64,000 nt of DNA, taken from positions 62,001 through 126,000 of the forward strand of contig JAPLKI010000010.1 in assembly GCA_026388155.1 (NCBI GenBank), given 5' to 3'. This DNA comes from Elusimicrobiota bacterium. GTDB lineage: Bacteria > Elusimicrobiota > Elusimicrobia > Elusimicrobiales > UBA9959. A program made the translations under genes and the position numbers. A model generated the notes under the pieces. It searched no databases. It was not told where the DNA came from and saw only the letters and a list, made by a program, of their open reading frames with translations. The number at the start of each line of letters is the position of its first letter. Positions within the stretch are counted from its first letter, which is position 1. This document shows positions 1 through 64,000 of the stretch, one piece after another.

Positions 1-497
1 GTGAACTGGCCATAAAAGACGCCTTAACCGGGCTTTACACCCACCGCGCTTTTCAAAGCAGGATAGATGAGGAAATATTGCGCTCCGCCCGCGCGAAAGC
101 GCCTTTTTCGCTTGTGATGGCCGATATAGACCACTTCAAGTCCTACAACGACAATTACGGCCATCAGGCCGGCGACGAAGTGCTGAAGGCCGTCGCGGAA
201 GTTTTTGCGTCGGGAGTGCGCGATATAGATTTCGTGGCCCGTTATGGCGGGGAGGAATTCGCCATAATATTTACCGGCGCCGACAAGCTGCAGGCCGCTG
301 AAGCGGCGGACCAGCTGCGCAGGCGCCTTGAAAGCCGAAAATTCTCCTTTAACGGCAGGCCCTCAGGGGTAACGGCCAGTTTCGGCGCGGCCCAATTCCC
401 GTCCGACGGCGCCATAGCAAGCCAGTTGGTGCGCACCGCCGATGAACGTCTTTATAAGGCCAAAGAAGATGGCCGCAACAGGGTGGTGTATGAATAA
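1..497 (+). CDS. Diguanylate cyclase, GGDEF domain (5' end outside window)
   Basis: Partial gene read in frame from base 3; the true start lies before the window. The visible part is a complete GGDEF domain, which makes cyclic di-GMP from two GTP. It begins with DALTGLYTHRAF, has the metal-binding MADIDHFKSYND, and carries the active-site signature RYGGEEF (GGEEF at bases 246-260). An RxxD product-inhibition site (RDID) sits just before the signature, so this copy is probably feedback inhibited. The sensory part of the protein is not visible. The stop codon overlaps the start of the next gene, a second cyclase. Confidence 0.9.
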   Translation, partial: ELAIKDALTGLYTHRAFQSRIDEEILRSARAKAPFSLVMADIDHFKSYNDNYGHQAGDEVLKAVAEVFASGVRDIDFVARYGGEEFAIIFTGADKLQAAEAADQLRRRLESRKFSFNGRPSGVTASFGAAQFPSDGAIASQLVRTADERLYKAKEDGRNRVVYE

Positions 498-1764
498 GGC
501 CGGACTTCTGGCTGTCCTGGTCGCTTTTGCCCCGCTTGTTTCCTATTTTTTGGGCCGCTTCAACAATTATGCCGGTTTCGCGGCCGGAACTGTATGGCTT
601 TTTGTTTCCGGTTCTCTGCTGTTCGCCGCCGGGGCGACAGCCGGACCCTCCATGGCGCTTTGTCTTTGGAGTTCGGCGGCTCTTTTTCATTCGCTGCTGT
701 TGAATTCGGCAAAAGAGCGGGCGCCCGAGGCTATGACGGGGAAATTAGCGGAAATTAAAAAGCTTGAAAAATCTCTTGCCGGGGAAAAGGCCGCCCTGGC
801 GCTCGCCTCCGGCTCCGAAAAAAAAGCCCACATACTCTATTCCACCATAAAGCTTTTGTCGGAGACCGTTTCCCCTGAAAATGCCAGAAGCAGATTTTCC
901 AAGTATCTGGCGGATTATTTCGAAACAGGGGATTTCGCTTTTTTCCTTGAGGATCTGAATTCCGGGGACGCGCCCATGGAACTTTTTGCCTCAGGCGGAA
1001 ATAATTCCGGGCTCAATTCCTGGCAAAAACTGAGCGCCGCTTTAACCGCCGCCGGTAAAGACACCCGCTCGCCCTGTGTTCTGGCTTCCCCCGCGCCCTA
1101 TGTCTGCGTGCCGGTGTCCAATTCCGGAGAGACGCTCGGTTTTTTCGCTTTCAGGCCGCCTGAGGGCGCGGCGCCTGAAGACTCGCTCGCCGCTTCGGCC
1201 AGGTTCGTTTCCGAGATCTCGTTCGCCGTGCAGCGCATACAGCTTTTCCGCCGGGTGGAGTGGCTTTCCCTGACGGACGGGCTTACAGGGGTGGGCCGCC
1301 GTAACGCTCTGGATGACAAGATGAACGAGGAAATACGCCGGGCGCTCGCTTTCAAAACCACGCTTGGCTTTATGATAGCCGACATTGACCATTTTAAGCG
1401 CGTAAACGACATCTACGGCCACCAGTTCGGCGACGCGGTGCTGAAGAAAGTGGGGGAACTGCTGAAAGACGGAGTTTATGAAACCGACTTCGTCGGCCGC
1501 TACGGCGGAGAAGAATTCGGCATTGTCCTGCCCAGGGCGGACGCAGCCGGCGTTCTCAGGAAAGCCGAAGCTCTGCGCCTGAGGATAGCCGGGGAAAATT
1601 TTCAGTTGGGCTTTGAAAGTGTTAGAATAACGGTGTCCATCGGAATAGCCCATTTCCCGCGCGACGGCCGCAACGCATCAGAGTTGTTTGCCAAAGCCGA
1701 TGCCGCGCTTTACGCCGCCAAGGAAGGCGGCCGCAACCGCGTTGTGGACGCGGGCAGTGTATAA
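490..1764 (+). CDS. Membrane-anchored GAF-GGDEF diguanylate cyclase
   Basis: About 424 residues when started at the ATG at 490, which overlaps the upstream stop by 8 bases (translational coupling). An in-frame GTG at 442 is possible but lies deep in the previous gene. The order is two or three hydrophobic segments (residues 4-73), a charged coiled-coil stretch (about 75-110), a GAF-like region (about 115-265) and a GGDEF domain. Active-site GGEEF is at residues 339-343. In contrast to its neighbour, the inhibitory RxxD site reads YETD, so the arginine is missing. The two genes look like a tandem duplication with divergent control. The signal sensed by the GAF-like region is unknown. Confidence 0.88.
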   Translation: MNKAGLLAVLVAFAPLVSYFLGRFNNYAGFAAGTVWLFVSGSLLFAAGATAGPSMALCLWSSAALFHSLLLNSAKERAPEAMTGKLAEIKKLEKSLAGEKAALALASGSEKKAHILYSTIKLLSETVSPENARSRFSKYLADYFETGDFAFFLEDLNSGDAPMELFASGGNNSGLNSWQKLSAALTAAGKDTRSPCVLASPAPYVCVPVSNSGETLGFFAFRPPEGAAPEDSLAASARFVSEISFAVQRIQLFRRVEWLSLTDGLTGVGRRNALDDKMNEEIRRALAFKTTLGFMIADIDHFKRVNDIYGHQFGDAVLKKVGELLKDGVYETDFVGRYGGEEFGIVLPRADAAGVLRKAEALRLRIAGENFQLGFESVRITVSIGIAHFPRDGRNASELFAKADAALYAAKEGGRNRVVDAGSV

Positions 1765-1780
1765 CGGTTGTTCCAACTGC

Positions 1781-1863
1781 GCCATAAGCCGTATGCTTTA
1801 GGCCATAAGCTGTATAGGAAATTACTTAAAAGCGTATGGCATATGGCGTAAAGCTTATGGCAG
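1781..1863. repeat. Intergenic hairpin, GCCATAAG-type arms
   Basis: The left arm (1781-1815) is built of degenerate GCCATAAGC units and the right arm (1831-1862) of their complement. The loop contains AGGAAATTACTT. Related hairpins lie at 5411, 47123 and 48009. It fills the gap before sppA and has no T-run typical of a terminator. Confidence 0.75.
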
Positions 1864-1897
1864 CCTGTTGCATTAACTTTGTTTTTTGGAGGATTAA

Positions 1898-2938
1898 ATG
1901 GAAGACCCCAACATAACCAACCCGACCCCTGCTCCGGCCCCGATTCCTTCCGCGCCGAAGCCGGCGGCGGTTTCGCAGACCAGGATATGGTTGAAGGCAG
2001 TGGCTTTGCTTTACGCTGTTTCGCTGTTCGCCGCTTTTACGGTAATCTCAAGGGCCGACACCACGAAAAAACTCAAATCCAAGGATATGGATCTTTCCGG
2101 GCTTTCCAGCCTGATGGCGGCCAAAAAAGACGCGGTGGCCGTTATCCCCATTTACGGGGTCATTACACAGAGCGATTCCTCAAGGGTATGGGAGCGCGGC
2201 AGCCAGCAGATAGCCCGTAAAATTAAGACCATGGCCGATAAAAAAGAGGTTAAGGCCATACTGCTTGACATAAACTCGCCGGGCGGCTCGGTCGGCGCCG
2301 TTCAGGACATATATTCCGCTATCATGAGGGCCAAAAGGGAAACAAAAAAACCTTTTGTCGCCAGGTTCGGGGATGTGTCGGCTAGCGGAGGCTATTATGT
2401 GGCAAGCGCCTGCGATAAAATAGTGGCGCAGCCCGGTACCATTACGGGTTCCATCGGTGTTATTTTCAACGCCAGCAACCTGGAAGGCTTGTTTAAAAAA
2501 ATCGGCGTCAAAAGCGAAGTGATAAAATCCGGCAAGTTCAAGGATATCGGCTCGGTATCAAGAGAAATGACTCCGGAGGAAAGGAAGCTTTTGCAGGCCA
2601 TAATAGACGATTCTTACTCCCAGTTCGTGAACGCCGTGGCCGAAGGCAGAAAAATGCCGGTTGAGAAAGTTAAGCTTGTCGCCGACGGCAGGATTTTCAG
2701 CGGGCGTCAGGCCGTTGATGAAGGACTGGTGGATTCTTTGGGCGATCTGCCGGATGCCCTGAATCTCGCCGGCGAGCTTTCCGGCCTCGGCAAAAATCCG
2801 CGCATTATACGGGACACAGACCCTTTTGAGCAGTTCTTTTCCATGATGGACTCAAAATTGTCTTTTTTCGGCTCGGCTAAACTTGGAGAAGCGTTGAATA
2901 TCTCCCCTAAACTTGAATTCCGCTGGTACGGGATATAG
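1898..2938 (+). CDS. sppA: Signal peptide peptidase SppA (S49 family)
   Basis: This 346-residue serine protease degrades cleaved signal peptides in the membrane. ATG at 1898 follows a good ribosome site (GGAGG). A Pro/Ala-rich cytoplasmic stretch (1-29) leads to one membrane segment (about 30-51), then a single S49 protease domain (VAVIPIYGVITQ onward). The catalytic serine is probably S163 in SASGGYY. The lysine is probably K215 in GKFKD; the 52-residue spacing matches my memory of the short Bacillus SppA. Length fits the short, single-domain SppA class, not the tandem E. coli type. Confidence 0.93.
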   Translation: MEDPNITNPTPAPAPIPSAPKPAAVSQTRIWLKAVALLYAVSLFAAFTVISRADTTKKLKSKDMDLSGLSSLMAAKKDAVAVIPIYGVITQSDSSRVWERGSQQIARKIKTMADKKEVKAILLDINSPGGSVGAVQDIYSAIMRAKRETKKPFVARFGDVSASGGYYVASACDKIVAQPGTITGSIGVIFNASNLEGLFKKIGVKSEVIKSGKFKDIGSVSREMTPEERKLLQAIIDDSYSQFVNAVAEGRKMPVEKVKLVADGRIFSGRQAVDEGLVDSLGDLPDALNLAGELSGLGKNPRIIRDTDPFEQFFSMMDSKLSFFGSAKLGEALNISPKLEFRWYGI

Positions 2939-2983
2939 CAGCGGATAGAAAATAGCGATTAGCGAATAGGGAAGGAGTTCTTT
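2939..2983. repeat. GCGAATAG-type repeat arm carrying an SD
   Basis: A run of degenerate GCGAATAG units (GCGGATAG, AATAGCGATTAGCGAATAG) ends in GGGAAGGAGTTC. That end also serves as the ribosome binding site of the next gene. Only one arm is present. The same block occurs at 20399-20445. Confidence 0.7.
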
Positions 2984-3529
2984 ATGAATTTTTTTGGCAC
3001 ACTTTCGGGGTTGGTCGATTCCACCAAAGAAACTCTTGAAAACCCCTCCGGCATTGATTTCGCCCGGCCGGGGCTTGCCGGTTATGCCGTGGGGACATTG
3101 AGCATATTTGTTTTTTTCAGGATGGGAGCGCTCGTGCCGCCCGGTTTTTTTTCTCTCCTGTCGCTCTTTGCGGCGGTTTTGGCCGTTAATTTTTTGTTTG
3201 CCGGCGTCATCCATCTTTTTCTTGAAATGACGGGCGCACCCGGCAGCGCGGGCAGGCTGTTTTCTCTTTTTGGAATAGGGGAATTCTTCTGGACATTGCT
3301 TTTGCCTTTCGGATTCCTGGGCAAGCTCGGCTATTTAAATTCTTTTCTCTGGTTTTCGCTCTGCTTTCTTTTTGTTTTTTGCGCCAGGATAGAGTTCATC
3401 AGGCGGCTTTATTTTGTTTCCCGCAACAAGGCTCTGCTCGCCGTCTGGCTGCCGTACGCGGGCGTCGCAGCCGCGCTCACGGCCTCTTTCATATACGCCA
3501 TAGTCTGGCTGGTCTGGCTGGTGGTTTGA
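2984..3529 (+). CDS. Yip1-like multi-pass membrane protein
   Basis: This 181-residue, very hydrophobic protein has about five membrane segments (roughly residues 33-52, 55-80, 93-113, 120-137 and 155-180). A short amphipathic N-terminus includes a conserved-looking ENPSGIDFARP. Size and layout resemble bacterial Yip1 (YIP1 domain) proteins, whose role is unclear. The start at 2984 is fixed by AAGGAG, which belongs to the repeat just upstream. It lies between sppA and polX, with no functional link evident. Confidence 0.6.
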   Translation: MNFFGTLSGLVDSTKETLENPSGIDFARPGLAGYAVGTLSIFVFFRMGALVPPGFFSLLSLFAAVLAVNFLFAGVIHLFLEMTGAPGSAGRLFSLFGIGEFFWTLLLPFGFLGKLGYLNSFLWFSLCFLFVFCARIEFIRRLYFVSRNKALLAVWLPYAGVAAALTASFIYAIVWLVWLVV

Positions 3530-3530
3530 T

Positions 3531-3648
3531 AGGCTACAGGCTGAAGGCTGAGGGCTGAAGGTAAAGGCGTATAAAATACAGACTCTCTGGTATTCAATCT
3601 TGAATCTATGATCTTTTTCTTCTATCGTTCCTTCAGCCTATTCGTATA
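3531..3648. repeat. Intergenic hairpin, GGCTGAAG-type arms
   Basis: The left arm has tandem GGCTGAAG/GGCTGAGG units (3531-3560) and the right arm carries CCTTCAGCCTATTCG (about 3630-3648). Between them lies TTCAATCTTGAATC, itself a small palindrome related to the unit seen at 63600-63692. It fills the spacer before polX. Confidence 0.6.
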
Positions 3649-3653
3649 AAACG

Positions 3654-5417
3654 ATGTCCGCCGCGCCTGTTGCCAATTCCGAAATAGCCCGGCTTTTTAA
3701 CGAAGCCGCCGTGCTGCTTGAACTTTCAAACGAAAACATTTTCCGCGTCAGGGCCTATCAGAAAGCGGCCCTGATAATTGAAGGCCTTACCGCAAATGCC
3801 GCGGAACTCGGCCCGGAAAAGCTGACGGCTATTGACGGCATAGGCAAAGGCGTAGCCGGGCATATAGCCGAGATCGCCAAAAGCGGCACTTTCCGGGACC
3901 TTGAGGTTTTGAGAAAGAAATTCCCGCGCGGCCTTATTGAAATTTTAAAAGTGCAGGGCATAGGCGCTAAAAGAGCCAGACTTCTTTACGAAAAGCTGGG
4001 AGTGGACTCGCTTGAAAAACTGAAGGCGCTGGCGCTTAAAGGAAAGATCCGCGCTCTTGAAGGCTTTGGCGCCAAGGTTGAGGAAAATATCCTTGCCGGA
4101 GTTCAAAGCCTTAAGGCGGCTTCGCCGGAGCGTATGCTTTACTGGCCTGCCAGGCAGCTCGCCCTTAGCCTGCTTGAACGCCTGGGCGCCCTCGGCGCAG
4201 AAAAAGCGGTTTACGCCGGCTCTTTGCGCAGGGGCAGGGAAACGGTGGGCGACCTTGACCTGCTTTGCGCGGGCAGACCCGACGGCGCGCTTACAGCTGA
4301 ATTTTCGAAATTGCCCGAGGCGGCGAAGGTTTTATCCCTGGGTCCCACAAAGGTTTCCGTAATTCTTTCCGCCGGCATTCAGTGCGACCTGCGCGTGGTG
4401 CCGCCGGAAGGTTACGGAGCGGCGCTCAATTATTTCACCGGCTCAAAAGAGCACAATATTATTTTGCGCGAGCTCGCGCTTAAAAAAGGCCTTACCCTGA
4501 ACGAGTACGGTCTTTTCCGGCTGGAAGACAAGGAGCGCAAACGCCCTGTGGCCGCCAAGACCGAGCAGGAAATTTACTCCGCTCTGGGTCTTAAATATAT
4601 CGCGCCTGAATTAAGGGAAGGCCGCGGCGAAATTGAGCTGGCGCTCAAGGACAAGCTGCCCAGGCTGGTTGAGCTGAAAGATATAAAGGGCGACGCGCAT
4701 AACCACACCAGTATTTCAGACGGAAAGAACTCTATGTCCGAGATGCTCGAGGCGGCCAAAGCCATAGGCTATGAGTGGATCTTCCTTGGCGACCATTCAA
4801 AATCGCTGGGGGTCGTTCACGGCATGGATTACAAAGAATATCTGTCCAGTAAAGCCGGACTGCTTGAAACTGCAAAACGTTTTCCCGGGCTTAAAGCCGG
4901 GCGCTCCATAGAGATGGAGATAGACAAAAAAGGCCGGCTGGAATTTTCAGACGGGGACATAAAAGATGTGGACCTGGTGGTGGCTTCGGTGCATTCCTCC
5001 ATGCGCCTCGGCGAGGAAGAAATGACCGCCAGAGTCGTTGCCGCGATGGCGAACCCCTGCGTGGACGCAATTGCCCATCCTTCGGGACGCCTGCTGAATA
5101 AACGCGAGCCGTACAAAATAAATTACGCCGCGGTTCTTGAGGCCGCCCGCCGCTATGGAACGGCTTTGGAAATAAACGGCCAGCCCGAGCGGCAGGATTT
5201 GACGGATGTAACAGCCAGAATGGCTAAAGAGGCGGGGCTGAAGCTTTTACTTTCAAGCGACGCTCATTCGGCCGCCCAGCTTGCCTACATGGAGCAGGCG
5301 GTTATTGTGGCCCGCCGCGCGGGCCTTACAAAAGAAGATATTTTAAATTGCCTGTCATTCGAGGATTTTTGCGGATGGATCCGCGAACGAAGGGCCGGAG
5401 CAAGAAAACTGCCATAA
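3654..5417 (+). CDS. polX: DNA polymerase X with PHP exonuclease domain
   Basis: This 587-residue bacterial family X DNA polymerase fills gaps in base-excision repair. The N-terminal 8-kDa-type and helix-hairpin-helix region (about 1-145) includes AIDGIGKGVAGHI and VQGIGAKRA. The palm has GSLRRGRETVGDLDLL with metal-binding D200 and D202, and a third aspartate, D245, in QCDLRVV. The PHP domain (about 345-580) starts with DAHNHTSISDGK (H349, H351) and keeps GDHS, VHSS, AHPSGR and SSDAHS, so the 3'-5' exonuclease metal site looks intact. Length matches known PolX. No strong ribosome site is visible before ATG 3654. Confidence 0.95.
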   Translation: MSAAPVANSEIARLFNEAAVLLELSNENIFRVRAYQKAALIIEGLTANAAELGPEKLTAIDGIGKGVAGHIAEIAKSGTFRDLEVLRKKFPRGLIEILKVQGIGAKRARLLYEKLGVDSLEKLKALALKGKIRALEGFGAKVEENILAGVQSLKAASPERMLYWPARQLALSLLERLGALGAEKAVYAGSLRRGRETVGDLDLLCAGRPDGALTAEFSKLPEAAKVLSLGPTKVSVILSAGIQCDLRVVPPEGYGAALNYFTGSKEHNIILRELALKKGLTLNEYGLFRLEDKERKRPVAAKTEQEIYSALGLKYIAPELREGRGEIELALKDKLPRLVELKDIKGDAHNHTSISDGKNSMSEMLEAAKAIGYEWIFLGDHSKSLGVVHGMDYKEYLSSKAGLLETAKRFPGLKAGRSIEMEIDKKGRLEFSDGDIKDVDLVVASVHSSMRLGEEEMTARVVAAMANPCVDAIAHPSGRLLNKREPYKINYAAVLEAARRYGTALEINGQPERQDLTDVTARMAKEAGLKLLLSSDAHSAAQLAYMEQAVIVARRAGLTKEDILNCLSFEDFCGWIRERRAGARKLP

Positions 5418-5492
5418 GCTTTAAGCCATAGGCCATAGGCTATAAGGAACTCCTTAAAAAAAGCCTACGGCATATGGCGTATGGCATACGGC
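5411..5492. repeat. Intergenic hairpin, GCCATAGG-type arms
   Basis: The left arm (5411-5442) has GCCATAAG/GCCATAGG units, the loop contains AAGGAACTCCTT, and the right arm (5462-5492) complements the left. The left arm begins inside the last codons of polX and includes its TAA. The right arm contains an in-frame ATG at 5474 that would falsely extend nnrE. Confidence 0.8.
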
Positions 5493-5521
5493 AAAAATTA
5501 GTTCTTTTTAAGGAACAACTT

Positions 5522-6250
5522 ATGTCCAAAATACCCCAGATCAAAGAATACCAGGGCCTGCCGGTGGTAACGGCGGAAAAAATGAGATACCTGGATAAAA
5601 TAGTCTCCATGGAATATTCCATGCCGGAGCTAACGCTTATGGAAAACGCGGGCGCCGCCGTGGCCCGTGAGGCGCTTGCTTTCGCCAAAGCGGCTCTTTT
5701 AAAGGATGCCGCCGGTCTGAAGGCCGCTGTCTGCTGCGGGCGCGGCAATAACGGCGGCGACGGGTTAGTGGCGGCGCGCTATCTTAAGGCCGCCGGCGGC
5801 GTGCCTGAGGTTTTTATAGTGGCCCCGTCCGAGCGCGGCTACGGCGAGCTGACGGTAAAAAATATTGAGCGGGCTAAAGCTGAAGGCGTAAAAATAACGC
5901 TTTTGGCAAAAGAAAATATAGAAAGTCTGGCCGGGGAATTCTTAAAGGCGGACATACTGCTTGACGCTCTTTTGGGGGCCGGCTCGGTAGGCAAACCCAC
6001 AGGTCCCGTGCGCCGGGTGATACAGCTTATGAACAAGAGCGCCAAGCCTATAATAGCCGTGGATATCCCTTCGGGCTTGAGCCCCGATACCGGCCATCAC
6101 AGCGGGGTTTTTATAATCGCGAAAGCCACTTTTACTCTCGGTTTCGCCAAATCCGGCCTGATGGCCGCTCACGCCCAGCCAAATACCGGCGAAATAAAAG
6201 TGCTGGACATAGGATATCCCAAAGAATTGGTTGAAAAGGCGAGGGGATAG
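5522..6250 (+). CDS. nnrE: NAD(P)H-hydrate epimerase (YjeF N-terminal type)
   Basis: A 242-residue protein that interconverts R and S epimers of damaged, hydrated NAD(P)H so that the dehydratase can repair it. ATG 5522 is chosen because AAGGAAC lies 9 bases upstream; the ATG at 5474 lies inside a repeat. It has the Rossmann-type YjeF_N fold, with the nucleotide-binding loop GRGNNGGDG at residues 73-81, then DALLGAGSVGKPTGP and AVDIPSGLSPDTG. Only the epimerase half is present; the ADP-dependent dehydratase (NnrD) half often fused to it is not here and should be elsewhere in the genome. Confidence 0.9.
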   Translation: MSKIPQIKEYQGLPVVTAEKMRYLDKIVSMEYSMPELTLMENAGAAVAREALAFAKAALLKDAAGLKAAVCCGRGNNGGDGLVAARYLKAAGGVPEVFIVAPSERGYGELTVKNIERAKAEGVKITLLAKENIESLAGEFLKADILLDALLGAGSVGKPTGPVRRVIQLMNKSAKPIIAVDIPSGLSPDTGHHSGVFIIAKATFTLGFAKSGLMAAHAQPNTGEIKVLDIGYPKELVEKARG

Positions 6251-6575
6251 GTTAGTAAATGTAGTTCTTTTGGATTTCCTTTTGGAATTAGATGGCGCGG
6301 GTGGCGGGGGAGCTGGATAAGGCCGTCTGTTGCGCATAGCGCTTGATACGGCACGTCCATAGGCCAGCAAAACCCTCCGGAGCCCGACGCTTGCGTAGCG
6401 CGGAGGGCGAGGATGGGAAGGGCGGGCACGGTGTGCCCGACCCTGTTTTTGCGTTCCAGTCCCCCGACAGGACCCGCAAACCCCGTCAACAGCTACCCAC
6501 GCTAAAGTCGGAAGACCCATACATGAAAAAGGCAAAGTGCAAAATGTAAAATGCGGGTATTAAGGGACAACTTAC
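6251..6575. other. 325-base spacer without a convincing gene
   Basis: It contains small palindromes, notably GGGCACGGTGTGCCC near 6423-6437 and CCCTCCG...CGGAGGG arms between 6371 and 6408. At the end (about 6526-6560) is a run of AAAATGC/AAAATGT units. The open frames crossing it show no family features and are judged spurious. It may be a decayed repeat element. Confidence 0.5.
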
Positions 6576-8381
6576 ATGCAATTCTTTAACGAAAACACTA
6601 TTTATTTTCTGGTAGTGGACCGGTTTCTTAACAGCGACCCTTCTAACGACAATTGCCGCAACCCGGAGGCCTTTGACGCCGCGCAAAAAGACTGGTGCAA
6701 ATACTGGGGCGGCGACCTCGCCGGCGTTATTGACAAACTGGATTACCTAAAAGAGCTGGGCGCCTCGGCTCTGTGGCTTACCCCGCTGTTTGACCAGGCC
6801 GACGGACTGGTGGATGTGGAGGGGCGCGGCATAGCGGCTTACCACGGCTACTGGGCCAAGGATTTCAAGCGGATGGACGAGCATCTGGTTTCCAACCAGG
6901 AAGACATCAGGGTCTTCGCTTCACATGATACTATTCTTGACCGTCTGGCCGCGGCCATGCACAAAAGGGATATGAAGCTGATACTTGACATAGTCTGCAA
7001 CCATTCAAGCCCGGCGCATAGGCCGGACGACGGCGGGAAAGTGACGAAAGGCGAGCTTTACGACGACGGCGAACTGCTGACTTCCTACGAGAACGACACG
7101 CTCGGCTGGTATCACCGCAATGGCGGCGTCACCGACTGGAACTCGGCATGGCAGGTGGAGAACGAGGAACTCTGCGGCCTGGCGGATTTCAACGAGTCAA
7201 AGATCGGCTACCGGACCTATATCAAGGAAGCCATGAAACTCTGGGTGGACAAGGGGGCCGACGGCCTGCGCGTGGATACCGTAAAGCACATGCCGCTCTG
7301 GTTCTGGCAGGAATTCGTTTCGGACATGCTTTTCCACAAACCGGAGCTGTTCATTTTCGGGGAATGGTTTCAGGGAGGGGCGAACGACCCTTTCTCCGTG
7401 CATTTCGCGAACGCCAGCGGCATGGGTATGCTGGATTTTTCGCTCCAGAACGCCATCGAGTCATGCCTGGCGAAGAACGCTGACGGCGGTTTTTGCTGTA
7501 TTGAGGCGGTTTTTAAAAAAGACGCCCTTTTCAACAATTGCCACGAACTGGTCACTTTCGTAGACAATCACGACATGCCGCGGTTTTTGTCGGTGGGGGG
7601 AACGCCTGAACGCCTGCGTCTGGCGCTGGGCCTGATTATGACCTGCCGCGGCACGCCATGCATTTATTACGGCACCGAACAATATTTGCACAATGATACC
7701 AACGGCGGCGCCGATCCCTATAACAGGCCCATGATGGAGCGCTGGGACGCAACAACTCCCGCCTTCAAATTAATAAAAGCTCTTGCGCAGGTGAGAAAAG
7801 AAAACCTGGCCGTGCAAAGAGGCAGCCAGCGCGTTAAATCAGCGTCGGAAAATATTTACGCCTATACCCGCGTTTACCTGGACAACTGCTGCCTTGCCGT
7901 TTTTAACAAGGGGCCGGCCTCTGAAGTTACGCTTGAAAATATCGAACTGCCGGATGGCGTTTACACTGATGTTTTAACGCAATCGCCCGCGCGCGTGAGC
8001 GGGGGGAAAATTGAAAAACTAAGGCTTGAAAAAGACTCTTTGCTTGTTTTCTCGCGCGCGGCCGCGCCGTCGGACGGACACACCCTGATTGTCACGTTCA
8101 TGCTGAACGGCTTTAAAACGGCCTGGGGGCAGAAAATTTTTGTAACCGGCAACTGCCCCGAGCTCGGAAATTGGGATCTGGACAGGGCCTTCCCGCTTGA
8201 ATATATAAATGACAACCTGTGGATGGAGGGCCTGCCGCTTAAGCACCCTCCCGGCGCAAGCGTGGCTTATAAGTTCATAGTAAAAAGTCCGGACGGCGCC
8301 GTTCTCTACGAGGACCGTCCCGCGCATGTGCGCCGCCTGCCCCCTGAGGGCGGCCTGCTTTTAAAGCACGCCTGGGTTTGA
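6576..8381 (+). CDS. Alpha-amylase family GH13 enzyme with C-terminal CBM20
   Basis: This 601-residue glycoside hydrolase of the alpha-amylase clan acts on starch- or glycogen-type glucans. The barrel begins at YFLVVDRF. Catalytic residues are D234 in GLRVDTVKH, E263 in FGEWF and D333 in VDNHD. The starch-binding module CBM20 covers about residues 508-595 (FVTGNCPELGNWDL). No signal peptide is visible, so the enzyme is probably cytoplasmic and may act on stored glycogen; the exact reaction (amylase, cyclomaltodextrinase or transferase) cannot be decided. No ribosome site stronger than AAGGGACAAC is seen before the ATG. Confidence 0.9.
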   Translation: MQFFNENTIYFLVVDRFLNSDPSNDNCRNPEAFDAAQKDWCKYWGGDLAGVIDKLDYLKELGASALWLTPLFDQADGLVDVEGRGIAAYHGYWAKDFKRMDEHLVSNQEDIRVFASHDTILDRLAAAMHKRDMKLILDIVCNHSSPAHRPDDGGKVTKGELYDDGELLTSYENDTLGWYHRNGGVTDWNSAWQVENEELCGLADFNESKIGYRTYIKEAMKLWVDKGADGLRVDTVKHMPLWFWQEFVSDMLFHKPELFIFGEWFQGGANDPFSVHFANASGMGMLDFSLQNAIESCLAKNADGGFCCIEAVFKKDALFNNCHELVTFVDNHDMPRFLSVGGTPERLRLALGLIMTCRGTPCIYYGTEQYLHNDTNGGADPYNRPMMERWDATTPAFKLIKALAQVRKENLAVQRGSQRVKSASENIYAYTRVYLDNCCLAVFNKGPASEVTLENIELPDGVYTDVLTQSPARVSGGKIEKLRLEKDSLLVFSRAAAPSDGHTLIVTFMLNGFKTAWGQKIFVTGNCPELGNWDLDRAFPLEYINDNLWMEGLPLKHPPGASVAYKFIVKSPDGAVLYEDRPAHVRRLPPEGGLLLKHAWV

Positions 8382-8390
8382 AACGGACTT

Positions 8391-8665
8391 ACTGAGGCCT
8401 GCATAAATAATGTCCGTGTTGGAGGCTTGGATTTGAGATGAATGCGAGGCGCGACGAACGAGCATACCGGGGGTCTGTGAGCGAGGAGCAACGAAGCAGT
8501 CGCTCAAAGGCAAGCCTCCCTTTCCCTTTGGGAAAGGGCCGGGCGCTTTTGGGCTGCAACTGCGTCACTCGTCACTTACATAGCCCCGCTATGCGCGCTC
8601 CTCGTTCCTTGTTTCGCTTCAAAATCAGCCCGGCCAGCGCGGACCTTATTTGTGCAGGCCTCAGT
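8391..8665. repeat. 275-base imperfect palindromic element
   Basis: The ends (8391-8415 and 8641-8665) are 25-base inverted repeats with about three mismatches (ACTGAGGCCTGCA...). Imperfect complementarity continues inward nearly throughout. The left half includes AGGCGCGACGAACGAGCAT (8447-8465), of which a copy with one mismatch lies in reverse at 44942-44960. It encodes no protein. It has the form of a miniature mobile or REP-like element, and it resembles dispersed repeats I recall from Geobacter-like genomes. Confidence 0.65.
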
Positions 8666-8713
8666 AATCGGCCTGTGCGCCATCCAGTGCTTTTTAGGTT
8701 TCCCGATTTATAC

Positions 8714-8719
8714 TATAAT
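8714..8719 (+). promoter_or_regulatory. Possible -10 box just before a start codon
   Basis: TATAAT ends 6 bases before ATG 8726. If used, the mRNA would be nearly leaderless, which fits the lack of a Shine-Dalgarno sequence. No good -35 box is seen. Confidence 0.35.
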
Positions 8720-8725
8720 TGCGGT

Positions 8726-9712
8726 ATGACTATTTTCTCAAGATCCCTTGTGTTGTGCATATGTGCCTTTCTGGCCGCGCGGTCAAGCGCGGCCATGTCG
8801 GGTGAAGCTTTGCGCCAGACCGCGGAGTCCGGCTTAGAGCAGGCTATTGCGGCCGGGGCGTTTGAATCAGCTCCGCCTTCCGCTGTGCCCTCCGCCCAGC
8901 CGGCCGGTTTCTCCGGGACCGTGGACTGCTACAAGGCGGCAAGTCCGCTCACGAAGTACCCTCCCCTGCTCTGCGCCGGCGCTAATTCCACGGCCCCGGC
9001 CGACTGTTTTTCCGCCGCCAAAGATCTGACCGGCTATCCCGCCATGCTTTGTTCAGGCGCCGTTTCGAACGCTCCCGTGGATTGCTTCAAGGCCGCCAAG
9101 GACCTGACCCGGTTTCCGGCACTGCTCTGCGCGGCGGCACGCGATGCCGCGGCTCCAGCCGTCTGCTTTAAAGCGGCAGGTAATGTGACCCAGTATCCGG
9201 CTCTTCTCTGCCTGGGAGCGGCCTCCAACGCCCCGATAGACTGTTTCAACGCCGCCAAAGACCTGACGAAATATCCGGCGCTGCTCTGCGCCAAAGCGGC
9301 CGACCTAGCGCCGGTAGACTGTTTCAACGCCGCCAAGGGCTTGACCGACTATCCGGCTCTTTTGTGCTCGGGGGCGGCGACGCTTGCGCCGATAGAATGT
9401 TTCAAGGCCGCCAAGGGCCTGGCCCAGTATCCGGCGCTGCTTTGTTCCGGTGCCGCCTCTAATGCCCCGGTGGCCTGTTATAATGAGGTCAAGGATGTGA
9501 CTAAGAACCCCGACCTGCTCTGTTCGCCTAACGGCGTTCTTAAGGGCGTAACACTCGACAAAATAGACCCGTCCTACCAGAAACCGTATCCGTTCCCTTA
9601 TCCGCATCCGTATCCGTTCTGGTTCCCGTTCCCGGACCCCAATGTGGATCCCAGCCAGCCTCCGCCCCAGCCTCCCCATCAAGGCAGGGCGGCGGCGGAT
9701 ATCGTTCCCTGA
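8726..9712 (+). CDS. Exported protein with eight 26-residue di-cysteine repeats
   Basis: A 328-residue protein of unknown function, started at ATG 8726 where a signal peptide begins (MTIFSRSLVLCICAFLAA). An in-frame ATG at 8438 would lie inside the palindromic element. From about residue 68 there are eight repeats of about 26 residues with the pattern DCFxAAKDLTxYPALLCxGA. Each repeat has two cysteines 15 apart, probably disulfide-bonded outside the cytoplasm. A C-terminal Pro/Tyr/Phe-rich tail (PYPFPYPHPYPF) follows. I do not recognise the family. A terminator follows at 9741. Confidence 0.8.
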   Translation: MTIFSRSLVLCICAFLAARSSAAMSGEALRQTAESGLEQAIAAGAFESAPPSAVPSAQPAGFSGTVDCYKAASPLTKYPPLLCAGANSTAPADCFSAAKDLTGYPAMLCSGAVSNAPVDCFKAAKDLTRFPALLCAAARDAAAPAVCFKAAGNVTQYPALLCLGAASNAPIDCFNAAKDLTKYPALLCAKAADLAPVDCFNAAKGLTDYPALLCSGAATLAPIECFKAAKGLAQYPALLCSGAASNAPVACYNEVKDVTKNPDLLCSPNGVLKGVTLDKIDPSYQKPYPFPYPHPYPFWFPFPDPNVDPSQPPPQPPHQGRAAADIVP

Positions 9713-9740
9713 CCGTTTAAATCATCCGTTTACAGGCAAA

Positions 9741-9774
9741 AAACAACCCGACAGACCTTCTGTCGGGTTGTTTT
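9741..9774 (+). terminator. Intrinsic terminator
   Basis: A stem of AACCCGACAGA pairs with TCTGTCGGGTT around a 3-base loop and is followed by GTTTTGC. It ends the transcript of the Cys-repeat gene. Confidence 0.85.
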
Positions 9775-9831
9775 GCTATACTTGGAAAAAGGTGTCAGGC
9801 GACTTTTTGGCGTATAAAATAAGGAGAGAGT

Positions 9832-10818
9832 ATGAGAAACTTAACCGTTCTAATGATCGCCCTTTGGTTTACGGGATCAACAATCCCGGCGCGGGCCGGA
9901 GACCTGAACTGCCGCACTTACTGGAAAAATTCGCTTTCCGGCATGAAAGCCTACACGGACTGCAGCGATGACCCGTACTACACGCCATTCGAATCGGATG
10001 GAATATCCTGGTTTTACGGCTTCCGGCGCATGAATAAGTTCTGGGATGACAAAAAGGCCGACCTGCGCTACAACAGGGAGCTTTTCCTCAAGACCGGTAT
10101 GACTCCCGTGGAGGTGGACGGGCTCATGCGCGCAAGGGATGCCGGCGCGGCCGCGCCGGCCGCAATGGCTCCCGACAAGATAAACCTGGACATGGCGGCT
10201 CTGGCCTCCAGCGAGCTTTTTGTGTATTCCTCTACAGCGGCGCAAAAAAGCCTGACCGACCAGTATTACGCCGTCCTCATGGCCCAGCCTCAGATGGCCG
10301 CGAAGACCACCGACAAGGACAAATCCGAACTTCGCGAACGTCTGGCAAAGCTTTCGCCGGATCTGGCGCGCCTGCGCGGGATACTGGATTTGTTCGTCTC
10401 CACCGAGACCCCGCGCCTTAGCGCCGCCCTTGACGCCTTCAAGGCCTCTAATACCGGCGCGAAAGAAACCGCGCCAAACGTCTACACGGCCTCAAAAGAA
10501 CAGGAAGCGGCGCGGCTGACGGTAACCCACCGCTTTCTGGAGGGAAAGCTTATCTCCGTTATGCTGTCTTTTGCCCCGCTGGCCAATTCCTGGGTAGAAC
10601 TTGAGCAGCTGCGCTTGTTGTTGAACCAGAAATACGGCTGGCCGCTATCCTGCGCCGCCGGAGAACATAATGAAATTTCCTGCAGGTGGGAAGATAAGGA
10701 TGGCAATGCCGCGGCCATAGGAAGCCTCGTTTCCGCGGAAGGCGTGAGCGAGATAACTGTTACCCTGATATCAACAAAAGCTATCGCAGACCTTACGGGA
10801 AAACCCGGCAAAGTTTGA
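9832..10818 (+). CDS. Exported protein of unknown function
   Basis: 328 residues. ATG 9832 follows AAGGAGAGAGT. A signal peptide covers residues 1-22 (cleavage near ARAGD). The mature part begins with an aromatic, Cys-containing section (C27, C44), then is helical and charged. A C-terminal domain has two more cysteines (SCAAGEHNEISC) in what looks like a beta hairpin. No family recognised. It stands alone between a terminator and the convergent ABC operon, and its relation to the Cys-repeat gene upstream is not evident. Confidence 0.7.
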   Translation: MRNLTVLMIALWFTGSTIPARAGDLNCRTYWKNSLSGMKAYTDCSDDPYYTPFESDGISWFYGFRRMNKFWDDKKADLRYNRELFLKTGMTPVEVDGLMRARDAGAAAPAAMAPDKINLDMAALASSELFVYSSTAAQKSLTDQYYAVLMAQPQMAAKTTDKDKSELRERLAKLSPDLARLRGILDLFVSTETPRLSAALDAFKASNTGAKETAPNVYTASKEQEAARLTVTHRFLEGKLISVMLSFAPLANSWVELEQLRLLLNQKYGWPLSCAAGEHNEISCRWEDKDGNAAAIGSLVSAEGVSEITVTLISTKAIADLTGKPGKV

Positions 10819-10889
10819 ATATGGAAAGATAGTATAAATTTTGACAAAAAGGCAGGAGCCCTTTTATATCTTGTTCCGGCACGCACATA

Positions 10890-12830
10890 TCACTCTGATA
10901 TTTTACTGCTATGCCCTTCCCAGTCTATCCTCATCAGCCCGTCCTTGCCGGCGTATAATATCCCTGAAGCGAGTACGACTGTATGCAGCCTCTTAAGGGG
11001 ATACCCGGACGAGCTGTATTTATCCGCCAGATCGGTTTCCGCGCGCGCAAGTTCTACGCGGCGGCCGTCGGGCTCAAGTCTGAACAAGGCCTTGCCGTCA
11101 AGGAACCAGACGCTTTTGCCGTCGGTTTTTACTATGTCAATGAGGACCTGCGCGCCGCCCGGCCGGCCGGTTAAAGTTGACTCGGGCATGGGGGGCAGAG
11201 GTTTTCCGTCCGGAGAAAGCGCGTAGAAATTAATGCCGCCGCCCACCCCCGTTATTACCACCGAACCGTCCGGATTTACTGTGAACCCGGTGAACACGTC
11301 GTTGCCGGAATTCCAGAGTTTTTCCGCTTTGCCCGCGCGGCAGAGATAGACCGAACCCGTCTTTCCGTTCTTTGACAGCGCAAGAAAAGACCTTTTATCG
11401 TTAAGGCTGAAAGCCGGGAAAAGCCCGTTGTCTCCGCCAAATGCCCCGGCCTCTCCCGGAAGAACGCAAACCGTACGCTCTTTTTTCCCGTCCATGGCCA
11501 CAATCGCGCGCCCTTTCCCGCCGGGGTAGGCATAAAGGCCTGAGGCTTTCCTGATGTCCTTAAAGTTTTTTTCCGCCTCTTTATTGTTTTCGCTGAGAGT
11601 TTTCCACAGCGGCTTTTCCATGCCCGGCGTAAGCCGCGCGTAGGAGAACCGATCACCGCGCTCGCTGTATATCAAAACCGTGCCATCCCCTGTGTCAACC
11701 GGATAAGGCAAATGTTTAATTCCCAACTCAATGATTTTTATCTTCCCTTCGGGGCTGCGGCTTAACAGCCTGTAACGGTCCGGCGGCGCGGTTCCGTCGC
11801 GTCTATCCAGGCTGTCTTCAGGAACAGAGAGGTTTTCTATTGTGACCCATAATGTGCCGTCCCTTGAGATTGAGTACTTGCATGGCATTACAGGAGGAGG
11901 AAAAGGGTGAGTAAGAAGACTGAGAAATCCCCTTGATCCCCCGTTAAACAGGGTTTCCCTGCGGCCTTCCGCGTTTATAGCGTATAAACTTCCGCTTGCC
12001 GGACTTTGTGCCAAGGCAAGCGGGCCGCAGTAAGGCCGGCTTTTGATCCAACTAAAGCCTGTAGAGGAAGTCGGTTGAGTGAATTTTCTGTATTCAGACA
12101 CGGTCATTGCGGTGTATACCATGCTGATAAAAAATGGCGAGAGAAGCAACAGCGCCGCGGGGACGCTTCCTTTGGCGATAGCCGATTTGCGGTCAACCGC
12201 GCGTGAGAGCGGTACCAGTGCCGCAGCGGAACCTGCCGCTCCCAGCGTGAACAGAATGGAAAGAAGATACTTATAATTAACGTCGACAACCGACATTACC
12301 ACGCGCATCACGGAAGCGCTGATAAGAGGCGAGGAGACGATTATTATCCAAACCACACCCGTCAGCGCGCCCTTAAGCGTGTCCTTTGTCAGCAATCCGG
12401 CGGCGAAACAGATTATAGTAACCTGCAACAGCAAAGACGTGTAGAGCGTATAGGACGGCAAACTCGGCCTGTAGGGCAGATACATAATAGCCAGCATGGA
12501 AGCGACCACGGGAAGGACCGTGATCAGAGCGGCAAACATTCGTTTGACACCGGACACCGGATAAAGAAGTTCGGCTTCACGGGAATATTCAGAAGCCGCT
12601 TCGGCTCCGAACGACGCCCCAAGCATTGCGGCGGAGCCCGGGATCCCTATTATTGACCATAGGCTTTTCAATATTCCTTTATGGAAACAGAACCCCGCTA
12701 ACTTAAGCAGATTTTCATTAAGTGTGTTTTCGAGACTTTCGCGGAACAGCAGCGAAAAAAGCAATACTGCAACCAGAATGGCTATCGCAATGAGTTTTTT
12801 CCGGAAATAAAGCTTTATAAGCGCAGTCAT
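10890..12830 (-). CDS. ABC transporter permease fused to a C-terminal propeller-like domain
   Basis: 646 residues. Residues 1-250 form an ABC-2-like membrane domain with about six or seven segments, partner to the ATPase next door. The start overlaps the ATPase stop by 4 bases. Residues 250-646 are soluble with repeating short beta-type motifs (KTGSVYLCRAG, GSVVITGVGGGINFYALSPDG, KSVWFLDGKALFRLEPDG), typical of beta-propeller blades, and follow the last membrane segment. Such a sensor-like extension is unusual for a YtrBCD-type permease. Substrate unknown; export of a drug or envelope-stress compound is a guess from the regulator type. Confidence 0.75.
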   Translation of the reverse strand: MTALIKLYFRKKLIAIAILVAVLLFSLLFRESLENTLNENLLKLAGFCFHKGILKSLWSIIGIPGSAAMLGASFGAEAASEYSREAELLYPVSGVKRMFAALITVLPVVASMLAIMYLPYRPSLPSYTLYTSLLLQVTIICFAAGLLTKDTLKGALTGVVWIIIVSSPLISASVMRVVMSVVDVNYKYLLSILFTLGAAGSAAALVPLSRAVDRKSAIAKGSVPAALLLLSPFFISMVYTAMTVSEYRKFTQPTSSTGFSWIKSRPYCGPLALAQSPASGSLYAINAEGRRETLFNGGSRGFLSLLTHPFPPPVMPCKYSISRDGTLWVTIENLSVPEDSLDRRDGTAPPDRYRLLSRSPEGKIKIIELGIKHLPYPVDTGDGTVLIYSERGDRFSYARLTPGMEKPLWKTLSENNKEAEKNFKDIRKASGLYAYPGGKGRAIVAMDGKKERTVCVLPGEAGAFGGDNGLFPAFSLNDKRSFLALSKNGKTGSVYLCRAGKAEKLWNSGNDVFTGFTVNPDGSVVITGVGGGINFYALSPDGKPLPPMPESTLTGRPGGAQVLIDIVKTDGKSVWFLDGKALFRLEPDGRRVELARAETDLADKYSSSGYPLKRLHTVVLASGILYAGKDGLMRIDWEGHSSKISE

Positions 12831-13717
12831 AACTCCTCCCTGGTTCCCGAAAGGAGTAAAGTGAATGCTTCAGCCTCGCTCATCCTTTCGCTTTGAACGC
12901 TTTCAAAAATTTCAAGCCCTGAAAGTGTTTTAAGGCCGCTCTCGCCGATGACGCCGAAAATCTTCACGGGCCCGTCTTCTGATATAAGCCGCGCGTACGG
13001 AGCGCCCGCAACGGCCGCCGCGCCGGGCCTGACCCTGGCGGTCACGCGGTAAACCGAGCTCCTCAGCGTGTCTCCGTCGTAAGTGCTTTGCACCGAACCG
13101 CGCGATATTAGCGCGAGCCTGTCTATTATCCCCATAAAGTTTTCCATTGTGTGCGAGGCCAATATTATGGTCTTATCGGCCGAAACAAGTTCGCCTATAA
13201 GCCCCTCTATTATCTTTTCCTTAACCAGATAATCCAGCCCCGAATCGGCTTCGTCCAGCAGAAGCAGGGACGGGTTATGGGAAACCGCGCATATCCAGGC
13301 GAGCTTCGCCGTTTCGCCTTTGCTCATTCCCTGTATTTTTCTGTCGAGGCGCAGCCCCAGCTTGGCCGCGGTTGAAACGGCTTTTTGCATATCCCATTTT
13401 TTATATATCGCCGCGCGGAGTTTCAGGGTTTCCATCACGCTCATAAAATTGTGGAACGAGGGCCTTTCCGGCACATAGCCGATATCCTGTCTTATGCTCC
13501 CGCTGCCGTCGGGCGAAATCCCGGCCGCCTGTATTTCGCCCGAGTCGGGGTCCAGCATGTCAAGTATCAGTTTGAAAAACGTGGTTTTGCCGGAGCCGTT
13601 CCTGCCCAGCAGCCCGACGACTTCCCCGCGGGCGGCGGTGAAGTTGAGGCCGTCCACCGCTTTTTTCCGGCCGAAGGACCTGGAAAGACCCTTTACGCTT
13701 AGAATATCGGGGTTCAT
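12827..13717 (-). CDS. ABC transporter ATP-binding protein
   Basis: A 296-residue ATPase of the export or drug type. Walker A is GRNGSGKT (residues 38-45), Walker B is LLLLDEADSGLD and the switch histidine is in ILASHTME. The signature motif reads MSKGETAKL instead of LSGGQ, a form common in YtrB/EcsA-like ATPases. A C-terminal extension of about 80 residues follows the core. It overlaps the GntR gene upstream and the permease downstream by 4 bases each (ATGA type), so the three are translated as a coupled operon. Confidence 0.92.
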   Translation of the reverse strand: MNPDILSVKGLSRSFGRKKAVDGLNFTAARGEVVGLLGRNGSGKTTFFKLILDMLDPDSGEIQAAGISPDGSGSIRQDIGYVPERPSFHNFMSVMETLKLRAAIYKKWDMQKAVSTAAKLGLRLDRKIQGMSKGETAKLAWICAVSHNPSLLLLDEADSGLDYLVKEKIIEGLIGELVSADKTIILASHTMENFMGIIDRLALISRGSVQSTYDGDTLRSSVYRVTARVRPGAAAVAGAPYARLISEDGPVKIFGVIGESGLKTLSGLEIFESVQSERMSEAEAFTLLLSGTREEL

Positions 13718-14085
13718 TTGACCCTCCTTTTCAGTTCGGACATGGCCGCGTCTATGTCCGTCCAGGAAAATCCGTTCTCAAGCGCGCTTTGGACCGCGGA
13801 CTCAAGCAGCGAAGCTATTTGCGCGCGCGCGTTTTTTGAAATTTCAAGCGCCCGGCCGGAAATGCAGTTTTCCTCGCCGCGGCTGGAGTCAAAGAACCCT
13901 TCGGCTGAAAGCTCCCTGTAAGCCCTTGCGACGGTATTGGGGTTCACTTTTATGTCTAAAGCCAGCTTCCTTATAGATGGGGCCTGGTCGCCGGGCTTCA
14001 GCAGGCCTTTCCCGACCAGGCTTTTAAGCCCCAGCTTTATCTGGTCGTATATCGGCATCCGGGAGTCAAAGTTTATTTTTATCAT
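13714..14085 (-). CDS. GntR-family repressor, YtrA subfamily
   Basis: This 123-residue regulator has a winged helix at residues 10-75 (PIYDQIKLGLKSLVGKG, then PSIRKLALDIKVNPNTVARA) and a short helical tail for dimerisation. The lack of a large effector domain is typical of the YtrA subfamily, which sits first in ABC transporter operons and represses them. The start codon lies 1 base from an inverted repeat that is probably its own operator, and AAGGTAA inside that repeat is the likely ribosome site. Confidence 0.92.
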   Translation of the reverse strand: MIKINFDSRMPIYDQIKLGLKSLVGKGLLKPGDQAPSIRKLALDIKVNPNTVARAYRELSAEGFFDSSRGEENCISGRALEISKNARAQIASLLESAVQSALENGFSWTDIDAAMSELKRRVK

Positions 14086-14086
14086 A

Positions 14087-14110
14087 ACTGTATTACCTTA
14101 CTAGTACAGT
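14087..14110 (-). promoter_or_regulatory. Probable operator of the GntR regulator
   Basis: An inverted repeat ACTGTA-N12-TACAGT lies between the -10 box and the start codon. A repressor bound here would cover the transcription start and the ribosome site. GntR/YtrA proteins typically bind such sites in their own promoter. Confidence 0.75.
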
Positions 14111-14113
14111 GAT

Positions 14114-14142
14114 AGTATAGCAGGACTTCCCGGTTTTGTCAA
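14114..14142 (-). promoter_or_regulatory. Near-consensus sigma-70 promoter of the ABC operon
   Basis: On the minus strand, TTGACA (14142-14137), a 17-base spacer and TATACT (14119-14114). The leader would be only about 20 bases, overlapped by the operator. Confidence 0.88.
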
Positions 14143-14224
14143 GGGCTTATCCCGGAGCGCGGTTTTTTGTATCATAATCTCAGCGGCGCAAAACATCCTC
14201 ATTTAAGGATATATAAAGGAATAT

Positions 14225-15661
14225 ATGGATAACCTCCGGGAGATCATTAATTATCTGGAAGGAAAAAAAGTCCGGTTCGCGGACGCGCGGGAACATCTTT
14301 TCCGCGAGCGGGAAATTTTAACGGAAGATTTGCGCGTGGAACAGATAACCGAACAGAATGTTTCCGGCGTTGGAATAAAAGTGCTTTATGAAAATGGCTG
14401 GGGCTATGCTTCCACCAGCAAGACGGACCTGGCCGCTCTCAGAAAGACCGCCGACAAGGCGCTGGCTTTGGCCAAAAGCGCCGACAGATCGGCGACAGGG
14501 ACCGTTGAACTTGCCGCGGAGCCCAGGCATGTCGCGAAATTCGCGACAAAAATAAAAGAAGACCCGTTCGAAGTAAACGTAAGCGATGCCGTCGGCGTCC
14601 TCCTTCAGGCCGGTGAAACGATACTGAAAGGGAAGGATGTGATCAAAGCTAACTCCCACCTTGTTTTCAGGAACATGGCGAAGAAATACGCCAATACGGA
14701 AGGCTCCCTCATTGAAACCGACGTTTATACAGTGCTCCCGGAGATCGAAGCCCTGGCCAGGGTGAATGGCGAGGTAAAATCACGCCATTACTGGCCCGCC
14801 CCCATGAACGCCGGCTATGAATATTTCAGGGGACTGGATTTCATAGGCAACGCCGAAAGAATAGCCGCGCAGGCCCGCGAACACTGTTTTGCTAAACCCT
14901 GCGAAACCGGCCCGGCCACGCTTATACTTGATCCGGAGCATCTTTCCCTTACCATGCACGAGTCCGTGGGCCATCCGACCGAGCTGGACCGCGTCCTCGG
15001 CTATGAGGAGTCCTGCGCCGGCAGAAGTTTCGCCACCATGGAAAAGCTTAATAATTTCAAATACGGCTCCGATCTTGTCAACTTTATCGCGGACAACACC
15101 CTTGAGGGGGGGCTCGCGAGCTGCGGCTACGATGATGAGGGCGTTGAATGCCAGAAGTGGCATATGATAAAAGACGGGGTGCTGACGGGATACGGGGTGA
15201 ACCGGGAACTCGCTCACAAGATGAAGATGGAGCGCGCGAACGGTACCACACGGGCCACCAAGTACTGCGATGTCCCCATCACCAGAATACCGAACCTGTA
15301 TCTTGCGCCCGGTACCAAGCCCCTCTCCGTTGAAGAACTGATAGCGGACACCAAAGACGGGATATACATCGAAGGTATGGGTTCGTTCAGCATAGATCAG
15401 ATGCGGCTCAATATGCAGTTCGGCGGGGACGCTTTCTGGGAGATAAAGAACGGGAAAATCACGGGCATGCTGAAGAACGTCGTTTATAACGCGCTCTCCT
15501 ACGAGTTCTGGCGCAGCTGCGACGCGATAACCGATGAAAGGTTCTTTAAACGGTCCGGGTTCATAACCTGCGGGAAAGGCGATCCCATGCAGCTGGCCCA
15601 GATGACCCATGGCGCAAGTCCCGCCAGGTTCAGGAATATCATGGTAAGGAGGGCAAAATAA
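14225..15661 (+). CDS. tldD: Metalloprotease TldD
   Basis: The 478-residue catalytic subunit of the TldD/TldE protease, which in E. coli trims modified peptides such as microcin B17 and degrades CcdA. The zinc site HESVGH (H245, E246, H250) is intact within LTMHESVGHPTELDR. The C-terminal FITCGKGDPMQLAQMTHG is typical of the family. ATG 14225 follows AAAGGAAT. Its stop and the tldE start share one base (TAATG), so the two are co-translated. It is transcribed divergently from the GntR-ABC operon. Confidence 0.93.
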   Translation: MDNLREIINYLEGKKVRFADAREHLFREREILTEDLRVEQITEQNVSGVGIKVLYENGWGYASTSKTDLAALRKTADKALALAKSADRSATGTVELAAEPRHVAKFATKIKEDPFEVNVSDAVGVLLQAGETILKGKDVIKANSHLVFRNMAKKYANTEGSLIETDVYTVLPEIEALARVNGEVKSRHYWPAPMNAGYEYFRGLDFIGNAERIAAQAREHCFAKPCETGPATLILDPEHLSLTMHESVGHPTELDRVLGYEESCAGRSFATMEKLNNFKYGSDLVNFIADNTLEGGLASCGYDDEGVECQKWHMIKDGVLTGYGVNRELAHKMKMERANGTTRATKYCDVPITRIPNLYLAPGTKPLSVEELIADTKDGIYIEGMGSFSIDQMRLNMQFGGDAFWEIKNGKITGMLKNVVYNALSYEFWRSCDAITDERFFKRSGFITCGKGDPMQLAQMTHGASPARFRNIMVRRAK

Positions 15662-16950
15662 TGAAAAGAACTGATTTAATAATAGAAAAGATATTAAAAA
15701 AGCCCGTAACGGACCATGTAGTCATAGGTTACGGAAAAAGCGAGACGCATCATATAAGGTTCTCGAACAATTCCGTGAACAGGGAGAACCTGTTCAAGCT
15801 GGAGGAGGAGGTAAAGGTTGAAGTCGGCTATGACGGCAGGACCGGGTCATACAGGACGAACGATCTTTCGGAAGACGGCATAAAGCACGCGGTGAAAAAA
15901 GCCTATGAGGCGGCTAAGCTCCTGCCGAAGGACCCCGAATACATGCCTCCCGTGACACAAGGCGAGGCGGAAGCGATAAAGCATTTCAGGCCTGTCTTCG
16001 GGAAACTGACCGACAGCAAAAAATACGGCATTCTCCGGCACGCGTTCAAGGAGCTTAAGGAAGCCGGTTTGAATTCCGCCGGAAGCTTTTCCACGAACCC
16101 TTTCACGGCCGAAGTCTATAACAACAAAGGCGTGCATGTTTCGCACAGCAACTGCAGCTCGGCATTCACGCTTACGGCCATGACGGAGAATTCCTCGTTC
16201 AAGGATTCTCACATTTCAAAGGACTTTTCCGACTATGACGGGGAAGCGTTCCTCTCGAATGTTATCAGCCGCGCGCGGCTTTCTAAAAACCCCGCTTCAC
16301 TTGAGGCCGGCAAATACACCGTGGTGCTGGGGCCGGCGGCCGTGGAAGAGCTTCTTATTATCTTCCTCTGGTACAATATGGACGCGAAAGCGATAGACGA
16401 AGGCCGTTCAGCCTTATCAAAAAGGCTGAACGAACGTATCGCGGACGAAGCGATACATATTTATTCGAAGCCGGACCACGAAAAAGTCAGCCTGTCGCCG
16501 TTCTCTCCGGAAGACGCCATGCCTTATATCGGCTTCGATATGATAAGGAACGGCAAACTGGCGAACCCCTGGCACTCCAGGTATTACGCCAAAAAGAAGG
16601 GAGTTCAGGCTACGGGCCGATTCCCTGCGAACATCATTTTCCAGGGAACGGATAAACCCATCGCCAGTCTTATTTCCAACGTGGAAAACGGTCTGTACGT
16701 CAACAGTTTCTGGTATATCCGGCTGGTCGACCTGATGGACGGCATTTTTACCGGCATGACGAGGGACGGAGTTTTCAGAATAAAGGACGGGAAAATCGCG
16801 GGGAGCGTGAACAACTTCCGCTTCAACCAGAGCGTTTTCGACATGTTCCGCAATACGGCCGAGATCGGGAAGGAAAAAGCAATGATCTTTAGCTCGATAC
16901 CCCCGATAACGGTCAGGGATTTCAACTTTGTCAGCAAAACTGAATTTTAA
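15661..16950 (+). CDS. tldE: TldE/PmbA, non-catalytic partner of TldD
   Basis: This 429-residue partner subunit lacks the HExxxH zinc motif, as expected for TldE/PmbA. It starts with a one-base overlap with tldD. Family features include the C-terminal region running from NPWHSRYYAKKKGVQATG to VYVNSFWYIR-like sequence (LYVNSFWYIRLVDLMDG). The typical role is to form a heterodimer with TldD and enclose the active site. A hairpin with a T-run follows immediately after the stop. Confidence 0.9.
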   Translation: MKRTDLIIEKILKKPVTDHVVIGYGKSETHHIRFSNNSVNRENLFKLEEEVKVEVGYDGRTGSYRTNDLSEDGIKHAVKKAYEAAKLLPKDPEYMPPVTQGEAEAIKHFRPVFGKLTDSKKYGILRHAFKELKEAGLNSAGSFSTNPFTAEVYNNKGVHVSHSNCSSAFTLTAMTENSSFKDSHISKDFSDYDGEAFLSNVISRARLSKNPASLEAGKYTVVLGPAAVEELLIIFLWYNMDAKAIDEGRSALSKRLNERIADEAIHIYSKPDHEKVSLSPFSPEDAMPYIGFDMIRNGKLANPWHSRYYAKKKGVQATGRFPANIIFQGTDKPIASLISNVENGLYVNSFWYIRLVDLMDGIFTGMTRDGVFRIKDGKIAGSVNNFRFNQSVFDMFRNTAEIGKEKAMIFSSIPPITVRDFNFVSKTEF

Positions 16951-16979
16951 AAAACCTTTTGACTCTCGAAAGGTTTTTT
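16951..16979 (+). terminator. Terminator of tldDE, overlapping the next promoter
   Basis: AAAACCTTT pairs with AAAGGTTTT around a 9-base loop and is followed by TTTTTT. The loop contains the -35 box of the next promoter. Confidence 0.8.
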
Positions 16980-16987
16980 GTTACAAT
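16959..16987 (+). promoter_or_regulatory. Promoter of the ribosomal protein operon
   Basis: TTGACT (16959-16964), a 17-base spacer and TACAAT (16982-16987). The -35 box sits in the loop of the tldDE terminator. Transcription would start near 16994 and give a leader of about 240 bases before rplC. A second TATAAT at 17127-17132 lacks a good -35 box. Confidence 0.7.
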
Positions 16988-16993
16988 AATACC

Positions 16994-17237
16994 TGTTACC
17001 TAAAACCTTAGAGCTGTAATCTTTGAAATAAGGTTTGTTTTTATCATAAGGCCGTCGCGTTCTTTACGAATACGGGCGGCCGGTCCTATAGGCGGAGCGG
17101 CCTAAATTCCCTCCGACTGCGGACTTTATAATAAAAACAGGAACAAAAAAGAAGTTCGATGGAAGAACCGGAAGCCATGTCGGCCCCGGTCCGGTGTTCT
17201 TGTCTATTTTCAGGTAAATATTTTTTAGGAGTTGATC
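16994..17237 (+). promoter_or_regulatory. Structured mRNA leader of the ribosomal operon
   Basis: AAACCTTA (17003-17010) pairs with TAAGGTTT (17029-17036) and is followed by GTTTTTA, an attenuator-like hairpin. Further on, AAGAACCGG (from about 17164) can pair with CCGGTGTTCTT (about 17190-17202). Leaders of S10-type operons are often sites of autogenous control by L4 in other bacteria. Here that is only an inference. Confidence 0.45.
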
Positions 17238-18044
17238 ATGACAGAAGAAAATAAAAACGCAGCCGAGCAGCCGCAGACCGAGCCGGAGACCAAAGCGCAG
17301 CCCTCCGAAATGCCCGCGGGATTTAAGTTCCTTATAGGCCGCAAGATGGGGATGACCCAGATGTTCGATGCGGCCGGCGAATTATTCGCCGTGTCGGTGA
17401 TCCAGGCGGGCCCCTGCCGCGTGATGTACACCCGTACACCCGAGAAGGACGGCTACAAGGCTATCTGCCTGGGCTTCGGCCACATGACCGAGAAAAATGT
17501 AAATGCCGCCAGAATGGGGATCTTTAAAAAACTTGACATAAAGCCGGTACGCAAGTTCAAGGAATTCCGCGTGGAGGATATCTCCGGCGTGCAGGCAGGG
17601 CAGACGGCCAGCCTGACCGCGCGTTTTGCCGCGGGGGAATATGTGGATCTGCAGGGCGTGTCAAAGGGCAAGGGCTTTGCCGGCGGCATGAAGCGCTATA
17701 ATTTCCGCGGCGGGCCGGCTTCCCACGGCGCATCCGACAGGGAAAGAGCGCCGGGTTCCATCGGCTCGCGGCGCTCTCTCGGTCGCGTACTGCCCGGCCA
17801 GCGCATGGCGGGACATATGGGCGTGGATACCGTGAGCATGCAGAAGATAAAGGTAATAAAGATAATTCCAGAAGAGAATATAATGCTTGTGAACGGCAGC
17901 GTCCCGGGGGCGGCGGGCAGCCTGGTTTATATCACGAAAACCGTAAAGAAAACGCCTAAACCGCTGGTACTGGTCCCCAAAAAGGGCAAACAGGCGGCAG
18001 CGAAGGCGGCCCCCAAGAAACCGGCGGCGCCGGCTAAAAAGTAA
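17238..18044 (+). CDS. rplC: 50S ribosomal protein L3
   Basis: 268 residues. It is the first gene of the ribosomal cluster; rpsJ, which normally precedes it, is missing here. ATG 17238 is chosen over TTG 17232 because TAGGAG lies 6 bases upstream. It has an acidic N-terminal extension of about 28 residues before the usual start (LIGRKMGMTQMF), and a Lys/Ala/Pro-rich tail. The central loop that reaches into the peptidyl transferase area (GGPASHGASDRERAPGSIG) is conserved. L3 is an early assembly protein of the large subunit. Confidence 0.96.
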   Translation: MTEENKNAAEQPQTEPETKAQPSEMPAGFKFLIGRKMGMTQMFDAAGELFAVSVIQAGPCRVMYTRTPEKDGYKAICLGFGHMTEKNVNAARMGIFKKLDIKPVRKFKEFRVEDISGVQAGQTASLTARFAAGEYVDLQGVSKGKGFAGGMKRYNFRGGPASHGASDRERAPGSIGSRRSLGRVLPGQRMAGHMGVDTVSMQKIKVIKIIPEENIMLVNGSVPGAAGSLVYITKTVKKTPKPLVLVPKKGKQAAAKAAPKKPAAPAKK

Positions 18045-18065
18045 CAGGAGCGTCCAGGATAAACT

Positions 18066-18692
18066 ATGGAAACAAAACTTTTAAATCTAAAAGGGCAGGA
18101 AGTGGGCAAGTATGAACTGCCCGAAGTTATATTCGCGCGTAAAGCCGATCCCTATTTCCTTTACGAGGCGGTAAAATACTACCTGGCAAACCGCAGAAGC
18201 GGCACCGCTTCCACCAAAACCCGCGGAGAAGTTTCAGGCGGCGGCCGCAAGCCCTGGAAGCAGAAAGGCACCGGCCGCGCAAGGTCCGGAACTATCCGCT
18301 CTCCGCTGTGGCGCAAGGGCGGCGTGGTGTTCGGCCCAAGGCCCCGCTCTTACAGGCAGGACATGCCCGCGGAAAAACTGCGCCAGGCCCTTATAGACGC
18401 GCTTTCAGCCATGCATGCGGCCGGGTCCGTGATAGTGGTTGACAATTTAACCATGGAGCAGCCGAAAACCCGCGAGCTTCAGGCTATATTCTCAGCCCTT
18501 AACCTGGGCTCAAAAAAAGCGCTTTTCGTGCTTGACAAGGCCGATAAGAACTTTACCACCGCTTCACGAAATCTGGCCCATGTCAAATGGTGTCTCGCCG
18601 CCGATCTCAACGCCTATCAGGTTATGAGCGCCGGCAGGCTGGTTTTTACATCTGCGGCTTTAAACTTTGTGAGCGCAAAATTGGCCGTTTAA
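18066..18692 (+). CDS. rplD: 50S ribosomal protein L4
   Basis: 208 residues. The extended loop lining the exit tunnel is clear (GGGRKPWKQKGTGRARSG), followed by the globular core. ATG 18066 lies 21 bases after rplC; the best SD-like sequence (CAGGAG) is rather far upstream. In other bacteria L4 represses its own operon at the leader. A palindromic element separates it from rplW. Confidence 0.96.
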   Translation: METKLLNLKGQEVGKYELPEVIFARKADPYFLYEAVKYYLANRRSGTASTKTRGEVSGGGRKPWKQKGTGRARSGTIRSPLWRKGGVVFGPRPRSYRQDMPAEKLRQALIDALSAMHAAGSVIVVDNLTMEQPKTRELQAIFSALNLGSKKALFVLDKADKNFTTASRNLAHVKWCLAADLNAYQVMSAGRLVFTSAALNFVSAKLAV

Positions 18693-18715
18693 TGCGTACC
18701 GTGCCCGTTACGGCG

Positions 18716-18813
18716 CTTACGCAAGCCCCGCCCTTTTGGCAGCAGCAAAAGGTTAATAGGTTCACTTCGGTGGTAGAGCCTGAAGTGTGCCCCAAAAGAG
18801 CGGGGCAAGTCTT
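18716..18813. repeat. Palindromic element with CCCCGC-CTTTTGG ends, between rplD and rplW
   Basis: GCAAGCCCCGCCCTTTTGGC at the left is mirrored by CCCCAAAAGAGCGGGGCAAG at the right. The centre has TTCACTTCGG and CCTGAAGTGTG, also partly complementary. It is related to the elements at 44889, 60310 and 60803 (core CCGCACTTT / AAAGTGCGG). It lies inside an essential operon and has no T-run. Confidence 0.65.
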
Positions 18814-18830
18814 GAAGGAGGATCAATATA

Positions 18831-19127
18831 ATGAGCAGAGATTTTACTGATGTGCTTATCACCCCTATTCTAAGCGAAAAAAGCATGATGCTTAAAGATA
18901 AAGAGAACCGCTATTCTTTCCGCGTAAACCCGCTGGCCAATAAAGTGGAAATAAAAAAGGCCGTCGAGGCGCTTTTTAAAGTGAAGGTTGAAGCGGTTCG
19001 CACGGCCAATATGCCGGGCAAGATGCATCGCGTGGGCCGTTCGGAAGGCAAGCGGTCGGATTGGAAGAAGGCCGTGGTAACGGTCAAGACCGGCCAGAAA
19101 ATTGACATGACGGACCTGCCGAAATAG
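18831..19127 (+). CDS. rplW: 50S ribosomal protein L23
   Basis: 98 residues, the usual length. It starts with [15 protein letters not shown] and contains [20 protein letters not shown], both typical. It sits at the tunnel exit and docks trigger factor, SRP and SecY. A very strong SD (AAGGAGGAT) precedes ATG 18831, which compensates for the repeat element upstream. Confidence 0.96.
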
Positions 19128-19156
19128 GACAGACAGCAGTTAACTTAGGAGACAAT

Positions 19157-20002
19157 ATGCCAGTTAAATCTTTTAACCCTTATACCCCTTCCAGAAGAAC
19201 TATCACTATCAGTGATTTCTCCGACATTACAAAAACCGTTCCGGAGAAAAATCTTACCCGCGGTCTGCGGAAAAACGGCGGGCGCAACAATACGGGCATG
19301 CTTATGGTGCGCCACCACGGCGGCGGCCATCGCAGGCTGTACCGGCAGATGGATTTTAAACGGGAAAAATTCGGCGTGCCGGCCAAAGTGGCCGCTATTG
19401 AGTACGACCCCAACCGCAATGCCCGCATAGCCCTTCTGTTTTACGCGGACGGAGAGAAGCGCTATATACCGGCGCCTCTGGGCCTTGGCGTGGGGGCTTC
19501 AGTGGTAAGCGGACCCAAGTCCGAAATACGGCTTGGCAATGCCCTGCCGCTTTTGAACATACCTGAAGGCACCTTTATTCACGCTATAGAGATGATTCCC
19601 GGCAAAGGTGCCCAGTTCGTGCGTTCCGCCGGCACGCAGGCCCAGCTTATGGCCAAAGAGGGCGATTACGCGCTGGTAAAAATGCCTTCCGGCGAAATAA
19701 GGAAGATACTTATAGGCTGCATGGCCACCATCGGCCAGGTGGGTAATTTTGAGCACAATACGATATCTCTGGGCAAAGCCGGCCGCTCCCGTCACCTGGG
19801 CGTTAAGCCCACGGTCAGAGGCGGCGCCATGAACAATGTCGACCACCCGCTCGGCGGCGGACGCGGCCGTTCCAAGGGCAATAATGTGCCCCGGTCACCT
19901 TGGAACCAGCCTTCCAAAGGCTACAAGACCAGGACCAAGAAAAAAATATGGGGCTGGATGATAGTACAGGACAGGCGCAAGTCCCAGATCAGCGCGTCGT
20001 AA
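19157..20002 (+). CDS. rplB: 50S ribosomal protein L2
   Basis: 281 residues. A core protein near the peptidyl transferase centre. It has [13 protein letters not shown] in the N-terminal part and the conserved C-terminal [14 protein letters not shown] loop with the histidine implicated in subunit association. ATG 19157 follows TTAGGAGAC. Confidence 0.97.
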
Positions 20003-20075
20003 AGGCCGGTGTAAACCGGTTACCGGTAACCATTAACCGATCTACCGGTCACCGATTACTGATTACCGCAGTTTA
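20003..20075. repeat. Intergenic hairpin, GGTTACC/CCGATTAC units
   Basis: Degenerate units ACCGGTTACC, ACCATTAACCGAT, ACCGGTCACCGATTAC fill the rplB-rpsS gap and can fold back on themselves. Same architecture as the other spacer hairpins, but a different unit sequence. Confidence 0.55.
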
Positions 20076-20092
20076 AACGGAGGTTTTTTAAA

Positions 20093-20380
20093 ATGAGCAG
20101 ATCTTCAAAAAAAGGCCCTTTTGTCGACCCGGGGGTCCTTGAAAAAGTGCAGAAGATGAGCCTGGCCGGAGAGAAAAAACCGATAAAAACCTGGGCCAGG
20201 GCCTGCACTATAACGCCGGAGTTTATCGGACATACTTTTATGGTGCACAACGGCCGGAAATTTCTGCCTGTTTATGTGACCGAGCGCATGATCGGGCATA
20301 AACTGGGAGAGTTTTCTTTCACCAGGCAGTTCAGAGGCCACGGCGCTTCGCATACGAAGGACGCCACAGACTTAACTTAA
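20093..20380 (+). CDS. rpsS: 30S ribosomal protein S19
   Basis: 95 residues, normal length. It begins [12 protein letters not shown] and contains [19 protein letters not shown], a head protein near the A-site tRNA finger. SD CGGAGG lies upstream. Confidence 0.97.
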
Positions 20381-20398
20381 TCGGGAGGAATGAGGAAT

Positions 20399-20445
20399 TA
20401 AGCGAATAGCGAATAGCGAACAGCGAATAGGGAAGGAGTTCCTTG
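20399..20445. repeat. GCGAATAG-type repeat arm with AAGGAGTTCCTT end
   Basis: Four tandem GCGAATAG/GCGAACAG units end in GGGAAGGAGTTCCTTG, nearly identical to 2939-2981. Only one arm is obvious; a weak partner may be the GACCTCTATTT at 20475. The SD-like core is some 50 bases from rplV and cannot serve it directly. Confidence 0.7.
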
Positions 20446-20490
20446 AATACGCTTGCCGCCAACCGCAGACCGCTGACCTCTATTTAAACT

Positions 20491-20853
20491 ATGGATGCTA
20501 TTTGCAAACTGAAATATCAAAGATACGGCCGCAGAAAAGTGGGACAGCTGCTTGACCAGATAAGGGGAAAATCCCTTTTTGAAGCGCAGCAGATACTGTC
20601 CGCCATACCGATGCGTTCCACCGAACTGGTGGGCAAAGCGGTCAGGTCGGCCGGCGCCAACCTCGCGGTCAAGCTTGGAAAAAGGCTGGACCTGAAAACT
20701 GTGTGGGTAAAAACCGCTTTCGCGGATCAGGGCCCGATGAAAGCCCTGAAAAGGGTGCAGCCCGGGCCTCAGGGCCGGGCCATGCCTTTCAAGAGGAAAA
20801 TGTGCCACGTAACAGTGACCGTTTCGGATACCAAGGAGGCTAAGAAGAAATAG
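20491..20853 (+). CDS. rplV: 50S ribosomal protein L22
   Basis: 120 residues. Typical RRKVGQLLDQIRGKS start region, and the tunnel-reaching beta hairpin with FADQGPMKALKR and the following Arg-rich turn. No Shine-Dalgarno sequence is obvious near ATG 20491, odd for a ribosomal protein gene; translation may depend on coupling or on the repeat upstream. Confidence 0.95.
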   Translation: MDAICKLKYQRYGRRKVGQLLDQIRGKSLFEAQQILSAIPMRSTELVGKAVRSAGANLAVKLGKRLDLKTVWVKTAFADQGPMKALKRVQPGPQGRAMPFKRKMCHVTVTVSDTKEAKKK

Positions 20854-20926
20854 TGTAGAGCGTGGAGTGTAGGGTTTTTAGAGAACTTCTCTAAACTACG
20901 CTAAACCATCTAAACTGTCTTTTAAG
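20853..20926. repeat. Intergenic hairpin, GTGTAGAG-type arms
   Basis: The left arm has GTGTAGAGCGTGGAGTGTAG, the apex AGAGAACTTCTCT is itself a palindrome, and the right arm has CTAAACTACGCTAAACCATC units. It fills the rplV-rpsC gap. A relative lies at 39249-39339. Confidence 0.65.
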
Positions 20927-20932
20927 ATAACT

Positions 20933-21694
20933 ATGGGACAAAAAATTCACCCCCGGGGAATGCGGCTCGGATACATTCAGGACTGGCAGTCAAAGTGGTT
21001 CGCCCCCAAGAAAATGCCGGAGCTTATAGGCGAGGATTTTGAAATACGAAAAATGGTAAGCGAACGTTTCCAGCTGGCTTCGGTGAGCTGGGTGGACATT
21101 GAGCGGGCCGGCCCTTACCTTAAGCTTACCATACATACCGCCCGCCCCGGGGTAGTTATCGGACGGCGCGGCGCCGACATTGAAAACCTTAAAAAAGACA
21201 TTGAGGCGCTTACCAAACGCAAGGTTTTCGTCAATGTTTCCGAGATCAAGATAGCGGAAATGGACCCGCGCCTGGTGGGCCAGTCAATAGCCCAGCAGCT
21301 TGAAAAACGCATTTCTCACAAAAGGGCCATAAAGCGGGCCATGGAGCGCACCATGGCCTCCGGCGCCCTCGGTATAAAAGTGCAGGTGGGCGGCCGCCTT
21401 GGCGGATCTGAAATAGCGCGCCGGGAATGGTTCCGCAAGGGCCGGGTGCCGCTGCAGACCCTGTCCGCCGACATAGATTACGGCCTTACCGAGGCTTACA
21501 CCGTAATGGGAAAGATAGGCATTAAAGTGTGGATTTTCAAAAAGCTGTTCTTCGCCAAGACCCCGCGCGAGCTTATGGAACAGCTTAAAAAACTTGAGGC
21601 CGAGCATCCGACCGAAGTGTCGGTGATGGACGAAGCCGCCGCCGCCAAGCGCGCGGAACCCGCCGAGAACGAGAATAATAAACAAGGAGAATAA
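20933..21694 (+). CDS. rpsC: 30S ribosomal protein S3
   Basis: 253 residues with a KH domain ([18 protein letters not shown]) and a C-terminal domain. It has an Ala/Glu-rich tail (about 25 residues beyond the core). It starts [17 protein letters not shown], as usual. Together with S4 and S5 it lines the mRNA entry channel and has helicase activity. No clear SD is present. Confidence 0.97.
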
Positions 21695-21699
21695 TTTTC

Positions 21700-22113
21700 A
21701 TGCTGATGCCTAAAAGAGTGAAATACCGGAAGACCCATTCCGCGCCCCGCATAAAGGGCAATACCAAGGGCGGCGCGGAGCTGGTGCACGGCGATTACGG
21801 GCTGAAGGCCATGGAGCCGCGCTGGATAACGGCCCGCCAGATAGAAGCCTGCCGTGTGTCCATAATGCGCTATGTCAAGAAAAACGGGAAAATGTGGATA
21901 CGCATTTTCCCCGACAAGGCCGTTACCAAGCACCCGGCCGAAACCCGCATGGGTAAAGGCAAGGGCGCTCCGGACCATTGGGTGGCCGTGGTAAAACCGG
22001 GCCGCATTATGTTTGAACTGGAAGGCCTTGATCTGGCGACAGCCAAGGAAGCCATGACGCGCGCAAGCCATAAGCTGCCTATCCATACCAAGTTCATCAC
22101 CAGGGAAGATTAA
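21700..22113 (+). CDS. rplP: 50S ribosomal protein L16
   Basis: 137 residues, normal length. It starts [14 protein letters not shown] and contains the [18 protein letters not shown] and [16 protein letters not shown] signatures. It lies in the A-site region of the large subunit. SD AAGGAG lies in the last codons of rpsC, only 5 bases away from its stop. Confidence 0.97.
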
Positions 22114-22153
22114 GAAAGTGCAAAATGCAAGAGATAAATGGAGTTCTGAACTT

Positions 22154-22387
22154 ATGAAAAGCAAAGAAAGAGAACATTTAAAGAACCTGTCTGTCGACGA
22201 GCTGATGGTACAGGGCAGGGATATTGAAAAACACCAGTTCCAGATCAAATTTAAGCGCTCATCGGCGCCCCTTGAAAACCCGCTGCAGATAAGGACCGCG
22301 CGCAGAAAAGCGGCCTTAATAAAAACGCTGCTCAGGGCCAAAGAACTGGCGGCCGCAAAAACAGCCGCGGAGGTGAAAAAACAATGA
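22154..22387 (+). CDS. rpmC: 50S ribosomal protein L29
   Basis: 77 residues when started at ATG 22154, which follows GGAG 10 bases upstream; an in-frame ATG at 22118 would add an uncharacteristic 12 residues. Core LKNLSVDELMVQGRDIE and QFQIKFKRSSAPLENPLQIR. The C-terminal tail is slightly long and Ala/Lys-rich. Its end overlaps rpsQ by 4 bases. It sits at the tunnel exit beside L23. Confidence 0.9.
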   Translation: MKSKEREHLKNLSVDELMVQGRDIEKHQFQIKFKRSSAPLENPLQIRTARRKAALIKTLLRAKELAAAKTAAEVKKQ

Positions 22388-22656
22388 AAGAGAACGCGCC
22401 CGAACGACCCAATAGGAAAATTTTCCGCGGAGTGGTGGTTTCAGACCGCATGAACAAGACCCGCGTTATCAGTGTGGAAAGAACGCTGCATCACGCCGCT
22501 TACGCCAAAACCATGAAGCGCAACGCCAAGTATTACGCCCACGACGAAGGCAACGAGTCGCATGAGGGAGATACTGTGGAAATCATGAGCACGCGCCCGA
22601 TGTCCAGCCTTAAACGATGGCGGATTTCGCGCGTTATTCTGAAGGCCGCGAAGTAA
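22384..22656 (+). CDS. rpsQ: 30S ribosomal protein S17
   Basis: 90 residues, an OB-fold early assembly protein. It contains FRGVVVSDRMNKTRVISVER and the KYYAHDEG turn. It starts inside the end of rpmC (ATGA overlap) with GGAGGTG upstream, so it is coupled to it. Confidence 0.96.
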   Translation: MKENAPERPNRKIFRGVVVSDRMNKTRVISVERTLHHAAYAKTMKRNAKYYAHDEGNESHEGDTVEIMSTRPMSSLKRWRISRVILKAAK

Positions 22657-22668
22657 TCTGGAGAAATT

Positions 22669-23037
22669 ATGATCCAATTAAGAACGATACTGAATGTGGC
22701 CGACAATTCAGGAGCCAGGTCTCTTCAGTGTTTTAAAGTTCTGGGCGGAAGCACCCGGACCTACGCTTACCTTGGCGACGTAGTGGTTTGTTCGGTCAGG
22801 GATGCCATTCCCCACGGGGCGATAAAGAAAGGCGATGTGGTAAAAGCCGTGGTGGTCAGGTGCACCAAGGAATCCCGCCGCAAGGACGGCTCGTATATAA
22901 GGTTCGACGATAACGCCGTGTGCGTGATCGACGAAAACGGCGAACCAAAGGGTACCCGCGTCTTCGGACCGGTGGCCAGGGAACTAAGGGCCAGAAATTA
23001 TCTAAAGATCGTTTCTCTGGCGCCTGAAGTTATTTAA
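22669..23037 (+). CDS. rplN: 50S ribosomal protein L14
   Basis: 122 residues, exactly the family length. It has [17 protein letters not shown] and the C-terminal [13 protein letters not shown]. It forms intersubunit bridges with 16S rRNA. SD CTGGAG precedes. Confidence 0.97.
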
Positions 23038-23070
23038 GGGCGCGTAACGGGCTAATAAAAGGGCAAAGCT

Positions 23071-23388
23071 ATGCTAAAACTGAAAAAGAAAGACACTGTC
23101 GTAATACTTATCGGAAAGGACCGCGGCAAGAAAGGCGAGATAAAGGAAATAATTCCCGGTGAGGACTCCGTCAAGGTGGTGGTGATGGGAATCAATATAG
23201 TTTCCAAGCACAAAAAAACCACCAAAGACCAGCCGGGAGGCATCCACAAAATCGAAGCCCCGCTTGATATTTCAAATGTCCAGCTGATTTGCCCCAAGTG
23301 CGGCAAGCCCGCCAAAGTGAAGATTTCAAATACGCCGGGCGCCGGCAAAATGCGCGCCTGCAAAAAATGCGGAGAAGTGATAATTTAA
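23071..23388 (+). CDS. rplX: 50S ribosomal protein L24
   Basis: 105 residues. A KOW motif is at the start (DTVVILIGKDRGKKGEI). The C-terminal half holds a four-cysteine motif (CPKCGKP and CKKCGEV) that probably binds zinc. It initiates 50S assembly. The SD is weak (AAAGGG). Confidence 0.96.
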   Translation: MLKLKKKDTVVILIGKDRGKKGEIKEIIPGEDSVKVVVMGINIVSKHKKTTKDQPGGIHKIEAPLDISNVQLICPKCGKPAKVKISNTPGAGKMRACKKCGEVII

Positions 23389-23402
23389 GAGGTGATTCAC
23401 AA

Positions 23403-24011
23403 ATGGCTAAAGAAAAAGAATCGGTTGAACAGGCTCTGCCCAAAGACTACAGGGCCCGCTTGAGCGAGGTTTACACGCGCAAGGTAGTGCCGGAACTTAT
23501 GGCGGCATTAAAACTAACCTCGCCTATGGCTGTGCCGAAGCTGACAAAGATAGTGGTTAATATCGGAGTCAGCGAGGCGAAAGACAATATACAGCTGCTT
23601 GAACAGGCGAAAGAGGACCTCTCTCTCATCGCCGGCCAGGCCCCCCAGATACGGCGCGCGAAGAAATCCATTTCAAACTTCAAGCTGCGCGAAGGCATGC
23701 CTATCGGCGTGCGGGTGACGCTGCGCGGCATGCGGATGTATGAGTTCCTTGACCGTTTCGTTTCCATCGCCATGCCCAGGATACGGGATTTCCAGGGGAT
23801 GGATCCGAAATTCTTTGACGGGCGCGGGAACCTGAACGTGGGCTTAAAAGAGCATCACGTTTTCGCGGAAGTCAACACCGAGAAGTCGCCCAAGGCCAGG
23901 GGTATGAACATAACTTTTGTCACTACCGCCGGAGACAATGAAAAAGGCAAGGCGCTGCTGGAGCATCTCGGCATGCCTTTTAAAAAACCGGCGCTCAAGA
24001 CTAAGCAATAA
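23403..24011 (+). CDS. rplE: 50S ribosomal protein L5
   Basis: 202 residues from ATG 23403, with GAGGTG upstream; a longer in-frame extension back to 23289 overlaps rplX and is rejected. It has an N-terminal extension of about 20 residues relative to E. coli (KEKESVEQALPKD). Typical motifs are PKLTKIVVNIGV and VTLRGMRMYEFLDR. L5 binds 5S rRNA and contacts P-site tRNA. Confidence 0.96.
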   Translation: MAKEKESVEQALPKDYRARLSEVYTRKVVPELMAALKLTSPMAVPKLTKIVVNIGVSEAKDNIQLLEQAKEDLSLIAGQAPQIRRAKKSISNFKLREGMPIGVRVTLRGMRMYEFLDRFVSIAMPRIRDFQGMDPKFFDGRGNLNVGLKEHHVFAEVNTEKSPKARGMNITFVTTAGDNEKGKALLEHLGMPFKKPALKTKQ

Positions 24012-24044
24012 GGCGACCGCTTTGGATAATTCAAAGGAGTAGAT

Positions 24045-24230
24045 ATGGCAACATACGCTTGGATGGCGAAGATGCGCAAACCCCAGAAGTTCTCCACGCG
24101 CTTTCGGAACCGCTGTCAGATATGCGGCAGGCCGCGCGGATATTACCGTGATTTTGGTTTGTGCAGAATATGCCTGAGGAAAATGGCCCACGAAGGCCTT
24201 ATCCCCGGACTTAGAAAATCCAGTTGGTAG
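24045..24230 (+). CDS. rpsN: 30S ribosomal protein S14, zinc-binding type
   Basis: 61 residues, the short form with two CxxC pairs (CQICGRPRG and CRICLRKMA) that bind zinc. It ends in the usual GLRKSSW. The zinc-free long form seen in some bacteria is not present here. SD AAGGAG precedes ATG 24045. Confidence 0.97.
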
Positions 24231-24245
24231 TATTACGGCAGCACA

Positions 24246-24337
24246 TAGTGAATAGCGAAGTAGCGAATGAAAACAGAAAAAATATCAAAATCCGTGTTTC
24301 CGGCCCTATTCGCTATTCGCTGACCCCTGTTCGCTAA
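24246..24337. repeat. Intergenic hairpin, GCGAATAG-type arms
   Basis: The left arm has GTGAATAGCGAAGTAGCGAAT and the right arm CCCTATTCGCTATTCGCTG. The loop contains TCCGTGTTTCCGGCC. The right half is closely related to 26512-26540. It separates rpsN from rpsH, with a good SD after it. Confidence 0.75.
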
Positions 24338-24364
24338 CGATTTGGTTTTTTGAAGGAGAAAAAA

Positions 24365-24772
24365 ATGGATCCCATATCAAACATGCTTACTTCCGTAAGG
24401 AACGCCGTGGCGAAAAAAAAGGAAAGGGTGGATGTGCCGTTCTCGAACATCAAGGTCAATATAGTAAAAGTCCTCAAGGACGAAGGTTTTATCTCAAATT
24501 ACAAGGTGCTTGACCCTAAAACCGACAAAACCCTGGACAGGCGCGGAGTGATACGCATCGGTCTTAAATATACGCAGGATAAGAAGCCGGTAATCGTGGG
24601 CATCAGGCGCAGTTCAAGGCCGGGCTTGCGCATATACCGGCCTTACAGCGAAATCCCCAGGGTTAAAGCCGCTTTCGGCGTTACTATCGTTTCAACTTCA
24701 AAAGGCATTTTAACCGGCGATCAGGCGAAAAAAGAAAAAGTCGGCGGCGAGGTGCTTTGCCAGGTGTGGTAG
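24365..24772 (+). CDS. rpsH: 30S ribosomal protein S8
   Basis: 135 residues from ATG 24365, placed after GAAGGAG. It contains DPISNMLTSVRNA at the start and STSKGILTGDQA near the end. It binds the 16S central domain and in E. coli is the repressor of the spc operon. The in-frame ATG at 24350 lies upstream of the SD and is rejected. Confidence 0.96.
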   Translation: MDPISNMLTSVRNAVAKKKERVDVPFSNIKVNIVKVLKDEGFISNYKVLDPKTDKTLDRRGVIRIGLKYTQDKKPVIVGIRRSSRPGLRIYRPYSEIPRVKAAFGVTIVSTSKGILTGDQAKKEKVGGEVLCQVW

Positions 24773-24776
24773 CTAA

Positions 24777-24826
24777 CGGCAGCGAATAGCGAATAGGGGT
24801 TAGCGAATAGCGAAGGAAATTAAGAA
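24777..24826. repeat. GCGAATAG-type repeat arm
   Basis: Four direct units (AGCGAATAGCGAATAG, TTAGCGAATAGCGAAGG) end in GAAGGAAATTAAG. No complementary arm is present before rplF. A single-armed copy of the spacer family. Confidence 0.7.
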
Positions 24827-24847
24827 TAGCTTTAAGAGGTAAAAAAT

Positions 24848-25429
24848 ATGAGCAGAATCGGAAAACAGCCTATTATTGTTCCTGAAAAGGTCAAAGTCCG
24901 CGTTGAGAACAAGAAGGTTTTTATAGAGGGTCCGCTGGGTAAGCTTAACTACTCCCTGCCGGACGGCATAAATGCGGCCGTGGCGGGCGGTAAGCTTACT
25001 GTTGCCGTGGATGCGGGCGCCGAGGGAAAGTCCGCGCTTTTCGGCACTTCCCGGGCCAGGATAAATAACATGGTTACCGGCGTTTCCAAGGAATTTGAAA
25101 AAGTGCTTGAAATAAACGGAGTGGGTTTTAAGGGCGCGGTGGAAGGCTCAAAAATTACCATGCAGCTCGGCTTCTCTCATCCCGTTATACTTGATATACC
25201 GCAGGGCATTAAAATGTCCTTTGATCCAAAACAGGTCGTGCTCACCATAAAGGGCATAGACAAGGAAGCCGTCGGCAACATCGCGGCCCAGATAAAAAGG
25301 ATTAAAAAACCGGAACCTTACAAAGGCACCGGCATAAAATATCAGGGCGAGCATATCATCCGCAAGGCCGGAAAGACCGCGGCTGGAGCGAGCGCGGGAG
25401 TCGGTGGCGGCGCCGCAGCCAAGAAATAA
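24848..25429 (+). CDS. rplF: 50S ribosomal protein L6
   Basis: 193 residues with two duplicated domains. It begins MSRIGKQPIIVPEKV and carries the conserved EPYKGTGIKYQGEHI near the end. A Gly/Ala-rich tail of about 15 residues (AAGASAGVGGGAAAKK) is extra. It sits near the factor-binding site. SD AAGAGG. Confidence 0.96.
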   Translation: MSRIGKQPIIVPEKVKVRVENKKVFIEGPLGKLNYSLPDGINAAVAGGKLTVAVDAGAEGKSALFGTSRARINNMVTGVSKEFEKVLEINGVGFKGAVEGSKITMQLGFSHPVILDIPQGIKMSFDPKQVVLTIKGIDKEAVGNIAAQIKRIKKPEPYKGTGIKYQGEHIIRKAGKTAAGASAGVGGGAAAKK

Positions 25430-25444
25430 TCTGGAGATACCATA

Positions 25445-25807
25445 ATGATAACCAAACAGGAAAGATACCAGTTCCGAAAAGACCGCTCAAGGAAAAAGTT
25501 GCTTGAGGGCGGTATCAGGCGGCCGCGCCTCAGCGTGTACAGGAGCGACAAATACATTTACGCCCAGGTCGTGGACGACCTGAAAGGCGGCACTTTGGCC
25601 GCCGCTTCAAGCCTGGAGAAGGAATTAAGAGATAAGACCAAGTCCGGCAAGAGCGTTGCAATCGCCAAAGCGGTCGGTTCGCTGCTGGCAAAAAGAGCCA
25701 TTGAAAAAGGCGTGAAAGAAGTCTGTTTTGACCGCGGCGGCCGAATTTACCATGGCCGCGTAAAAGCCCTGGCGGAAGCCGCCCGCGAAGGCGGGCTGAA
25801 GTTTTAA
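25445..25807 (+). CDS. rplR: 50S ribosomal protein L18
   Basis: 120 residues, normal length. [20 protein letters not shown] in the middle and [13 protein letters not shown] near the end. It binds 5S rRNA together with L5. SD CTGGAG. Confidence 0.97.
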
Positions 25808-25810
25808 GAC

Positions 25811-25879
25811 GCTGGTAGGCCGGTATGCGGGTAGGCTGGTATGCCTACCAGCCTGCAAGCCTACTCGCCTACTAGCTCG
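25811..25879. repeat. Intergenic hairpin, GGTAGGC-type arms
   Basis: The left arm has CTGGTAGGCCGGTATGCGGG and GTAGGCTGGTAT, mirrored by ATGCCTACCAGCCTGCAAGC and CCTACTCGCC. The central CTGGTATGCCTACCAG forms a tight hairpin. It fills the rplR-rpsE gap. Confidence 0.75.
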
Positions 25880-25898
25880 TTAATCAGGAGAATCCAGA

Positions 25899-26444
25899 AT
25901 GCTTAAAAATCAGAAACAATTAAGAACCGAGAAGGAACTCAATGCCGACGGCTTACCCAAGGCCGAGGCTCTTGCTTTTGAAGCGGCCCCGGAAGAAAAA
26001 GCCGTGGTGGTGGCCGTCAACAGGGTTACCAAAGTGGTCAAGGGCGGAAAAAGATTTTCTTTCAACGCCCTGGTAGTGGTAGGCGACGGCATGGGCACTG
26101 TGGGGGTCGGGCTCGGCAAATCGAACGAGGTCCAGTCCGCCATCCAGAAGGCCACTTCAGGCGCGAAAAAAGAAATGTTCACTTTTCCTATTTTGGATAC
26201 AACTATTCCCCATGAAATTGAAGGCCGCTTCGGAGCCGGGCATGTATGGATGAAGCCCGCTGTGGGCGGCACCGGACTTATAGCCGGCGGCGGAGTGCGC
26301 GCGGTGCTTGAGGCGGGCGGCGTGCGTAATGTGCTTACAAAGAACCTGGGGTCCAGAAACGCTTTCAACACCGTTTACGCCACACTGGACGCCCTTAAAC
26401 GGCTCAAAAGCAAAGAGGCCGTGATGAAACTGAGGGGCCAGTAG
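25899..26444 (+). CDS. rpsE: 30S ribosomal protein S5
   Basis: 181 residues. Double-stranded RNA-binding N-domain with [15 protein letters not shown]-domain with NPxN-like [17 protein letters not shown]. About 30 extra residues at the N-terminus. It lines the mRNA entry channel. The usual next gene, rpmD (L30), is absent; a hairpin spacer and rplO follow. Confidence 0.96.
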
Positions 26445-26445
26445 G

Positions 26446-26556
26446 AGCAGCGGCTAGAGGCGAGCGGATAGCGGATGCGGAAAATGAAAAATTAAAGTTT
26501 TTAAAATCTGTGTTTCCGCCCCTATTCGCTATTTGCTGACCCCTATACCCTGAACG
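26446..26556. repeat. Intergenic hairpin, GCGGATAG/CTATTCGC arms
   Basis: The left arm is AGCGGCTAGAGGCGAGCGGA plus further TAGCG units; the right arm is CCCCTATTCGCTATTTGCTG plus ACCCCTATACCC. The loop is AT-rich. It occupies the position where rpmD would normally be, and shares TGTTTCCG-CCCTATTCGCTAT with 24246-24337. Confidence 0.75.
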
Positions 26557-26582
26557 ATTAGACTTTACAAGGAGATAAAACT

Positions 26583-27053
26583 ATGGTCGGTTTAAACAAT
26601 TTACGGCCCAAACCGGGCTCAGTGCGCAGAACCAAGAGGCTTGGTACGGGCAGCGGTTCGGGACACGGCCAGACTTCCACTAAGGGCCAGAAAGGCCAGA
26701 GCGCCACCGCCGGCGGCACCAAACGCAGCGGCTTTGAGGGCGGCCAGATGCCGCTGTCGCGCCGCATTCCGAAGAGCGGGTTTTCCAACAACAAGTTCAG
26801 GGTCGTCTGCGAATGGGTGAATGTTTCTTCGCTTGATAAATGTTTTGACAACGGCGCCGAAGTGACGCCGGAGGCGCTGGTCCTGAAACGGCTGGTCAAG
26901 CATACAAAGCGCGTAAAAATTCTGGGCGACGGGGAGCTTAAGAAATCGCTGAAGGTCTTCGCGCACGCTTTTTCCGCGTCCGCCAAAGAAAAAATAGAGA
27001 AGGCCGGCGGCGCCGCCTCTGTGATAGCCGCGGCGGTCCCGGCGGGGAAATAA
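26583..27053 (+). CDS. rplO: 50S ribosomal protein L15
   Basis: 156 residues. Gly/Lys-rich N-terminal arm GTGSGSGHGQTSTKGQKGQ and C-terminal KIEKAGG motif as usual. A late assembly protein that reaches into 23S rRNA. SD AAGGAG. Its stop abuts the secY start (TAAATG). Confidence 0.96.
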   Translation: MVGLNNLRPKPGSVRRTKRLGTGSGSGHGQTSTKGQKGQSATAGGTKRSGFEGGQMPLSRRIPKSGFSNNKFRVVCEWVNVSSLDKCFDNGAEVTPEALVLKRLVKHTKRVKILGDGELKKSLKVFAHAFSASAKEKIEKAGGAASVIAAAVPAGK

Positions 27054-28382
27054 ATGCAACAATTAGCCGATATCTTTAAAATTCAGGACCTTAAGAAAAG
27101 GATAATCTTTGTTGTGATAGCGCTGGCCGTTTACCGGTTGGGCGCTTTTATCCCGATACCGGGCATTAATGTCGCGGCCCTGCAGGCGCTTTTCAACGCC
27201 AACAAGGGGACGCTCCTTGGTTTTCTGGATATTTTTTCCGGCGGCGCGCTGGGGAGATTTTCCATTTTTTCAATGGGCGTAATGCCTTACATTAACGCTT
27301 CCATCATTATGAGCCTGGTTCAGGGCGCGCATGTATTCCCTTTCCTTGACAGGCTGGCCAAAGAAGGCGGTACGGGACATAAAAAGATAATACAGTACAC
27401 CCGCGTATTTACCCTGTTTTTAGCCGCTTTCCAGTCGCTCGGCCTTACCATAGCGCTCACCAAAATGTCCGCGGGCGGAGGCCCCACCATTGTCAGCAAC
27501 CCTACGTTCACATTTTACTTCGTCACCGTGCTTACTCTTGTCACAGGCACTATTTTTGTAATGTGGCTGGGTGAGCAGATAACCGAGCGGGGTATCGGCA
27601 ACGGTATTTCGCTCATAATATTCGCCGGTATCGTGGACAGGCTGCCCGGCGCCGTGATGGACATGATAAAGCTGATACAGATAGACGAAATGAGCATTCT
27701 TTCCGGACTGCTTATAGTCGCGACGGTGCTGGTTATTGTCGGGTTTACTATCTGGGTTGAAACCGCCCAGAGAAAAATACCGGTGCAGTACGCACAGCGC
27801 ATGGTGGGCAGAAAAATGTACGGCGGAGCAAGCACTTTTCTGCCGCTCAAAGTCGACCAATCAGGCGTTATCGCGGTTATTTTCGCCGTGTCGCTTTTAA
27901 GCGTGCCCTACACTATAACGCAATTTAATCCCGGCGCCCCCTGGGCGCAGAAAGTGATGTCCTTCATGAACCACTCAAGCCTGGTATATCAGCTGTGCTA
28001 CGTGGCGCTCATCATCTTTTTCTGCTATTTTTACAACTCGGTGAGCATTAACCCTAAAGATCTGGCCGAGAATATGAAAAAATGGGGCGGTTTTATACCC
28101 GGTATACGGCCCGGTGAACAGACGGCGTCTCATATCGAATGGGTGATGAACAGGATAACGCTCGGCGGCGCGCTTTTCGTTTCCGTAATAGCGGTGCTGC
28201 CCGACTATTTGCGGGCTAAATTCAACGTGCCTTTCTATTTCGGCGGGACCTCGCTTTTAATCGTGGTGGGCGTGGCGCTTGACACCATAGCGCAGACGGA
28301 AGCCCACCTCATAATGCGCAACTACGAGGGTTTTTACAAGAACTCAAAAATAAAGGGCCGCTGGTTCAATGTGGGCACTTAA
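27054..28382 (+). CDS. secY: Preprotein translocase subunit SecY
   Basis: 442 residues with ten membrane segments. This is the protein-conducting channel for Sec export. It has the plug region after GRFSIFSMGVMPYINASIIM-like helix 2, the cytoplasmic loop YAQRMVGRKMYGG, and the C-terminal FGGTSLLIVVGVALDT. It directly abuts rplO, the conserved gene order. Confidence 0.97.
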   Translation: MQQLADIFKIQDLKKRIIFVVIALAVYRLGAFIPIPGINVAALQALFNANKGTLLGFLDIFSGGALGRFSIFSMGVMPYINASIIMSLVQGAHVFPFLDRLAKEGGTGHKKIIQYTRVFTLFLAAFQSLGLTIALTKMSAGGGPTIVSNPTFTFYFVTVLTLVTGTIFVMWLGEQITERGIGNGISLIIFAGIVDRLPGAVMDMIKLIQIDEMSILSGLLIVATVLVIVGFTIWVETAQRKIPVQYAQRMVGRKMYGGASTFLPLKVDQSGVIAVIFAVSLLSVPYTITQFNPGAPWAQKVMSFMNHSSLVYQLCYVALIIFFCYFYNSVSINPKDLAENMKKWGGFIPGIRPGEQTASHIEWVMNRITLGGALFVSVIAVLPDYLRAKFNVPFYFGGTSLLIVVGVALDTIAQTEAHLIMRNYEGFYKNSKIKGRWFNVGT

Positions 28383-28384
28383 GG

Positions 28385-28427
28385 GAAAAATATAGAATAC
28401 GGAATTTTAAATTCTATATTCCGACCT
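28385..28427. repeat. Small hairpin in the secY-adk gap
   Basis: TATAGAATACGGAATTT pairs with AAATTCTATATTCCG. A short stem with AT-rich loop. It may be a member of the spacer hairpin family or an mRNA processing site. No T-run of note. Confidence 0.5.
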
Positions 28428-28450
28428 TTTGTGTTCTGGACGGACTTTAC

Positions 28451-29101
28451 ATGAATATAATTTTGCTGGGATATCCCGGTTCCGGAAAAGGAACCCAGGC
28501 CAAGGTTCTCTCCCAAAAATTAGGGCTTATGCATTTCTCCACGGGTGACATCTTTCGCGAGGAAATTTCAAAGCATAGCCCGCTCGGACTTGAAGCGGCG
28601 GGCTATCTTTCGGGCGGCCGCCTGGTGCCGGATAAACTGGTTTTGGACCTGATAAAGAGCAGGCTCGCCGCTGAAACGCGCGGCCTTTTATTCGACGGGT
28701 TCCCGCGCACTGTGGAGCAGGCGCAGGTCCTGGACGAGTATCTCTCCTCGAGAGGACTGGCGGTGGACATGGTTTTTTTTCTGGACCTGCCGGAACAGGA
28801 AGTCGTTTCGCGTCTGGGCGCGCGGCGTACCTGCGTGAAGTGCGGCATGATTTACAACCTTCTTACCAGCGCGCCGGCGAAAGAAAATACCTGCGACGCC
28901 TGCGGCGGGGCGCTGGCGCTCAGGGAGGACGATAAACCGGAAGTAATAAAAAAGCGCATTATGGTTTACAGGGACCAGACCGAGCCGCTTCTCGCCTATT
29001 ACAAGGGCAACGGGGTTTTTTCAGAGGTTAAGGCGGACCTTGCCCCGCAAGCCATAACCGGACAGATTCTTTCTTCGCTTAAAACCGGCTTACATGGTTG
29101 A
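28451..29101 (+). CDS. adk: Adenylate kinase, zinc-LID type
   Basis: 216 residues, catalysing ATP + AMP to 2 ADP. P-loop GYPGSGKGTQA at the start, AMP-binding FSTGDIFREE and DGFPRTVEQA. The LID carries four cysteines (CVKCGM and CDACGG), so it binds zinc, as in the long Gram-positive-type enzymes. Its end overlaps map by 8 bases. Conserved position after secY. Confidence 0.97.
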   Translation: MNIILLGYPGSGKGTQAKVLSQKLGLMHFSTGDIFREEISKHSPLGLEAAGYLSGGRLVPDKLVLDLIKSRLAAETRGLLFDGFPRTVEQAQVLDEYLSSRGLAVDMVFFLDLPEQEVVSRLGARRTCVKCGMIYNLLTSAPAKENTCDACGGALALREDDKPEVIKKRIMVYRDQTEPLLAYYKGNGVFSEVKADLAPQAITGQILSSLKTGLHG

Positions 29102-29855
29102 ATTAAAGACTCCCGCCGAGCTTGAAAAAATGCGCACGGCATCGGGCATCGTGGCCTCTACGCTCGCTCTGCTGAGGGGAAAAATAAAACCCGGCGTTTC
29201 AACTTTGGAGCTTGACCGTTTTGCCGAGGCTGAAATAAGGCGGCGCGGGGCCCAGCCCGCGTTCCTCGGTTACAGGGGCTACCCGGCCACGCTTTGCGTT
29301 TCCATAAACGAGGAAGTGGTGCACGGCATTCCGAACGCCGCCCGCTTGATAATGGAAGGCGATGTGGTCAGCCTTGATCTGGGTGCTGTGTGGGAGGGGT
29401 TTTACGGCGACGCCGCCATAACCGTGGCGGCGGGCCGCGTGAAACCGGAGTTGGCTAAATTGCTTGAGGTTACGGAAGCGGCGCTTTACCGGGCGCTTAA
29501 AACGGTCAAAAGCGGGATTCACATCGGAGACGTTTCACATGCCGTGGAGGAATATGTCGTCCCAACCGGCATGGGCGTGGTGAGAGAGTTCACCGGGCAC
29601 GGGATAGGCAGGCATTTGCACGAGGAACCCTCCATTCCTAATTTCGGCCGGCGCGGCACCGGCGTGGTTCTAAAACCCGGCATGACGCTTGCCATAGAAC
29701 CCATGGTTTGTCTTGGAACCGCGGAGGTGGTAATAAAAAACGACGGCTGGACGGCCGTTTCCGCAGACGGGTCCTGCGCCGCGCATTTTGAACATACCGT
29801 AGCGGTTACGGAGGACGGCTGCGAAATACTAAGCCTAAGTGAGGGAGGACAGTAA
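29094..29855 (+). CDS. map: Methionine aminopeptidase, type I
   Basis: 253 residues. Removes N-terminal methionine co-translationally. The five metal ligands of the pita-bread fold are all visible: two Asp in DLGAVWEGFYGDAA, His in TGHGIGRHLHEEP, Glu in LAIEPM and Glu in FEHTVAVTE. It overlaps adk by 8 bases. No N-terminal zinc finger extension. Confidence 0.97.
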   Translation: MVELKTPAELEKMRTASGIVASTLALLRGKIKPGVSTLELDRFAEAEIRRRGAQPAFLGYRGYPATLCVSINEEVVHGIPNAARLIMEGDVVSLDLGAVWEGFYGDAAITVAAGRVKPELAKLLEVTEAALYRALKTVKSGIHIGDVSHAVEEYVVPTGMGVVREFTGHGIGRHLHEEPSIPNFGRRGTGVVLKPGMTLAIEPMVCLGTAEVVIKNDGWTAVSADGSCAAHFEHTVAVTEDGCEILSLSEGGQ

Positions 29856-29863
29856 TAGTTTTG

Positions 29864-29869
29864 TATAAT
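29864..29869 (+). promoter_or_regulatory. Possible -10 box before infA
   Basis: TATAAT ends 8 bases before the infA ATG. No SD precedes that ATG, so a separate, nearly leaderless infA transcript is possible. No convincing -35 box is seen. Confidence 0.35.
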
Positions 29870-29877
29870 ATAAACAT

Positions 29878-30099
29878 ATGTCAGAAAACAGCGAAAAAAT
29901 AGAACTTGAAGGGATAGTGAAAGAGTCGCTTCCGAACGCCACTTTCAAAGTTGAGATCGCACCCGGAAAAACCATCCTTGGGATAATTTCCGGCAAAATG
30001 CGCATCAACCATATAAAGATTCTTCCCGGAGACAAAGTCCGCCTTGAATTGTCGCCCTACGACCTTTCCAAAGGCAGGATCGTTTACAGGGGAAAATAG
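29878..30099 (+). CDS. infA: Translation initiation factor IF-1
   Basis: 73 residues, an OB-fold protein binding the A site of the 30S subunit during initiation. Motifs [34 protein letters not shown] and [13 protein letters not shown] are standard. It starts 22 bases after map without a Shine-Dalgarno sequence but behind TATAAT. It is followed directly by rpmJ. Confidence 0.96.
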
Positions 30100-30109
30100 A
30101 GGTATCCAG

Positions 30110-30223
30110 ATGAAGGTAAGAGCAAGCGTTAAGAAAATCTGCAACAAATGCAAGATAGTTAAAAGAAAAGGCGTAGTCAGGGTGATTTGCACCGATCCCC
30201 GGCATAAACAGCGGCAGGGTTAG
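30110..30223 (+). CDS. rpmJ: 50S ribosomal protein L36
   Basis: 37 residues ([17 protein letters not shown], then [19 protein letters not shown]). A zinc ribbon with C11, C14, C27 and H33, the zinc form. ATG 30110 follows GAGGT. The infA-rpmJ-rpsM order is the standard alpha-operon start. Confidence 0.96.
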
Positions 30224-30226
30224 TTT

Positions 30227-30277
30227 TACAGCCTGAAGAACTTCAGCGCTTCAGTTCTTCAGCGCTTCAGCACTGAG
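30227..30277. repeat. Intergenic hairpin, CTGAAG/CTTCAG units
   Basis: CAGCCTGAAGAACTTCAGCG is followed by CTTCAGTTCTTCAGCGCTTC. Tandem units in both orientations give several alternative hairpins. Between rpmJ and rpsM, ending just before the SD AAGGAG. Confidence 0.7.
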
Positions 30278-30291
30278 TTTAAGGAGAATAT

Positions 30292-30699
30292 ATGGCAAGA
30301 ATAGCTGGAGTGGATTTACCGAGGGAAAAAAGAATTGACATCGCCCTCGCCTATGTTTACGGGATAGGCCGGCCCATGGCCAGGAAGATTTTGGAAGGCC
30401 TGAAAAACCAGATAGACCCCACGACCAGGGTAAAGAATCTTACTGAGGATCAGGTGGGGCTGCTCAACTCGCTTATCTCAAAGGAATACAAGGTGGAAGG
30501 CGAACTGAGGCGCGAGGAAACCGCGCACATCAAGCGCTATGTGGAAATAAGCAGTTATCGCGGCTACAGGCACAGACGCAATCTCCCTGCCCGCGGCCAG
30601 CGCACCAAGACCAACGCCAGAACCCGCAGAGGCAGGAGAAAAACCGTGGGTTCGTCTTCAAAGGCGCCGGCGGCGGCGGCAGCCAAGCCCGCGGCGTAA
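30292..30699 (+). CDS. rpsM: 30S ribosomal protein S13
   Basis: 135 residues. Starts [13 protein letters not shown]; helix-two-turn-helix [11 protein letters not shown]; basic tail [17 protein letters not shown] reaching the tRNAs, then an Ala-rich extension. It forms bridges to the large subunit. SD AAGGAG. Confidence 0.97.
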
Positions 30700-30700
30700 A

Positions 30701-30728
30701 AAAAGCGCTTAAGCGCTTCAGTTCTGAT
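30701..30728. repeat. Short CTGAAG-type repeat remnant
   Basis: AAGCGCTTAAGCGCTTCAG repeats the GCGCTTCAG unit of 30227-30277. It can form a small AGCGCTTAAGCGCT palindrome. Between rpsM and rpsK. Confidence 0.5.
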
Positions 30729-30753
30729 TTATCCTCAGGAGGATTTGAAAATT

Positions 30754-31269
30754 ATGAGCGAAGAAAAAAAACCGCAGAACGACCAGGCCAAAAGGCCGGA
30801 ACAGGGAAAACCGCAGAGCGGCATCCCCTCATCAGCTGACGGCGCCAAAGGCCCCCGGCCCGCCGGCGCGGCTCCCGTTGGGAAGGGCGCGGAGAAACCG
30901 CAGGCCAAACGCCGCTATCGCAGCGTGCCTTTCGCCCGCGTTTACATCAACTGCTCTTTTAACAACACCATCGTCACCATTACCGACGAAAAAGGCGGGG
31001 CCATCGCCTGGTCGACATCGGGCAGTAACGGATTTCGGGGCACCAAGAAGGGAACGCCTTTCGCGGCCCAGATCACGGCCTCAAAGGCCTGCGCCAAAGC
31101 CGCCGAATACGGCGTGCGGCAGGCGCAGATTTTTGTGAACGGCCCCGGCCCCGGCAGAGAAACCGCAATACGCGCCATAGCCGCCAGCGGCATACGCGTG
31201 GTGTCCATAAAAGATGTTACCGGCATCCCGCACAACGGTTGCAGGCCGCCCAAGGCGCGGAGAGTGTAA
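30754..31269 (+). CDS. rpsK: 30S ribosomal protein S11 with N-terminal extension
   Basis: 171 residues, against about 130 in most bacteria. The first 50 residues are a disordered Lys/Pro/Ala-rich extension ([15 protein letters not shown]). The standard fold then starts at [17 protein letters not shown] and ends in [17 protein letters not shown] 30754 lies 10 bases after AGGAGGA; TTG 30745 is too close. S11 is in the 30S platform near the mRNA exit. Confidence 0.95.
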
Positions 31270-31357
31270 CAACAACAGCGGCTAGAGGCGAGGGGTTAGT
31301 GTATAGGGTTAAGAAATTTCCTTCCCTAACCCCTAATCGTTATACGCTATACGCTGA
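31269..31357. repeat. Intergenic hairpin, GGGTTAG/CTAACCC arms
   Basis: The left arm has AGCGGCTAGAGGCGAGGGGT and TAGTGTATAGGG, the apex AAGAAATTTCCTT, and the right arm CCCTAACCCCTAATCG plus TATACGCTATACGCTG. A strong hairpin between rpsK and rpsD, followed by SD GGAGGT. Confidence 0.8.
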
Positions 31358-31373
31358 TTTTTACGGAGGTTAA

Positions 31374-32009
31374 ATGTCCAGATATACGGGTCCAAGTTGC
31401 AAAAAATGCAGAAAGGTCAGCCAGAAGCTGTTCCTGAAAGGAGTGAAGTGTAATACCAACTGCATTGTGGATAAGCAGAAACAGAAGAAAGACAAAAAAT
31501 TTTCGTCGGGAGCCGGCAGAAACAAGAAATCCGACTATGCCGTTCATCTGAAGGAAAAGCAGATAGCGCGTATGATGGCGCAGGTAGGTGAAGCGCAGTT
31601 CCGCCGGTTCTTTGCCATGGCCTCAAAGGACAAGGGTCAGACCGGAGCGGCGCTTTTGCGCTTCCTTGAAGTGCGTCTGGATAATATAGTGAGGCGCCTC
31701 GGTTTTGCGGTATCCATGAAAGCGGCCCGCCAGCTGGTTAATCACGGCCACATTAAAGTCAACGGCAGGAGGGTGGATATAGCGTCGTGTCTGGTCAAGC
31801 CCGGAGACTCAGTTTCAATAGACCCGAAGGCTTCCCAGACGCTGCTTGTAAAGCAGGGCCTTGAGAACGCGCAAAAAACGGCCCAACGCCCGAGTTTTCT
31901 GGCCTGGGACGAGACCACGCTTTCCGGCAAGCTCGTGCGCTGGCCGGACAGAGCCGAAGTTTCCATACCCGTAAATGAACAGCTCATTGTTGAGTTCTAT
32001 TCCAAATAA
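31374..32009 (+). CDS. rpsD: 30S ribosomal protein S4, zinc-binding type
   Basis: 211 residues. N-terminal zinc motif CKKC-x13-CNTNC, then the S4 RNA-binding domain (RLDNIVRRLGFAVSMKAAR, GHIKVNGRRVDI). A primary 16S-binding assembly protein, and in E. coli the repressor of the alpha operon. SD CGGAGG. Confidence 0.97.
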   Translation: MSRYTGPSCKKCRKVSQKLFLKGVKCNTNCIVDKQKQKKDKKFSSGAGRNKKSDYAVHLKEKQIARMMAQVGEAQFRRFFAMASKDKGQTGAALLRFLEVRLDNIVRRLGFAVSMKAARQLVNHGHIKVNGRRVDIASCLVKPGDSVSIDPKASQTLLVKQGLENAQKTAQRPSFLAWDETTLSGKLVRWPDRAEVSIPVNEQLIVEFYSK

Positions 32010-32027
32010 TCAGGAGGTTACCAACGC

Positions 32028-33002
32028 ATGCCTACATTTTCAAAACAGCTCATCATTCCTGAAGCCTTAAGCCTTGAGGAAAAAAGCCGGACCGCGAATT
32101 ATTCCAAATTCACCGCTGAGCCCTATGAAAGGGGTTATGGCCACACCATCGGTAATTCGCTCAGGCGCATCCTTCTTTCAAGTCTTGACGGCGCCGCGGT
32201 GGTGGCCGTGCGCATCAAGGGTGCCCGCCACGAATATTCCACCGTCAACGGCGTTGAGGAGGATGTTATAAACATACTCCTGAACCTGAAGAAACTCCGC
32301 GTGCGTCTTCACGGCGAAGGGCCGGAGACGCTTCTTATCTCGCTTAAGGGCAAGAAAGAAGTTAAAGCCTCCGATATACGCGAAAGCGCCAATGTGGAGG
32401 TAATAAACAAGGACCTCGTAATCGCCCATGTCGAGGCCGGCGCCGAGTTCGAAGCGGAACTTGAGATCGCAAGGGGTGCGGGATATCTCACTTCCGACGA
32501 GATCATTTCAGGAATGACTCTGCCGGCGGATTTTATTCCGATGGACGCTTTATTCTCCCCGATAGAGAAAGTGCATTACACCGTGGAAAATGCCCGCGTG
32601 GGACATAAGACCGATTACGACAAATTGGTGCTTGAAGTGTGGACCGACGGCACCATTACTCCGTCCGACGCGGTGAACAAAACTGCCGCGCTGCTCCGGC
32701 GCTCCATCATCCCTTTCCTGCCGAAAGAAGAGGCCGCTGCGGAAAGTGTTCCTGAAAAAAGCGAAGAAAGCACCGCCGGTTCCGGCGAGCTTAATAACAA
32801 GCTGGAACAGGGTGTGGATATGATAGAGCTCTCCTCCAGGGCGTCCAACTGTCTTAAGGTGGCGGGTATCCGCACCATAGGCGAACTGGTGAATAAATCC
32901 GAGAATGATCTGCTCGCGGTGAAAAATTTCGGGCAGAAATCGCTTGACGAGATCAAAGATAAGCTCAAAGAGATGGGGCTTTCTCTCGGTATGAAGGAAT
33001 AG
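32028..33002 (+). CDS. rpoA: RNA polymerase alpha subunit
   Basis: 324 residues. N-terminal dimerisation domain (YGHTIGNSLRRILLSSLDGA) and C-terminal DNA-binding domain (SSRASNCLKVAGIRTIGEL). The linker is Glu/Ser-rich. SD AGGAGG. The stop codon TAG is part of a perfect 8-base-pair hairpin (33001-33019, AGCGGCGC/GCGCCGCT), which lacks a T-run, so rplQ is probably on the same transcript. Confidence 0.97.
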   Translation: MPTFSKQLIIPEALSLEEKSRTANYSKFTAEPYERGYGHTIGNSLRRILLSSLDGAAVVAVRIKGARHEYSTVNGVEEDVINILLNLKKLRVRLHGEGPETLLISLKGKKEVKASDIRESANVEVINKDLVIAHVEAGAEFEAELEIARGAGYLTSDEIISGMTLPADFIPMDALFSPIEKVHYTVENARVGHKTDYDKLVLEVWTDGTITPSDAVNKTAALLRRSIIPFLPKEEAAAESVPEKSEESTAGSGELNNKLEQGVDMIELSSRASNCLKVAGIRTIGELVNKSENDLLAVKNFGQKSLDEIKDKLKEMGLSLGMKE

Positions 33003-33017
33003 CGGCGCAGCGCGCCG

Positions 33018-33062
33018 CTGGTCACAGGTCACAAGCAAGAGAAGGACACAGGACAAAGGATC
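33018..33062. repeat. GGTCACAG-type repeat between rpoA and rplQ
   Basis: CTGGTCACAGGTCACAAGCA and GGACACAGGACAAAGG are direct, degenerate units. The 20-base block GGTCACAGGTCACAAGCAAG occurs identically inside queE (about 47393-47412). Confidence 0.75.
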
Positions 33063-33071
33063 TGCAATCTT

Positions 33072-33416
33072 ATGATAAAGAATCTCGGACACAGAAAACT
33101 TTCCAAGACCGGCTCCCACAGGAAGGCGATGTTTTCAAATATGGCGACCAGCCTTCTTCTGCATGAAAAAATAACCACCACGGTGCCTAAAGCCAAGGAA
33201 TTGCGCCGGGTGGTGGAGCGCGTTATCACCGACGCCAAACATGGCCGCACACTGGAAGTGCGCCGCGCAGTGCGCAGCCGCGAAGTTTATAACAAGGTGC
33301 TTGAAGTTATAGCGCCGCGCTATAAGGAACGCCCGGGCGGATTTACCAGGATATTAAGGATCGGCGTAAGAAAAGGCGATGCGACCGAAATCGCCATGAT
33401 AAAACTGGTTGATTAG
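33072..33416 (+). CDS. rplQ: 50S ribosomal protein L17
   Basis: 114 residues. Starts IKNLGHRKLSKTGSHRKAMF, typical. Last gene of the ribosomal superoperon. No strong SD. Confidence 0.96.
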   Translation: MIKNLGHRKLSKTGSHRKAMFSNMATSLLLHEKITTTVPKAKELRRVVERVITDAKHGRTLEVRRAVRSREVYNKVLEVIAPRYKERPGGFTRILRIGVRKGDATEIAMIKLVD

Positions 33417-33478
33417 GAAGAGATTACAGCGATAACAGAATGATTACGGTGATAATGCTCCGAATAAAATCGCCGATT
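33417..33478. repeat. GATTACAGCGAT-type repeat before mreB
   Basis: Units GATTACAGCGATAACAG and TGATTACGGTGATAATG, with a weak complement in AAATCGCCGATTT. Related to 40037-40140, which starts with GAGATTACAGCGATGG. Confidence 0.6.
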
Positions 33479-33489
33479 TTTAGGTTATA

Positions 33490-34533
33490 ATGTTCGACTA
33501 TTTTTTCAGCCTTTTTTCAAACGATATAGGCATTGACCTGGGCACTGCCAACACGCTGGTCTATGTCAGGGGCAAGGGCATCGTGCTGCGCGAGCCGTCA
33601 GTGGTGGCCATAGACAAGAACAGGCACAGGGTGCTGGCGGTGGGTTCGGAAGCTAAGCTCATGCTCGGGCGCACGCCCTCGCACATCGCGGCGGTGCGGC
33701 CGCTGAGAAACGGTGTAATAGCCGACTTTGAAGTTACCCAGGAAATGATAAAGTATTTTATCCGGAAAGTTCACAACAGGCGCAGCCTGCTGCATCCCCG
33801 TATCGTCATAGGCATCCCCTCAGGCATCACGGAAGTTGAAAAGCGCGCGGTGCAGGAATCCGCCGAGCAGGCGGGCGCGCGGGAAGTTTTGCTCATAGAA
33901 GAGCCTATGGCCGCCGCCATCGGTTCCGACCTGCCTGTTTCAGAGCCTCACGCAAGCATGATCTGCGACGTGGGTGGCGGCACCACGGAAGTGGCCGTTA
34001 TATCGCTTGGCGGCATGGTAGTGGCCAAGTCCCTTGACGTGGCGGGCGACGAGATGGACGACTGCATAGTGCAGTACTTCAGGAGAAAGCACAATTTAGT
34101 CATAGGAGAAGCGACCGCGGAAGAGGTAAAGATACAGATAGGTTCGGTTTTTCCTCTGAAAGAAGAAAAGACCATAGAGGTCAAGGGCAGAGACCAGGCA
34201 AAGGGCCTGCCTAAAACAATTCTTGTTACTTCAGAAGAGATACGTCAGGCTCTTATGGAGCCTGTGCAGCTTATTGTGGACCTTATTAAGCAGGTACTGG
34301 AAGAAACCCCGCCCGAGCTCTCCTCGGATCTGGTTGACAGGGGTATGGTGCTTGCCGGCGGGGGCTCGCTGTTGCGCGGCTTCCCCGAGCTTATCAGGCA
34401 GGAAACCGAGTTGCCAGTCCACAGAGCCGCCGACCCTTTAAGCTGTGTCGCCCTTGGCTGCGGGAAGTATTTGGAAGAACTGGACAAGATACAGCAGAAA
34501 CCCGATTTTTTTAAGTCCTACCGGAACGATTAG
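33490..34533 (+). CDS. mreB: Rod shape-determining protein MreB
   Basis: 347 residues, bacterial actin that directs cell-wall elongation. Phosphate-binding [14 protein letters not shown] at residues 12-25 and [17 protein letters not shown]; adenosine motif [16 protein letters not shown]-terminal [10 protein letters not shown] may be the amphipathic membrane anchor seen in many MreBs. The start lacks a clear SD and overlaps a TATAAT. A strong terminator directly after it separates it from mreC. Confidence 0.97.
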
Positions 34534-34556
34534 CCCGGCGCTCGCGCCGGGTTTTT
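34534..34556 (+). terminator. Intrinsic terminator after mreB
   Basis: CCCGGCG-CTCG-CGCCGGG followed by TTTTT. Perfect 7-base-pair stem. It probably makes mreB more abundant than the downstream mreCD-mrdA-rodA genes. Confidence 0.9.
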
Positions 34557-34624
34557 AATGCCGTTTTCCGGGGCTTGTTTTCCTCCAAACACGGGCGTTT
34601 CTGCGTTAAGTCAGGGGCGCCGTT

Positions 34625-35470
34625 ATGAACAAAGAAAAAGACATGGCCAATTACGCTGTGGTCTTTTTTGTCTTTTTGTCGGCCCTGCTGCTTATTTTTC
34701 CTTCCTCAAAAATAGCCCACAGCGCGCGTATTATCGTAGGTTACAGCCTTAATCCGTCTCTTCATTACGGCTCAAAATACGAGTATTACGCGCGCAATGT
34801 GCCGGAAAATTTTCTGGCGCTGCTGCGCACCGATCAGGAAAACCGCGCACTGAAAGATAAAATAAAAGAGCTTGAAATTTACCGCCAGAGCGCGGCCGCG
34901 GTGTTTGACGAAAACGCCCGTCTTTCCTCGGCGCTCGGGCTTTCGGGCCGCCTGCCCTGGAAAGGCGTATGGGCCCGGGTCATAAATAAGGACCCTTCCG
35001 ACTGGTACGGGTCTTTTTTTATTGACAAGGGGGCCAGGCAGGGGGTGGAGCAAAATGATATGGTCCTTGGGTTTGAGAACGGCCGCGCGGGGCTCGCGGG
35101 GAGGATATTTGAGGTTTCTCCGGACTTTTCAAAAGCGCTGCTGGTAACCAACGATCTGTCTTCTGTCATCTGCTCTCCGGAAAAAGGCGGTTTTACGGCC
35201 CTGGCCGAAGGCAAGGGAACCTGGCTTTTAAAAATGAATTATGTTCCGGAAGATTCCGCTCTGGCTGCCGGAGCCGAGCTTTTCACCTCGGGCGGCGGAT
35301 TGTTGTTTCCCGGGGGAGTGTATCTGGGGCGCGTTATAAAAGTTTATCCAAAAGAATCTTTCATGAATTTTATTACGGCGGATATAACGCCCGCGGTCAA
35401 TGTGAACAATCTAAGGGAAGTGCTCGTAGTCAAGCGGAATTCTCCGTACAGGGAAGAGAAAAGAAAATGA
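34625..35470 (+). CDS. mreC: Rod shape-determining protein MreC
   Basis: 281 residues. One membrane segment (about 10-30), then a coiled coil (NRALKDKIKELEIY) and the extracytoplasmic beta-barrel domain (GARQGVEQNDMVLG, LFTSGGGLLFPGGVYLGRV). It links MreB to PBP2 and RodA. Its end overlaps mreD by 4 bases. Confidence 0.94.
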   Translation: MNKEKDMANYAVVFFVFLSALLLIFPSSKIAHSARIIVGYSLNPSLHYGSKYEYYARNVPENFLALLRTDQENRALKDKIKELEIYRQSAAAVFDENARLSSALGLSGRLPWKGVWARVINKDPSDWYGSFFIDKGARQGVEQNDMVLGFENGRAGLAGRIFEVSPDFSKALLVTNDLSSVICSPEKGGFTALAEGKGTWLLKMNYVPEDSALAAGAELFTSGGGLLFPGGVYLGRVIKVYPKESFMNFITADITPAVNVNNLREVLVVKRNSPYREEKRK

Positions 35471-35946
35471 GATATTTCGGCGATGCCCTGCTGTATCTTT
35501 TAACCGGAGTTTTTTACTGGTGGTGGACGGGGCATTTGTCGCTTTTCGGCACGGCCCCTAATTTTATTTTTCTGGCGGCGTTGAGCGCGGCCGTGATGGC
35601 CCGCCCGGTAAAAGCCATAGCTTACGGTTTTTTTCTTGGCCTGTATCTTGACCTGCTGGGGACCAATATGTTCGGAGCTTACGCGCTCACCTATACATTA
35701 ATGGCTTATTGCGTATATATAGTGAAACGGCATTTTGACATGTCCGCCCCTTTCGCCCAGCTTGTCACGGCGCCGGTTATGTCGGTGGTCTGCATGCTGT
35801 TTTATCAGGTTTTGTCGCTTTCTATGGCTAAAATCAATCCCCTGAGCCTGAAAATTTTTTTGGTTGAGCCTTTCCTGAACGCAGTCGCAGCTCCCGTCGT
35901 TTTTTATGTTTTTTCCCGGCTGAAGAGGAAGTTCGAGATATTATGA
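35467..35946 (+). CDS. mreD: Rod shape-determining protein MreD
   Basis: 159 residues, about five membrane segments, with a typical FFLGLYLDLLG in the third. Starts in the ATGA overlap with mreC. Part of the elongasome membrane complex. Confidence 0.88.
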   Translation: MRYFGDALLYLLTGVFYWWWTGHLSLFGTAPNFIFLAALSAAVMARPVKAIAYGFFLGLYLDLLGTNMFGAYALTYTLMAYCVYIVKRHFDMSAPFAQLVTAPVMSVVCMLFYQVLSLSMAKINPLSLKIFLVEPFLNAVAAPVVFYVFSRLKRKFEIL

Positions 35947-35951
35947 TTGCA

Positions 35952-36040
35952 GCATTATGCGAGGGGCGAGGAGCGAGGGGCGAGAGGTTAGGGAAGGAAT
36001 TTTTGATTTCCCTAACCGCTAGCCCCTATCCCCTTTCGGG
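35952..36040. repeat. Intergenic hairpin, GCGAGGGG/GGTTAGGGAA arms
   Basis: GCGAGGGGCGAGGAGCGAGG then GGTTAGGGAAGGAATT, loop TTTGA, right arm TTCCCTAACCGCTAGCCCCT. The apical AGGTTAGGGAA/TTCCCTAACC stem is perfect over 10 pairs. Between mreD and mrdA. Confidence 0.8.
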
Positions 36041-36049
36041 GATCGCCAT

Positions 36050-37894
36050 ATGATAGATCGCCAAATATCGCAGGAAAGGCTTGATTACCTGTGGATACTC
36101 GCCTATGCGGCGGCCCTGGTATTTTTGCTGCGCCTTATAAACCTGCAGGTGCTCATGGCTTCCCATTATCGCGAAATAGCCGAAAAGAACCGCACCCAGA
36201 TCATAGCCCAGACGGCGCCCCGGGGGCGTATTTTCACCTCGGACGACGTCGCCATGGCAACCAGCAAGCCGTCTTTCAGCCTTATATACTTTCCCGGTCA
36301 GTTAAAAACAAACTCAGAGATCGATGCCCTTGCTTCGGGACTTTCGCGTCATCTCGCGATGTCGTATGAAGATCTGCGCAACACGCTTTATAGAGCCGCC
36401 CGCAGGGAAACGCCGGTGCGTCTGGTGGAAAATCTTTCCTCCAAAACCATGTTTTCTCTTTCCGAGCTGAAAACCATTTATCCCGGAGTGGACATCATAG
36501 TCGAAGCCAGGCGGTTTTATCCCTTCGGCTCCAACCTGTGCCACCTCATCGGCTACATAAGCAAGATGGATGCGCGCGAGTGGAGTGCCCGCGGCAAAGA
36601 TAAAAACTATTTCATGGATTCCCGCGTGGGGAAGACCGGTCTTGAGAAGATTTACGAAAAAGAGCTCAAGGGCCGGGACGGCGGCATTTATCTGGAAGTG
36701 GATTCACGCGGCAAGCTCAGCCGCATCCTTGAAAGCCGGAAATGGGTGCCTGGCTCGGATGTCTACCTGACCATAAACTCAAAAGCCCAGGCGGCCGCCG
36801 AGGCGGGGCTTGCCGCGTCGGCCACCGGCAAGGGGGCCGTGGTGGCGCTGGATCCGCGCTCCGGGGCGGTGCTCGCGCTTGTTTCAATGCCGGAGTACGA
36901 TCCAAACATGTTCGTGGCTTACCAGGATGAGCGCGATCAGGGGAAGCTGAAAAATCTTCCTGAATTCAATGTCGCTTTACAGGGCGCATATCCGCCCGGC
37001 TCGCCCTTCAAGATCATTACCTCGGCGGCATTGCTCGAAACCGGAAAGGTTTCTGTCTCCGAAACTTTTAATTGTCCCGGCTATTACGACGCCGGCAGCA
37101 GGGTATTCAAGTGCTGGCAGAAAAAAGGCCACGGACGAGTCGCTTTTTTGGCCGGTCTTGCCAATTCCTGCGATGTCTATTTTTATAACGCCGGCCTGCG
37201 TGTGGGCCCGCTTAGTATAGAAAAAATGGCCCGGCAGTTCCGGCTGGGGCTGCCCACCGGGATACCGCTGCCCGACGAGAAAGCCGGTAATGTTTTCGGC
37301 CCCAGCAGGAGGGCCGCAAAAAAAAGCTACTGGTTTATCGGCGATACTTTAAATCTTGCCATCGGCCAGGGCGAGACGCTGGTGACCCCCATACAAATGG
37401 CGCTTTTAATGTCCGCGGTGGCAAACGGCGGGATTTTTTACAGGCCCTATTACGTGGACAAAATAGTAAACGGAGAAGGGGAGGCTCTTTACCGCGGCCA
37501 TACCGAGGAACTGAGCCGCCTTAATTTTAAAAATTCCACCTGGGACCTGATCCATCAGGGTTTAAGGCAGGTAGTGGATGAGGGTACGGGGCAGGTCGCC
37601 AAAATAAGCGGCATTGAGGTTTACGGCAAAACCGGCACCGCCCAAAACCCGCAGGGCAAGGACCATGCCTGGTTCGTGGCGTACGCCTCTTTACCAGGCC
37701 AGCCGGCCGAAGTGGCGGTTTCGGTGCTGGTGGAGCACGGCGAACACGGCGCCAGCGCCGCCGCGCCCATAGCCAAAGCGGTGATAGAAGCTTTGTTTAA
37801 GAATAAGCTGCCCTCAAAGACTTATTCCGCGCCCGATCCAAACGGTAAAACCGGGCCGGAGGCTCCGGCCGGGACAGCGCCGGAAGTTGATTAA
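36050..37894 (+). CDS. mrdA: Penicillin-binding protein 2 (elongation transpeptidase)
   Basis: 614 residues, class B PBP that cross-links peptidoglycan during elongation. N-terminal membrane anchor (about 16-35), dimerisation domain (RGRIFTSDDVAMA), transpeptidase with catalytic S318 in SPFK (318-321), the SxN-type motif in NSCDVYFYNAG, and KTGT (527-530). Pro/Gly-rich C-terminal tail. Precedes rodA by 2 bases. No strong SD: GGGGATCGCCAT. Confidence 0.96.
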   Translation: MIDRQISQERLDYLWILAYAAALVFLLRLINLQVLMASHYREIAEKNRTQIIAQTAPRGRIFTSDDVAMATSKPSFSLIYFPGQLKTNSEIDALASGLSRHLAMSYEDLRNTLYRAARRETPVRLVENLSSKTMFSLSELKTIYPGVDIIVEARRFYPFGSNLCHLIGYISKMDAREWSARGKDKNYFMDSRVGKTGLEKIYEKELKGRDGGIYLEVDSRGKLSRILESRKWVPGSDVYLTINSKAQAAAEAGLAASATGKGAVVALDPRSGAVLALVSMPEYDPNMFVAYQDERDQGKLKNLPEFNVALQGAYPPGSPFKIITSAALLETGKVSVSETFNCPGYYDAGSRVFKCWQKKGHGRVAFLAGLANSCDVYFYNAGLRVGPLSIEKMARQFRLGLPTGIPLPDEKAGNVFGPSRRAAKKSYWFIGDTLNLAIGQGETLVTPIQMALLMSAVANGGIFYRPYYVDKIVNGEGEALYRGHTEELSRLNFKNSTWDLIHQGLRQVVDEGTGQVAKISGIEVYGKTGTAQNPQGKDHAWFVAYASLPGQPAEVAVSVLVEHGEHGASAAAPIAKAVIEALFKNKLPSKTYSAPDPNGKTGPEAPAGTAPEVD

Positions 37895-37896
37895 AT

Positions 37897-39237
37897 ATGA
37901 TATTTATCCAGCAGGCAGCGCTGAAAAAAAGCCGTATGGACTGGACGCTTTTTATTTCCGTGCTAGTGCTTCTCACTGTAGGCACGGTGGCGATCGTTTC
38001 TTCCGTGGCCGTTCTGCCCCAGCAGGCAAAGATAGTGAGAACACACTTTATAGCGCTGCCGCTCGCCCTTATCGCGTTTTCCGCGGCATGGAGCCTGAAT
38101 TACCAGATTTTCCAGGACCAGTGGAAATTCGTTTACGGCCTGGTGCTCCTGTCGCTTGCGGCGGTACTGCTGTTCGGCGTGGTGGATAAGGGAGCGCGCT
38201 CATGGTTTCACCTGCCTTTGTTTTCGGTGCAGCCTTCGGAATTCGCGCGCATAGGTCTGATACTCGTGCTTGCCAATTACCTGGATAAGCGCATTTCAAA
38301 GATCCAGGAACTTCCCGTGGTTCTGGGGGCTTTCCTGCTGGCGCTGCCGGTGTTTTTTCTGCTGATAAAGCAGCCGGATTTTTCGGCCATACTGATAACC
38401 CTGCCCATAATACTGATAATGCTTTTTGCCGCGGGAGCCAATATTTCCCATCTCGCGATCATACTCGGTTACAGCTTTATTTCAGGCCTTTTCCCGGTGC
38501 TTTGGGCGCTGATAAATATGAACCCCGAACTGCTGGACAGTCCGCTGATCAATTATTTTTATCACCTGTCTGATTTCGGCTGGAACGCGTTGTTTTTCGT
38601 GGCCGGAACGGGGCTTGCGGCGTATCTGCTGTGGCTGCTTTCCATTAAACTTTATTCGAACATCTCAGGGGTTTATTTCGCGGGAGCCGCCTTGGTCATC
38701 TCTTTAGGGTTTCTCTCCGGAGTAATGGTAAAGCATCAGATGAAAGAATACCAGCAGAAGCGCCTTGAGGTTTTTCTATCGCCGGAGGCTGATCCGCGCG
38801 GCGCCGGATATAATCTCCTGCAGGCGCGCGTGGCCATAGGCTCCGGCGGCATATTCGGGCGCGGTATTTTTTCCGGCACCCAGTCCCGCCTCGGGTTTGT
38901 GCCGGAGCGCCACACTGATTTTATACTGGCTGTTATAGGTGAGGAAATGGGTTTTTGGGGGATGGTGCTGGTGGCGGGGCTTTACGTGCTTGTGCTTCGC
39001 CGCATAAAGCTGGCGGCGGGGCTGGCCCGCGACCGCTTCGGTTACCTTGTAAGCTGCGGTATTTTCGGCATGTTTATGGTGTATTTCTTTATAAATTTCG
39101 GCATGCTTTTGGGACTTATACCTGTGATGGGAGTGCCGCTGCCGCTGTTGTCTTATGGCGGTTCAAATATGGTCGCCACCCTTATGGCGGTGGGTATAGC
39201 GCAGTCCATTTACGCAAGGCGGTATACTTTGGTTTAA
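37897..39237 (+). CDS. rodA: Peptidoglycan glycosyltransferase RodA
   Basis: 446 residues, SEDS family, ten membrane segments. It polymerises glycan strands together with PBP2. Typical GARSWFHLPLFSVQPSEFAR, extracellular RHTDFILAVIGEEMGFWG and C-terminal PVMGVPLPLLSYGGSN with the likely catalytic neighbourhood. Longer than most RodA (about 370-420), with an added helical segment around residues 195-285. Confidence 0.96.
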   Translation: MIFIQQAALKKSRMDWTLFISVLVLLTVGTVAIVSSVAVLPQQAKIVRTHFIALPLALIAFSAAWSLNYQIFQDQWKFVYGLVLLSLAAVLLFGVVDKGARSWFHLPLFSVQPSEFARIGLILVLANYLDKRISKIQELPVVLGAFLLALPVFFLLIKQPDFSAILITLPIILIMLFAAGANISHLAIILGYSFISGLFPVLWALINMNPELLDSPLINYFYHLSDFGWNALFFVAGTGLAAYLLWLLSIKLYSNISGVYFAGAALVISLGFLSGVMVKHQMKEYQQKRLEVFLSPEADPRGAGYNLLQARVAIGSGGIFGRGIFSGTQSRLGFVPERHTDFILAVIGEEMGFWGMVLVAGLYVLVLRRIKLAAGLARDRFGYLVSCGIFGMFMVYFFINFGMLLGLIPVMGVPLPLLSYGGSNMVATLMAVGIAQSIYARRYTLV

Positions 39238-39248
39238 AATGTCAGTGA

Positions 39249-39339
39249 TTAGACAGTGGATAGTGGAGAGTAGATAGTGTAGAGAACATAATGGAACTCC
39301 TCAAACGCTCTACACTCTCAACTCTACACTCTAAACTAT
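39249..39339. repeat. Intergenic hairpin, GTGTAGAG/CTCTACAC arms
   Basis: Left arm AGTGGATAGTGGAGAGTAGA and TAGTGTAGAG, apex ATGGAACTCCTC, right arm CGCTCTACACTCTCAACTCT and ACACTCTAAAC. Long and well matched. Confidence 0.8.
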
Positions 39340-39358
39340 AATTTGGCTTTTAACTCTT

Positions 39359-40036
39359 ATGGAAAACGGCCCCAAGTCCCGGATACGGCTTAAATTCGCA
39401 CGGCTCAAAGAGGCAAGTTCACTTACCCATTTGGAGCAGATAAGGGCGTTTCGTACAATAGCTCTGTCTTGCGGGCTTAAGTGCCGGCCCGCCAAGGTCG
39501 GCAGGAGTGCGGCGCCTAAAATGTCGTTCGGGCCGGCCATTTCCGTGGGCTATGAGAGCACATGCGAATATGCAGATCTTTACCTGGAGGAATTTGTAAA
39601 AGCCGAAACCGCCGGCGAAAAGGTGGCGGCACTCGACAGCGGCCGCTTCAGGCTGCTTGAGGCCAGGCGTATTCCCATGTTTTTCCCGTCCATAGAGGCG
39701 GGGGTGAACGCAGTCGAATACCTGCTTGAGGGCGGCCTGCCGGATGGATTTTCCCAGGGCGCAGTGGACCGCTTCCTGGAACTTAAAAGCGCAGTTTACG
39801 AAAAAGTAAAGCCCTCGGGCGAGAAGAAGTCCGTGGACGCCCGGCCTCTGGTGATCGAGGCCGTGTACGAACAACAGCGGGGGGCGCTGAAGCTTGTGCT
39901 GGCGCTGGGACCGGGGCGAAATATCAAGCCTGAGGCCGTGCTAAGCCTTATGGCGGGCGGCCCGACGGTCCCTGCGCGGATAGTGAGGAAGGAATTACTC
40001 TGGTTGAATTCCCAAGGCGTGCTGGAGGTTTTTTAG
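39359..40036 (+). CDS. DUF2344 protein, radical-SAM-associated
   Basis: 225 residues. Starts SRIRLKFARLKEASSLTHLE and has CRPAKVGRSAAPKMSFGPAISVG split over residues 45-70, matching the DUF2344 (TIGR03936) family. This domain usually sits fused to or beside a radical SAM protein and close to RNase G. Here it stands alone, directly upstream of rng, with no radical SAM partner in the window. Function unknown. ATG 39359 has no clear SD but TATAAT lies at 39337-39342. Confidence 0.8.
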   Translation: MENGPKSRIRLKFARLKEASSLTHLEQIRAFRTIALSCGLKCRPAKVGRSAAPKMSFGPAISVGYESTCEYADLYLEEFVKAETAGEKVAALDSGRFRLLEARRIPMFFPSIEAGVNAVEYLLEGGLPDGFSQGAVDRFLELKSAVYEKVKPSGEKKSVDARPLVIEAVYEQQRGALKLVLALGPGRNIKPEAVLSLMAGGPTVPARIVRKELLWLNSQGVLEVF

Positions 40037-40140
40037 AGGAGATTACAGCGATGGTGAAGAGATGGCCGCAATAAGTAAAGGCTGTCCTGCTCCTTGTGTT
40101 TTGTTATCGCCGTGATCTATGCAGCAATCGCTGTGATCAA
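40037..40140. repeat. Intergenic hairpin, GATTACAGCGAT / ATCGCTGTGATC arms
   Basis: Left arm AGGAGATTACAGCGATGGTG, right arm TTATCGCCGTGATCTATGCA and GCAATCGCTGTGATC. Separates DUF2344 from rng. Confidence 0.7.
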
Positions 40141-40166
40141 GTTGTATTATAAGGAGAATGGAATTT

Positions 40167-41618
40167 ATGAGCAATGAAAACAAGATAAACAAGGAAATAT
40201 TCGCCAATACGTCTTTTGAAGAAACGCGCATAGCGATACTTGACGACGGCAAGCTTTCGGAACTTTTCTGGGAGCGGCGCTCCAGTTCCAATATAGTGGG
40301 CAACATTTACAAGGCTGTGGTGGAAAATGTGCTGCCCGGCATTTCAAGCGCATTCATGAATATCGGCCTCGAAAAAAACGCCTATATCTATATTTCGGAC
40401 GTGTTGGGCGGGCAGAGGGATCCTATAGACCGGCTGCTTAAAAAAGACCAGGAAGTGATGGTGCAGGTGACTAAAGACGCCATAAGCACCAAGGGCATGA
40501 AAGTGACCATGGATGTTTCCCTGCCCGGCCGTTATCTGGTGTTGACTCCCTTCCAGGAATTCGTGGGCGTGTCGAAGAACATAGAAAACAACGAGGAGCG
40601 CAAGCGGCTGTCGGAGATAATCAAAAAAATAGCCGAGAGCAATAATCTGGGAAAAAACGGCTGCATCGTGCGCACCGAGTCCGAGGGAGCGAGCGAGACC
40701 GAACTGGAAAGGGAATTGAAGTACCTCATCCGCCTCTGGGACGGGGTTCAGAAAAGATTTGAAACTTCAAAGCCGCCCTGCCTGCTGCATAAAGACATAG
40801 ACCTGACCCTGCAGGTGGCCCGCGACATATTCTCCGATGACGCCTCAATTTATATGCTGGACAACAAGGACGATTTTCACAATGTCACGGATTTCGTTTC
40901 CAAGCTTTCGCCAGGCCTGAAGGAGCGGGTAAAGCTGTATGACGCTAAAACGCCCATATTCAAGGCGTTCAATATCGAAAAAGCCATTGAAGAGCTGCGC
41001 AAAGTAAAGGTGGAACTGGCCAATGGCGGCAGCATCATCATACAGGAAGCCGAATCGCTGTGCGCCATAGACGTGAATACCGGCCGCTACACCGGTTCCA
41101 AGTCGCAGGAAGAAACTGTCACCGCCACCAATATTGAAGCCGCCCAGGAAGTGGCCAGGCAGCTGCGCCTGCGCAATATCGGCGGCATCATAGTGATAGA
41201 TTTCATAGATATGAAAAAGGCCTCGAACCGGCACAAGGTGGTGGACACCCTTGAATATGCGGTCAGGCGCGACCGCGCAAAGATCCGTATACTGCCCATA
41301 ACCCGCCTGGGGCTGGTGGAAATGACGAGAGAAAGAAAAAGAGAGAGCACTTTCAGCCTGCTTACCGAGGAGTGCAAGGAATGCCACGGCTCCGGCCGCG
41401 TACTCTCAAGTGAAAGCGTCAGAATAAAGATCCAGCGCGAAATACAAAACCTCACCCTTGGCCGGCCGGGCGGAAACCTGCGCGTGGTGGTGCATCCGCT
41501 GCTTGTGGATATACTTAAAAAAAGGCAGGACATGATGGAAAAAAATGTGCATCGCAGCATAAAGATTTTTTCCGACCCGCAGCTGACCTGGGAGGATTAC
41601 AGGATAATATTGGAGTAA
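40167..41618 (+). CDS. rng: Ribonuclease G/E family endoribonuclease
   Basis: 483 residues. Endonuclease for rRNA maturation and mRNA decay. N-terminal S1 domain (NIVGNIYKAVVENVLPGISS), catalytic DNase I-like part with metal-binding Asp in CAIDVNTGRYTG and IVIDFIDMKK, and a zinc-link CKECHGSGR. No long C-terminal scaffold, so RNase G type. ATG 40167 is 10 bases after AAGGAG; ATG 40158 is too close. Confidence 0.95.
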   Translation: MSNENKINKEIFANTSFEETRIAILDDGKLSELFWERRSSSNIVGNIYKAVVENVLPGISSAFMNIGLEKNAYIYISDVLGGQRDPIDRLLKKDQEVMVQVTKDAISTKGMKVTMDVSLPGRYLVLTPFQEFVGVSKNIENNEERKRLSEIIKKIAESNNLGKNGCIVRTESEGASETELERELKYLIRLWDGVQKRFETSKPPCLLHKDIDLTLQVARDIFSDDASIYMLDNKDDFHNVTDFVSKLSPGLKERVKLYDAKTPIFKAFNIEKAIEELRKVKVELANGGSIIIQEAESLCAIDVNTGRYTGSKSQEETVTATNIEAAQEVARQLRLRNIGGIIVIDFIDMKKASNRHKVVDTLEYAVRRDRAKIRILPITRLGLVEMTRERKRESTFSLLTEECKECHGSGRVLSSESVRIKIQREIQNLTLGRPGGNLRVVVHPLLVDILKKRQDMMEKNVHRSIKIFSDPQLTWEDYRIILE

Positions 41619-41656
41619 GAAATGTGAATAGCGAATGGCGAATCGTAAATATCGAG
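41619..41656. repeat. GCGAATGG-type repeat fragment
   Basis: GTGAATAGCGAATGGCGAATCG, a single arm of the GCGAATAG family, in the rng-amidase gap. Confidence 0.6.
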
Positions 41657-41668
41657 AGGTGTATTTTT

Positions 41669-43273
41669 ATGCTAAAACGGATAATGTTTTGCATTCTTGC
41701 GGCGGCGGTATTGTGCGCACCGGCGTGGGCCAGGATGGATGAAATTTCGTACATGAAGAACGGGGTTTACTCGGGCAAGATAGGAACATACAGCCTGGGA
41801 GGGAAGCTTTACCTGGACGCGTCAAAGGCTTCCAAGCTGATCGGAGGCAAAGAATATTGGTATCCCGTTTCCGGGCGGCTTATGCTGCAGATACGGGGCA
41901 GTAAAGTGGTGTTCGCGATTAAAAACGACGTCGTTTCCTTAAACGATGAGAAAACGGTGTTCTCAAGTCCCATGATAGTGCGCGGGGGCAGGGCCTTCCT
42001 GTCCATGGACTTCTTCGTTTCTAAATACTTCGCCAAAGCCTTCGGTTTCGCGCTGAGCTATAATCCGGGCACCGGCGTTCTGTCGGCTCAGCGTAAGATC
42101 AACATCACTTCCGTTAATTATTTCTCCTATCAGGATAAAACCAGGGTGGTGGTTTACATGGAGGAACCTCTTGGCTACCAGACTTCGCAGAAAGAAAATA
42201 ATTTATTCGCCATCACCGTGCCGGAAGGCGTTATAGCCTCGGAGGAAAAAATAAATATAGGCGACGGGGTGGTTAAAACCGTGGACCTTTTTCAGGAAAA
42301 TAAAATGGTCCGCATCGTGATAACCCCTGACGATAATTTCGGCCATCCGGCTTCTTTCAGACTTTCAAATCCTTCGCGCCTGGTTTTTGATATAACCAAG
42401 GCGGAGCATTCGGTGGCCCAGTCCATAGGGGCGCCCGGCGGCGCGCCGGCAGGTCCCTCCATGGCCGGGCAGGTCCCGCTTGAAATAAGCCCCGACACAG
42501 CTACCGCAGAAGGGGAAGCTCCCCGGGGTTTTGCCGTTTCCACGCAGGCGTCACAAGTAAATATTCCGGACAGGATGGTGCTTGAGAAGACCGGCACCAA
42601 GAGAATAGTGATAGACGCGGGCCACGGCGGCAAGGATGCCGGCGGCAGAAGGGCCTTCGGTCTCAAGGAAAAAGAGATCAACCTGCTGGTGGCAAAGGAA
42701 CTTTATTCCCTTTTCAGTGAAAACCCCATGTTTGACGCGCTCCTTACCAGGACCTCCGATATCTTTATACCGCTTTCCGAGCGCTCCCGCATCGCCAACG
42801 AGTTCAAGGCTGATATTTTTATTTCCATACACGCTAACGCTTCACGGGACAGGCGGGAGAAGGGTTTTGAAGTGTATTTCATGTCTGAAAAAGCTTCAGA
42901 CCCCGGGGCGGCCGAAGTGGCGGATTTTGAAAACTCCGTGATCGGCCTTGAAGACGGAGAGCAGCGGCCCGACCCCGCGTCGCTGCTGCTGCATTCGCTC
43001 GCGAGAAATGAATACGTAAACGAGGGCAGCAAGCTTGCCGGCCTTATTTCAAAGGAAATGGAAAAAAGCACGCCGTTCTCAAACCGCAATGTCAAGCAGG
43101 CGGCGTTTTACGTCCTGCGGGGCACCTACACGCCGGGGATATTGGTGGAAATCGGCTTTATGAGCAATCCGCACGACCAAAAAAACATGAATGACAAAAA
43201 GATCCGGGCAAAAATGGCCGCCGCGATATACAAAGGAGTGCTGAAATACGCGGAAATGAAAGGCTGGAAATAG
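41669..43273 (+). CDS. N-acetylmuramoyl-L-alanine amidase
   Basis: 534 residues from ATG 41669, where the signal peptide begins (MLKRIMFCILAAAVLCAPAW); an earlier in-frame ATG at 41624 lies in the repeat. Copper-amine-oxidase-N-like beta region (about 28-140), AMIN-type domain (about 148-255), Pro/Ala linker, then Amidase_3 with zinc and catalytic residues H319 (DAGHGG), E336, H388 (IHANAS) and E494 (VEIGFMSN). It cleaves the stem peptide from peptidoglycan in the periplasm, for cell separation. Confidence 0.94.
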   Translation: MLKRIMFCILAAAVLCAPAWARMDEISYMKNGVYSGKIGTYSLGGKLYLDASKASKLIGGKEYWYPVSGRLMLQIRGSKVVFAIKNDVVSLNDEKTVFSSPMIVRGGRAFLSMDFFVSKYFAKAFGFALSYNPGTGVLSAQRKINITSVNYFSYQDKTRVVVYMEEPLGYQTSQKENNLFAITVPEGVIASEEKINIGDGVVKTVDLFQENKMVRIVITPDDNFGHPASFRLSNPSRLVFDITKAEHSVAQSIGAPGGAPAGPSMAGQVPLEISPDTATAEGEAPRGFAVSTQASQVNIPDRMVLEKTGTKRIVIDAGHGGKDAGGRRAFGLKEKEINLLVAKELYSLFSENPMFDALLTRTSDIFIPLSERSRIANEFKADIFISIHANASRDRREKGFEVYFMSEKASDPGAAEVADFENSVIGLEDGEQRPDPASLLLHSLARNEYVNEGSKLAGLISKEMEKSTPFSNRNVKQAAFYVLRGTYTPGILVEIGFMSNPHDQKNMNDKKIRAKMAAAIYKGVLKYAEMKGWK

Positions 43274-43276
43274 ATG

Positions 43277-43331
43277 GGATCAGGAATTAAAGATTAGAGA
43301 TTAGGTACAATAAACTTACATCACTTGATCC
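43277..43331. repeat. Weak AAAGATTAGAGATTAG repeat before murI
   Basis: GGATCAGGAATTAAAGATTA with a distant CACTTGATCC complement. The unit resembles that at 63600-63692. Weak evidence. Confidence 0.4.
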
Positions 43332-43361
43332 TTGCGGCAGGGAGTGAAAAGGGATTGATTT

Positions 43362-44273
43362 ATGAGCGGTAAAAGCAATGATCGGGCCATTGGCATTTTT
43401 GACTCCGGCCTTGGGGGGCTTACAGTCTTCAAAGCGGTAAGAAAACTGCTGCCGGAGGAAAACCTTGTTTATTTCGGGGACACGGCAAGGGTACCTTACG
43501 GCACCAAGTCAAAGGAAACAGTAATAGCTTTTTCAAAAGAAGTGGCCGCCTATTTACTGTCAAAGGATATAAAATTGCTTATAGTGGCATGCAATACGGC
43601 TTCTTCGCTCGCTCTCGCGGAGATAAGGAAAATTTCAGAGGTTCCTGTGATCGGCGTTATAGAGCCGGGGGTAAATGAGGCCCTTGCCGGGTCACGTCCG
43701 GTTGCGGACCGCGCGTCAGGGGCGGAGCAGGCTGTTCCCGCGAAACGCGTTCTGGTAATAGGCACTTCCGCCACCGTGAACAGCCGGGCTTACTCTATTG
43801 CCATTAAGAAAAAGGACCGCCGTATTTTCACCGCTGAAAAGGCCTGTCCTCTTTTAGTGCCGCTGGCGGAAGAGGGCTGGTGTTCAGGCAGTATAGCCGC
43901 CTTAGCGGTTGAAAAATATCTTGGCCCGCAGAGAAAAAAACATTTTGACACCGTGATACTCGGCTGCACGCATTATCCGCTGCTTAAAAAAACCATTTCA
44001 GCCGCGTTTGGCTCCGAAGTGAGGGTTGTGGATTCGGCCATGGCCGCCGCCCGGGGGGCGAAGGCGATGCTTGAGGCTGAAGGCCTGTTTAGGCATCCAG
44101 CCGCCAGTTTCGAAACAGGGAAGTTCCTCCAGCGCCGGGCCATCGGGCGCGGGGGGCATGCCGTAAAGGGCAGAAGCGAATTTATAGTCAGCGACGCGCC
44201 TGAAAAATTCAAGGCCCTGGCTTTAAAACTGCTTAAAATAAAAACAGGCAATGTGAAAGTAAAGCGGTTTTGA
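43362..44273 (+). CDS. murI: Glutamate racemase
   Basis: 303 residues. Makes D-glutamate for peptidoglycan. IGIFDSGLGGLTV at the start, catalytic cysteines C77 (ACNTASS) and C202 (LGCTHYP). An insertion of about 15 residues (near 109-128, SRPVADRASGAEQAVPA) is unusual, and a C-terminal extension makes it longer than the typical 265. No strong SD. Confidence 0.95.
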   Translation: MSGKSNDRAIGIFDSGLGGLTVFKAVRKLLPEENLVYFGDTARVPYGTKSKETVIAFSKEVAAYLLSKDIKLLIVACNTASSLALAEIRKISEVPVIGVIEPGVNEALAGSRPVADRASGAEQAVPAKRVLVIGTSATVNSRAYSIAIKKKDRRIFTAEKACPLLVPLAEEGWCSGSIAALAVEKYLGPQRKKHFDTVILGCTHYPLLKKTISAAFGSEVRVVDSAMAAARGAKAMLEAEGLFRHPAASFETGKFLQRRAIGRGGHAVKGRSEFIVSDAPEKFKALALKLLKIKTGNVKVKRF

Positions 44274-44309
44274 TATAACCGCTCACTCGAGGGGTTCTTA
44301 GGAGGTAAC

Positions 44310-44870
44310 ATGAAAAAGTATTTGTTCGCAGCTGCAATGCTTCTCTGTGCCGGAGGGCTTAGCGCCCGGATTCCGGGCGCGGAAGTAGTTCCCGGCCCTC
44401 GGACAGGGCGGGAAAAACAGAGCTCCGCGTCCAAACAAGCGGCAGTCCCCGCATACGCCGCTCCCAGTCAAAGCACGCGGGGCCGGATAGTAGTCGCCCA
44501 GGTCCCGGCGGCTCCTGATGCGGCAAAAAAATACCAATCGTCCGCTTCGGCCGCCAAAAAAGAGGCCGCAAAAGCCGCCGAGCAGGACAGCGAAGAAGCC
44601 GGGGTAATGATAGACTCTAAATCGGAAGATACAGAAAGCGACGCGTCTCCGTCTTCCTCCATGACCGGAACCGAGCGCCAGGAGGATGTGACCTTCGCTT
44701 CTTATATTCCATCTTCATACGGCCAAATGAAGGGCGTTTTGAATGAGCAGGGTCGCAGTGTGCTGATTTTTGAAAACGAAGAAGGGATCCTCAGTTTCGT
44801 GCAGGTTTCAGTGGGAAAAAAATCGGTCGCTTGGAAATTGCTGGCAAGAGTAGCCAGAAGCCAGGAATAA
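44310..44870 (+). CDS. Exported protein of unknown function
   Basis: 186 residues. Signal peptide residues 1-19 (MKKYLFAAAMLLCAGGLSA), a long low-complexity Ala/Ser/Glu-rich linker (about 25-120), and a small C-terminal domain (QMKGVLNEQGRSVLIFENEE onward, to about 186). ATG 44310 has SD AGGAGGT 7 bases upstream. No family recognised. Confidence 0.75.
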   Translation: MKKYLFAAAMLLCAGGLSARIPGAEVVPGPRTGREKQSSASKQAAVPAYAAPSQSTRGRIVVAQVPAAPDAAKKYQSSASAAKKEAAKAAEQDSEEAGVMIDSKSEDTESDASPSSSMTGTERQEDVTFASYIPSSYGQMKGVLNEQGRSVLIFENEEGILSFVQVSVGKKSVAWKLLARVARSQE

Positions 44871-44888
44871 AGCTGGCAGAAACAACCC

Positions 44889-44940
44889 CCGCACTTTGGC
44901 GGGACCCTTTCCGACAGATTTACCCACAGGCGGACACCGC
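44889..44940. repeat. 52-base repeat, CCGCACTTT...GGACACCGC
   Basis: Its reverse complement matches 60841-60892 with three mismatches, although that copy lies inside a coding gene. It starts CCGCACTTTGGCGGGACCC. Confidence 0.8.
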
Positions 44941-44995
44941 TATGCTCCTTCGTCGCGCCTTGCATCCGGCTCAAATATGGGCCTCCAAATGTGTC
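44941..44995. repeat. Partial copy of the 275-base element
   Basis: Read on the minus strand, GGAGGC...ATTTGAG...AGGCGCGACGAAGGAGCAT corresponds to 8421-8465 of the palindromic element. It directly abuts the repeat at 44889-44940, so the two may form one composite element. Confidence 0.65.
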
Positions 44996-45082
44996 TATTA
45001 TTTTTTAACGAGCCCTTAATGCTAAAATATATTTAGCGGGCCGGCCCGGGGGTAGAGGTTCCGGTTCCGTCAAGAGGTGTTT

Positions 45083-45271
45083 ATGAAGAGAAAAGATCTT
45101 GTAAGGTATCTTATGCAGAACGGCTGCGAGCTTTCGCGGGAGGGCGGAAAGTATTCCGTCTTTTCAAACCCGGTTTCAAAAAAGGAAGTTCCCGTTACCC
45201 GCCACACTGAAATAGCGGATTTCACGGTTAAAAAAATATGCAAGGAACTGGGCCTGCAGCCTCCGCACTGA
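45083..45271 (+). CDS. HicA-like (YcfA) small protein without partner
   Basis: 62 residues from ATG 45083 (AGAGGT upstream). The double-stranded RNA-binding-like HicA fold is suggested by KRKDLVRYLMQNGCELSREG and VPVTRHTEIADFTVKKICKE. HicA toxins have a catalytic histidine in a GSH or GKH motif; here the place reads GGKYSVF, so it is probably inactive as an mRNA interferase. No HicB antitoxin gene is adjacent. Its end overlaps the next ORF by 34 bases. Likely a domesticated or decaying copy. Confidence 0.65.
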   Translation: MKRKDLVRYLMQNGCELSREGGKYSVFSNPVSKKEVPVTRHTEIADFTVKKICKELGLQPPH

Positions 45272-45657
45272 AAGGTTCTTTTTTAGCGGCCGGCCTGATC
45301 CTGTGCGGCGCCTGCGCGTCGGCGCGGCTTGACATTATACAGGTGGGGCCATGGTCTGAGCCGCACAGTTGGAAGCAGGTTCCCGTTTTTACCTCCCGCG
45401 AGCAAACCACCCGGCCATGGGGAGGGGTGGCTATTATCCACAGCGACAAAATCCAGGCCAGCGACTCCAACAGCATAGAACAGCGGAAGATCAAGGCGCG
45501 GAAAATGGCCGCCGAAATAGGCGCTGACGCCATAATAATCACCATGGAATCGGTCGCATCGGGGCCTGAAATGGGAGTCTATCAGGCTCCGGAAGTTTAC
45601 TTAAGCGCTCTCGCCATTAAATATGTCACAGTCGTTTCCACTGCCACCCAAAAATAA
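45238..45657 (+). CDS. Small exported or lipoprotein of unknown function
   Basis: Up to 139 residues. The start is uncertain: ATG 45238 lies inside the HicA-like gene, and a start around residue 11 would give a signal segment (LKGSFLAAGLILCGACASA) with cysteines that could be a lipobox. Conserved-looking part ARKMAAEIGADAIIITMES. It overlaps the next gene by 35 bases. Confidence 0.55.
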   Translation: MQGTGPAASALKGSFLAAGLILCGACASARLDIIQVGPWSEPHSWKQVPVFTSREQTTRPWGGVAIIHSDKIQASDSNSIEQRKIKARKMAAEIGADAIIITMESVASGPEMGVYQAPEVYLSALAIKYVTVVSTATQK

Positions 45658-46342
45658 AATCCGCGTCGCTTACGATATTTCCGAAGCCGGACTTTGGCGC
45701 CACCGGAGCGTGGTAATAGACCTTTTCCGGTTTTCAAACACGGTTTGCGCGCTTCTTAAAAGCGGCCGCCGAGATGTGCGCGTTTACTCAAGCCCCGCTC
45801 ACGCCATAGCGGTCGGAAAAGTGGAGAAAAAATCCGATCTGTTTTCGGAAATTGACTTGGGGCCGGATGTTGTCAGGTATGACAATTCGCCATATACCGC
45901 TCTTTACTCTTCCGACAGTTCACGACCGGCGCTGGTTGTGACCAACTCAGGGTCGCCGGCGGTTATGTCGCTGGCATTCTCAAAGGAGATTTTGATCGGC
46001 TGCTTTGCCAACGCCTCGGCGCTCGCCGCATATTGCCGCGCAAATCCCATGCCTACTCTTATAGTGCCGGCCTGCCTTTATTATGACAGGGCGCATGTTG
46101 AGGATTTCATCTGCGCGAGGTCGCTCGCGGAAGAAATAGAGGGAAAGGATTCTTTCCCCGGCGCGCTTGAGGAGATACATAAAAGCGGCAGAATTATGGA
46201 CTTTATGGCCCTGCGGCCCGAAACCGGGAAAAGGGATATTGAAATAGTTTTAAAAAAAGACGCTATGAATGTTTTGCCAAGAGTAAAAATAATGGAGGCT
46301 TACGGAGTGGTGGAAAATGCGGCATTAGCACTGAAGAGCTGA
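45623..46342 (+). CDS. ComB-like 2-phosphosulfolactate phosphatase family
   Basis: 239 residues. Family features: VVIDLFRFSNTVCALL near residue 31, LVVTNSGSPAVM, GCFANASALAAYC and CLYYDRAHVEDFICARSLAE. ComB hydrolyses 2-phosphosulfolactate in coenzyme M synthesis in archaea, but homologues are common in bacteria without that pathway. No other CoM gene is visible, so the substrate here is uncertain. The 5' end overlaps the preceding gene, and the 3' end overlaps a CTGAAG repeat. Confidence 0.75.
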   Translation: MSQSFPLPPKNKIRVAYDISEAGLWRHRSVVIDLFRFSNTVCALLKSGRRDVRVYSSPAHAIAVGKVEKKSDLFSEIDLGPDVVRYDNSPYTALYSSDSSRPALVVTNSGSPAVMSLAFSKEILIGCFANASALAAYCRANPMPTLIVPACLYYDRAHVEDFICARSLAEEIEGKDSFPGALEEIHKSGRIMDFMALRPETGKRDIEIVLKKDAMNVLPRVKIMEAYGVVENAALALKS

Positions 46343-46436
46343 AGCTCTGAAGCGCTGAAGTTACGGAGGGAGTGAAGGGCTGAAGTTTGGAAACCTGTAA
46401 GTTTTTTTCTTCAGCTCTTCAGGCTTCAGCGCTATA
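46331..46436. repeat. Intergenic hairpin, CTGAAG/CTTCAG arms
   Basis: CTGAAGAGCTGAAGCTCTGA at the left, starting inside the end of the ComB-like gene. CTTCAGCTCTTCAGGCTTCA at the right. Not a preQ1 riboswitch, although it precedes queC. Confidence 0.7.
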
Positions 46437-46450
46437 GTTAGGGTTTAATT

Positions 46451-47137
46451 ATGAAAAAGAAAGCTGTGGTGCTTTTTTCCGGCGGGCTGGACTCAACCAC
46501 GGCTTTGTGCTGGGCGCTTGACAAAAGCTATGACTGCCGAGCGGTTTCTTTTAACTATGGTCAGCGGCATTGCCGGGAAAACGAGAGCGCGCGTAAAATT
46601 GCCGGACTGCTTAAGGTGCCGCTTCATGAAATACGCCTGTCTTTCCCGTGGCTTAAAGTCAGCTCGCTGGTCGATTCAAGCCGGAAACTTCCGGATACCG
46701 GGTCTTCAAAAATAGGCGGCGGAAAAATACCCGGCACCTATGTCCCGGGCAGAAATCTTGTTTTTGCCGCCATAGGCGTATCGCTCGCGGATTCAATCGG
46801 GGCTTCGGCCGTGGTGCTTGGCCCGAATATAGTCGATTATTCAGGCTACCCGGATTGCCGCCCGGAATTCTACAGAGCGCTTGAAAAAGCGGCTAATGCC
46901 GGAACCCGCTTAGGCGCCGAGGGCGGCGCAATAAAATTTCTCACTCCCCTTATCCGCCTGAGTAAGGCTGAAATTGTAAAGCTCGCGTTGAAACTGGGCG
47001 CTCCGCTTGGGTTCACCTGGTCCTGCTACTCAGGCGGAAGAAGACCTTGCGGCCATTGCGATTCCTGTAAGCTCCGTGCGAGGGGGTTCAAAGAAGCCGG
47101 AATAGCCGACCCGGCATTAAAAAGCCATAGGCCTTAA
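46451..47137 (+). CDS. queC: 7-cyano-7-deazaguanine (preQ0) synthase QueC
   Basis: 228 residues. Converts carboxydeazaguanine to preQ0 using ATP and ammonia, for queuosine. PP-loop VVLFSGGLDSTTALCWAL, and C-terminal zinc cysteines CYSGGRRPCGHCDSC. Operon-like with queE. Its last three codons lie in the following repeat. Confidence 0.95.
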   Translation: MKKKAVVLFSGGLDSTTALCWALDKSYDCRAVSFNYGQRHCRENESARKIAGLLKVPLHEIRLSFPWLKVSSLVDSSRKLPDTGSSKIGGGKIPGTYVPGRNLVFAAIGVSLADSIGASAVVLGPNIVDYSGYPDCRPEFYRALEKAANAGTRLGAEGGAIKFLTPLIRLSKAEIVKLALKLGAPLGFTWSCYSGGRRPCGHCDSCKLRARGFKEAGIADPALKSHRP

Positions 47138-47204
47138 GCCATAGGCCATATGCTTTTTTAGGAGTTCCCTTATAGCTTATGGCTTAAAGCCTATGGCGTA
47201 TGGC
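47123..47204. repeat. Intergenic hairpin, GCCATAGG-type arms
   Basis: Left arm GCCATAGGCCTTAAGCCATA and GGCCATATGC, loop TTTTTTAGGAGTTCCCTTATA, right arm GCTTATGGCTTAAAGCCTAT and GGCGTATGGC. The left arm starts in the queC coding region and the right arm carries an in-frame ATG at 47193. Confidence 0.85.
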
Positions 47205-47216
47205 AGAAACTTTAAA

Positions 47217-47993
47217 ATGCTCACCGCTAAAATATCAGAAATATTTTTTTCTATCCAAGGTGAGGGGCTTTATTGCGGGCAAAAACAGGTTTTCCTGCGG
47301 TTCGCCGGATGCAACCTTAATTGCGCGTATTGCGACGAACCGGCAGCCCTTGTAAAAAGGAGCATGGCTCCTTTTTACAGTCACAAGTCGCAGGTCACAG
47401 GTCACAAGCAAGAAAAAAAAACAGGAGAGGGAATTTCGGATTATAGGGAAATCTCCGCGGCGGCGGCGGCCGCTGAGGTAATTAAACTTGCCCGGAAAAA
47501 CCGGGCAAAAGCGGTCTCTCTTACAGGCGGTGAGCCGCTGCTTAACTGGAAATTTATTAAAGTGCTGGCGCCAGCTCTCAGAAAAGCGGGATTGGCCGTC
47601 CACCTGGAAACCAACGGCACTCTTTATCGCGAACTTTTAAAAGTAAAGAGTCTGGTGGATGTTATAGCCATGGATATAAAGCTGCCTTCTTCAACCGGGC
47701 AGCAGCCTTTCTGGCGCGAGCACGCAGGATTCATTAAGGCCGCGCCGGAAAAAACATTTGTAAAGGTTGTGCTGACCTCAAAAACCAGCTTTTCCGATTT
47801 TAAAAAAGCCGTGGAATTGACCGCTTCGGTTCCGGGAATAATCCCGTTTTTTTTACAGCCGGCCACAAGGCGGCCCGCCGCCGTGCGGCCGCCGGCCGCC
47901 GGTTTTTTGGAAAAGGCCTGTTGCGAGGCTTCCGCCAAACTTCCGGTAGTAAGGCTTTTGCCCCAGCAGCACCCGAAGTGGGGGGTAAAGTAG
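47217..47993 (+). CDS. queE: 7-carboxy-7-deazaguanine synthase QueE with in-frame insertion
   Basis: 258 residues from ATG 47217; 47193 lies in the repeat arm. Radical SAM enzyme of queuosine synthesis. The cluster motif is CNLNCAYC (C32, C36, C39), preceded by FSIQGEG and followed later by VSLTGGEPLLNW. Residues about 45-68, right after the cluster motif, are encoded by a 13-base-pair perfect hairpin (TGTAAAAAGGAGC / GCTCCTTTTTACA) and GGTCACAG units, i.e. a spacer repeat in frame. Whether the enzyme tolerates it is open. No SD for 47217. Confidence 0.88.
   Translation: MLTAKISEIFFSIQGEGLYCGQKQVFLRFAGCNLNCAYCDEPAALVKRSMAPFYSHKSQVTGHKQEKKTGEGISDYREISAAAAAAEVIKLARKNRAKAVSLTGGEPLLNWKFIKVLAPALRKAGLAVHLETNGTLYRELLKVKSLVDVIAMDIKLPSSTGQQPFWREHAGFIKAAPEKTFVKVVLTSKTSFSDFKKAVELTASVPGIIPFFLQPATRRPAAVRPPAAGFLEKACCEASAKLPVVRLLPQQHPKWGVK
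47349..47420. repeat. Hairpin and GGTCACAG repeat inside queE
   Basis: 47351-47379 is a perfect 13-base-pair stem with an ATG loop. Then TCACAAGTCGCAGGTCACAG and GTCACAAGCAAG. It is 20/20 identical to part of the rpoA-rplQ spacer. Its length keeps the frame open. Confidence 0.85.
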
Positions 47994-48008
47994 GGAGAAG
48001 CGGAAGCT

Positions 48009-48067
48009 GCCATAGGCCGTAAGCCGTATGCCATACGCTTTTTTAGGAGTTCCTTATAGCTTATGGC
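48009..48067. repeat. Intergenic hairpin, GCCATAGG-type arms
   Basis: Left arm GCCATAGGCCGTAAGCCGTA and TGCCATACGC, loop TTTTTTAGGAGTTCCTTATA, right arm GCTTATGGC shorter than in 47123-47204. Almost the same loop as there. Confidence 0.8.
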
Positions 48068-48083
48068 TAACTCAGGAGGAAAT

Positions 48084-48389
48084 ATGGGCGATGGGACTTT
48101 TCTTATAGACTGTCCGTGCTGCAAGGCGCGCATTGAAGTGGACAGAAAAAACGGCCATGTGCTTCGTCACTGGGACAAGCCGGAAGTTAAAAGCGGGGCG
48201 GACCCGATAGCCGAAGCCCTCAAAAAAATTAAAGATGATAAATCTCGGCTCGACAATTATTTTTCCGGCGCCGGCGCGTCTATGGAGGAGAAGAAAAAAG
48301 AGCTTCTGGATAAGTTTGAAGCTGAGAAAAAGCGCATAAAGGATTCCGGCGACACCTCCAAGCCCTTTAATCCAATGGATCTGGACTAA
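48084..48389 (+). CDS. Small protein with zinc-ribbon-like N-terminus
   Basis: 101 residues from ATG 48084, with AGGAGG upstream; the earlier ATG 48063 is in the hairpin. Residues 6-15 (FLIDCPCCKAR) hold a CPCC pair resembling a short zinc knuckle; the rest is a charged helix (MEEKKKELLDKFEAEKKRI). Unknown function; the pattern also occurs in small proteins of Elusimicrobia-like and deltaproteobacterial genomes, to my recollection. Confidence 0.7.
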   Translation: MGDGTFLIDCPCCKARIEVDRKNGHVLRHWDKPEVKSGADPIAEALKKIKDDKSRLDNYFSGAGASMEEKKKELLDKFEAEKKRIKDSGDTSKPFNPMDLD

Positions 48390-48392
48390 TCA

Positions 48393-48474
48393 ATAGCTGC
48401 AAGTCACAAGTGAAGAATCAGGGTTTGCTTGAGACCTGTGACCCGAAACCTGAGACTAGGCTGACCGGTGACTA
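48393..48474. repeat. Repeat with GTCACAAGTG / ACCTGTGACC units
   Basis: CAAGTCACAAGTGAAG, then GAGACCTGTGACCCGAAACC and TGAGACTAGGCTGACCGGTG. Complementary units related to the GGTCACAG type. Confidence 0.5.
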
Positions 48475-48542
48475 TTCTTTGTCCCGAGGGCGCGCGGGTT
48501 TCTATTGGAAAAACTCTCCAAAAAACCTAGAATATAGCTTCC

Positions 48543-49103
48543 ATGCACAAAGATTTGGAAGAAATTCTTGTTTCCGCGCCCGAATTGGACGCCAGAATAA
48601 AAAAACTCGGCGAGCGGATCTCCGCGGACTATAAAGGCCGCTGCCTGACTTTGGTCGGGGTCCTGAAAGGCTGTGTGCTTTTTTTATCGGACCTGCTTAA
48701 AAATATCAGCATTGACACCAATGTCGATTTTATTATGCTTTCTTCCTATTCGGGCAAGCAGTCAACCGGGGTTGTGCGCACCATCCTTGACCTTAAGCAG
48801 AATATAGAGGGGCGCGATGTGCTGATAGTGGAGGATATAGTGGATTCGGGCCTTACTATGAGTTATATGCTGAAAAACCTGAAGACCCGCCGTCCCCGCT
48901 CGCTTGAAATCTGCACTATGCTGGACAAACCGTCCTGCCGCAAGGCCAGGGTGCCGATAAAATATTCCGGCTTTGTCATACCGAATAAATTCGTTGTGGG
49001 CTACGGCCTTGATTACAACGAGCTTTACCGCAATTTGCCGTATATCGGAGTTTTAAAAAAATCCGCCATTACGAGCCCTAAGGTTAATAAAATATGCCGC
49101 TGA
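48543..49103 (+). CDS. hpt: Hypoxanthine phosphoribosyltransferase
   Basis: 186 residues. Purine salvage: hypoxanthine or guanine plus PRPP to IMP or GMP. PRPP-binding VLIVEDIVDSGLTMSYML; FIMLSSYSG loop; C-terminal VVGYGLDYNELYRNLPYIG. Its last codons overlap ftsH by 10 bases, the widespread hpt-ftsH order. ATG 48543 lacks an SD. Confidence 0.95.
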   Translation: MHKDLEEILVSAPELDARIKKLGERISADYKGRCLTLVGVLKGCVLFLSDLLKNISIDTNVDFIMLSSYSGKQSTGVVRTILDLKQNIEGRDVLIVEDIVDSGLTMSYMLKNLKTRRPRSLEICTMLDKPSCRKARVPIKYSGFVIPNKFVVGYGLDYNELYRNLPYIGVLKKSAITSPKVNKICR

Positions 49104-50908
49104 AAAAAAATTTAAGGCAGATGCTTTTTTGGATACTCGCGTTCACGCTTTTGGTGGCCGTGTATCAAAATGTGAAATCCGTTGAGCGGGAGAAACAGAT
49201 CCCCTACTCCGAATTCAAGGTTAAGCTGAAAGCCAAAGAGATAAACAAAGTCCTGATAAGCCAGGATATGATAAAGGGAGAGTTTAAGGAAGGCGATAAA
49301 ACGGTTTCTTTTAAAACCATCCCCTTGAGCGATCCGAAGCTGATAGAAGACATGGAAACCGCCGGCGTGCAATCTTTTTCCGGCGAGGCGGACAAGAGCT
49401 GGATAACCAGCCTGATACTCAATTTGGGCTGGATATTGATCTTTGTTTTCCTGTGGTGGTTTTTGTTCGTGCGCCAGGCTCAGATGGGAGGCAAACAGGC
49501 CATGTCTTTCGGCAAATCCAAGGCTAAACAGCAGGACCTGAAAAAGCAGAAAGTTACCTTCAAGGATGTGGCCGGCTGCGAAGAAACCAAAGAGGAATTG
49601 AGCGATATAGTCGATTATCTGAAAAATCCCAAAAAATACCGCAGGCTGGGCGGCGAGCTTCCGAAAGGCGTTCTGCTTTACGGCGCTCCGGGTACCGGCA
49701 AAACCCTCCTTGCCCGAGCCATCGCCGGCGAGGCGGGCGTGCCGTTCTTTACCTCCTCCGGTTCGGAATTCGTGGAGATGTTCGTCGGAGTGGGGGCCTC
49801 GCGCGTGCGCGACCTGTTTGAACGGGCTAAAAAAAGCGCGCCCGCCATCGTGTTCGTGGACGAGCTTGACGCAGTGGGGCGCTCTCGGTTCGCGGGCATA
49901 GGCGGCGGCCACGACGAGCGCGAGCAGACGCTTAACCAGATGCTGGTGGAACTCGACGGCTTTGAAGCGAATGAAGGCATTATACTTATAGGCGCTACCA
50001 ACCGGCCCGACGTGCTGGATACGGCCCTGCTGCGCCCTGGCCGTTTTGACAGGCGCATAAATGTTCCCGTGCCCGACATCAAGGGCCGCCAGGAGATTCT
50101 TGAGGTGCACGCAAAGAAAGTGAAGCTCGCGGAGAGCATGGACCTGTCGGTAATAGCGCGGCATACCCCCGGTTTTGTGGGGGCGGATCTGGCAAATATA
50201 GTAAATGAGGCGGCCATACTCGCCTCCAAAAAAGAAAAAAAAGGCGTTGAGCTCAGTGATTTTGAGGAGGCGATAGAAAAGATGATAGCCGGCCCTCAGC
50301 GCAGGTCGCGCATTATTTCAGACCGCGAGAAAAAGATAGTGGCTTACCACGAGGCGGGCCACGCCCTGGTGGCCAGGTCCCTGCCCGGCTCGGACCCCGT
50401 GCATAAGATTTCCATAATTCCGCGCGGGCCCGCCCTGGGCTACACTTTGCAGCTGCCGCTGGAGGATAAATACCTTACCAGCAAGACCGAGATTCTAAAT
50501 AAGCTTTGCGTGCTTCTTGGCGGCCGGGCGGCTGAAGAACTGGTTTTCTCCGAAATCACCACCGGCGCGCAGGATGATCTGTCCAAGGTTACCAACTACG
50601 CCCAGAAAATGGTGCTTGAGTTCGGCATGAGCGAGAAAATAGGTCCCATCTCGCTTAAAAAAGACGAGGCGGAAGTGTTTTTGGGCCGCGACATAGTGAG
50701 GCAGCCAGGGTACTCGAACGAAACCGCTAAAAATGTGGACGACGAAGTTACGCGCATAGTGGCGGAATGTCATGTTAAAGCAAGCAGCATACTGACCTCG
50801 GGCCGCCTGGTGCTTGACGCCATAGCGGCAATGCTTATTGAAAAAGAGGTCGTGGACGCCTCGGAAATGGAAGCTTTGTTTAACGGCGGAACGAACGCGG
50901 CGGTTTGA
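49094..50908 (+). CDS. ftsH: ATP-dependent zinc metalloprotease FtsH
   Basis: 604 residues. Membrane-anchored AAA+ protease for quality control. Two membrane segments (about 9-25 and 105-125) flank a small periplasmic domain; AAA domain with GAPGTGKT and the second region of homology [18 protein letters not shown]; protease zinc site HEAGH (H419, E420, H423). Overlaps hpt by 10 bases. Confidence 0.97.
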
Positions 50909-50910
50909 TA

Positions 50911-51016
50911 GCAAATAGCAAGAAAGCGAATAGCGAATAGTAGAAACCGGAAAAACTTTACTATTTGCTCCTTCCCACTCTCACTATTTGCTATTTGCTT
51001 TCTTACTATTCGCTGG
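50911..51016. repeat. Intergenic hairpin, GCGAATAG / CTATTTGCT arms
   Basis: Left arm GCAAATAGCAAGAAAGCGAA and TAGCGAATAG, right arm CTATTTGCTCCTTCCCACTC followed by CACTATTTGCTATTTGCTTT and CTTACTATTCGC. Between ftsH and cdaA. Confidence 0.8.
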
Positions 51017-51032
51017 TCTTTAAGGGGTTTGG

Positions 51033-51827
51033 ATGTATTTAAACTACGCTATAAATATTATAGATGTTCTGGCCGTCTATTATATAATTTACCGCCTGAT
51101 ACTGCTGGTCAAGGGCACCAGGGCCATGCAGGTTATCTGGGGCGTTTTTATTCTGGCCATCATCACCGCGCTTGCCAAATATTCACATCTGGCCGCTACC
51201 GTGTGGCTGCTTCAGCAATTCTGGCTTGCGGGTATTTTCCTTTTAATCGTGGTGTTCCAGCCCGAGATACGCTTCGCGCTGGCAAATATCGGCTCCAACC
51301 CGCTCGGCCGTTTAATGATGTCGCAGGAATACAAGTTCATTCCCGAAATGATGGAAGCCCTGAGGCTGGCCGTGAAAGAAAAAATGGGCATGCTCATCGT
51401 GCTTGAGCAGGATATGGGCCTGCGCGACATTGAGGAAACCGGCGTGCGGCTTAACGGCGAAGTGTCCAAAGAACTTCTGCTTACCATCTTCCACGACAAC
51501 ACTCTGCTTCATGACGGGGCCGCGGTTATCGCCAACAACCGGGTTGTGGCGGCCGGCTGCATCCTGCCGCTTACCGAACAGCAGGAGCTTTCCAAGATAC
51601 TCGGCATGCGTCACCGCGCCGCCATAGGCCTGAGCGAAATGACGGACGCCATAATTATCACGGTGTCGGAAGAAACCGGGCAGCTCAGCCTTGCAAGGAA
51701 CGGCCATCTGCAGCAGTCCGTTGAACCCGCGGACCTGGAAGCCATGCTTTACCAGCTTTACCGCTCAAAGGCGGAAAAAACACTGCTCAGAAAGGCCCAG
51801 CGTCCGGAGGCGCCGCCGACCGTATGA
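51033..51827 (+). CDS. cdaA: Diadenylate cyclase CdaA
   Basis: 264 residues. Makes cyclic di-AMP from two ATP. Three membrane segments (about 5-25, 33-53, 60-80), then the DAC domain with D161-G162-A163 in HDGAAVIANN and R193-H194-R195 in GMRHRAAIGLSE. Its stop overlaps by 4 bases with a 32-residue ORF, the remnant of the usual partner cdaR. glmM, another usual neighbour, is not here but at 63787. Confidence 0.95.
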   Translation: MYLNYAINIIDVLAVYYIIYRLILLVKGTRAMQVIWGVFILAIITALAKYSHLAATVWLLQQFWLAGIFLLIVVFQPEIRFALANIGSNPLGRLMMSQEYKFIPEMMEALRLAVKEKMGMLIVLEQDMGLRDIEETGVRLNGEVSKELLLTIFHDNTLLHDGAAVIANNRVVAAGCILPLTEQQELSKILGMRHRAAIGLSEMTDAIIITVSEETGQLSLARNGHLQQSVEPADLEAMLYQLYRSKAEKTLLRKAQRPEAPPTV

Positions 51828-51922
51828 ATATTCCGGAGATGTTTACAAGGAACTGGACCATAAAGCTTATAGCTTTCGTTATTGCAGTGCTCATCTGGTA
51901 CTTCATCGTAGGAACGATTTAA
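51824..51922 (+). CDS. 32-residue CdaR (YbbR) N-terminal membrane segment only
   Basis: MNIPEMFTRNWTIKLIAF, then VIAVLIWYFIVGTI and stop. This is the exact pattern of the N-terminal membrane helix of CdaR (NWxLKIxSxxxAxxLWxxV), followed by a stop where the YbbR domains should begin. It overlaps cdaA (ATGA). Either a truncated pseudogene or a kept microprotein that binds CdaA in the membrane. The following 100 bases hold a spacer repeat, not YbbR sequence. Confidence 0.7.
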   Translation: MNIPEMFTRNWTIKLIAFVIAVLIWYFIVGTI

Positions 51923-51929
51923 CTTGGGA

Positions 51930-52018
51930 TATAGGGGCTAGCATAGAGCGGATAGCGTGCAGAGATAAGAAACCTCCCTCCCTATATACCCCCTAAACCC
52001 TATACCCTCTCCCCTGCC
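51930..52018. repeat. Intergenic repeat, GATATAGGGGCTAGC / CCCTATATACCC arms
   Basis: Left arm GATATAGGGGCTAGCATAGA, right arm CCTCCCTCCCTATATACCCC and CTAAACCCTATACCC. It lies where the rest of cdaR would be. Confidence 0.6.
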
Positions 52019-52143
52019 TTTTGCCTGCCCACTTGGGTACTCAAGCATAGGTCCTAAAACGTCTCAAAAATTCCCTAAAGACCCTTATAAAACCTCCCGT
52101 TTTTTTGTCAGACTATGTGTATAGTTGAAATGGGAGAAAGTTA

Positions 52144-53253
52144 ATGCCAAAGATCTTAAAGCTATTGCCGTTTCTGCTCTTGTTTTCTGTTTTTTCCGCC
52201 GCCGCCGAATTTGAAAAAGACCTCACGCTTGAAAGTGCCGCCAGGCAGGAAGTTCCGGCGCCTCCGGAAGCGTCCGCCATAGACAGAACCGCGCCGGATT
52301 ACGGCGGGTATTTAGCGGCGCTCTCCTACTATTCCGATGTCGCGTATAAGGGCGTTCCCGGTACCGAGGCTTATCTGGAGGCCTCTATAGCCGGCGATTA
52401 TCTGCGGGGCAAGGTGGACGAGATTGAAACCGGTTTGCGGGCAGCCGGGAAACCGATCCCTTCGGAGGGTGTTCCGGGCCGCGATTGCCTGCCGTCTGAA
52501 AAAGTCATGGCGGAATTGCGCGGGGTGTTTGGTTTCGGGACGGGTGGCGACAGGGGTGAGCCCGTCTCCATCAAGAAAGGTTTTGCGAAAATAGTATATG
52601 TTAAAGGGACCACTCCTTTTCTGGTGCAGGAAGACTCTTTTTTAAACAAGGGAGAGGTCATCCTCACTTTTGACGACGGGCCCGCGCCGGGGGAATATTC
52701 CAGGGAAGTGGCGGACAACCTGAAAGCTAATTCCGCGCAGGCCGCCTTTTTCGTGCTTGGCGAGAAACTCGGGTCTTCAGGAAAGGCCATGATAAAAGCC
52801 GAGGCGGAGGACGGCCATTTCGTTTCCGTGCACGGTTATCACCACGCCACGGAAACCGGCAAACCTTTTACCGCCTACACCACGGAAAAAACCCTGGACC
52901 AGCTTGGCCGGGTGGCGGGTTCTATCATTGCCGCAACAGGCGTCAAACCGGCGCTGTTCCGTCCGCCGTACGGCGTTATAGGGGCGGACGCGCTTAAGGC
53001 TGTTATTGCGGATTTAAATCTGGCGCCGCTCGGTTGGACCATCGACACTATGGACTGGTCCATAAAATCGCCCGACGAGCTGTATGCCAAAACCATAGCT
53101 CTTATAAAACAGCGCGGAAAGGGCATAATCCTTATGCACGATATCCACCCGCAGAGCCGCGAAACGGCGAAACGTCTTCTCCAATGGTTTAAAGAAAATA
53201 ATTATAAAGTGGTTTCGCCTGACAGGATAGTCCAGGCTTTTCAAGCGCAGTAA
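52144..53253 (+). CDS. Exported polysaccharide deacetylase (NodB domain)
   Basis: 369 residues. Signal peptide 1-20 (MPKILKLLPFLLLFSVFSAA). NodB domain residues about 165-365: TFDDGP (D177, D178), zinc-binding HGYHH (HxxxH), RPPYG, TMDWS and IILMHDIHPQS. Carbohydrate esterase family 4; likely acts on peptidoglycan or an exopolysaccharide in the periplasm. An N-terminal helical region of about 140 residues is of unknown role. Confidence 0.92.
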   Translation: MPKILKLLPFLLLFSVFSAAAEFEKDLTLESAARQEVPAPPEASAIDRTAPDYGGYLAALSYYSDVAYKGVPGTEAYLEASIAGDYLRGKVDEIETGLRAAGKPIPSEGVPGRDCLPSEKVMAELRGVFGFGTGGDRGEPVSIKKGFAKIVYVKGTTPFLVQEDSFLNKGEVILTFDDGPAPGEYSREVADNLKANSAQAAFFVLGEKLGSSGKAMIKAEAEDGHFVSVHGYHHATETGKPFTAYTTEKTLDQLGRVAGSIIAATGVKPALFRPPYGVIGADALKAVIADLNLAPLGWTIDTMDWSIKSPDELYAKTIALIKQRGKGIILMHDIHPQSRETAKRLLQWFKENNYKVVSPDRIVQAFQAQ

Positions 53254-53329
53254 GAAAACAAACTCTCCAACGGCTGCGGCCGGCTCTGACTTTTTCAGCA
53301 GTCTCAAAATATATTAAAATTCATCTACC

Positions 53330-54082
53330 ATGGCAAAACCGCTGGTCCTGGCGCATAGGGGGGCTTTACTCAATGCTCCCGAAAATACGGCGGCCGCTTT
53401 TAAGCTGGCTTTCTCAAACGGCGCTTCAGCCGTTGAATGCGATATAAGAAGGACCTCGGACGGCCAGTTTATAGCGTTCCACGACGGCGACGCCCGCCGG
53501 GTTTGCGGCAAGTCCTGGCGGATAGCCGGCACTTCCTATTCCCACCTCAAGACGCTGAAAGTTTTCGGCAAAGAACCGATAGCGCACCTTGACGATATCC
53601 TGAATATGATGATACTCGGGCCCGCCAGGGTTTTTTATTTTGAACTGGGCATGGATAGTACGGAGGATGCCGCGACGCTGGCGCTTGAAATAAAAAAGGC
53701 GGGGGTGCAGAACAGGGCTTTCATTCTAACATTCTCGCACAGAGCCCGCCTTCTTAAGGCCGCAGGCGCGGCGGTTCCGGGCATAGGAATAGCCGTAATG
53801 CCGTTCCTGCCGGGCGCTGTTTTGAAGACGGCGGCGGATGCCGGAGCCTCAAAGGTGTGCGCCGGGTGGGTCAATTGGCCGCTGGCCAGGCAGGTGTTTA
53901 AAGGCTACGCGGCTTTGTGCAATTTCAAGGAACAGGTCCTGGCCGCGGCCGTTGCCGGCGTGGGAGTTTCCGCGGGAGTGGCCAACAGCTACTATGACAT
54001 AAGAGACCTTGCGGAACTGGGTGTTGAAGGGGTTTGGACCGATGATGTGCCGCTGGCCGTAAAAACCCTTTACGGCGGATAA
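53330..54082 (+). CDS. Glycerophosphodiester phosphodiesterase (GDPD)
   Basis: 250 residues. Hydrolyses glycerophosphodiesters to glycerol-3-phosphate. Catalytic HRGALLNAPENTAAAF, metal-binding ECDIRRTSDGQFIAFHD; C-terminal region with GVEGVWTDDVP. No signal peptide, so cytoplasmic. Ends 100 bases before the next gene. Confidence 0.93.
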   Translation: MAKPLVLAHRGALLNAPENTAAAFKLAFSNGASAVECDIRRTSDGQFIAFHDGDARRVCGKSWRIAGTSYSHLKTLKVFGKEPIAHLDDILNMMILGPARVFYFELGMDSTEDAATLALEIKKAGVQNRAFILTFSHRARLLKAAGAAVPGIGIAVMPFLPGAVLKTAADAGASKVCAGWVNWPLARQVFKGYAALCNFKEQVLAAAVAGVGVSAGVANSYYDIRDLAELGVEGVWTDDVPLAVKTLYGG

Positions 54083-54182
54083 TTGCCGGACATTTTTATA
54101 TAATATTAAAGAGTCAAAAAGCCCGTTACGCCTGAATACAACACCGGCGCGGCAGGCCTTAAAAATCGGTTATGGAGGGAGA

Positions 54183-54881
54183 ATGTTTAAATTTTTAAGT
54201 TTGCTGGTTCTGTCAGTCTGTCTGCTATACGGCTGCGTGTTTTATTGGCCGGGTATTTTTTTTAACAGCCGGCTTGAGCACGGAAGTTATACTATGGTTT
54301 CCCGGTCCCCGGCACCTGTCTCGGCGGAGAGCTTTATGGAAACCGCTCTCTCTAAACTTAAAAATTCACCGTTGTCCGCCGAAGGACAGAAATTTGAGGT
54401 TTACGTCGCGGCAACAGCGGGGCAGTACGCCTTTTTCGCCCCTTTCTGCCGCAAGGACTTTGCCTGCCTGCATCCTTTTAAGGACATAATATTCATGGCG
54501 CCCGCGGATTTTGAAAAAGGCCTGGTGGCTTCGCCTCTGGATCCTAAAAACACGTTCGCTCTTGAAAAGCTGCTGGCGCGCGAAGCGGTTATGCTGCAGA
54601 TGAGATGGAAAATGGGGTCGCTTACCTACGCCATGGCGGGCGACTGGAAAAAAGACGGCTACTCCGAGCATGTGATTTCTTTGGACGACAATACGCACCA
54701 TCCGGAGGATATCTGTCAGGGCGACGCCGCAAGCGATCCTGATCGCGCTCCCTACCTTTACCGCCTGGTAGTGGAATACATGATGGACGAAGATAAGCTG
54801 GGTTTAGACGAAGTCCTTTTTAAAGACCGTGATCCGGCGCCGGTTATAAAAATACTCAAAGATCGTCATTGTGCTAAGTAG
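54183..54881 (+). CDS. Lipoprotein of unknown function
   Basis: 232 residues. Signal peptide with lipobox-like LLYGC (cysteine 18). ATG 54183 follows GGAGGGAG. The mature part contains cysteines in PFCRKDFACLHPFKDI and in QGDAASDPDR's neighbourhood. No family recognised. TATAAT at 54099-54104 upstream may be its -10 box. Confidence 0.65.
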   Translation: MFKFLSLLVLSVCLLYGCVFYWPGIFFNSRLEHGSYTMVSRSPAPVSAESFMETALSKLKNSPLSAEGQKFEVYVAATAGQYAFFAPFCRKDFACLHPFKDIIFMAPADFEKGLVASPLDPKNTFALEKLLAREAVMLQMRWKMGSLTYAMAGDWKKDGYSEHVISLDDNTHHPEDICQGDAASDPDRAPYLYRLVVEYMMDEDKLGLDEVLFKDRDPAPVIKILKDRHCAK

Positions 54882-54939
54882 TGTAGTGCGTCCGACGCTT
54901 ATTTACATTCGCCTGCCTGCCGGCAGCTGTACCATTGCC

Positions 54940-55196
54940 CATTGCGCCGTAAATCTCTTGATGTGCGTATCCCGTTAGGATGCATTGTTGCCAGTCCAAT
55001 AACCAGGCCGTGGCTGTTTATGGCCGGAGGCCTTTCAGACACACCTCCCCTCCTTCAGAGAATTGCCATTGCGGGCGGTTTTAGCCTTTAGCCGCAAGCG
55101 AAGCGTGGCGGGAAGCAATCTCGTAGTATAAACGACGGGATTGCCATGGGCAACCATCTCCCTCGCAATGGCTCATTGCGCCGTAAATCTCTTGAT
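54940..55196. repeat. 23-base direct repeats around a 211-base palindromic element
   Basis: CATTGCGCCGTAAATCTCTT-GAT occurs at 54940-54962 and again at 55174-55196, where it codes for the end of the prenyltransferase gene. Between them lies a palindromic stretch, CCATTGCGGG (55066-55075) versus CTCGCAATGG (55162-55171), with GAAGCAATCTCGT and GGGATTGCC. This motif resembles dispersed CATTGCGAG...GCAATCTC repeats I recall in many bacteria. Confidence 0.75.
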
Positions 55197-56090
55197 TATG
55201 AGAGCGATAATAAAAAGCAGGCTGAAGGCGGAATGCAGCTGCGCGGTCATGGCGTCTATTGAAGCAAAATCCTTTTCGCCGGCGGCTTCTTTGTTCTTCA
55301 CTGTTTTTATCAGCTTTACCGCCAGCGGCAGTGAGAGAAAAGTTATAAGTGAAAGCCAGGTAAGCCCCGCGAATATCACGAACAGAAGAGTAGTTGTGTA
55401 GGCGGCGGCTAAAAGAAAGTAATACATTCTTTTTGCGCCTGTATCTTTCAGTATTATCGCCACGGTTTTTATGCCGGTCACGCTGTCGGTCTTTATATCG
55501 CGCAAATTATTGCTGTGCACTATGGCGGCAACTATGAGTGCCACCGGGAAAGAGTAGAAGAACGGCTTCCACGAATATGCGCCCGCCTGCGTGAAATACG
55601 CCCCCAGCGTCATTAGAGGACCGAAGGCCAGAAAAACGGCTATCTCGCTGAGGGCGTGGTATTTTATCACGAACGGCGGGGTGGTGTAGAAAAATCCGAG
55701 GAAAGCCCCGAAAAGCACCAGCCAGACGAGCGCGGTTCCGTTCGGGAGTGTCGCCATCAGATAAAGCCCCGCCGCGGCGGCGATAGAAAATCCGGCCGCC
55801 GGTACAAGAAGCAGCTGCTTTGGCGTAAGCAGATTCTCTACCAGCACGCCGCTTGAGCCGTAGGTGCCGGGCCTGTCAACGCCTTTTTTGTAGTCAAAAT
55901 AGTCCGAAAACGCGTTCGCGCCCGCGTGCGTGGCGACGCAGCCGGTGAGCGTAAGGAAAAAACAAGTCCAATTAAATGAAAGTCCGGTGTTTTCATTCAA
56001 GGCTATTATGCTTCCCAAAACAGGGGGAACAATGCTGACCGTGAACGACCACGGTCTGGTGGCCCGCAACCAGATTTTGATGTTTTTCAT
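55173..56090 (-). CDS. menA: UbiA-family prenyltransferase (MenA-like)
   Basis: 305 residues from the ATG at 56090; a start at 56126 adds 12 residues. About nine membrane segments. The two Asp-rich motifs are in NAFSDYFDYKKGVDRPG and NNLRDIKTDSVTGIKT, pattern of 1,4-dihydroxy-2-naphthoate polyprenyltransferase in menaquinone synthesis; other UbiA activities are possible. The stop codon is created at the edge of an inserted element (see 54940-55196). TATAAT lies 7 bases before the ATG and no SD is seen. Confidence 0.85.
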   Translation of the reverse strand: MKNIKIWLRATRPWSFTVSIVPPVLGSIIALNENTGLSFNWTCFFLTLTGCVATHAGANAFSDYFDYKKGVDRPGTYGSSGVLVENLLTPKQLLLVPAAGFSIAAAAGLYLMATLPNGTALVWLVLFGAFLGFFYTTPPFVIKYHALSEIAVFLAFGPLMTLGAYFTQAGAYSWKPFFYSFPVALIVAAIVHSNNLRDIKTDSVTGIKTVAIILKDTGAKRMYYFLLAAAYTTTLLFVIFAGLTWLSLITFLSLPLAVKLIKTVKNKEAAGEKDFASIDAMTAQLHSAFSLLFIIALIIKRFTAQ

Positions 56091-56171
56091 TACAAAAATT
56101 ATATAACTTTTCCCCGCGTCCAGCATTAGCCGTCGGATTTTATGAAATTTTCACTTTGGTCATAGACGATT

Positions 56172-56210
56172 AAAGCCCCACCCTAGCGCGTAGCACCAGG
56201 GTGGGGCTTT
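56172..56210. terminator. Strong bidirectional hairpin upstream of menA
   Basis: AAAGCCCCACCCT (56172-56184) pairs with AGGGTGGGGCTTT (56198-56210), a 13-base-pair stem with a short T-run on either strand. No gene ends close to it, so it may insulate menA from the region to the right. Confidence 0.6.
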
Positions 56211-56245
56211 CTGTAATATTGGTTCTCCACCGGTCAGAGGCATAA

Positions 56246-56326
56246 ATGGCAACAAGCAAGAAGCTAAGACCGGGACAGCGTGGGGGTGAATTGGCAAAAC
56301 AAAAATCAGCCAAGTCCAGCATGTAA
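56246..56326 (+). CDS. Possible 26-residue basic peptide
   Basis: MATSKKLRPGQRGGELAKQK plus SAKSSM, with AGAGG just upstream. Lys-rich. Otherwise the 396 bases between menA and the next gene (56091-56486) contain only the hairpin above and AT-rich sequence. Weak support. Confidence 0.25.
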   Translation: MATSKKLRPGQRGGELAKQKSAKSSM

Positions 56327-56486
56327 AGTGGATAATTTTGTACCATAATAATACGGGGTTCTTTTATCTTCATTACACTACTTTACCTTGAGTACGCTAG
56401 CCGTTTTTTATGATAGGGTGAACTATTTCTCATGTCATTATGGCGTTTGCTTTTCAAAAGAAAATATAAATAAAGGAGTTTTTATT

Positions 56487-57557
56487 ATGAAAAAAATTAT
56501 ACTTTCACTTCTTCCGTTATGTATTTTCTTCACAATTTCCTGTAGTAATAGTGATAAGCCGTTAAACCGGTTTTCTGTTATACAAAATGGAAAATATGGA
56601 TATATCGACAATGAAGGGACAATTGTAATTGCCCCGCAATTTGATCAAGTAAGTGATTTTAAAGAGGGTTTGGCATTAGTAAAAAATGGCGACAAGTGGG
56701 GCTATATAGATAAAACCGGAAAATATGTAATCAACCCGCAATTTGATGTCGCCCAGGATTTTAGCGAAGACTTGGCAGTAATAGCGATTGGATGCAAGAT
56801 GGTTGGGCAACCGGGCCCAGCAATGAAGATTGGTTGCAAGTGGGGTTACATAGATAGGACTGGCAAATACGCAATTAATCCGCAATTTGATTACGCGCAG
56901 GAATTTAGCGAAGGTTTGGCAAGCGTAAATATTGGGGGAATTGGGGGAGAGGACACATATATTGCGCTAGTTGGTTTTGGTCAATTTGGCGGCAGGTGGG
57001 GCTATATAGATAAAACTGGAAAATATATGATCAACCCGCAATTTGATCAGGCGAGTGATTTTAGAGAGGGCTTGGCAGTCGCAAAAAGTGACAGTAAATC
57101 TGGTTATATTGATAAAACCGGAAAATATGTAATAACCCTTGAACATGCTGGTGTTTTTAAAGATGGCTTGGCAGTAGTCTTTCAAGTAACAACTGAAACC
57201 TTCGGCTATATTGATAAAACCGGAAAATATATAATCAACCCGCAATTTGATCGGGCGAGGGCTTTTAGTGAAGGCTTGGCGGTAGTAAGAATTGGCGGCA
57301 AGTGGGGTTATATAGATAAAACTGGGAAATATGTAATCAACCCGCAATTTGACGATGCGCTTGATTTCAGTGAGGGCTTGGCACTAGTAAAAATTGGCAG
57401 CGGGTGGGGCTACATAAATAAGACTGGCAAATACGCATTCACCTCGCGATTTGAAAGTGCTCAGGGTTTTAAAGAGGGCTTGGCACTAGTAAAAATTGGC
57501 AGCGGGTGGGGCTACCTAGATAAGACCGGGAAACTTATTTGGATTTCCCGAAACTGA
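56487..57557 (+). CDS. WG-repeat lipoprotein
   Basis: 356 residues from ATG 56487 (AAAGGAG upstream). Signal peptide with lipobox ending in C21 (FFTISC). About eight to nine tandem WG repeats of 35-45 residues, pattern WGYIDKTGKYVINPQFD then FSEGLAVV, likely a beta-type surface-exposed structure. Codons and base composition are AT-rich, unlike the window around it. Function of WG repeats is not established; a role in binding is assumed. Confidence 0.9.
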   Translation: MKKIILSLLPLCIFFTISCSNSDKPLNRFSVIQNGKYGYIDNEGTIVIAPQFDQVSDFKEGLALVKNGDKWGYIDKTGKYVINPQFDVAQDFSEDLAVIAIGCKMVGQPGPAMKIGCKWGYIDRTGKYAINPQFDYAQEFSEGLASVNIGGIGGEDTYIALVGFGQFGGRWGYIDKTGKYMINPQFDQASDFREGLAVAKSDSKSGYIDKTGKYVITLEHAGVFKDGLAVVFQVTTETFGYIDKTGKYIINPQFDRARAFSEGLAVVRIGGKWGYIDKTGKYVINPQFDDALDFSEGLALVKIGSGWGYINKTGKYAFTSRFESAQGFKEGLALVKIGSGWGYLDKTGKLIWISRN

Positions 57558-57613
57558 TGCACTTAGACCACCGGCAGAAACATTCCAATGTAATGAAGGA
57601 GCAATAAAACAAT

Positions 57614-57778
57614 ATGCATAAAAATTGCGCTGTACTTAATAGTAGTAAAGTTGTGAACAAGTGCCTTGATGAGGTCGTCTCAGAAAACGAAGAAATTGTA
57701 GCACAAGACTCGGATTCCCGAAGAAGAAGCCACAAGGAGAATCTATGCAAAAGCATATTAATATCGTTTTATGGGTTA
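57614..57778 (+). CDS. Doubtful small ORF overlapping the next gene
   Basis: About 54 residues from an ATG near 57614 (MHKNCAVLNSSKVVNKCLDE onward), overlapping the chimera gene in another frame. GAAGGAG lies 12 bases upstream. No family; listed only as a possibility. Confidence 0.15.
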
Positions 57779-59205
57779 TAATATTTCTTATTTTTTCGGG
57801 GCATCTTCAAAGCACTTTAGCATCAGAAAAACCATGGGTTAAAACCACAAAAACAAATAAGAATATCACTACTAAGGCAGTGTCTCCGGAAGTCGTTACT
57901 AATTACAAGACAACTTCAAATCAGCAATTTATTGCCAGGGTAAATCACATACTGGAAACATTGAGAGATAGTGGGACTGACGTTAATGCATCGGTTCAAG
58001 AAGAAGTTAAACAACAAGTTTCCAGGGAAATGCTAATTGAGGAATTATGGTCACGACAGGCAACGAAAATGGGCATGGTCGTAACTGATTTTGAAGTAGC
58101 TGTTGAAATCCAAAATACTCCACAATTTCGCAAAGATGGTCTTTATAATCCTAGTCTTTATCGCCAGATAATCCTAGGGCAGTTCAAAATGTCGCCGGAA
58201 GAATATGAGTTGTGGAGAAAAAAAGCGCGGCTTGCAAGCAAGTATAAACAGTTTGTGTTTTCAACTATAAAAATAACTCCAGATGAATTAAAAGAGTCTT
58301 ACCTTGCAAAAAATGGAAACTTGGTAAATTTTGACACTAATAAAGAGAAATATATGCAGGAATTAACGCAGGAAAAGTTTGGAATAATTATGAACGATAT
58401 TCTGAGACAGCTCAGCAAACAAAGAGAAAAAGAGCCGGGGGTTGTGGAGATTAAGCAAGAAGCGGCCTCAAACGCTGCCTGGAAAAATCTTTTTATAGCC
58501 CAAGAGATCGCTCTTGGCGGCAATCCGGTTGTAGCTCAAACGCAGTTAAGCTCCATTGAAACCACTTACTCAAATACCAGCGCCTGCGGCTATGCGATAC
58601 TTGCGAATGGAGATATCTTTTTCGCCCAGGGCAAGTATAAGGAAGCGGAAGCCCAATACTCAAAACTACTCCCCGCCGGTGTAAAGGGACTAAGACCATT
58701 TGCACTTTACAACATAGCAAAGACCAAAGAAGCGGCCGGAGAACTAGCGGCCGAGGCCCGTGACAAGGATTTACTTTCCGCCTTCCTGGCCCCGGAAGGC
58801 CACTGGGCGCTGGCTCATTGCTATGAAGCGACTGGAAACACAACCGAAACAAAAGACGCCTGGAATAAGGCGGCAGGAGCTTTAAGTTCTATTAGAGGCG
58901 CACTTCAAGTATATTATGGGGATCACAATGGTGTTTTTCCTATAAAACTAGATGAGCTAACTGTAAAACCGACTGATTTAACGCAGAACCCCTATATAAA
59001 TGAAATTCCTCTAATTACATTGCCCAACCACCAGGGAACCGATGTTGTTCAATATGTTGATTCAAATGAAATTTCGCCCAATGACTTTACCGATAGCGGT
59101 GGATTTGTTTATTATGGTTCCAAAAAAAATGCGAAAACGTGGGGAACGATTATATTTAATTGCACGCATAAGGATGCTTCTGGGAAACCTCTCTATGAAT
59201 ATTAG
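57745..59205 (+). CDS. SurA-like/TPR/pseudopilin chimera
   Basis: 486 residues. Signal or membrane segment 6-27; SurA N-terminal-like helical domain (about 60-215, REMLIEELWSRQATKMGMVV and MSPEEYELWRKKARLASKY); TPR-like helices (about 240-370, FFAQGKYKEAEAQYSKLLP); then a C-terminal pseudopilin domain (about 375-486, GALSSIRGALQVYYGDHNGV, GGFVYYGS and WGTIIFNCTHKD), the tail of type II secretion major pseudopilins without their N-terminal helix. I know of no such combination. AT-rich like its neighbour. SD AAGGAG. Confidence 0.8.
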   Translation: MQKHINIVLWVIIFLIFSGHLQSTLASEKPWVKTTKTNKNITTKAVSPEVVTNYKTTSNQQFIARVNHILETLRDSGTDVNASVQEEVKQQVSREMLIEELWSRQATKMGMVVTDFEVAVEIQNTPQFRKDGLYNPSLYRQIILGQFKMSPEEYELWRKKARLASKYKQFVFSTIKITPDELKESYLAKNGNLVNFDTNKEKYMQELTQEKFGIIMNDILRQLSKQREKEPGVVEIKQEAASNAAWKNLFIAQEIALGGNPVVAQTQLSSIETTYSNTSACGYAILANGDIFFAQGKYKEAEAQYSKLLPAGVKGLRPFALYNIAKTKEAAGELAAEARDKDLLSAFLAPEGHWALAHCYEATGNTTETKDAWNKAAGALSSIRGALQVYYGDHNGVFPIKLDELTVKPTDLTQNPYINEIPLITLPNHQGTDVVQYVDSNEISPNDFTDSGGFVYYGSKKNAKTWGTIIFNCTHKDASGKPLYEY

Positions 59206-59348
59206 TGAGAGCGGGCTAAGGGGGACGTTGCTTAAATACTTAAATGTTATATGATTGCTTAGTGAATTTGGTTTAACGTTGAATGGAAACAGTGGGCATG
59301 ACCTAACTTCATGGTGTCAGCAATTTGTCATAAACTTATCGGTAATTT

Positions 59349-59371
59349 AAAAGCCCCTTTCGGGGCTTTTA
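59349..59371 (-). terminator. Terminator of tRNA-Ser
   Basis: AAAAGCCCC-TTTC-GGGGCTTTT. A strong hairpin 8 bases beyond the tRNA 3' end on the minus strand. Confidence 0.8.
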
Positions 59372-59378
59372 AAATTTT

Positions 59379-59465
59379 CGGAAGGGGAGGGATTCGAACC
59401 CACGGTACGCATAAGCGTACACCGGTTTTCAAGACCGGCGCCTTAAACCACTCGGCCACCCTTCC
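59379..59465 (-). tRNA. tRNA-Ser(UGA)
   Basis: 87 bases on the minus strand, starting GGAAGGGTGGCCGAGTGG. Acceptor stem GGAAGGG pairs with CCCTTCC before discriminator G. The anticodon loop has CUUGAAA with anticodon UGA. A long variable arm (GTACGC-TTAT-GCGTAC) is typical of serine tRNAs. T-loop GGTTCGAATCC. CCA is not encoded. Confidence 0.96.
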
Positions 59466-59824
59466 ACTTGTCGCGCCCTTCGCATACTCACGCTCAGGGT
59501 TGATTAGCAACCGGGCTTTATAAAGAGACGCCCGGCGCTCTACGAGGGGAGCTAAGCTCCCCTTTGTCGTTCGCTTCGCCGCTATTCGCGGTCCGCTCAC
59601 TTAACCCCTTCTATAAGGTACCCGCGCTCACTAGCCTATGGCTGTGCCGTATAAAGGGCTATGCCCATCAGACGGCCTAACGAAGGTAATCGCACGGGCT
59701 TATCGCACCCCTTAGTCTATAACGATTATATAAAATCGGCGGGAAGCGCGCTTATTTACCGGCGATTCTCCGCCGCTTTTTGTAATACTTTCCTGGCTGT
59801 TGCGTATTTACTAGTATAGGGGTT
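59466..59824. other. Non-coding stretch between tRNA-Ser and the sigma factor
   Basis: 359 bases. It holds a perfect palindrome AGGGGAGCTAAGCTCCCCT at 59545-59563, and AT-rich ATTATATAAAATC around 59724-59736, which on the minus strand could be a promoter for the tRNA. No gene recognised. Confidence 0.5.
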
Positions 59825-60376
59825 ATGCAGGAAGCTATGGATTTTGCTGACATCTATGACCGCTATTTTACGAAAGTCTACAACTACGTGCGCTACCGCG
59901 TGCGGTTGCCGGAGGCCGCGGATGATGTTACCGGCAGGATATTCGAGGCGGCGCTTGCGGGAATGGACACTTACGACGCCGCCCGCGCCCCGGTGCAGGT
60001 TTGGCTGTTCGGCATAGCGCGCAACGCGGTGATAGACTGGTTCAGGGCGCTGAACCGCCGGGAAGAGGTCTTTTTGGACGATATAGGGGAACAGGCTGAC
60101 AAAGAGCCGCGCATCGAGGCCCTTATGGAAACGAAGGAAGAATGTGACCTGCTGCTTAAAGCCGTATCCGCGCTGGACGCCCGGTCGCGGGATATAATAG
60201 CGCTGAAATTCAGCTCCGGCATGACTAACCGGGACATAGCGCAGGTGACGGGGCTTGGCGAGAGCAATGTCGGTATTATAATTTATCGCGCGGTAAAACA
60301 GCTGCAGGCAACGCTTGCTCCGCACTTTTTCCAAACGGGCCAAAGTGCGGGACAAGCCCCTGAGAGGGAAATATGA
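59825..60376 (+). CDS. ECF-type RNA polymerase sigma factor
   Basis: 183 residues. Region 2 with DIYDRYFTKVYNYVRYRV and VQVWLFGIARNAVIDWFR; region 4 with ALDARSRDIIALKFSSGMTN and LGESNVGIIIYRAVKQL. Resembles the small sigma-24-like ECF factors. ATG 59825 or 59837 is the start. The C-terminal 15 residues (PHFFQTGQSAGQA) come from a palindromic element. The last four bases overlap the next gene (ATGA), which may be its anti-sigma. Confidence 0.9.
   Translation: MQEAMDFADIYDRYFTKVYNYVRYRVRLPEAADDVTGRIFEAALAGMDTYDAARAPVQVWLFGIARNAVIDWFRALNRREEVFLDDIGEQADKEPRIEALMETKEECDLLLKAVSALDARSRDIIALKFSSGMTNRDIAQVTGLGESNVGIIIYRAVKQLQATLAPHFFQTGQSAGQAPEREI
60310..60357. repeat. Palindromic element inside the sigma factor gene
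   Basis: GCTTGCTCCGCACTTT mirrored by AAAGTGCGGGACAAGC around a 13-base loop (two mismatches). It lies inside the last 16 codons of the sigma gene. Relatives at 18716, 44889 and 60803. Confidence 0.75.
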
Positions 60377-61149
60377 ACGGTAAAGATCCGGCTGAGCGGT
60401 TCAACAGTGAACTGGACGGGCTTTTTGCCGGCAGTCGCCCGGGCGGCGACGAGTCCGATCCCGCCGCCATGGAAACGGCTAGAAAACTTTTCCGCGCGGA
60501 TTTCAGCGGGGATTCCAAAATAAAGGAATCGCTCAGGGCCGAATTGTTGGCGCGCGCCCGCAAGACCTCAGGGTTCGGCAAAGTATTCCGCCTGTTAGGA
60601 CATAATACCTGGCTTCAGGCCGCTATGGCGGCGGCATGCCTTCTGCTTGTTCTTCTGCCGATCAGGCGCACGACCGGGCAAAGAGCCGGCGTTCCCGGCA
60701 TGGCGCCGGTTCAATACGCGCGTTCCGGCTTTGCTTCGCCCTTCCAGTCAAGCTCCGTTACCGTTTCCGGCGGAATAGTAACTGCCCGGCTTCAGGAACC
60801 GGCCCCGCACTTTCCCCAAAAGGTAGGGGAAACCGCGGCGGCGGTGTCCGCCTGTGGGGAAATCTGCCGGAAGGGGTCCCGCCAAAGTGCGGAGCAAGCC
60901 CATCCACCTGAAACAGGGAGTGTTTCCGGGATTTTCCGCGGTGTGCCCATGGCTGCGCTTGCCGGCGGCCGGCCCGGTAAATTTCCCATAGAAATTAAAA
61001 AAGGCGCGGGCCCTATAAAACAGTTAAAAGGGCGTAGGCTGGCGCTTCCAAAAGGTTCGGGGGTTGTATGGGAAACCGAACACGCCGTTTTCACGCTTGA
61101 AAGACGGGCGATATCGCCCGAAGAGTTTTTCCAGCGGAAAGTAATATAG
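60373..61149 (+). CDS. Single-pass membrane protein, candidate anti-sigma factor
   Basis: 258 residues. N-terminal charged cytoplasmic part (about 1-75), one membrane segment (about 82-97, AAMAAACLLLVLLPIRR), then an exported region with low complexity. Overlaps the sigma gene by 4 bases, the usual place of an anti-sigma factor, but the zinc anti-sigma motif (HxxxCxxC) is not seen. Residues about 145-178 (HFPQKVGETAAAVSACGEIC) are encoded by a palindromic repeat that also occurs elsewhere as intergenic DNA. Confidence 0.7.
   Translation: MNGKDPAERFNSELDGLFAGSRPGGDESDPAAMETARKLFRADFSGDSKIKESLRAELLARARKTSGFGKVFRLLGHNTWLQAAMAAACLLLVLLPIRRTTGQRAGVPGMAPVQYARSGFASPFQSSSVTVSGGIVTARLQEPAPHFPQKVGETAAAVSACGEICRKGSRQSAEQAHPPETGSVSGIFRGVPMAALAGGRPGKFPIEIKKGAGPIKQLKGRRLALPKGSGVVWETEHAVFTLERRAISPEEFFQRKVI
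60803..60897. repeat. Palindromic element inside the candidate anti-sigma gene
   Basis: CCGCACTTT at 60804-60812 and AAAGTGCGG at 60884-60892 frame about 90 bases. 60841-60892 is a reverse-complement match (49 of 52) to 44889-44940. The frame remains open through it. Confidence 0.8.
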
Positions 61150-61164
61150 ATCAAGGAGGCTGTT

Positions 61165-61737
61165 ATGAAAACTGTAACGATAGGACTTGCGTTAGTAGCG
61201 TGTCTGGCGGCATGCGGGGCGCTATACGCTAACGAGAACAAAGCGCCGGCGAAGGACGCAAAATCCGTATCGGAGAGCGGCAGCGCGCCGGCGCTGGATC
61301 CGTCGGACATGCCGGCTTTAAAAGACAGGGTGGAATACGCCGGAGACGCCGAGGTCTCTACCGGACCCGTGGAGTATCCCTATATCGGGCTTGTCCCCGG
61401 CTATCGCGGAACCTCCATACCCGCGCCGGGCGACCAGCTTCTGTATGTCAAAAAAGGAGACCGCGTGGATGTGCTTGTGACTTTTGACACCGTGACCGCG
61501 AAGGAAGTGAAAGAGAAGGTGACCGCCACCATACTTCAGAATGTCATCGTGATAAATGTTAAAAGACCGGACAATGTGAAGGATATGGGTGCCATAGAGC
61601 TTCTCTGTAATCCGAACGAGGCGCAGTACCTGGCGCTGAGCGAGGCGCAGGGAAAAACCAGCATCGCCGTGCGCGCGCCCGGAGATGTCGAGATGCATCC
61701 GATGGAGATGGCCAGCTTCCGTAAGCTGATAAAATAG
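61165..61737 (+). CDS. Exported RcpC/CpaB-like protein
   Basis: 190 residues. ATG 61165 follows AAGGAGG. Signal peptide 1-23 with a possible lipobox (LAAC, cysteine 17). The mature domain (about 72-190) resembles the RcpC/CpaB C-terminal domain of Flp pilus assembly: PGYRGTSIPAPGDQLLYVKK, RVDVLVTFD, TATILQNVIVINV and ELLCNPNEAQYLALSEAQ. It lacks the CpaB N-terminal SAF region. Paralogue downstream. Confidence 0.78.
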   Translation: MKTVTIGLALVACLAACGALYANENKAPAKDAKSVSESGSAPALDPSDMPALKDRVEYAGDAEVSTGPVEYPYIGLVPGYRGTSIPAPGDQLLYVKKGDRVDVLVTFDTVTAKEVKEKVTATILQNVIVINVKRPDNVKDMGAIELLCNPNEAQYLALSEAQGKTSIAVRAPGDVEMHPMEMASFRKLIK

Positions 61738-61747
61738 AGGAAAAATT

Positions 61748-62782
61748 ATGAAGATATTTAAAAAGCTGTTGTGCGTTCTGCTGCCGCTCGCCGCTGCGCT
61801 GCCCGCTTACGCGGCCGAGCCCGGACTGACCCCGGAAAAGATAAGCTGCGCCGCCGAGGATATGCAGCTTTTCTATCACTATCTGAACACGGGAAGGGAT
61901 AATGCGCTGAAAGAGTTCACGCCCAAATGCGGCGGCCAGCAGGGAAAGGTGATAATGCCCGAGTGGCTGGACAAAGCCGTCCCGGCCATGGCGGAGCGTA
62001 AGGTCTGGAACGACCCCGAGGAGGGGAAACTCAGCGAGGCTGTGGTCTGGCAAACCCCGTTCTCCATCCTATATGAGTTCGCCGATACCACGCGCAAAAC
62101 TCTTGTCGGGACGGGGGATAAGGGTCCGGTGTCGCCTTTCATATGTGAAAAAGAGTACAACGATATCCGCATGCGCTTCATGCTCAGCGTTGACCGTATC
62201 GCCAGGTCCCGGCTGAACGACTCCTTTGAAGGCAGGGGAAAGGGGCTGTTTTCCACCCTAAATATGATCATGCAGCGTATGGACGGCGTGACCGGGGCCA
62301 TATCCGCGCATGACAAAGCCGGATTTGATAGTAACGCGGCGGAAGCGGCGGAACTTAGCCGGGACCTGTTCTCGCAGCTGTTTTCGGCGCCGCGCCAGGA
62401 GCCGGTTTACAGGTACCGGCCGGAGCCCAGAGTGCTGCCCGGTTACAGAGGGGTCAGCCTGCCTGTTCCGGGCTATCAGACGCTTTTCCTTAACAGCGGA
62501 GAGCGCATTGACCTGCTTGTCACGTTCGAGGCTGTCACCGGAAAAGGCGCAAAGAATATGGTTACGGCCACTATACTCCAGAACGTTGTTGTGCTGAAGA
62601 TCTCCAAACCGGATGCGATGGACGGCTTGTCGGTCGTTCAGCTGCTGTGCAACCCGAATGAGGCGCAGTACGCCGTGTTGAGCCTGGCGCAGAGCAAGAG
62701 CGTCAATATTATACGCCGTTCTCCCGGGGATGTTGAGATGCATCCGATGGAGATAGCCAGTTTTGTGAAATTGTTCAGGTAG
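61748..62782 (+). CDS. Second exported RcpC/CpaB-like protein with extra N-terminal domain
   Basis: 344 residues. Signal peptide 1-24. The N-terminal domain (about 25-215) is unique and has cysteines (SCAAEDMQLFYHYLNTGRDN region, PKCGGQQ, PFICEKEY). The C-terminal 115 residues parallel the previous protein: PGYRGVSLPVPGYQTLF, RIDLLVTFEAVTGKGAK, ATILQNVVVLKI, and end on GDVEMHPMEIASFVKL. SD: AGGAAAAATT. Confidence 0.75.
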   Translation: MKIFKKLLCVLLPLAAALPAYAAEPGLTPEKISCAAEDMQLFYHYLNTGRDNALKEFTPKCGGQQGKVIMPEWLDKAVPAMAERKVWNDPEEGKLSEAVVWQTPFSILYEFADTTRKTLVGTGDKGPVSPFICEKEYNDIRMRFMLSVDRIARSRLNDSFEGRGKGLFSTLNMIMQRMDGVTGAISAHDKAGFDSNAAEAAELSRDLFSQLFSAPRQEPVYRYRPEPRVLPGYRGVSLPVPGYQTLFLNSGERIDLLVTFEAVTGKGAKNMVTATILQNVVVLKISKPDAMDGLSVVQLLCNPNEAQYAVLSLAQSKSVNIIRRSPGDVEMHPMEIASFVKLFR

Positions 62783-62815
62783 TTACACTATGGTTCGCCC
62801 GGCTGGGACAAACAT

Positions 62816-63571
62816 ATGGCTCACAGGGATGCGGGTAGAACGGGCTTTACGCTTCCGGCATTGTTTGCCGCGACTCTGGCTTGTTCCGTATGTGCGCCGC
62901 CTGTATGGGGCTTGCCCGAGAACGAGGATCGTCTGCCGGATTTTAATCTGGGTTCAATGAGAGTCGCCGATGTGCTGAAATACATGAGCGTCACTAAGTT
63001 CCCTGTCTCTCCGCCGGCCCGGGTGACGGAGAATGCGGACTCGGATTCCGGCATTCTCCCTGAGACCTACCCGTTGTATGGCCCCCATAAGGCCGGGCGT
63101 GTGCGGCTGACAAGCCTGATAAAGCTGACGATTGACGGTAAAAAGGGGAAAGCGGAGGTGAAATTCCCCGATGTTCGGTTTGAGGGCGCGTGTCCCGGCG
63201 ACAGGTCAGTTCTTTTCATCAAGGTGGCGGAGGAAAACCTTTCGCCCGCGCTGTCATGGGCCGCTGTAATATGTTCCGGACGCAGCTACCTCGGTTATAA
63301 AGGCGCCAACCTGAAGCTGCCGGAGAAGTCCGGTAACTTTTCCATAACCGAAACTATGGCGCTGGGTTGCCAAAAAACGCTTGTGAGTGAAACGCATCCC
63401 TGGCTTGCCGCCGGCCTGGCCGGTGAGGGCGGACGGGACCTGGACCGTCTGTGTTCGCGGGCCTTCCGTGAAAAGATGATGGATTACAATGTAAAAACCC
63501 TGCCGAGGCAAATGGAAGGCTTTGATTTCCAGTATAACCCCGAAAAAAACACGCTGAAAATAACCTGGTAG
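62816..63571 (+). CDS. Exported protein of unknown function
   Basis: 251 residues. Signal peptide (about 9-33, TGFTLPALFAATLACSVCAP). ATG 62816 has no clear SD. Mature part has a beta-rich central region (KLTIDGKKGKAEVKFPDVRF) and four to five cysteines. No family recognised. It ends the group that begins with the ECF sigma factor; a shared function with the RcpC-like pair is likely but unproven. Confidence 0.65.
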   Translation: MAHRDAGRTGFTLPALFAATLACSVCAPPVWGLPENEDRLPDFNLGSMRVADVLKYMSVTKFPVSPPARVTENADSDSGILPETYPLYGPHKAGRVRLTSLIKLTIDGKKGKAEVKFPDVRFEGACPGDRSVLFIKVAEENLSPALSWAAVICSGRSYLGYKGANLKLPEKSGNFSITETMALGCQKTLVSETHPWLAAGLAGEGGRDLDRLCSRAFREKMMDYNVKTLPRQMEGFDFQYNPEKNTLKITW

Positions 63572-63599
63572 GCGGTCAGGTAAGGGCCAAAGAATACAC

Positions 63600-63692
63600 G
63601 ATTCCGGATTAAAGATTTAAGATTCAAGATTTAGGATTTAAGATCCCTACTTCCCAGTTTTCAATCTTGAATCCGGAATCTTGAATCTTTAA
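63600..63692. repeat. Intergenic hairpin, AAGATTTAAGATTC / GAATCTTGAATC arms
   Basis: Left arm GATTCCGGATTAAAGATTTA and AGATTCAAGATTTAGG, right arm TTCAATCTTGAATCCGGAAT and CTTGAATCTTT. The unit AAGATTCAAG is repeated. Precedes glmM. Confidence 0.8.
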
Positions 63693-63786
63693 TTGCCCCG
63701 CCCCCGCCGCCTGCCTGCACGGCAATAATGTTATAATATAGAATCATTGAGACGTACCGTTCGCTTAAAGGCGGATTTTTTTAACT

Positions 63787-64000
63787 ATGGAAAGACTGTT
63801 CGGCACTGACGGGATCAGGGGCGTCCCCTGGAAATATCCGTTTACCGTTGATTTTATAAGGAAAATCGGCTCCGCCGCCTCGCTGGTCCTTTCAGGGTAT
63901 AAAAGGGGCCCCCACGCGCGCCCGGTAGCGCTGATAGGCATGGATTCAAGGGTCTCCGGCCGGAGTATAAAAAAAGCTTTGGTCGAGGGCTTGTCGGCTC
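63787..64000 (+). CDS. glmM: Phosphoglucosamine mutase, 5' end (cut by window)
   Basis: The first 71 residues. Starts MERLFGTDGIRGVPWKYPFT and continues to MDSRVSGRSI; typical of GlmM, which converts glucosamine-6-P to glucosamine-1-P for UDP-GlcNAc and peptidoglycan. The catalytic serine loop lies beyond the window. TATAAT at 63732-63737 may be its promoter; -35 not convincing. In many bacteria glmM follows cdaA-cdaR, but here it is 12 kb away. Confidence 0.93.
   Translation, partial: MERLFGTDGIRGVPWKYPFTVDFIRKIGSAASLVLSGYKRGPHARPVALIGMDSRVSGRSIKKALVEGLSA

Follow-up and report, generated by a model that had tools for sequence, protein, structure and literature searches.

How did the last seven codons of a menA-like gene come to stand twice within a few hundred bases, with palindromic DNA between the two copies? 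In the window (the whole stretch of 64 kb analysed here, from an Elusimicrobiota genome of 3.36 Mb), the 23-mer CATTGCGCCGTAAATCTCTTGAT occurs exactly at 54940-54962 and at 55174-55196, with a start-to-start spacing of 234 bases, and on the minus strand the inner copy encodes the last seven residues of MenA (I K R F T A Q) plus the TG of the TGA stop. With up to three mismatches allowed, no third copy was found in the window, where none is expected by chance, nor elsewhere in the genome, nor in two genomes of the same genus (G001 and G002). Read in the menA frame, the outer copy gives WAMVQLPAGRRM and then TAA, which agrees with an earlier sequence-only reading that had this frame run on for 12 more residues; the two copies, the duplicated codons and a palindromic CATTGCG...CGCAATG unit between them (about 55065-55172) likewise stand as that reading described them. 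Exact CATTGCG patterns show no excess over shuffles in the window, and the region 54800-55300 has no Rfam match at E ≤ 1. Integration linked to a tRNA was considered and set aside, the sole tRNA of the window lying far off at 59378. The features of the locus are the following.

54183-54881, plus strand: convergent gene, 232 aa, no Pfam family, with its TAG stop at 54879-54881
54879-54909, plus strand: left terminal inverted repeat TAGTGTAGTGCGTCCGACGCTTATTTACATT, probably of an IS630-type MITE, with an exact 14-mer at 54879
54907-54937, minus strand: 31-nt stretch 90% identical to a gene segment of G008, a weak match (E about 4e-5, over one genome)
54940-54962, no strand assigned: copy A (outer) of the 23-mer, internal to the insertion
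55012-55073, plus strand: spacer module, 75% over 64 columns against a complete element of G002 (L053)
55065-55121, plus strand: first putative decayed CGTC-type REP hairpin, with an ATTGC...GCAAT stem, a long loop insert and the tag TGCC, not T/CGTC
55138-55172, minus strand: second putative decayed CGTC-type REP hairpin, opposite in orientation to the first, with the tag AGCC
55173-56090, minus strand: menA-like UbiA prenyltransferase gene (Pfam UbiA), its C-terminus changed by the insertion
55174-55196, no strand assigned: inner copy (B) of the 23-mer, in the expected place of the right terminal repeat

The junction in related genomes

The closest MenA relatives are those of G001 (86%) and G002 (77%), followed by G014, G022 and G027 (49-53%), and the convergent gene is present in G000, G001 and G002. 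The genome of G001, a member of the same genus, has no element at this site; its MenA ends ...IIALASQL*, shorter than in the window, and about 20 bases lie between the menA stop and the convergent gene. The sequence-only reading had supposed that the insertion shortened MenA from a form with a WAMVQL tail, had suggested comparing menA ends and empty sites among relatives, and had named a relative with a short C-terminus and no element as the outcome that would speak against it. G001 is such a relative, with a C-terminus even shorter than the one held to be truncated, and the WAMVQL-coding bases, which had been taken as ancestral, fall within the insertion, whose terminal repeat starts beyond them at 54879.

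Along menA, the window agrees with G001 and G002 at 25 of the 30 bases before the 23-mer and at 6 of the 23 bases within it. Since homology to both relatives ends at the edge of the 23-mer, the inner copy looks acquired rather than ancestral. G002 has a different MenA tail and another repeat at the same menA/convergent-gene junction, so that this joint appears to have been struck twice in one genus; the menA 3' joint of G002 (L018) carries a GTGTCTGC...GCAGACAC hairpin and inverted GATTACAC ends. At 56388-57557 the window holds an ORF built of repeats such as WGYIDKTGKYVINPQFD, which we take to be of the WG-repeat type.

A probable one-ended MITE remnant

The TAG stop of the convergent gene doubles as the first three bases of the left terminal repeat, and from 54881 on 28 of 29 bases match a copy in G007 (L120). 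The earlier claim that mobile DNA was inserted at the 3' end of menA holds, and this repeat at 54879 places the edge of the insertion beyond the outer 23-mer. Only the left end is exact in the window, and a search for a right terminal repeat near menA gave a best match with 6 mismatches, the level of shuffled sequence. We read the window element as a one-ended remnant of an IS630-type MITE. Its left end is like those of IS630-family MITEs: these are bounded by terminal inverted repeats, most copies are flanked by C|TA|G, and at L107 a DDE_3 transposase ORF, which presumably marks the IS630 family, terminates at such a repeat. The window element differs from them in its single end and in the REP pair that it carries.

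Six complete elements with both ends span 129-357 bases, and the preceding base is C in five of the six and the following base G in five of the six, which is consistent with insertion into a TA target at CTAG. The left end in the window is at the TA of TAG, and G001 has CTAG at the matching stop codon. Two complete elements of G002 (L053 and L091) start with C/TAGTGTAGTGAGTCAG and end with the inverse, with small changes. The core of the insertion resembles repeats elsewhere in the same genome and in G002; in L053, the spacer matching 55012-55073 sits between the terminal repeat and the REP pair. The G008 segment similar to 54907-54937 translates as NGTAAGRQAN, which we take to be an OmpA-like motif, and the similarity stops just before the outer 23-mer; this stretch is perhaps a captured gene fragment.

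The genome of the window also holds a complete 357-base IS630-type MITE with both ends and without a long ORF (L104 and L005, at C13:40146-40502) and a one-ended copy (L113, at C25:270863). In G007 the terminal repeat is found in about 20 places among the matches listed (for example L133-L146), and many contigs end some 105 bases away, as though the assembly had broken at identical copies.

A putative decayed REP pair in the core

A covariance model (R1) was built from an alignment of 36 of 40 REPs around other GIY-YIG genes, four near-duplicates being omitted. Its best match in the window is 55138-55172 on the minus strand (23.2 bits, E 3.8e-4 over the whole 64 kb) and its second best is 55065-55121 on the plus strand (11.1 bits), which by itself is not significant over the window (E 0.91, compared with 0.0054 over the region). 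The two matches are inverted and 16 bases apart, that is, arranged as a head-to-head dimer, with ATTGC/GCAAT stems and, by R1, ATC tails, the match at 55065-55121 being weak; their tags read TGCC and AGCC in place of CGTC, TGTC or CCTC. Because both tags are decayed, we call these hairpins decayed relatives, not members, of the CGTC REPs, and the core of the insertion appears to be a decayed head-to-head pair of CGTC-type REP hairpins.

The basal stem in the R1 alignment is constant through selection and the inner stem is unselected; the inner stem covaries, with 50 cells changed on both sides and 0 of 500 shuffles equally high. The CATTGCGAG REPs have a 5-bp basal stem and a covarying inner stem; in the A1 alignment and in the G150 matches their outer stem is fixed and the inner stem varies freely with compensatory changes, as if only the hairpin shape mattered there.

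No close relative of the REP nuclease described below was found in the window's own genome at E ≤ 1e-10. Three other GIY-YIG proteins are encoded (L342, L343 and the UvrC-like L344): L343 and L344 have no REP flanks (inverted-repeat scores 19 and 21), and the repeat scan gave no GTCAT-type pair at L342. Since no REP-flanked nuclease was found in this genome, the REP pair of the window is a relic.

GIY-YIG genes between inverted REPs

At two loci, L047 (G002) and L125 (G006), a GIY-YIG ORF (PF01541) lies between two REPs, and in L047 an ORF-less REP pair stands beside the pair that contains the ORF. Relatives of the L125 protein occur in 58 of 198 Elusimicrobiota genomes; two scans of viral contigs gave no relatives of the nuclease. 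We examined 90 of the 95 matches (30 + 60), the five weakest being left out; five loci missed by the first ORF pattern (L248, L250, L251, L253 and L259) are included in the later counts. At 82 loci the ORF has 150 or more bases on either side; there the inverted-repeat score across the ORF has a median of 32 and reaches at least 30 in 43, compared with a median of 16 and 0 of 77 for far flanks at the same loci. About half of the loci fall below the threshold, the arms being short or decayed in some and no repeat being seen in others. When the seven most distant homologues were omitted, upstream flanks matched the downstream flanks of their own locus (median 33.5) better than those of other loci (median 18), with 0 of 10000 permutations as high.

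Strict inward hairpins (6-bp exact stem) stand on both sides at 21 of 76 loci, as against 0 of 71 far flanks, and the seven distant GIY-YIG homologues have none. This strict count misses the CATTGCGAG type with its 5-bp basal stem; a pattern search found that type on both sides in 15 of 25 distinct early loci (17 of 27 rows with two duplicates) and in 3 of 49 control flanks. Around several genes, among them L286, L291, L302 and those of Azospirillum lipoferum and rhizobia, the repeats have all the marks of CGTC REPs: the tag, a stem of 6 bp or more starting with AT, a short loop, a CCA or CTA tail and an inverted pair. Single-domain GIY-YIG genes are thus associated with inverted CGTC REPs.

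Matching of nuclease type and REP type

A gene usually has the same REP on its two sides, REPs vary from gene to gene, and the residues that follow the catalytic EK.[IL]K motif vary along with them:

GSR-type nuclease: CATTGCGAG REP
WHRDWK-type nuclease: CATCCTGAAC REP
KWNR/KWKR-type nuclease: CATTCCCG REP
NRGR-type nuclease: CATTCTGCG REP

Protein identity correlates with REP similarity (rho 0.31; 0 of 2000 permutations). Within one genome, a shared REP is mostly found among the closest paralogues: among 42 same-genome pairs, seven reach a REP score of at least 34, six of them at a protein identity of at least 0.65 and the seventh at 0.58, and one pair at 0.69 has no shared REP. Genome-wide, CATTGCGAG REPs occur in 16 of 17 genomes with a GSR-type nuclease and in 38 of 181 others (p 2e-9), or in 22 of 41 when the comparison is with genomes that hold other types only (p 0.0024); for CATTCCCG REPs the figures are 14 of 14 where a KW-type nuclease occurs, compared with 53 of 184 others (p 1e-7) or with 28 of 44 that hold other types only (p 0.005). 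These p values are a guide, given the relatedness of the genomes and the post hoc definition of the GSR and KW groups, which followed a view of the flanking repeats; the genome-wide REP counts are new data. Cross tests of each nuclease type against the other REP are flat (p 0.70 and 0.67), and reversed REP patterns number 0 in all listed genomes.

The nuclease protein

Matches to PF01541 score 52.4 and 52.7 bits, above the curated cut-off of 22.6. In an alignment of 68 proteins, Y20, G22, H34, E67, K68, K71, K78 and N86 are among the invariant residues and Y9 and R30 are nearly so, a set that we take to fit the catalytic residues of the GIY-YIG family. An AlphaFold2 model (pLDDT 94.6) has as best matches among solved structures UPF0213 (1zg2), Slx1 and UvrC, and in this predicted structure helices 60-72 and 75-85 enclose the variable turn. 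The REP nuclease has in common with UPF0213, Slx1 and the UvrC N-domain the PF01541 domain, the fold and the Y/G/R/H/E positions; it differs from them in standing alone, in its size of about 96 aa, in a turn after the catalytic helix that follows the REP type, and in its link with REPs. Going by the title of structure 6sei, Slx1 processes branched DNA, so that cleavage of hairpin or cruciform DNA by the REP nuclease is a reasonable guess from analogy.

Named organisms outside Elusimicrobiota

A search of a plasmid collection with the L309 ORF gave 34 records, and 16 of the 34 were analysed. Some records are so large that they are probably chromosomes entered as plasmids. The replicons of Neisseria gonorrhoeae (2.17 Mb) and Aeromonas caviae (4.94 Mb) look chromosomal. 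The inverted-repeat score is at least 36 in 12 of the 16 named replicons, as against 14-23 in far controls; the 12 belong to N. gonorrhoeae, A. lipoferum, two Sinorhizobium, two Shinella, Rhizobium CIAT894, Neorhizobium, Novosphingobium, Sphingobium, Planktothrix and Spirosoma. The inverted pair was not found at the loci of Photobacterium, Aeromonas, Rhizobium tumorigenes and Sphingomonas, though the Aeromonas locus has CGTC REPs nearby. In N. gonorrhoeae intact hairpins (CGTCATTCCCGC..GCGGGAAT) stand downstream and the upstream arm is decayed; we liken them to dRS3 on what we take to be the dRS3 sequence.

In A. lipoferum, REP pairs flank a GIY-YIG gene between sufB and sufC, and there is no such insert between these genes in A. 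ramasamyi (96.6% over the matched part), A. oryzae, A. sp. B510, A. argentinense and A. thermophilum. At this site the exact joints cannot be fixed and no target duplication is resolved. Shinella gave no usable second case of an empty site, with a match of about 80% and too much divergence at the joint.

Discussion

The history of the locus and the spread of CGTC REPs by GIY-YIG nucleases can be brought into a joint explanation that we consider probable. At the locus, a non-autonomous IS630-type MITE with a head-to-head REP pair would have entered the TA of the convergent gene's TAG, with the stop preserved; the menA-side end of the MITE, together with the old C-terminal codons of MenA, would later have been lost; and the break would have been sealed with 23 bases copied from the interior of the element, which would now specify the last seven residues of MenA. 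The left terminal repeat is present and its right partner missing, a REP pair lies in the core, one relative is empty at this site, and homology breaks off at the 23-mer; the order of events and the direction of copying we infer. On the model drawn from the sequence-only reading, 54963-55173 would have been inserted into menA with a 23-base target-site duplication, the ancestral MenA ending ...IKRFTAQWAMVQLPAGRRM. Most of the palindromic material is indeed flanked by two exact 23-base copies, but both the outer copy and the WAMVQL tail fall within the larger element with its terminal repeat at 54879, G001 has a short tail without any element, and the 23-mer is missing from both relatives, homology to which stops at its edge. 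With the insert running beyond the outer copy and the relatives holding none, the 23 bases are no ordinary target-site duplication, and we find the model hardly credible; the earlier remark that 23 bases are long for transposition was sound, and the "template switching" mentioned with it is still the best term. One may also imagine the copying reversed, with IKRFTAQ as this lineage's native MenA tail and with copy A templated from menA during repair. Some other MenA tails do end in basic residues (GKIFR in L020, GKIAG in L021), and the length of host sequence up to the convergent gene would fit, but the fall in identity from the bases just before the 23-mer to those within it, seen in both same-genus relatives, makes this reversal unlikely.

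For the class as a whole, CGTC REPs would be the ends, or the ORF-less derivatives, of small elements whose only gene encodes a GIY-YIG nuclease with a single domain and about 96 residues. This enzyme would recognise its own REP hairpin via the turn that follows its catalytic EK.[IL]K helix and cut at or near the tag, and repair copying would then spread the REP pair with the gene included or not. This proposal builds on the inverted REPs around the genes, the match of nuclease and REP types, the intact catalytic residues and the presence or absence of the insert at one site, and on these grounds recognition, cleavage and mobilisation by the nuclease may be suspected. The genes could in principle be chance passengers of REP-rich intergenic DNA, functionally unlinked to it, for REPs are abundant in some Elusimicrobiota genomes (up to 383) and the CATTGCGAG REP occurs in 16 of 140 genomes with no GIY-YIG match; against this stand the empty far-flank controls (0 of 77), the seven distant GIY-YIG homologues without REPs, the occurrence of one REP type to either side of a gene and the matching of types within single genomes, which together leave the idea very improbable. 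GIY-YIG enzymes are known homing endonucleases, and it is tempting to think of the gene as a free-standing one that targets REP pairs moved by something else, all the more as the ORF-less pair in L047 adjoins the pair that holds the ORF. The spread of the REPs themselves would stay unexplained by homing, however, and a gene can sit between whole REP pairs rather than inside one, as it does in A. lipoferum; we regard homing as possible but rather doubtful.

Di Nocera et al. (2013, PMC3733652) describe CGTC-tagged REPs, including Neisseria dRS3 and Rickettsia RPE-4 and RPE-6, as having a C/TGTC tag, an AT-starting stem, a short loop and a CCA-like tail and as occurring mostly in head-to-head pairs between convergent genes, and report no association with a transposase. 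The REPs around GIY-YIG genes fit this description in tag, stem, tail and head-to-head pairing; they differ in the cognate GIY-YIG gene between the pair, and the window copies differ in being tagless. A further likeness is to the "REPtrons" of GTAG REPs with RAYT (TnpA_REP), in which, as here, a small gene lies within inverted REPs and the types of REP and enzyme are matched. In REPtrons, however, the gene between the REPs encodes an HUH tyrosine transposase, whereas here it encodes a PF01541 nuclease and the repeats bear the tag CGTC rather than GTAG. Among the papers listed by searches of the open full texts in PMC, none gave a link between GIY-YIG genes and CGTC REPs, as judged by titles, the beginnings of abstracts and selected passages; in PMC9465073 GIY-YIG and RAYT appear as separate pangenome genes only, and PMC12306157 does not mention GIY-YIG.

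The locus alone is of modest interest, as a case of decaying mobile DNA replacing the end of a conserved membrane protein; a cognate nuclease of CGTC REPs, which are widespread among bacterial genomes, addresses a stated open point. If every REP type has a nuclease of its own, about 96 residues in size, the missing mobility enzyme of these REPs would become testable at the bench, and many orphan annotations as "GIY-YIG nuclease family protein" would gain an explanation. The natural pairs of nuclease and hairpin may vary in specificity in one short turn. We lean, if only somewhat, towards the wider view that CGTC REPs across bacterial phyla, Neisseria dRS3 included, form one mobile superfamily using a miniature hairpin-specific GIY-YIG nuclease with its specificity in the turn after the catalytic helix; the RAYT/REP system would then have a counterpart independent of HUH enzymes, from which the many ORF-less REPs would descend as non-autonomous forms.

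Among the replicons with an inverted pair, plasmid p1 of Planktothrix agardhii (L332) has its REP-flanked GIY-YIG gene between genes annotated as an MmeI-type restriction enzyme and as DISARM DrmA.
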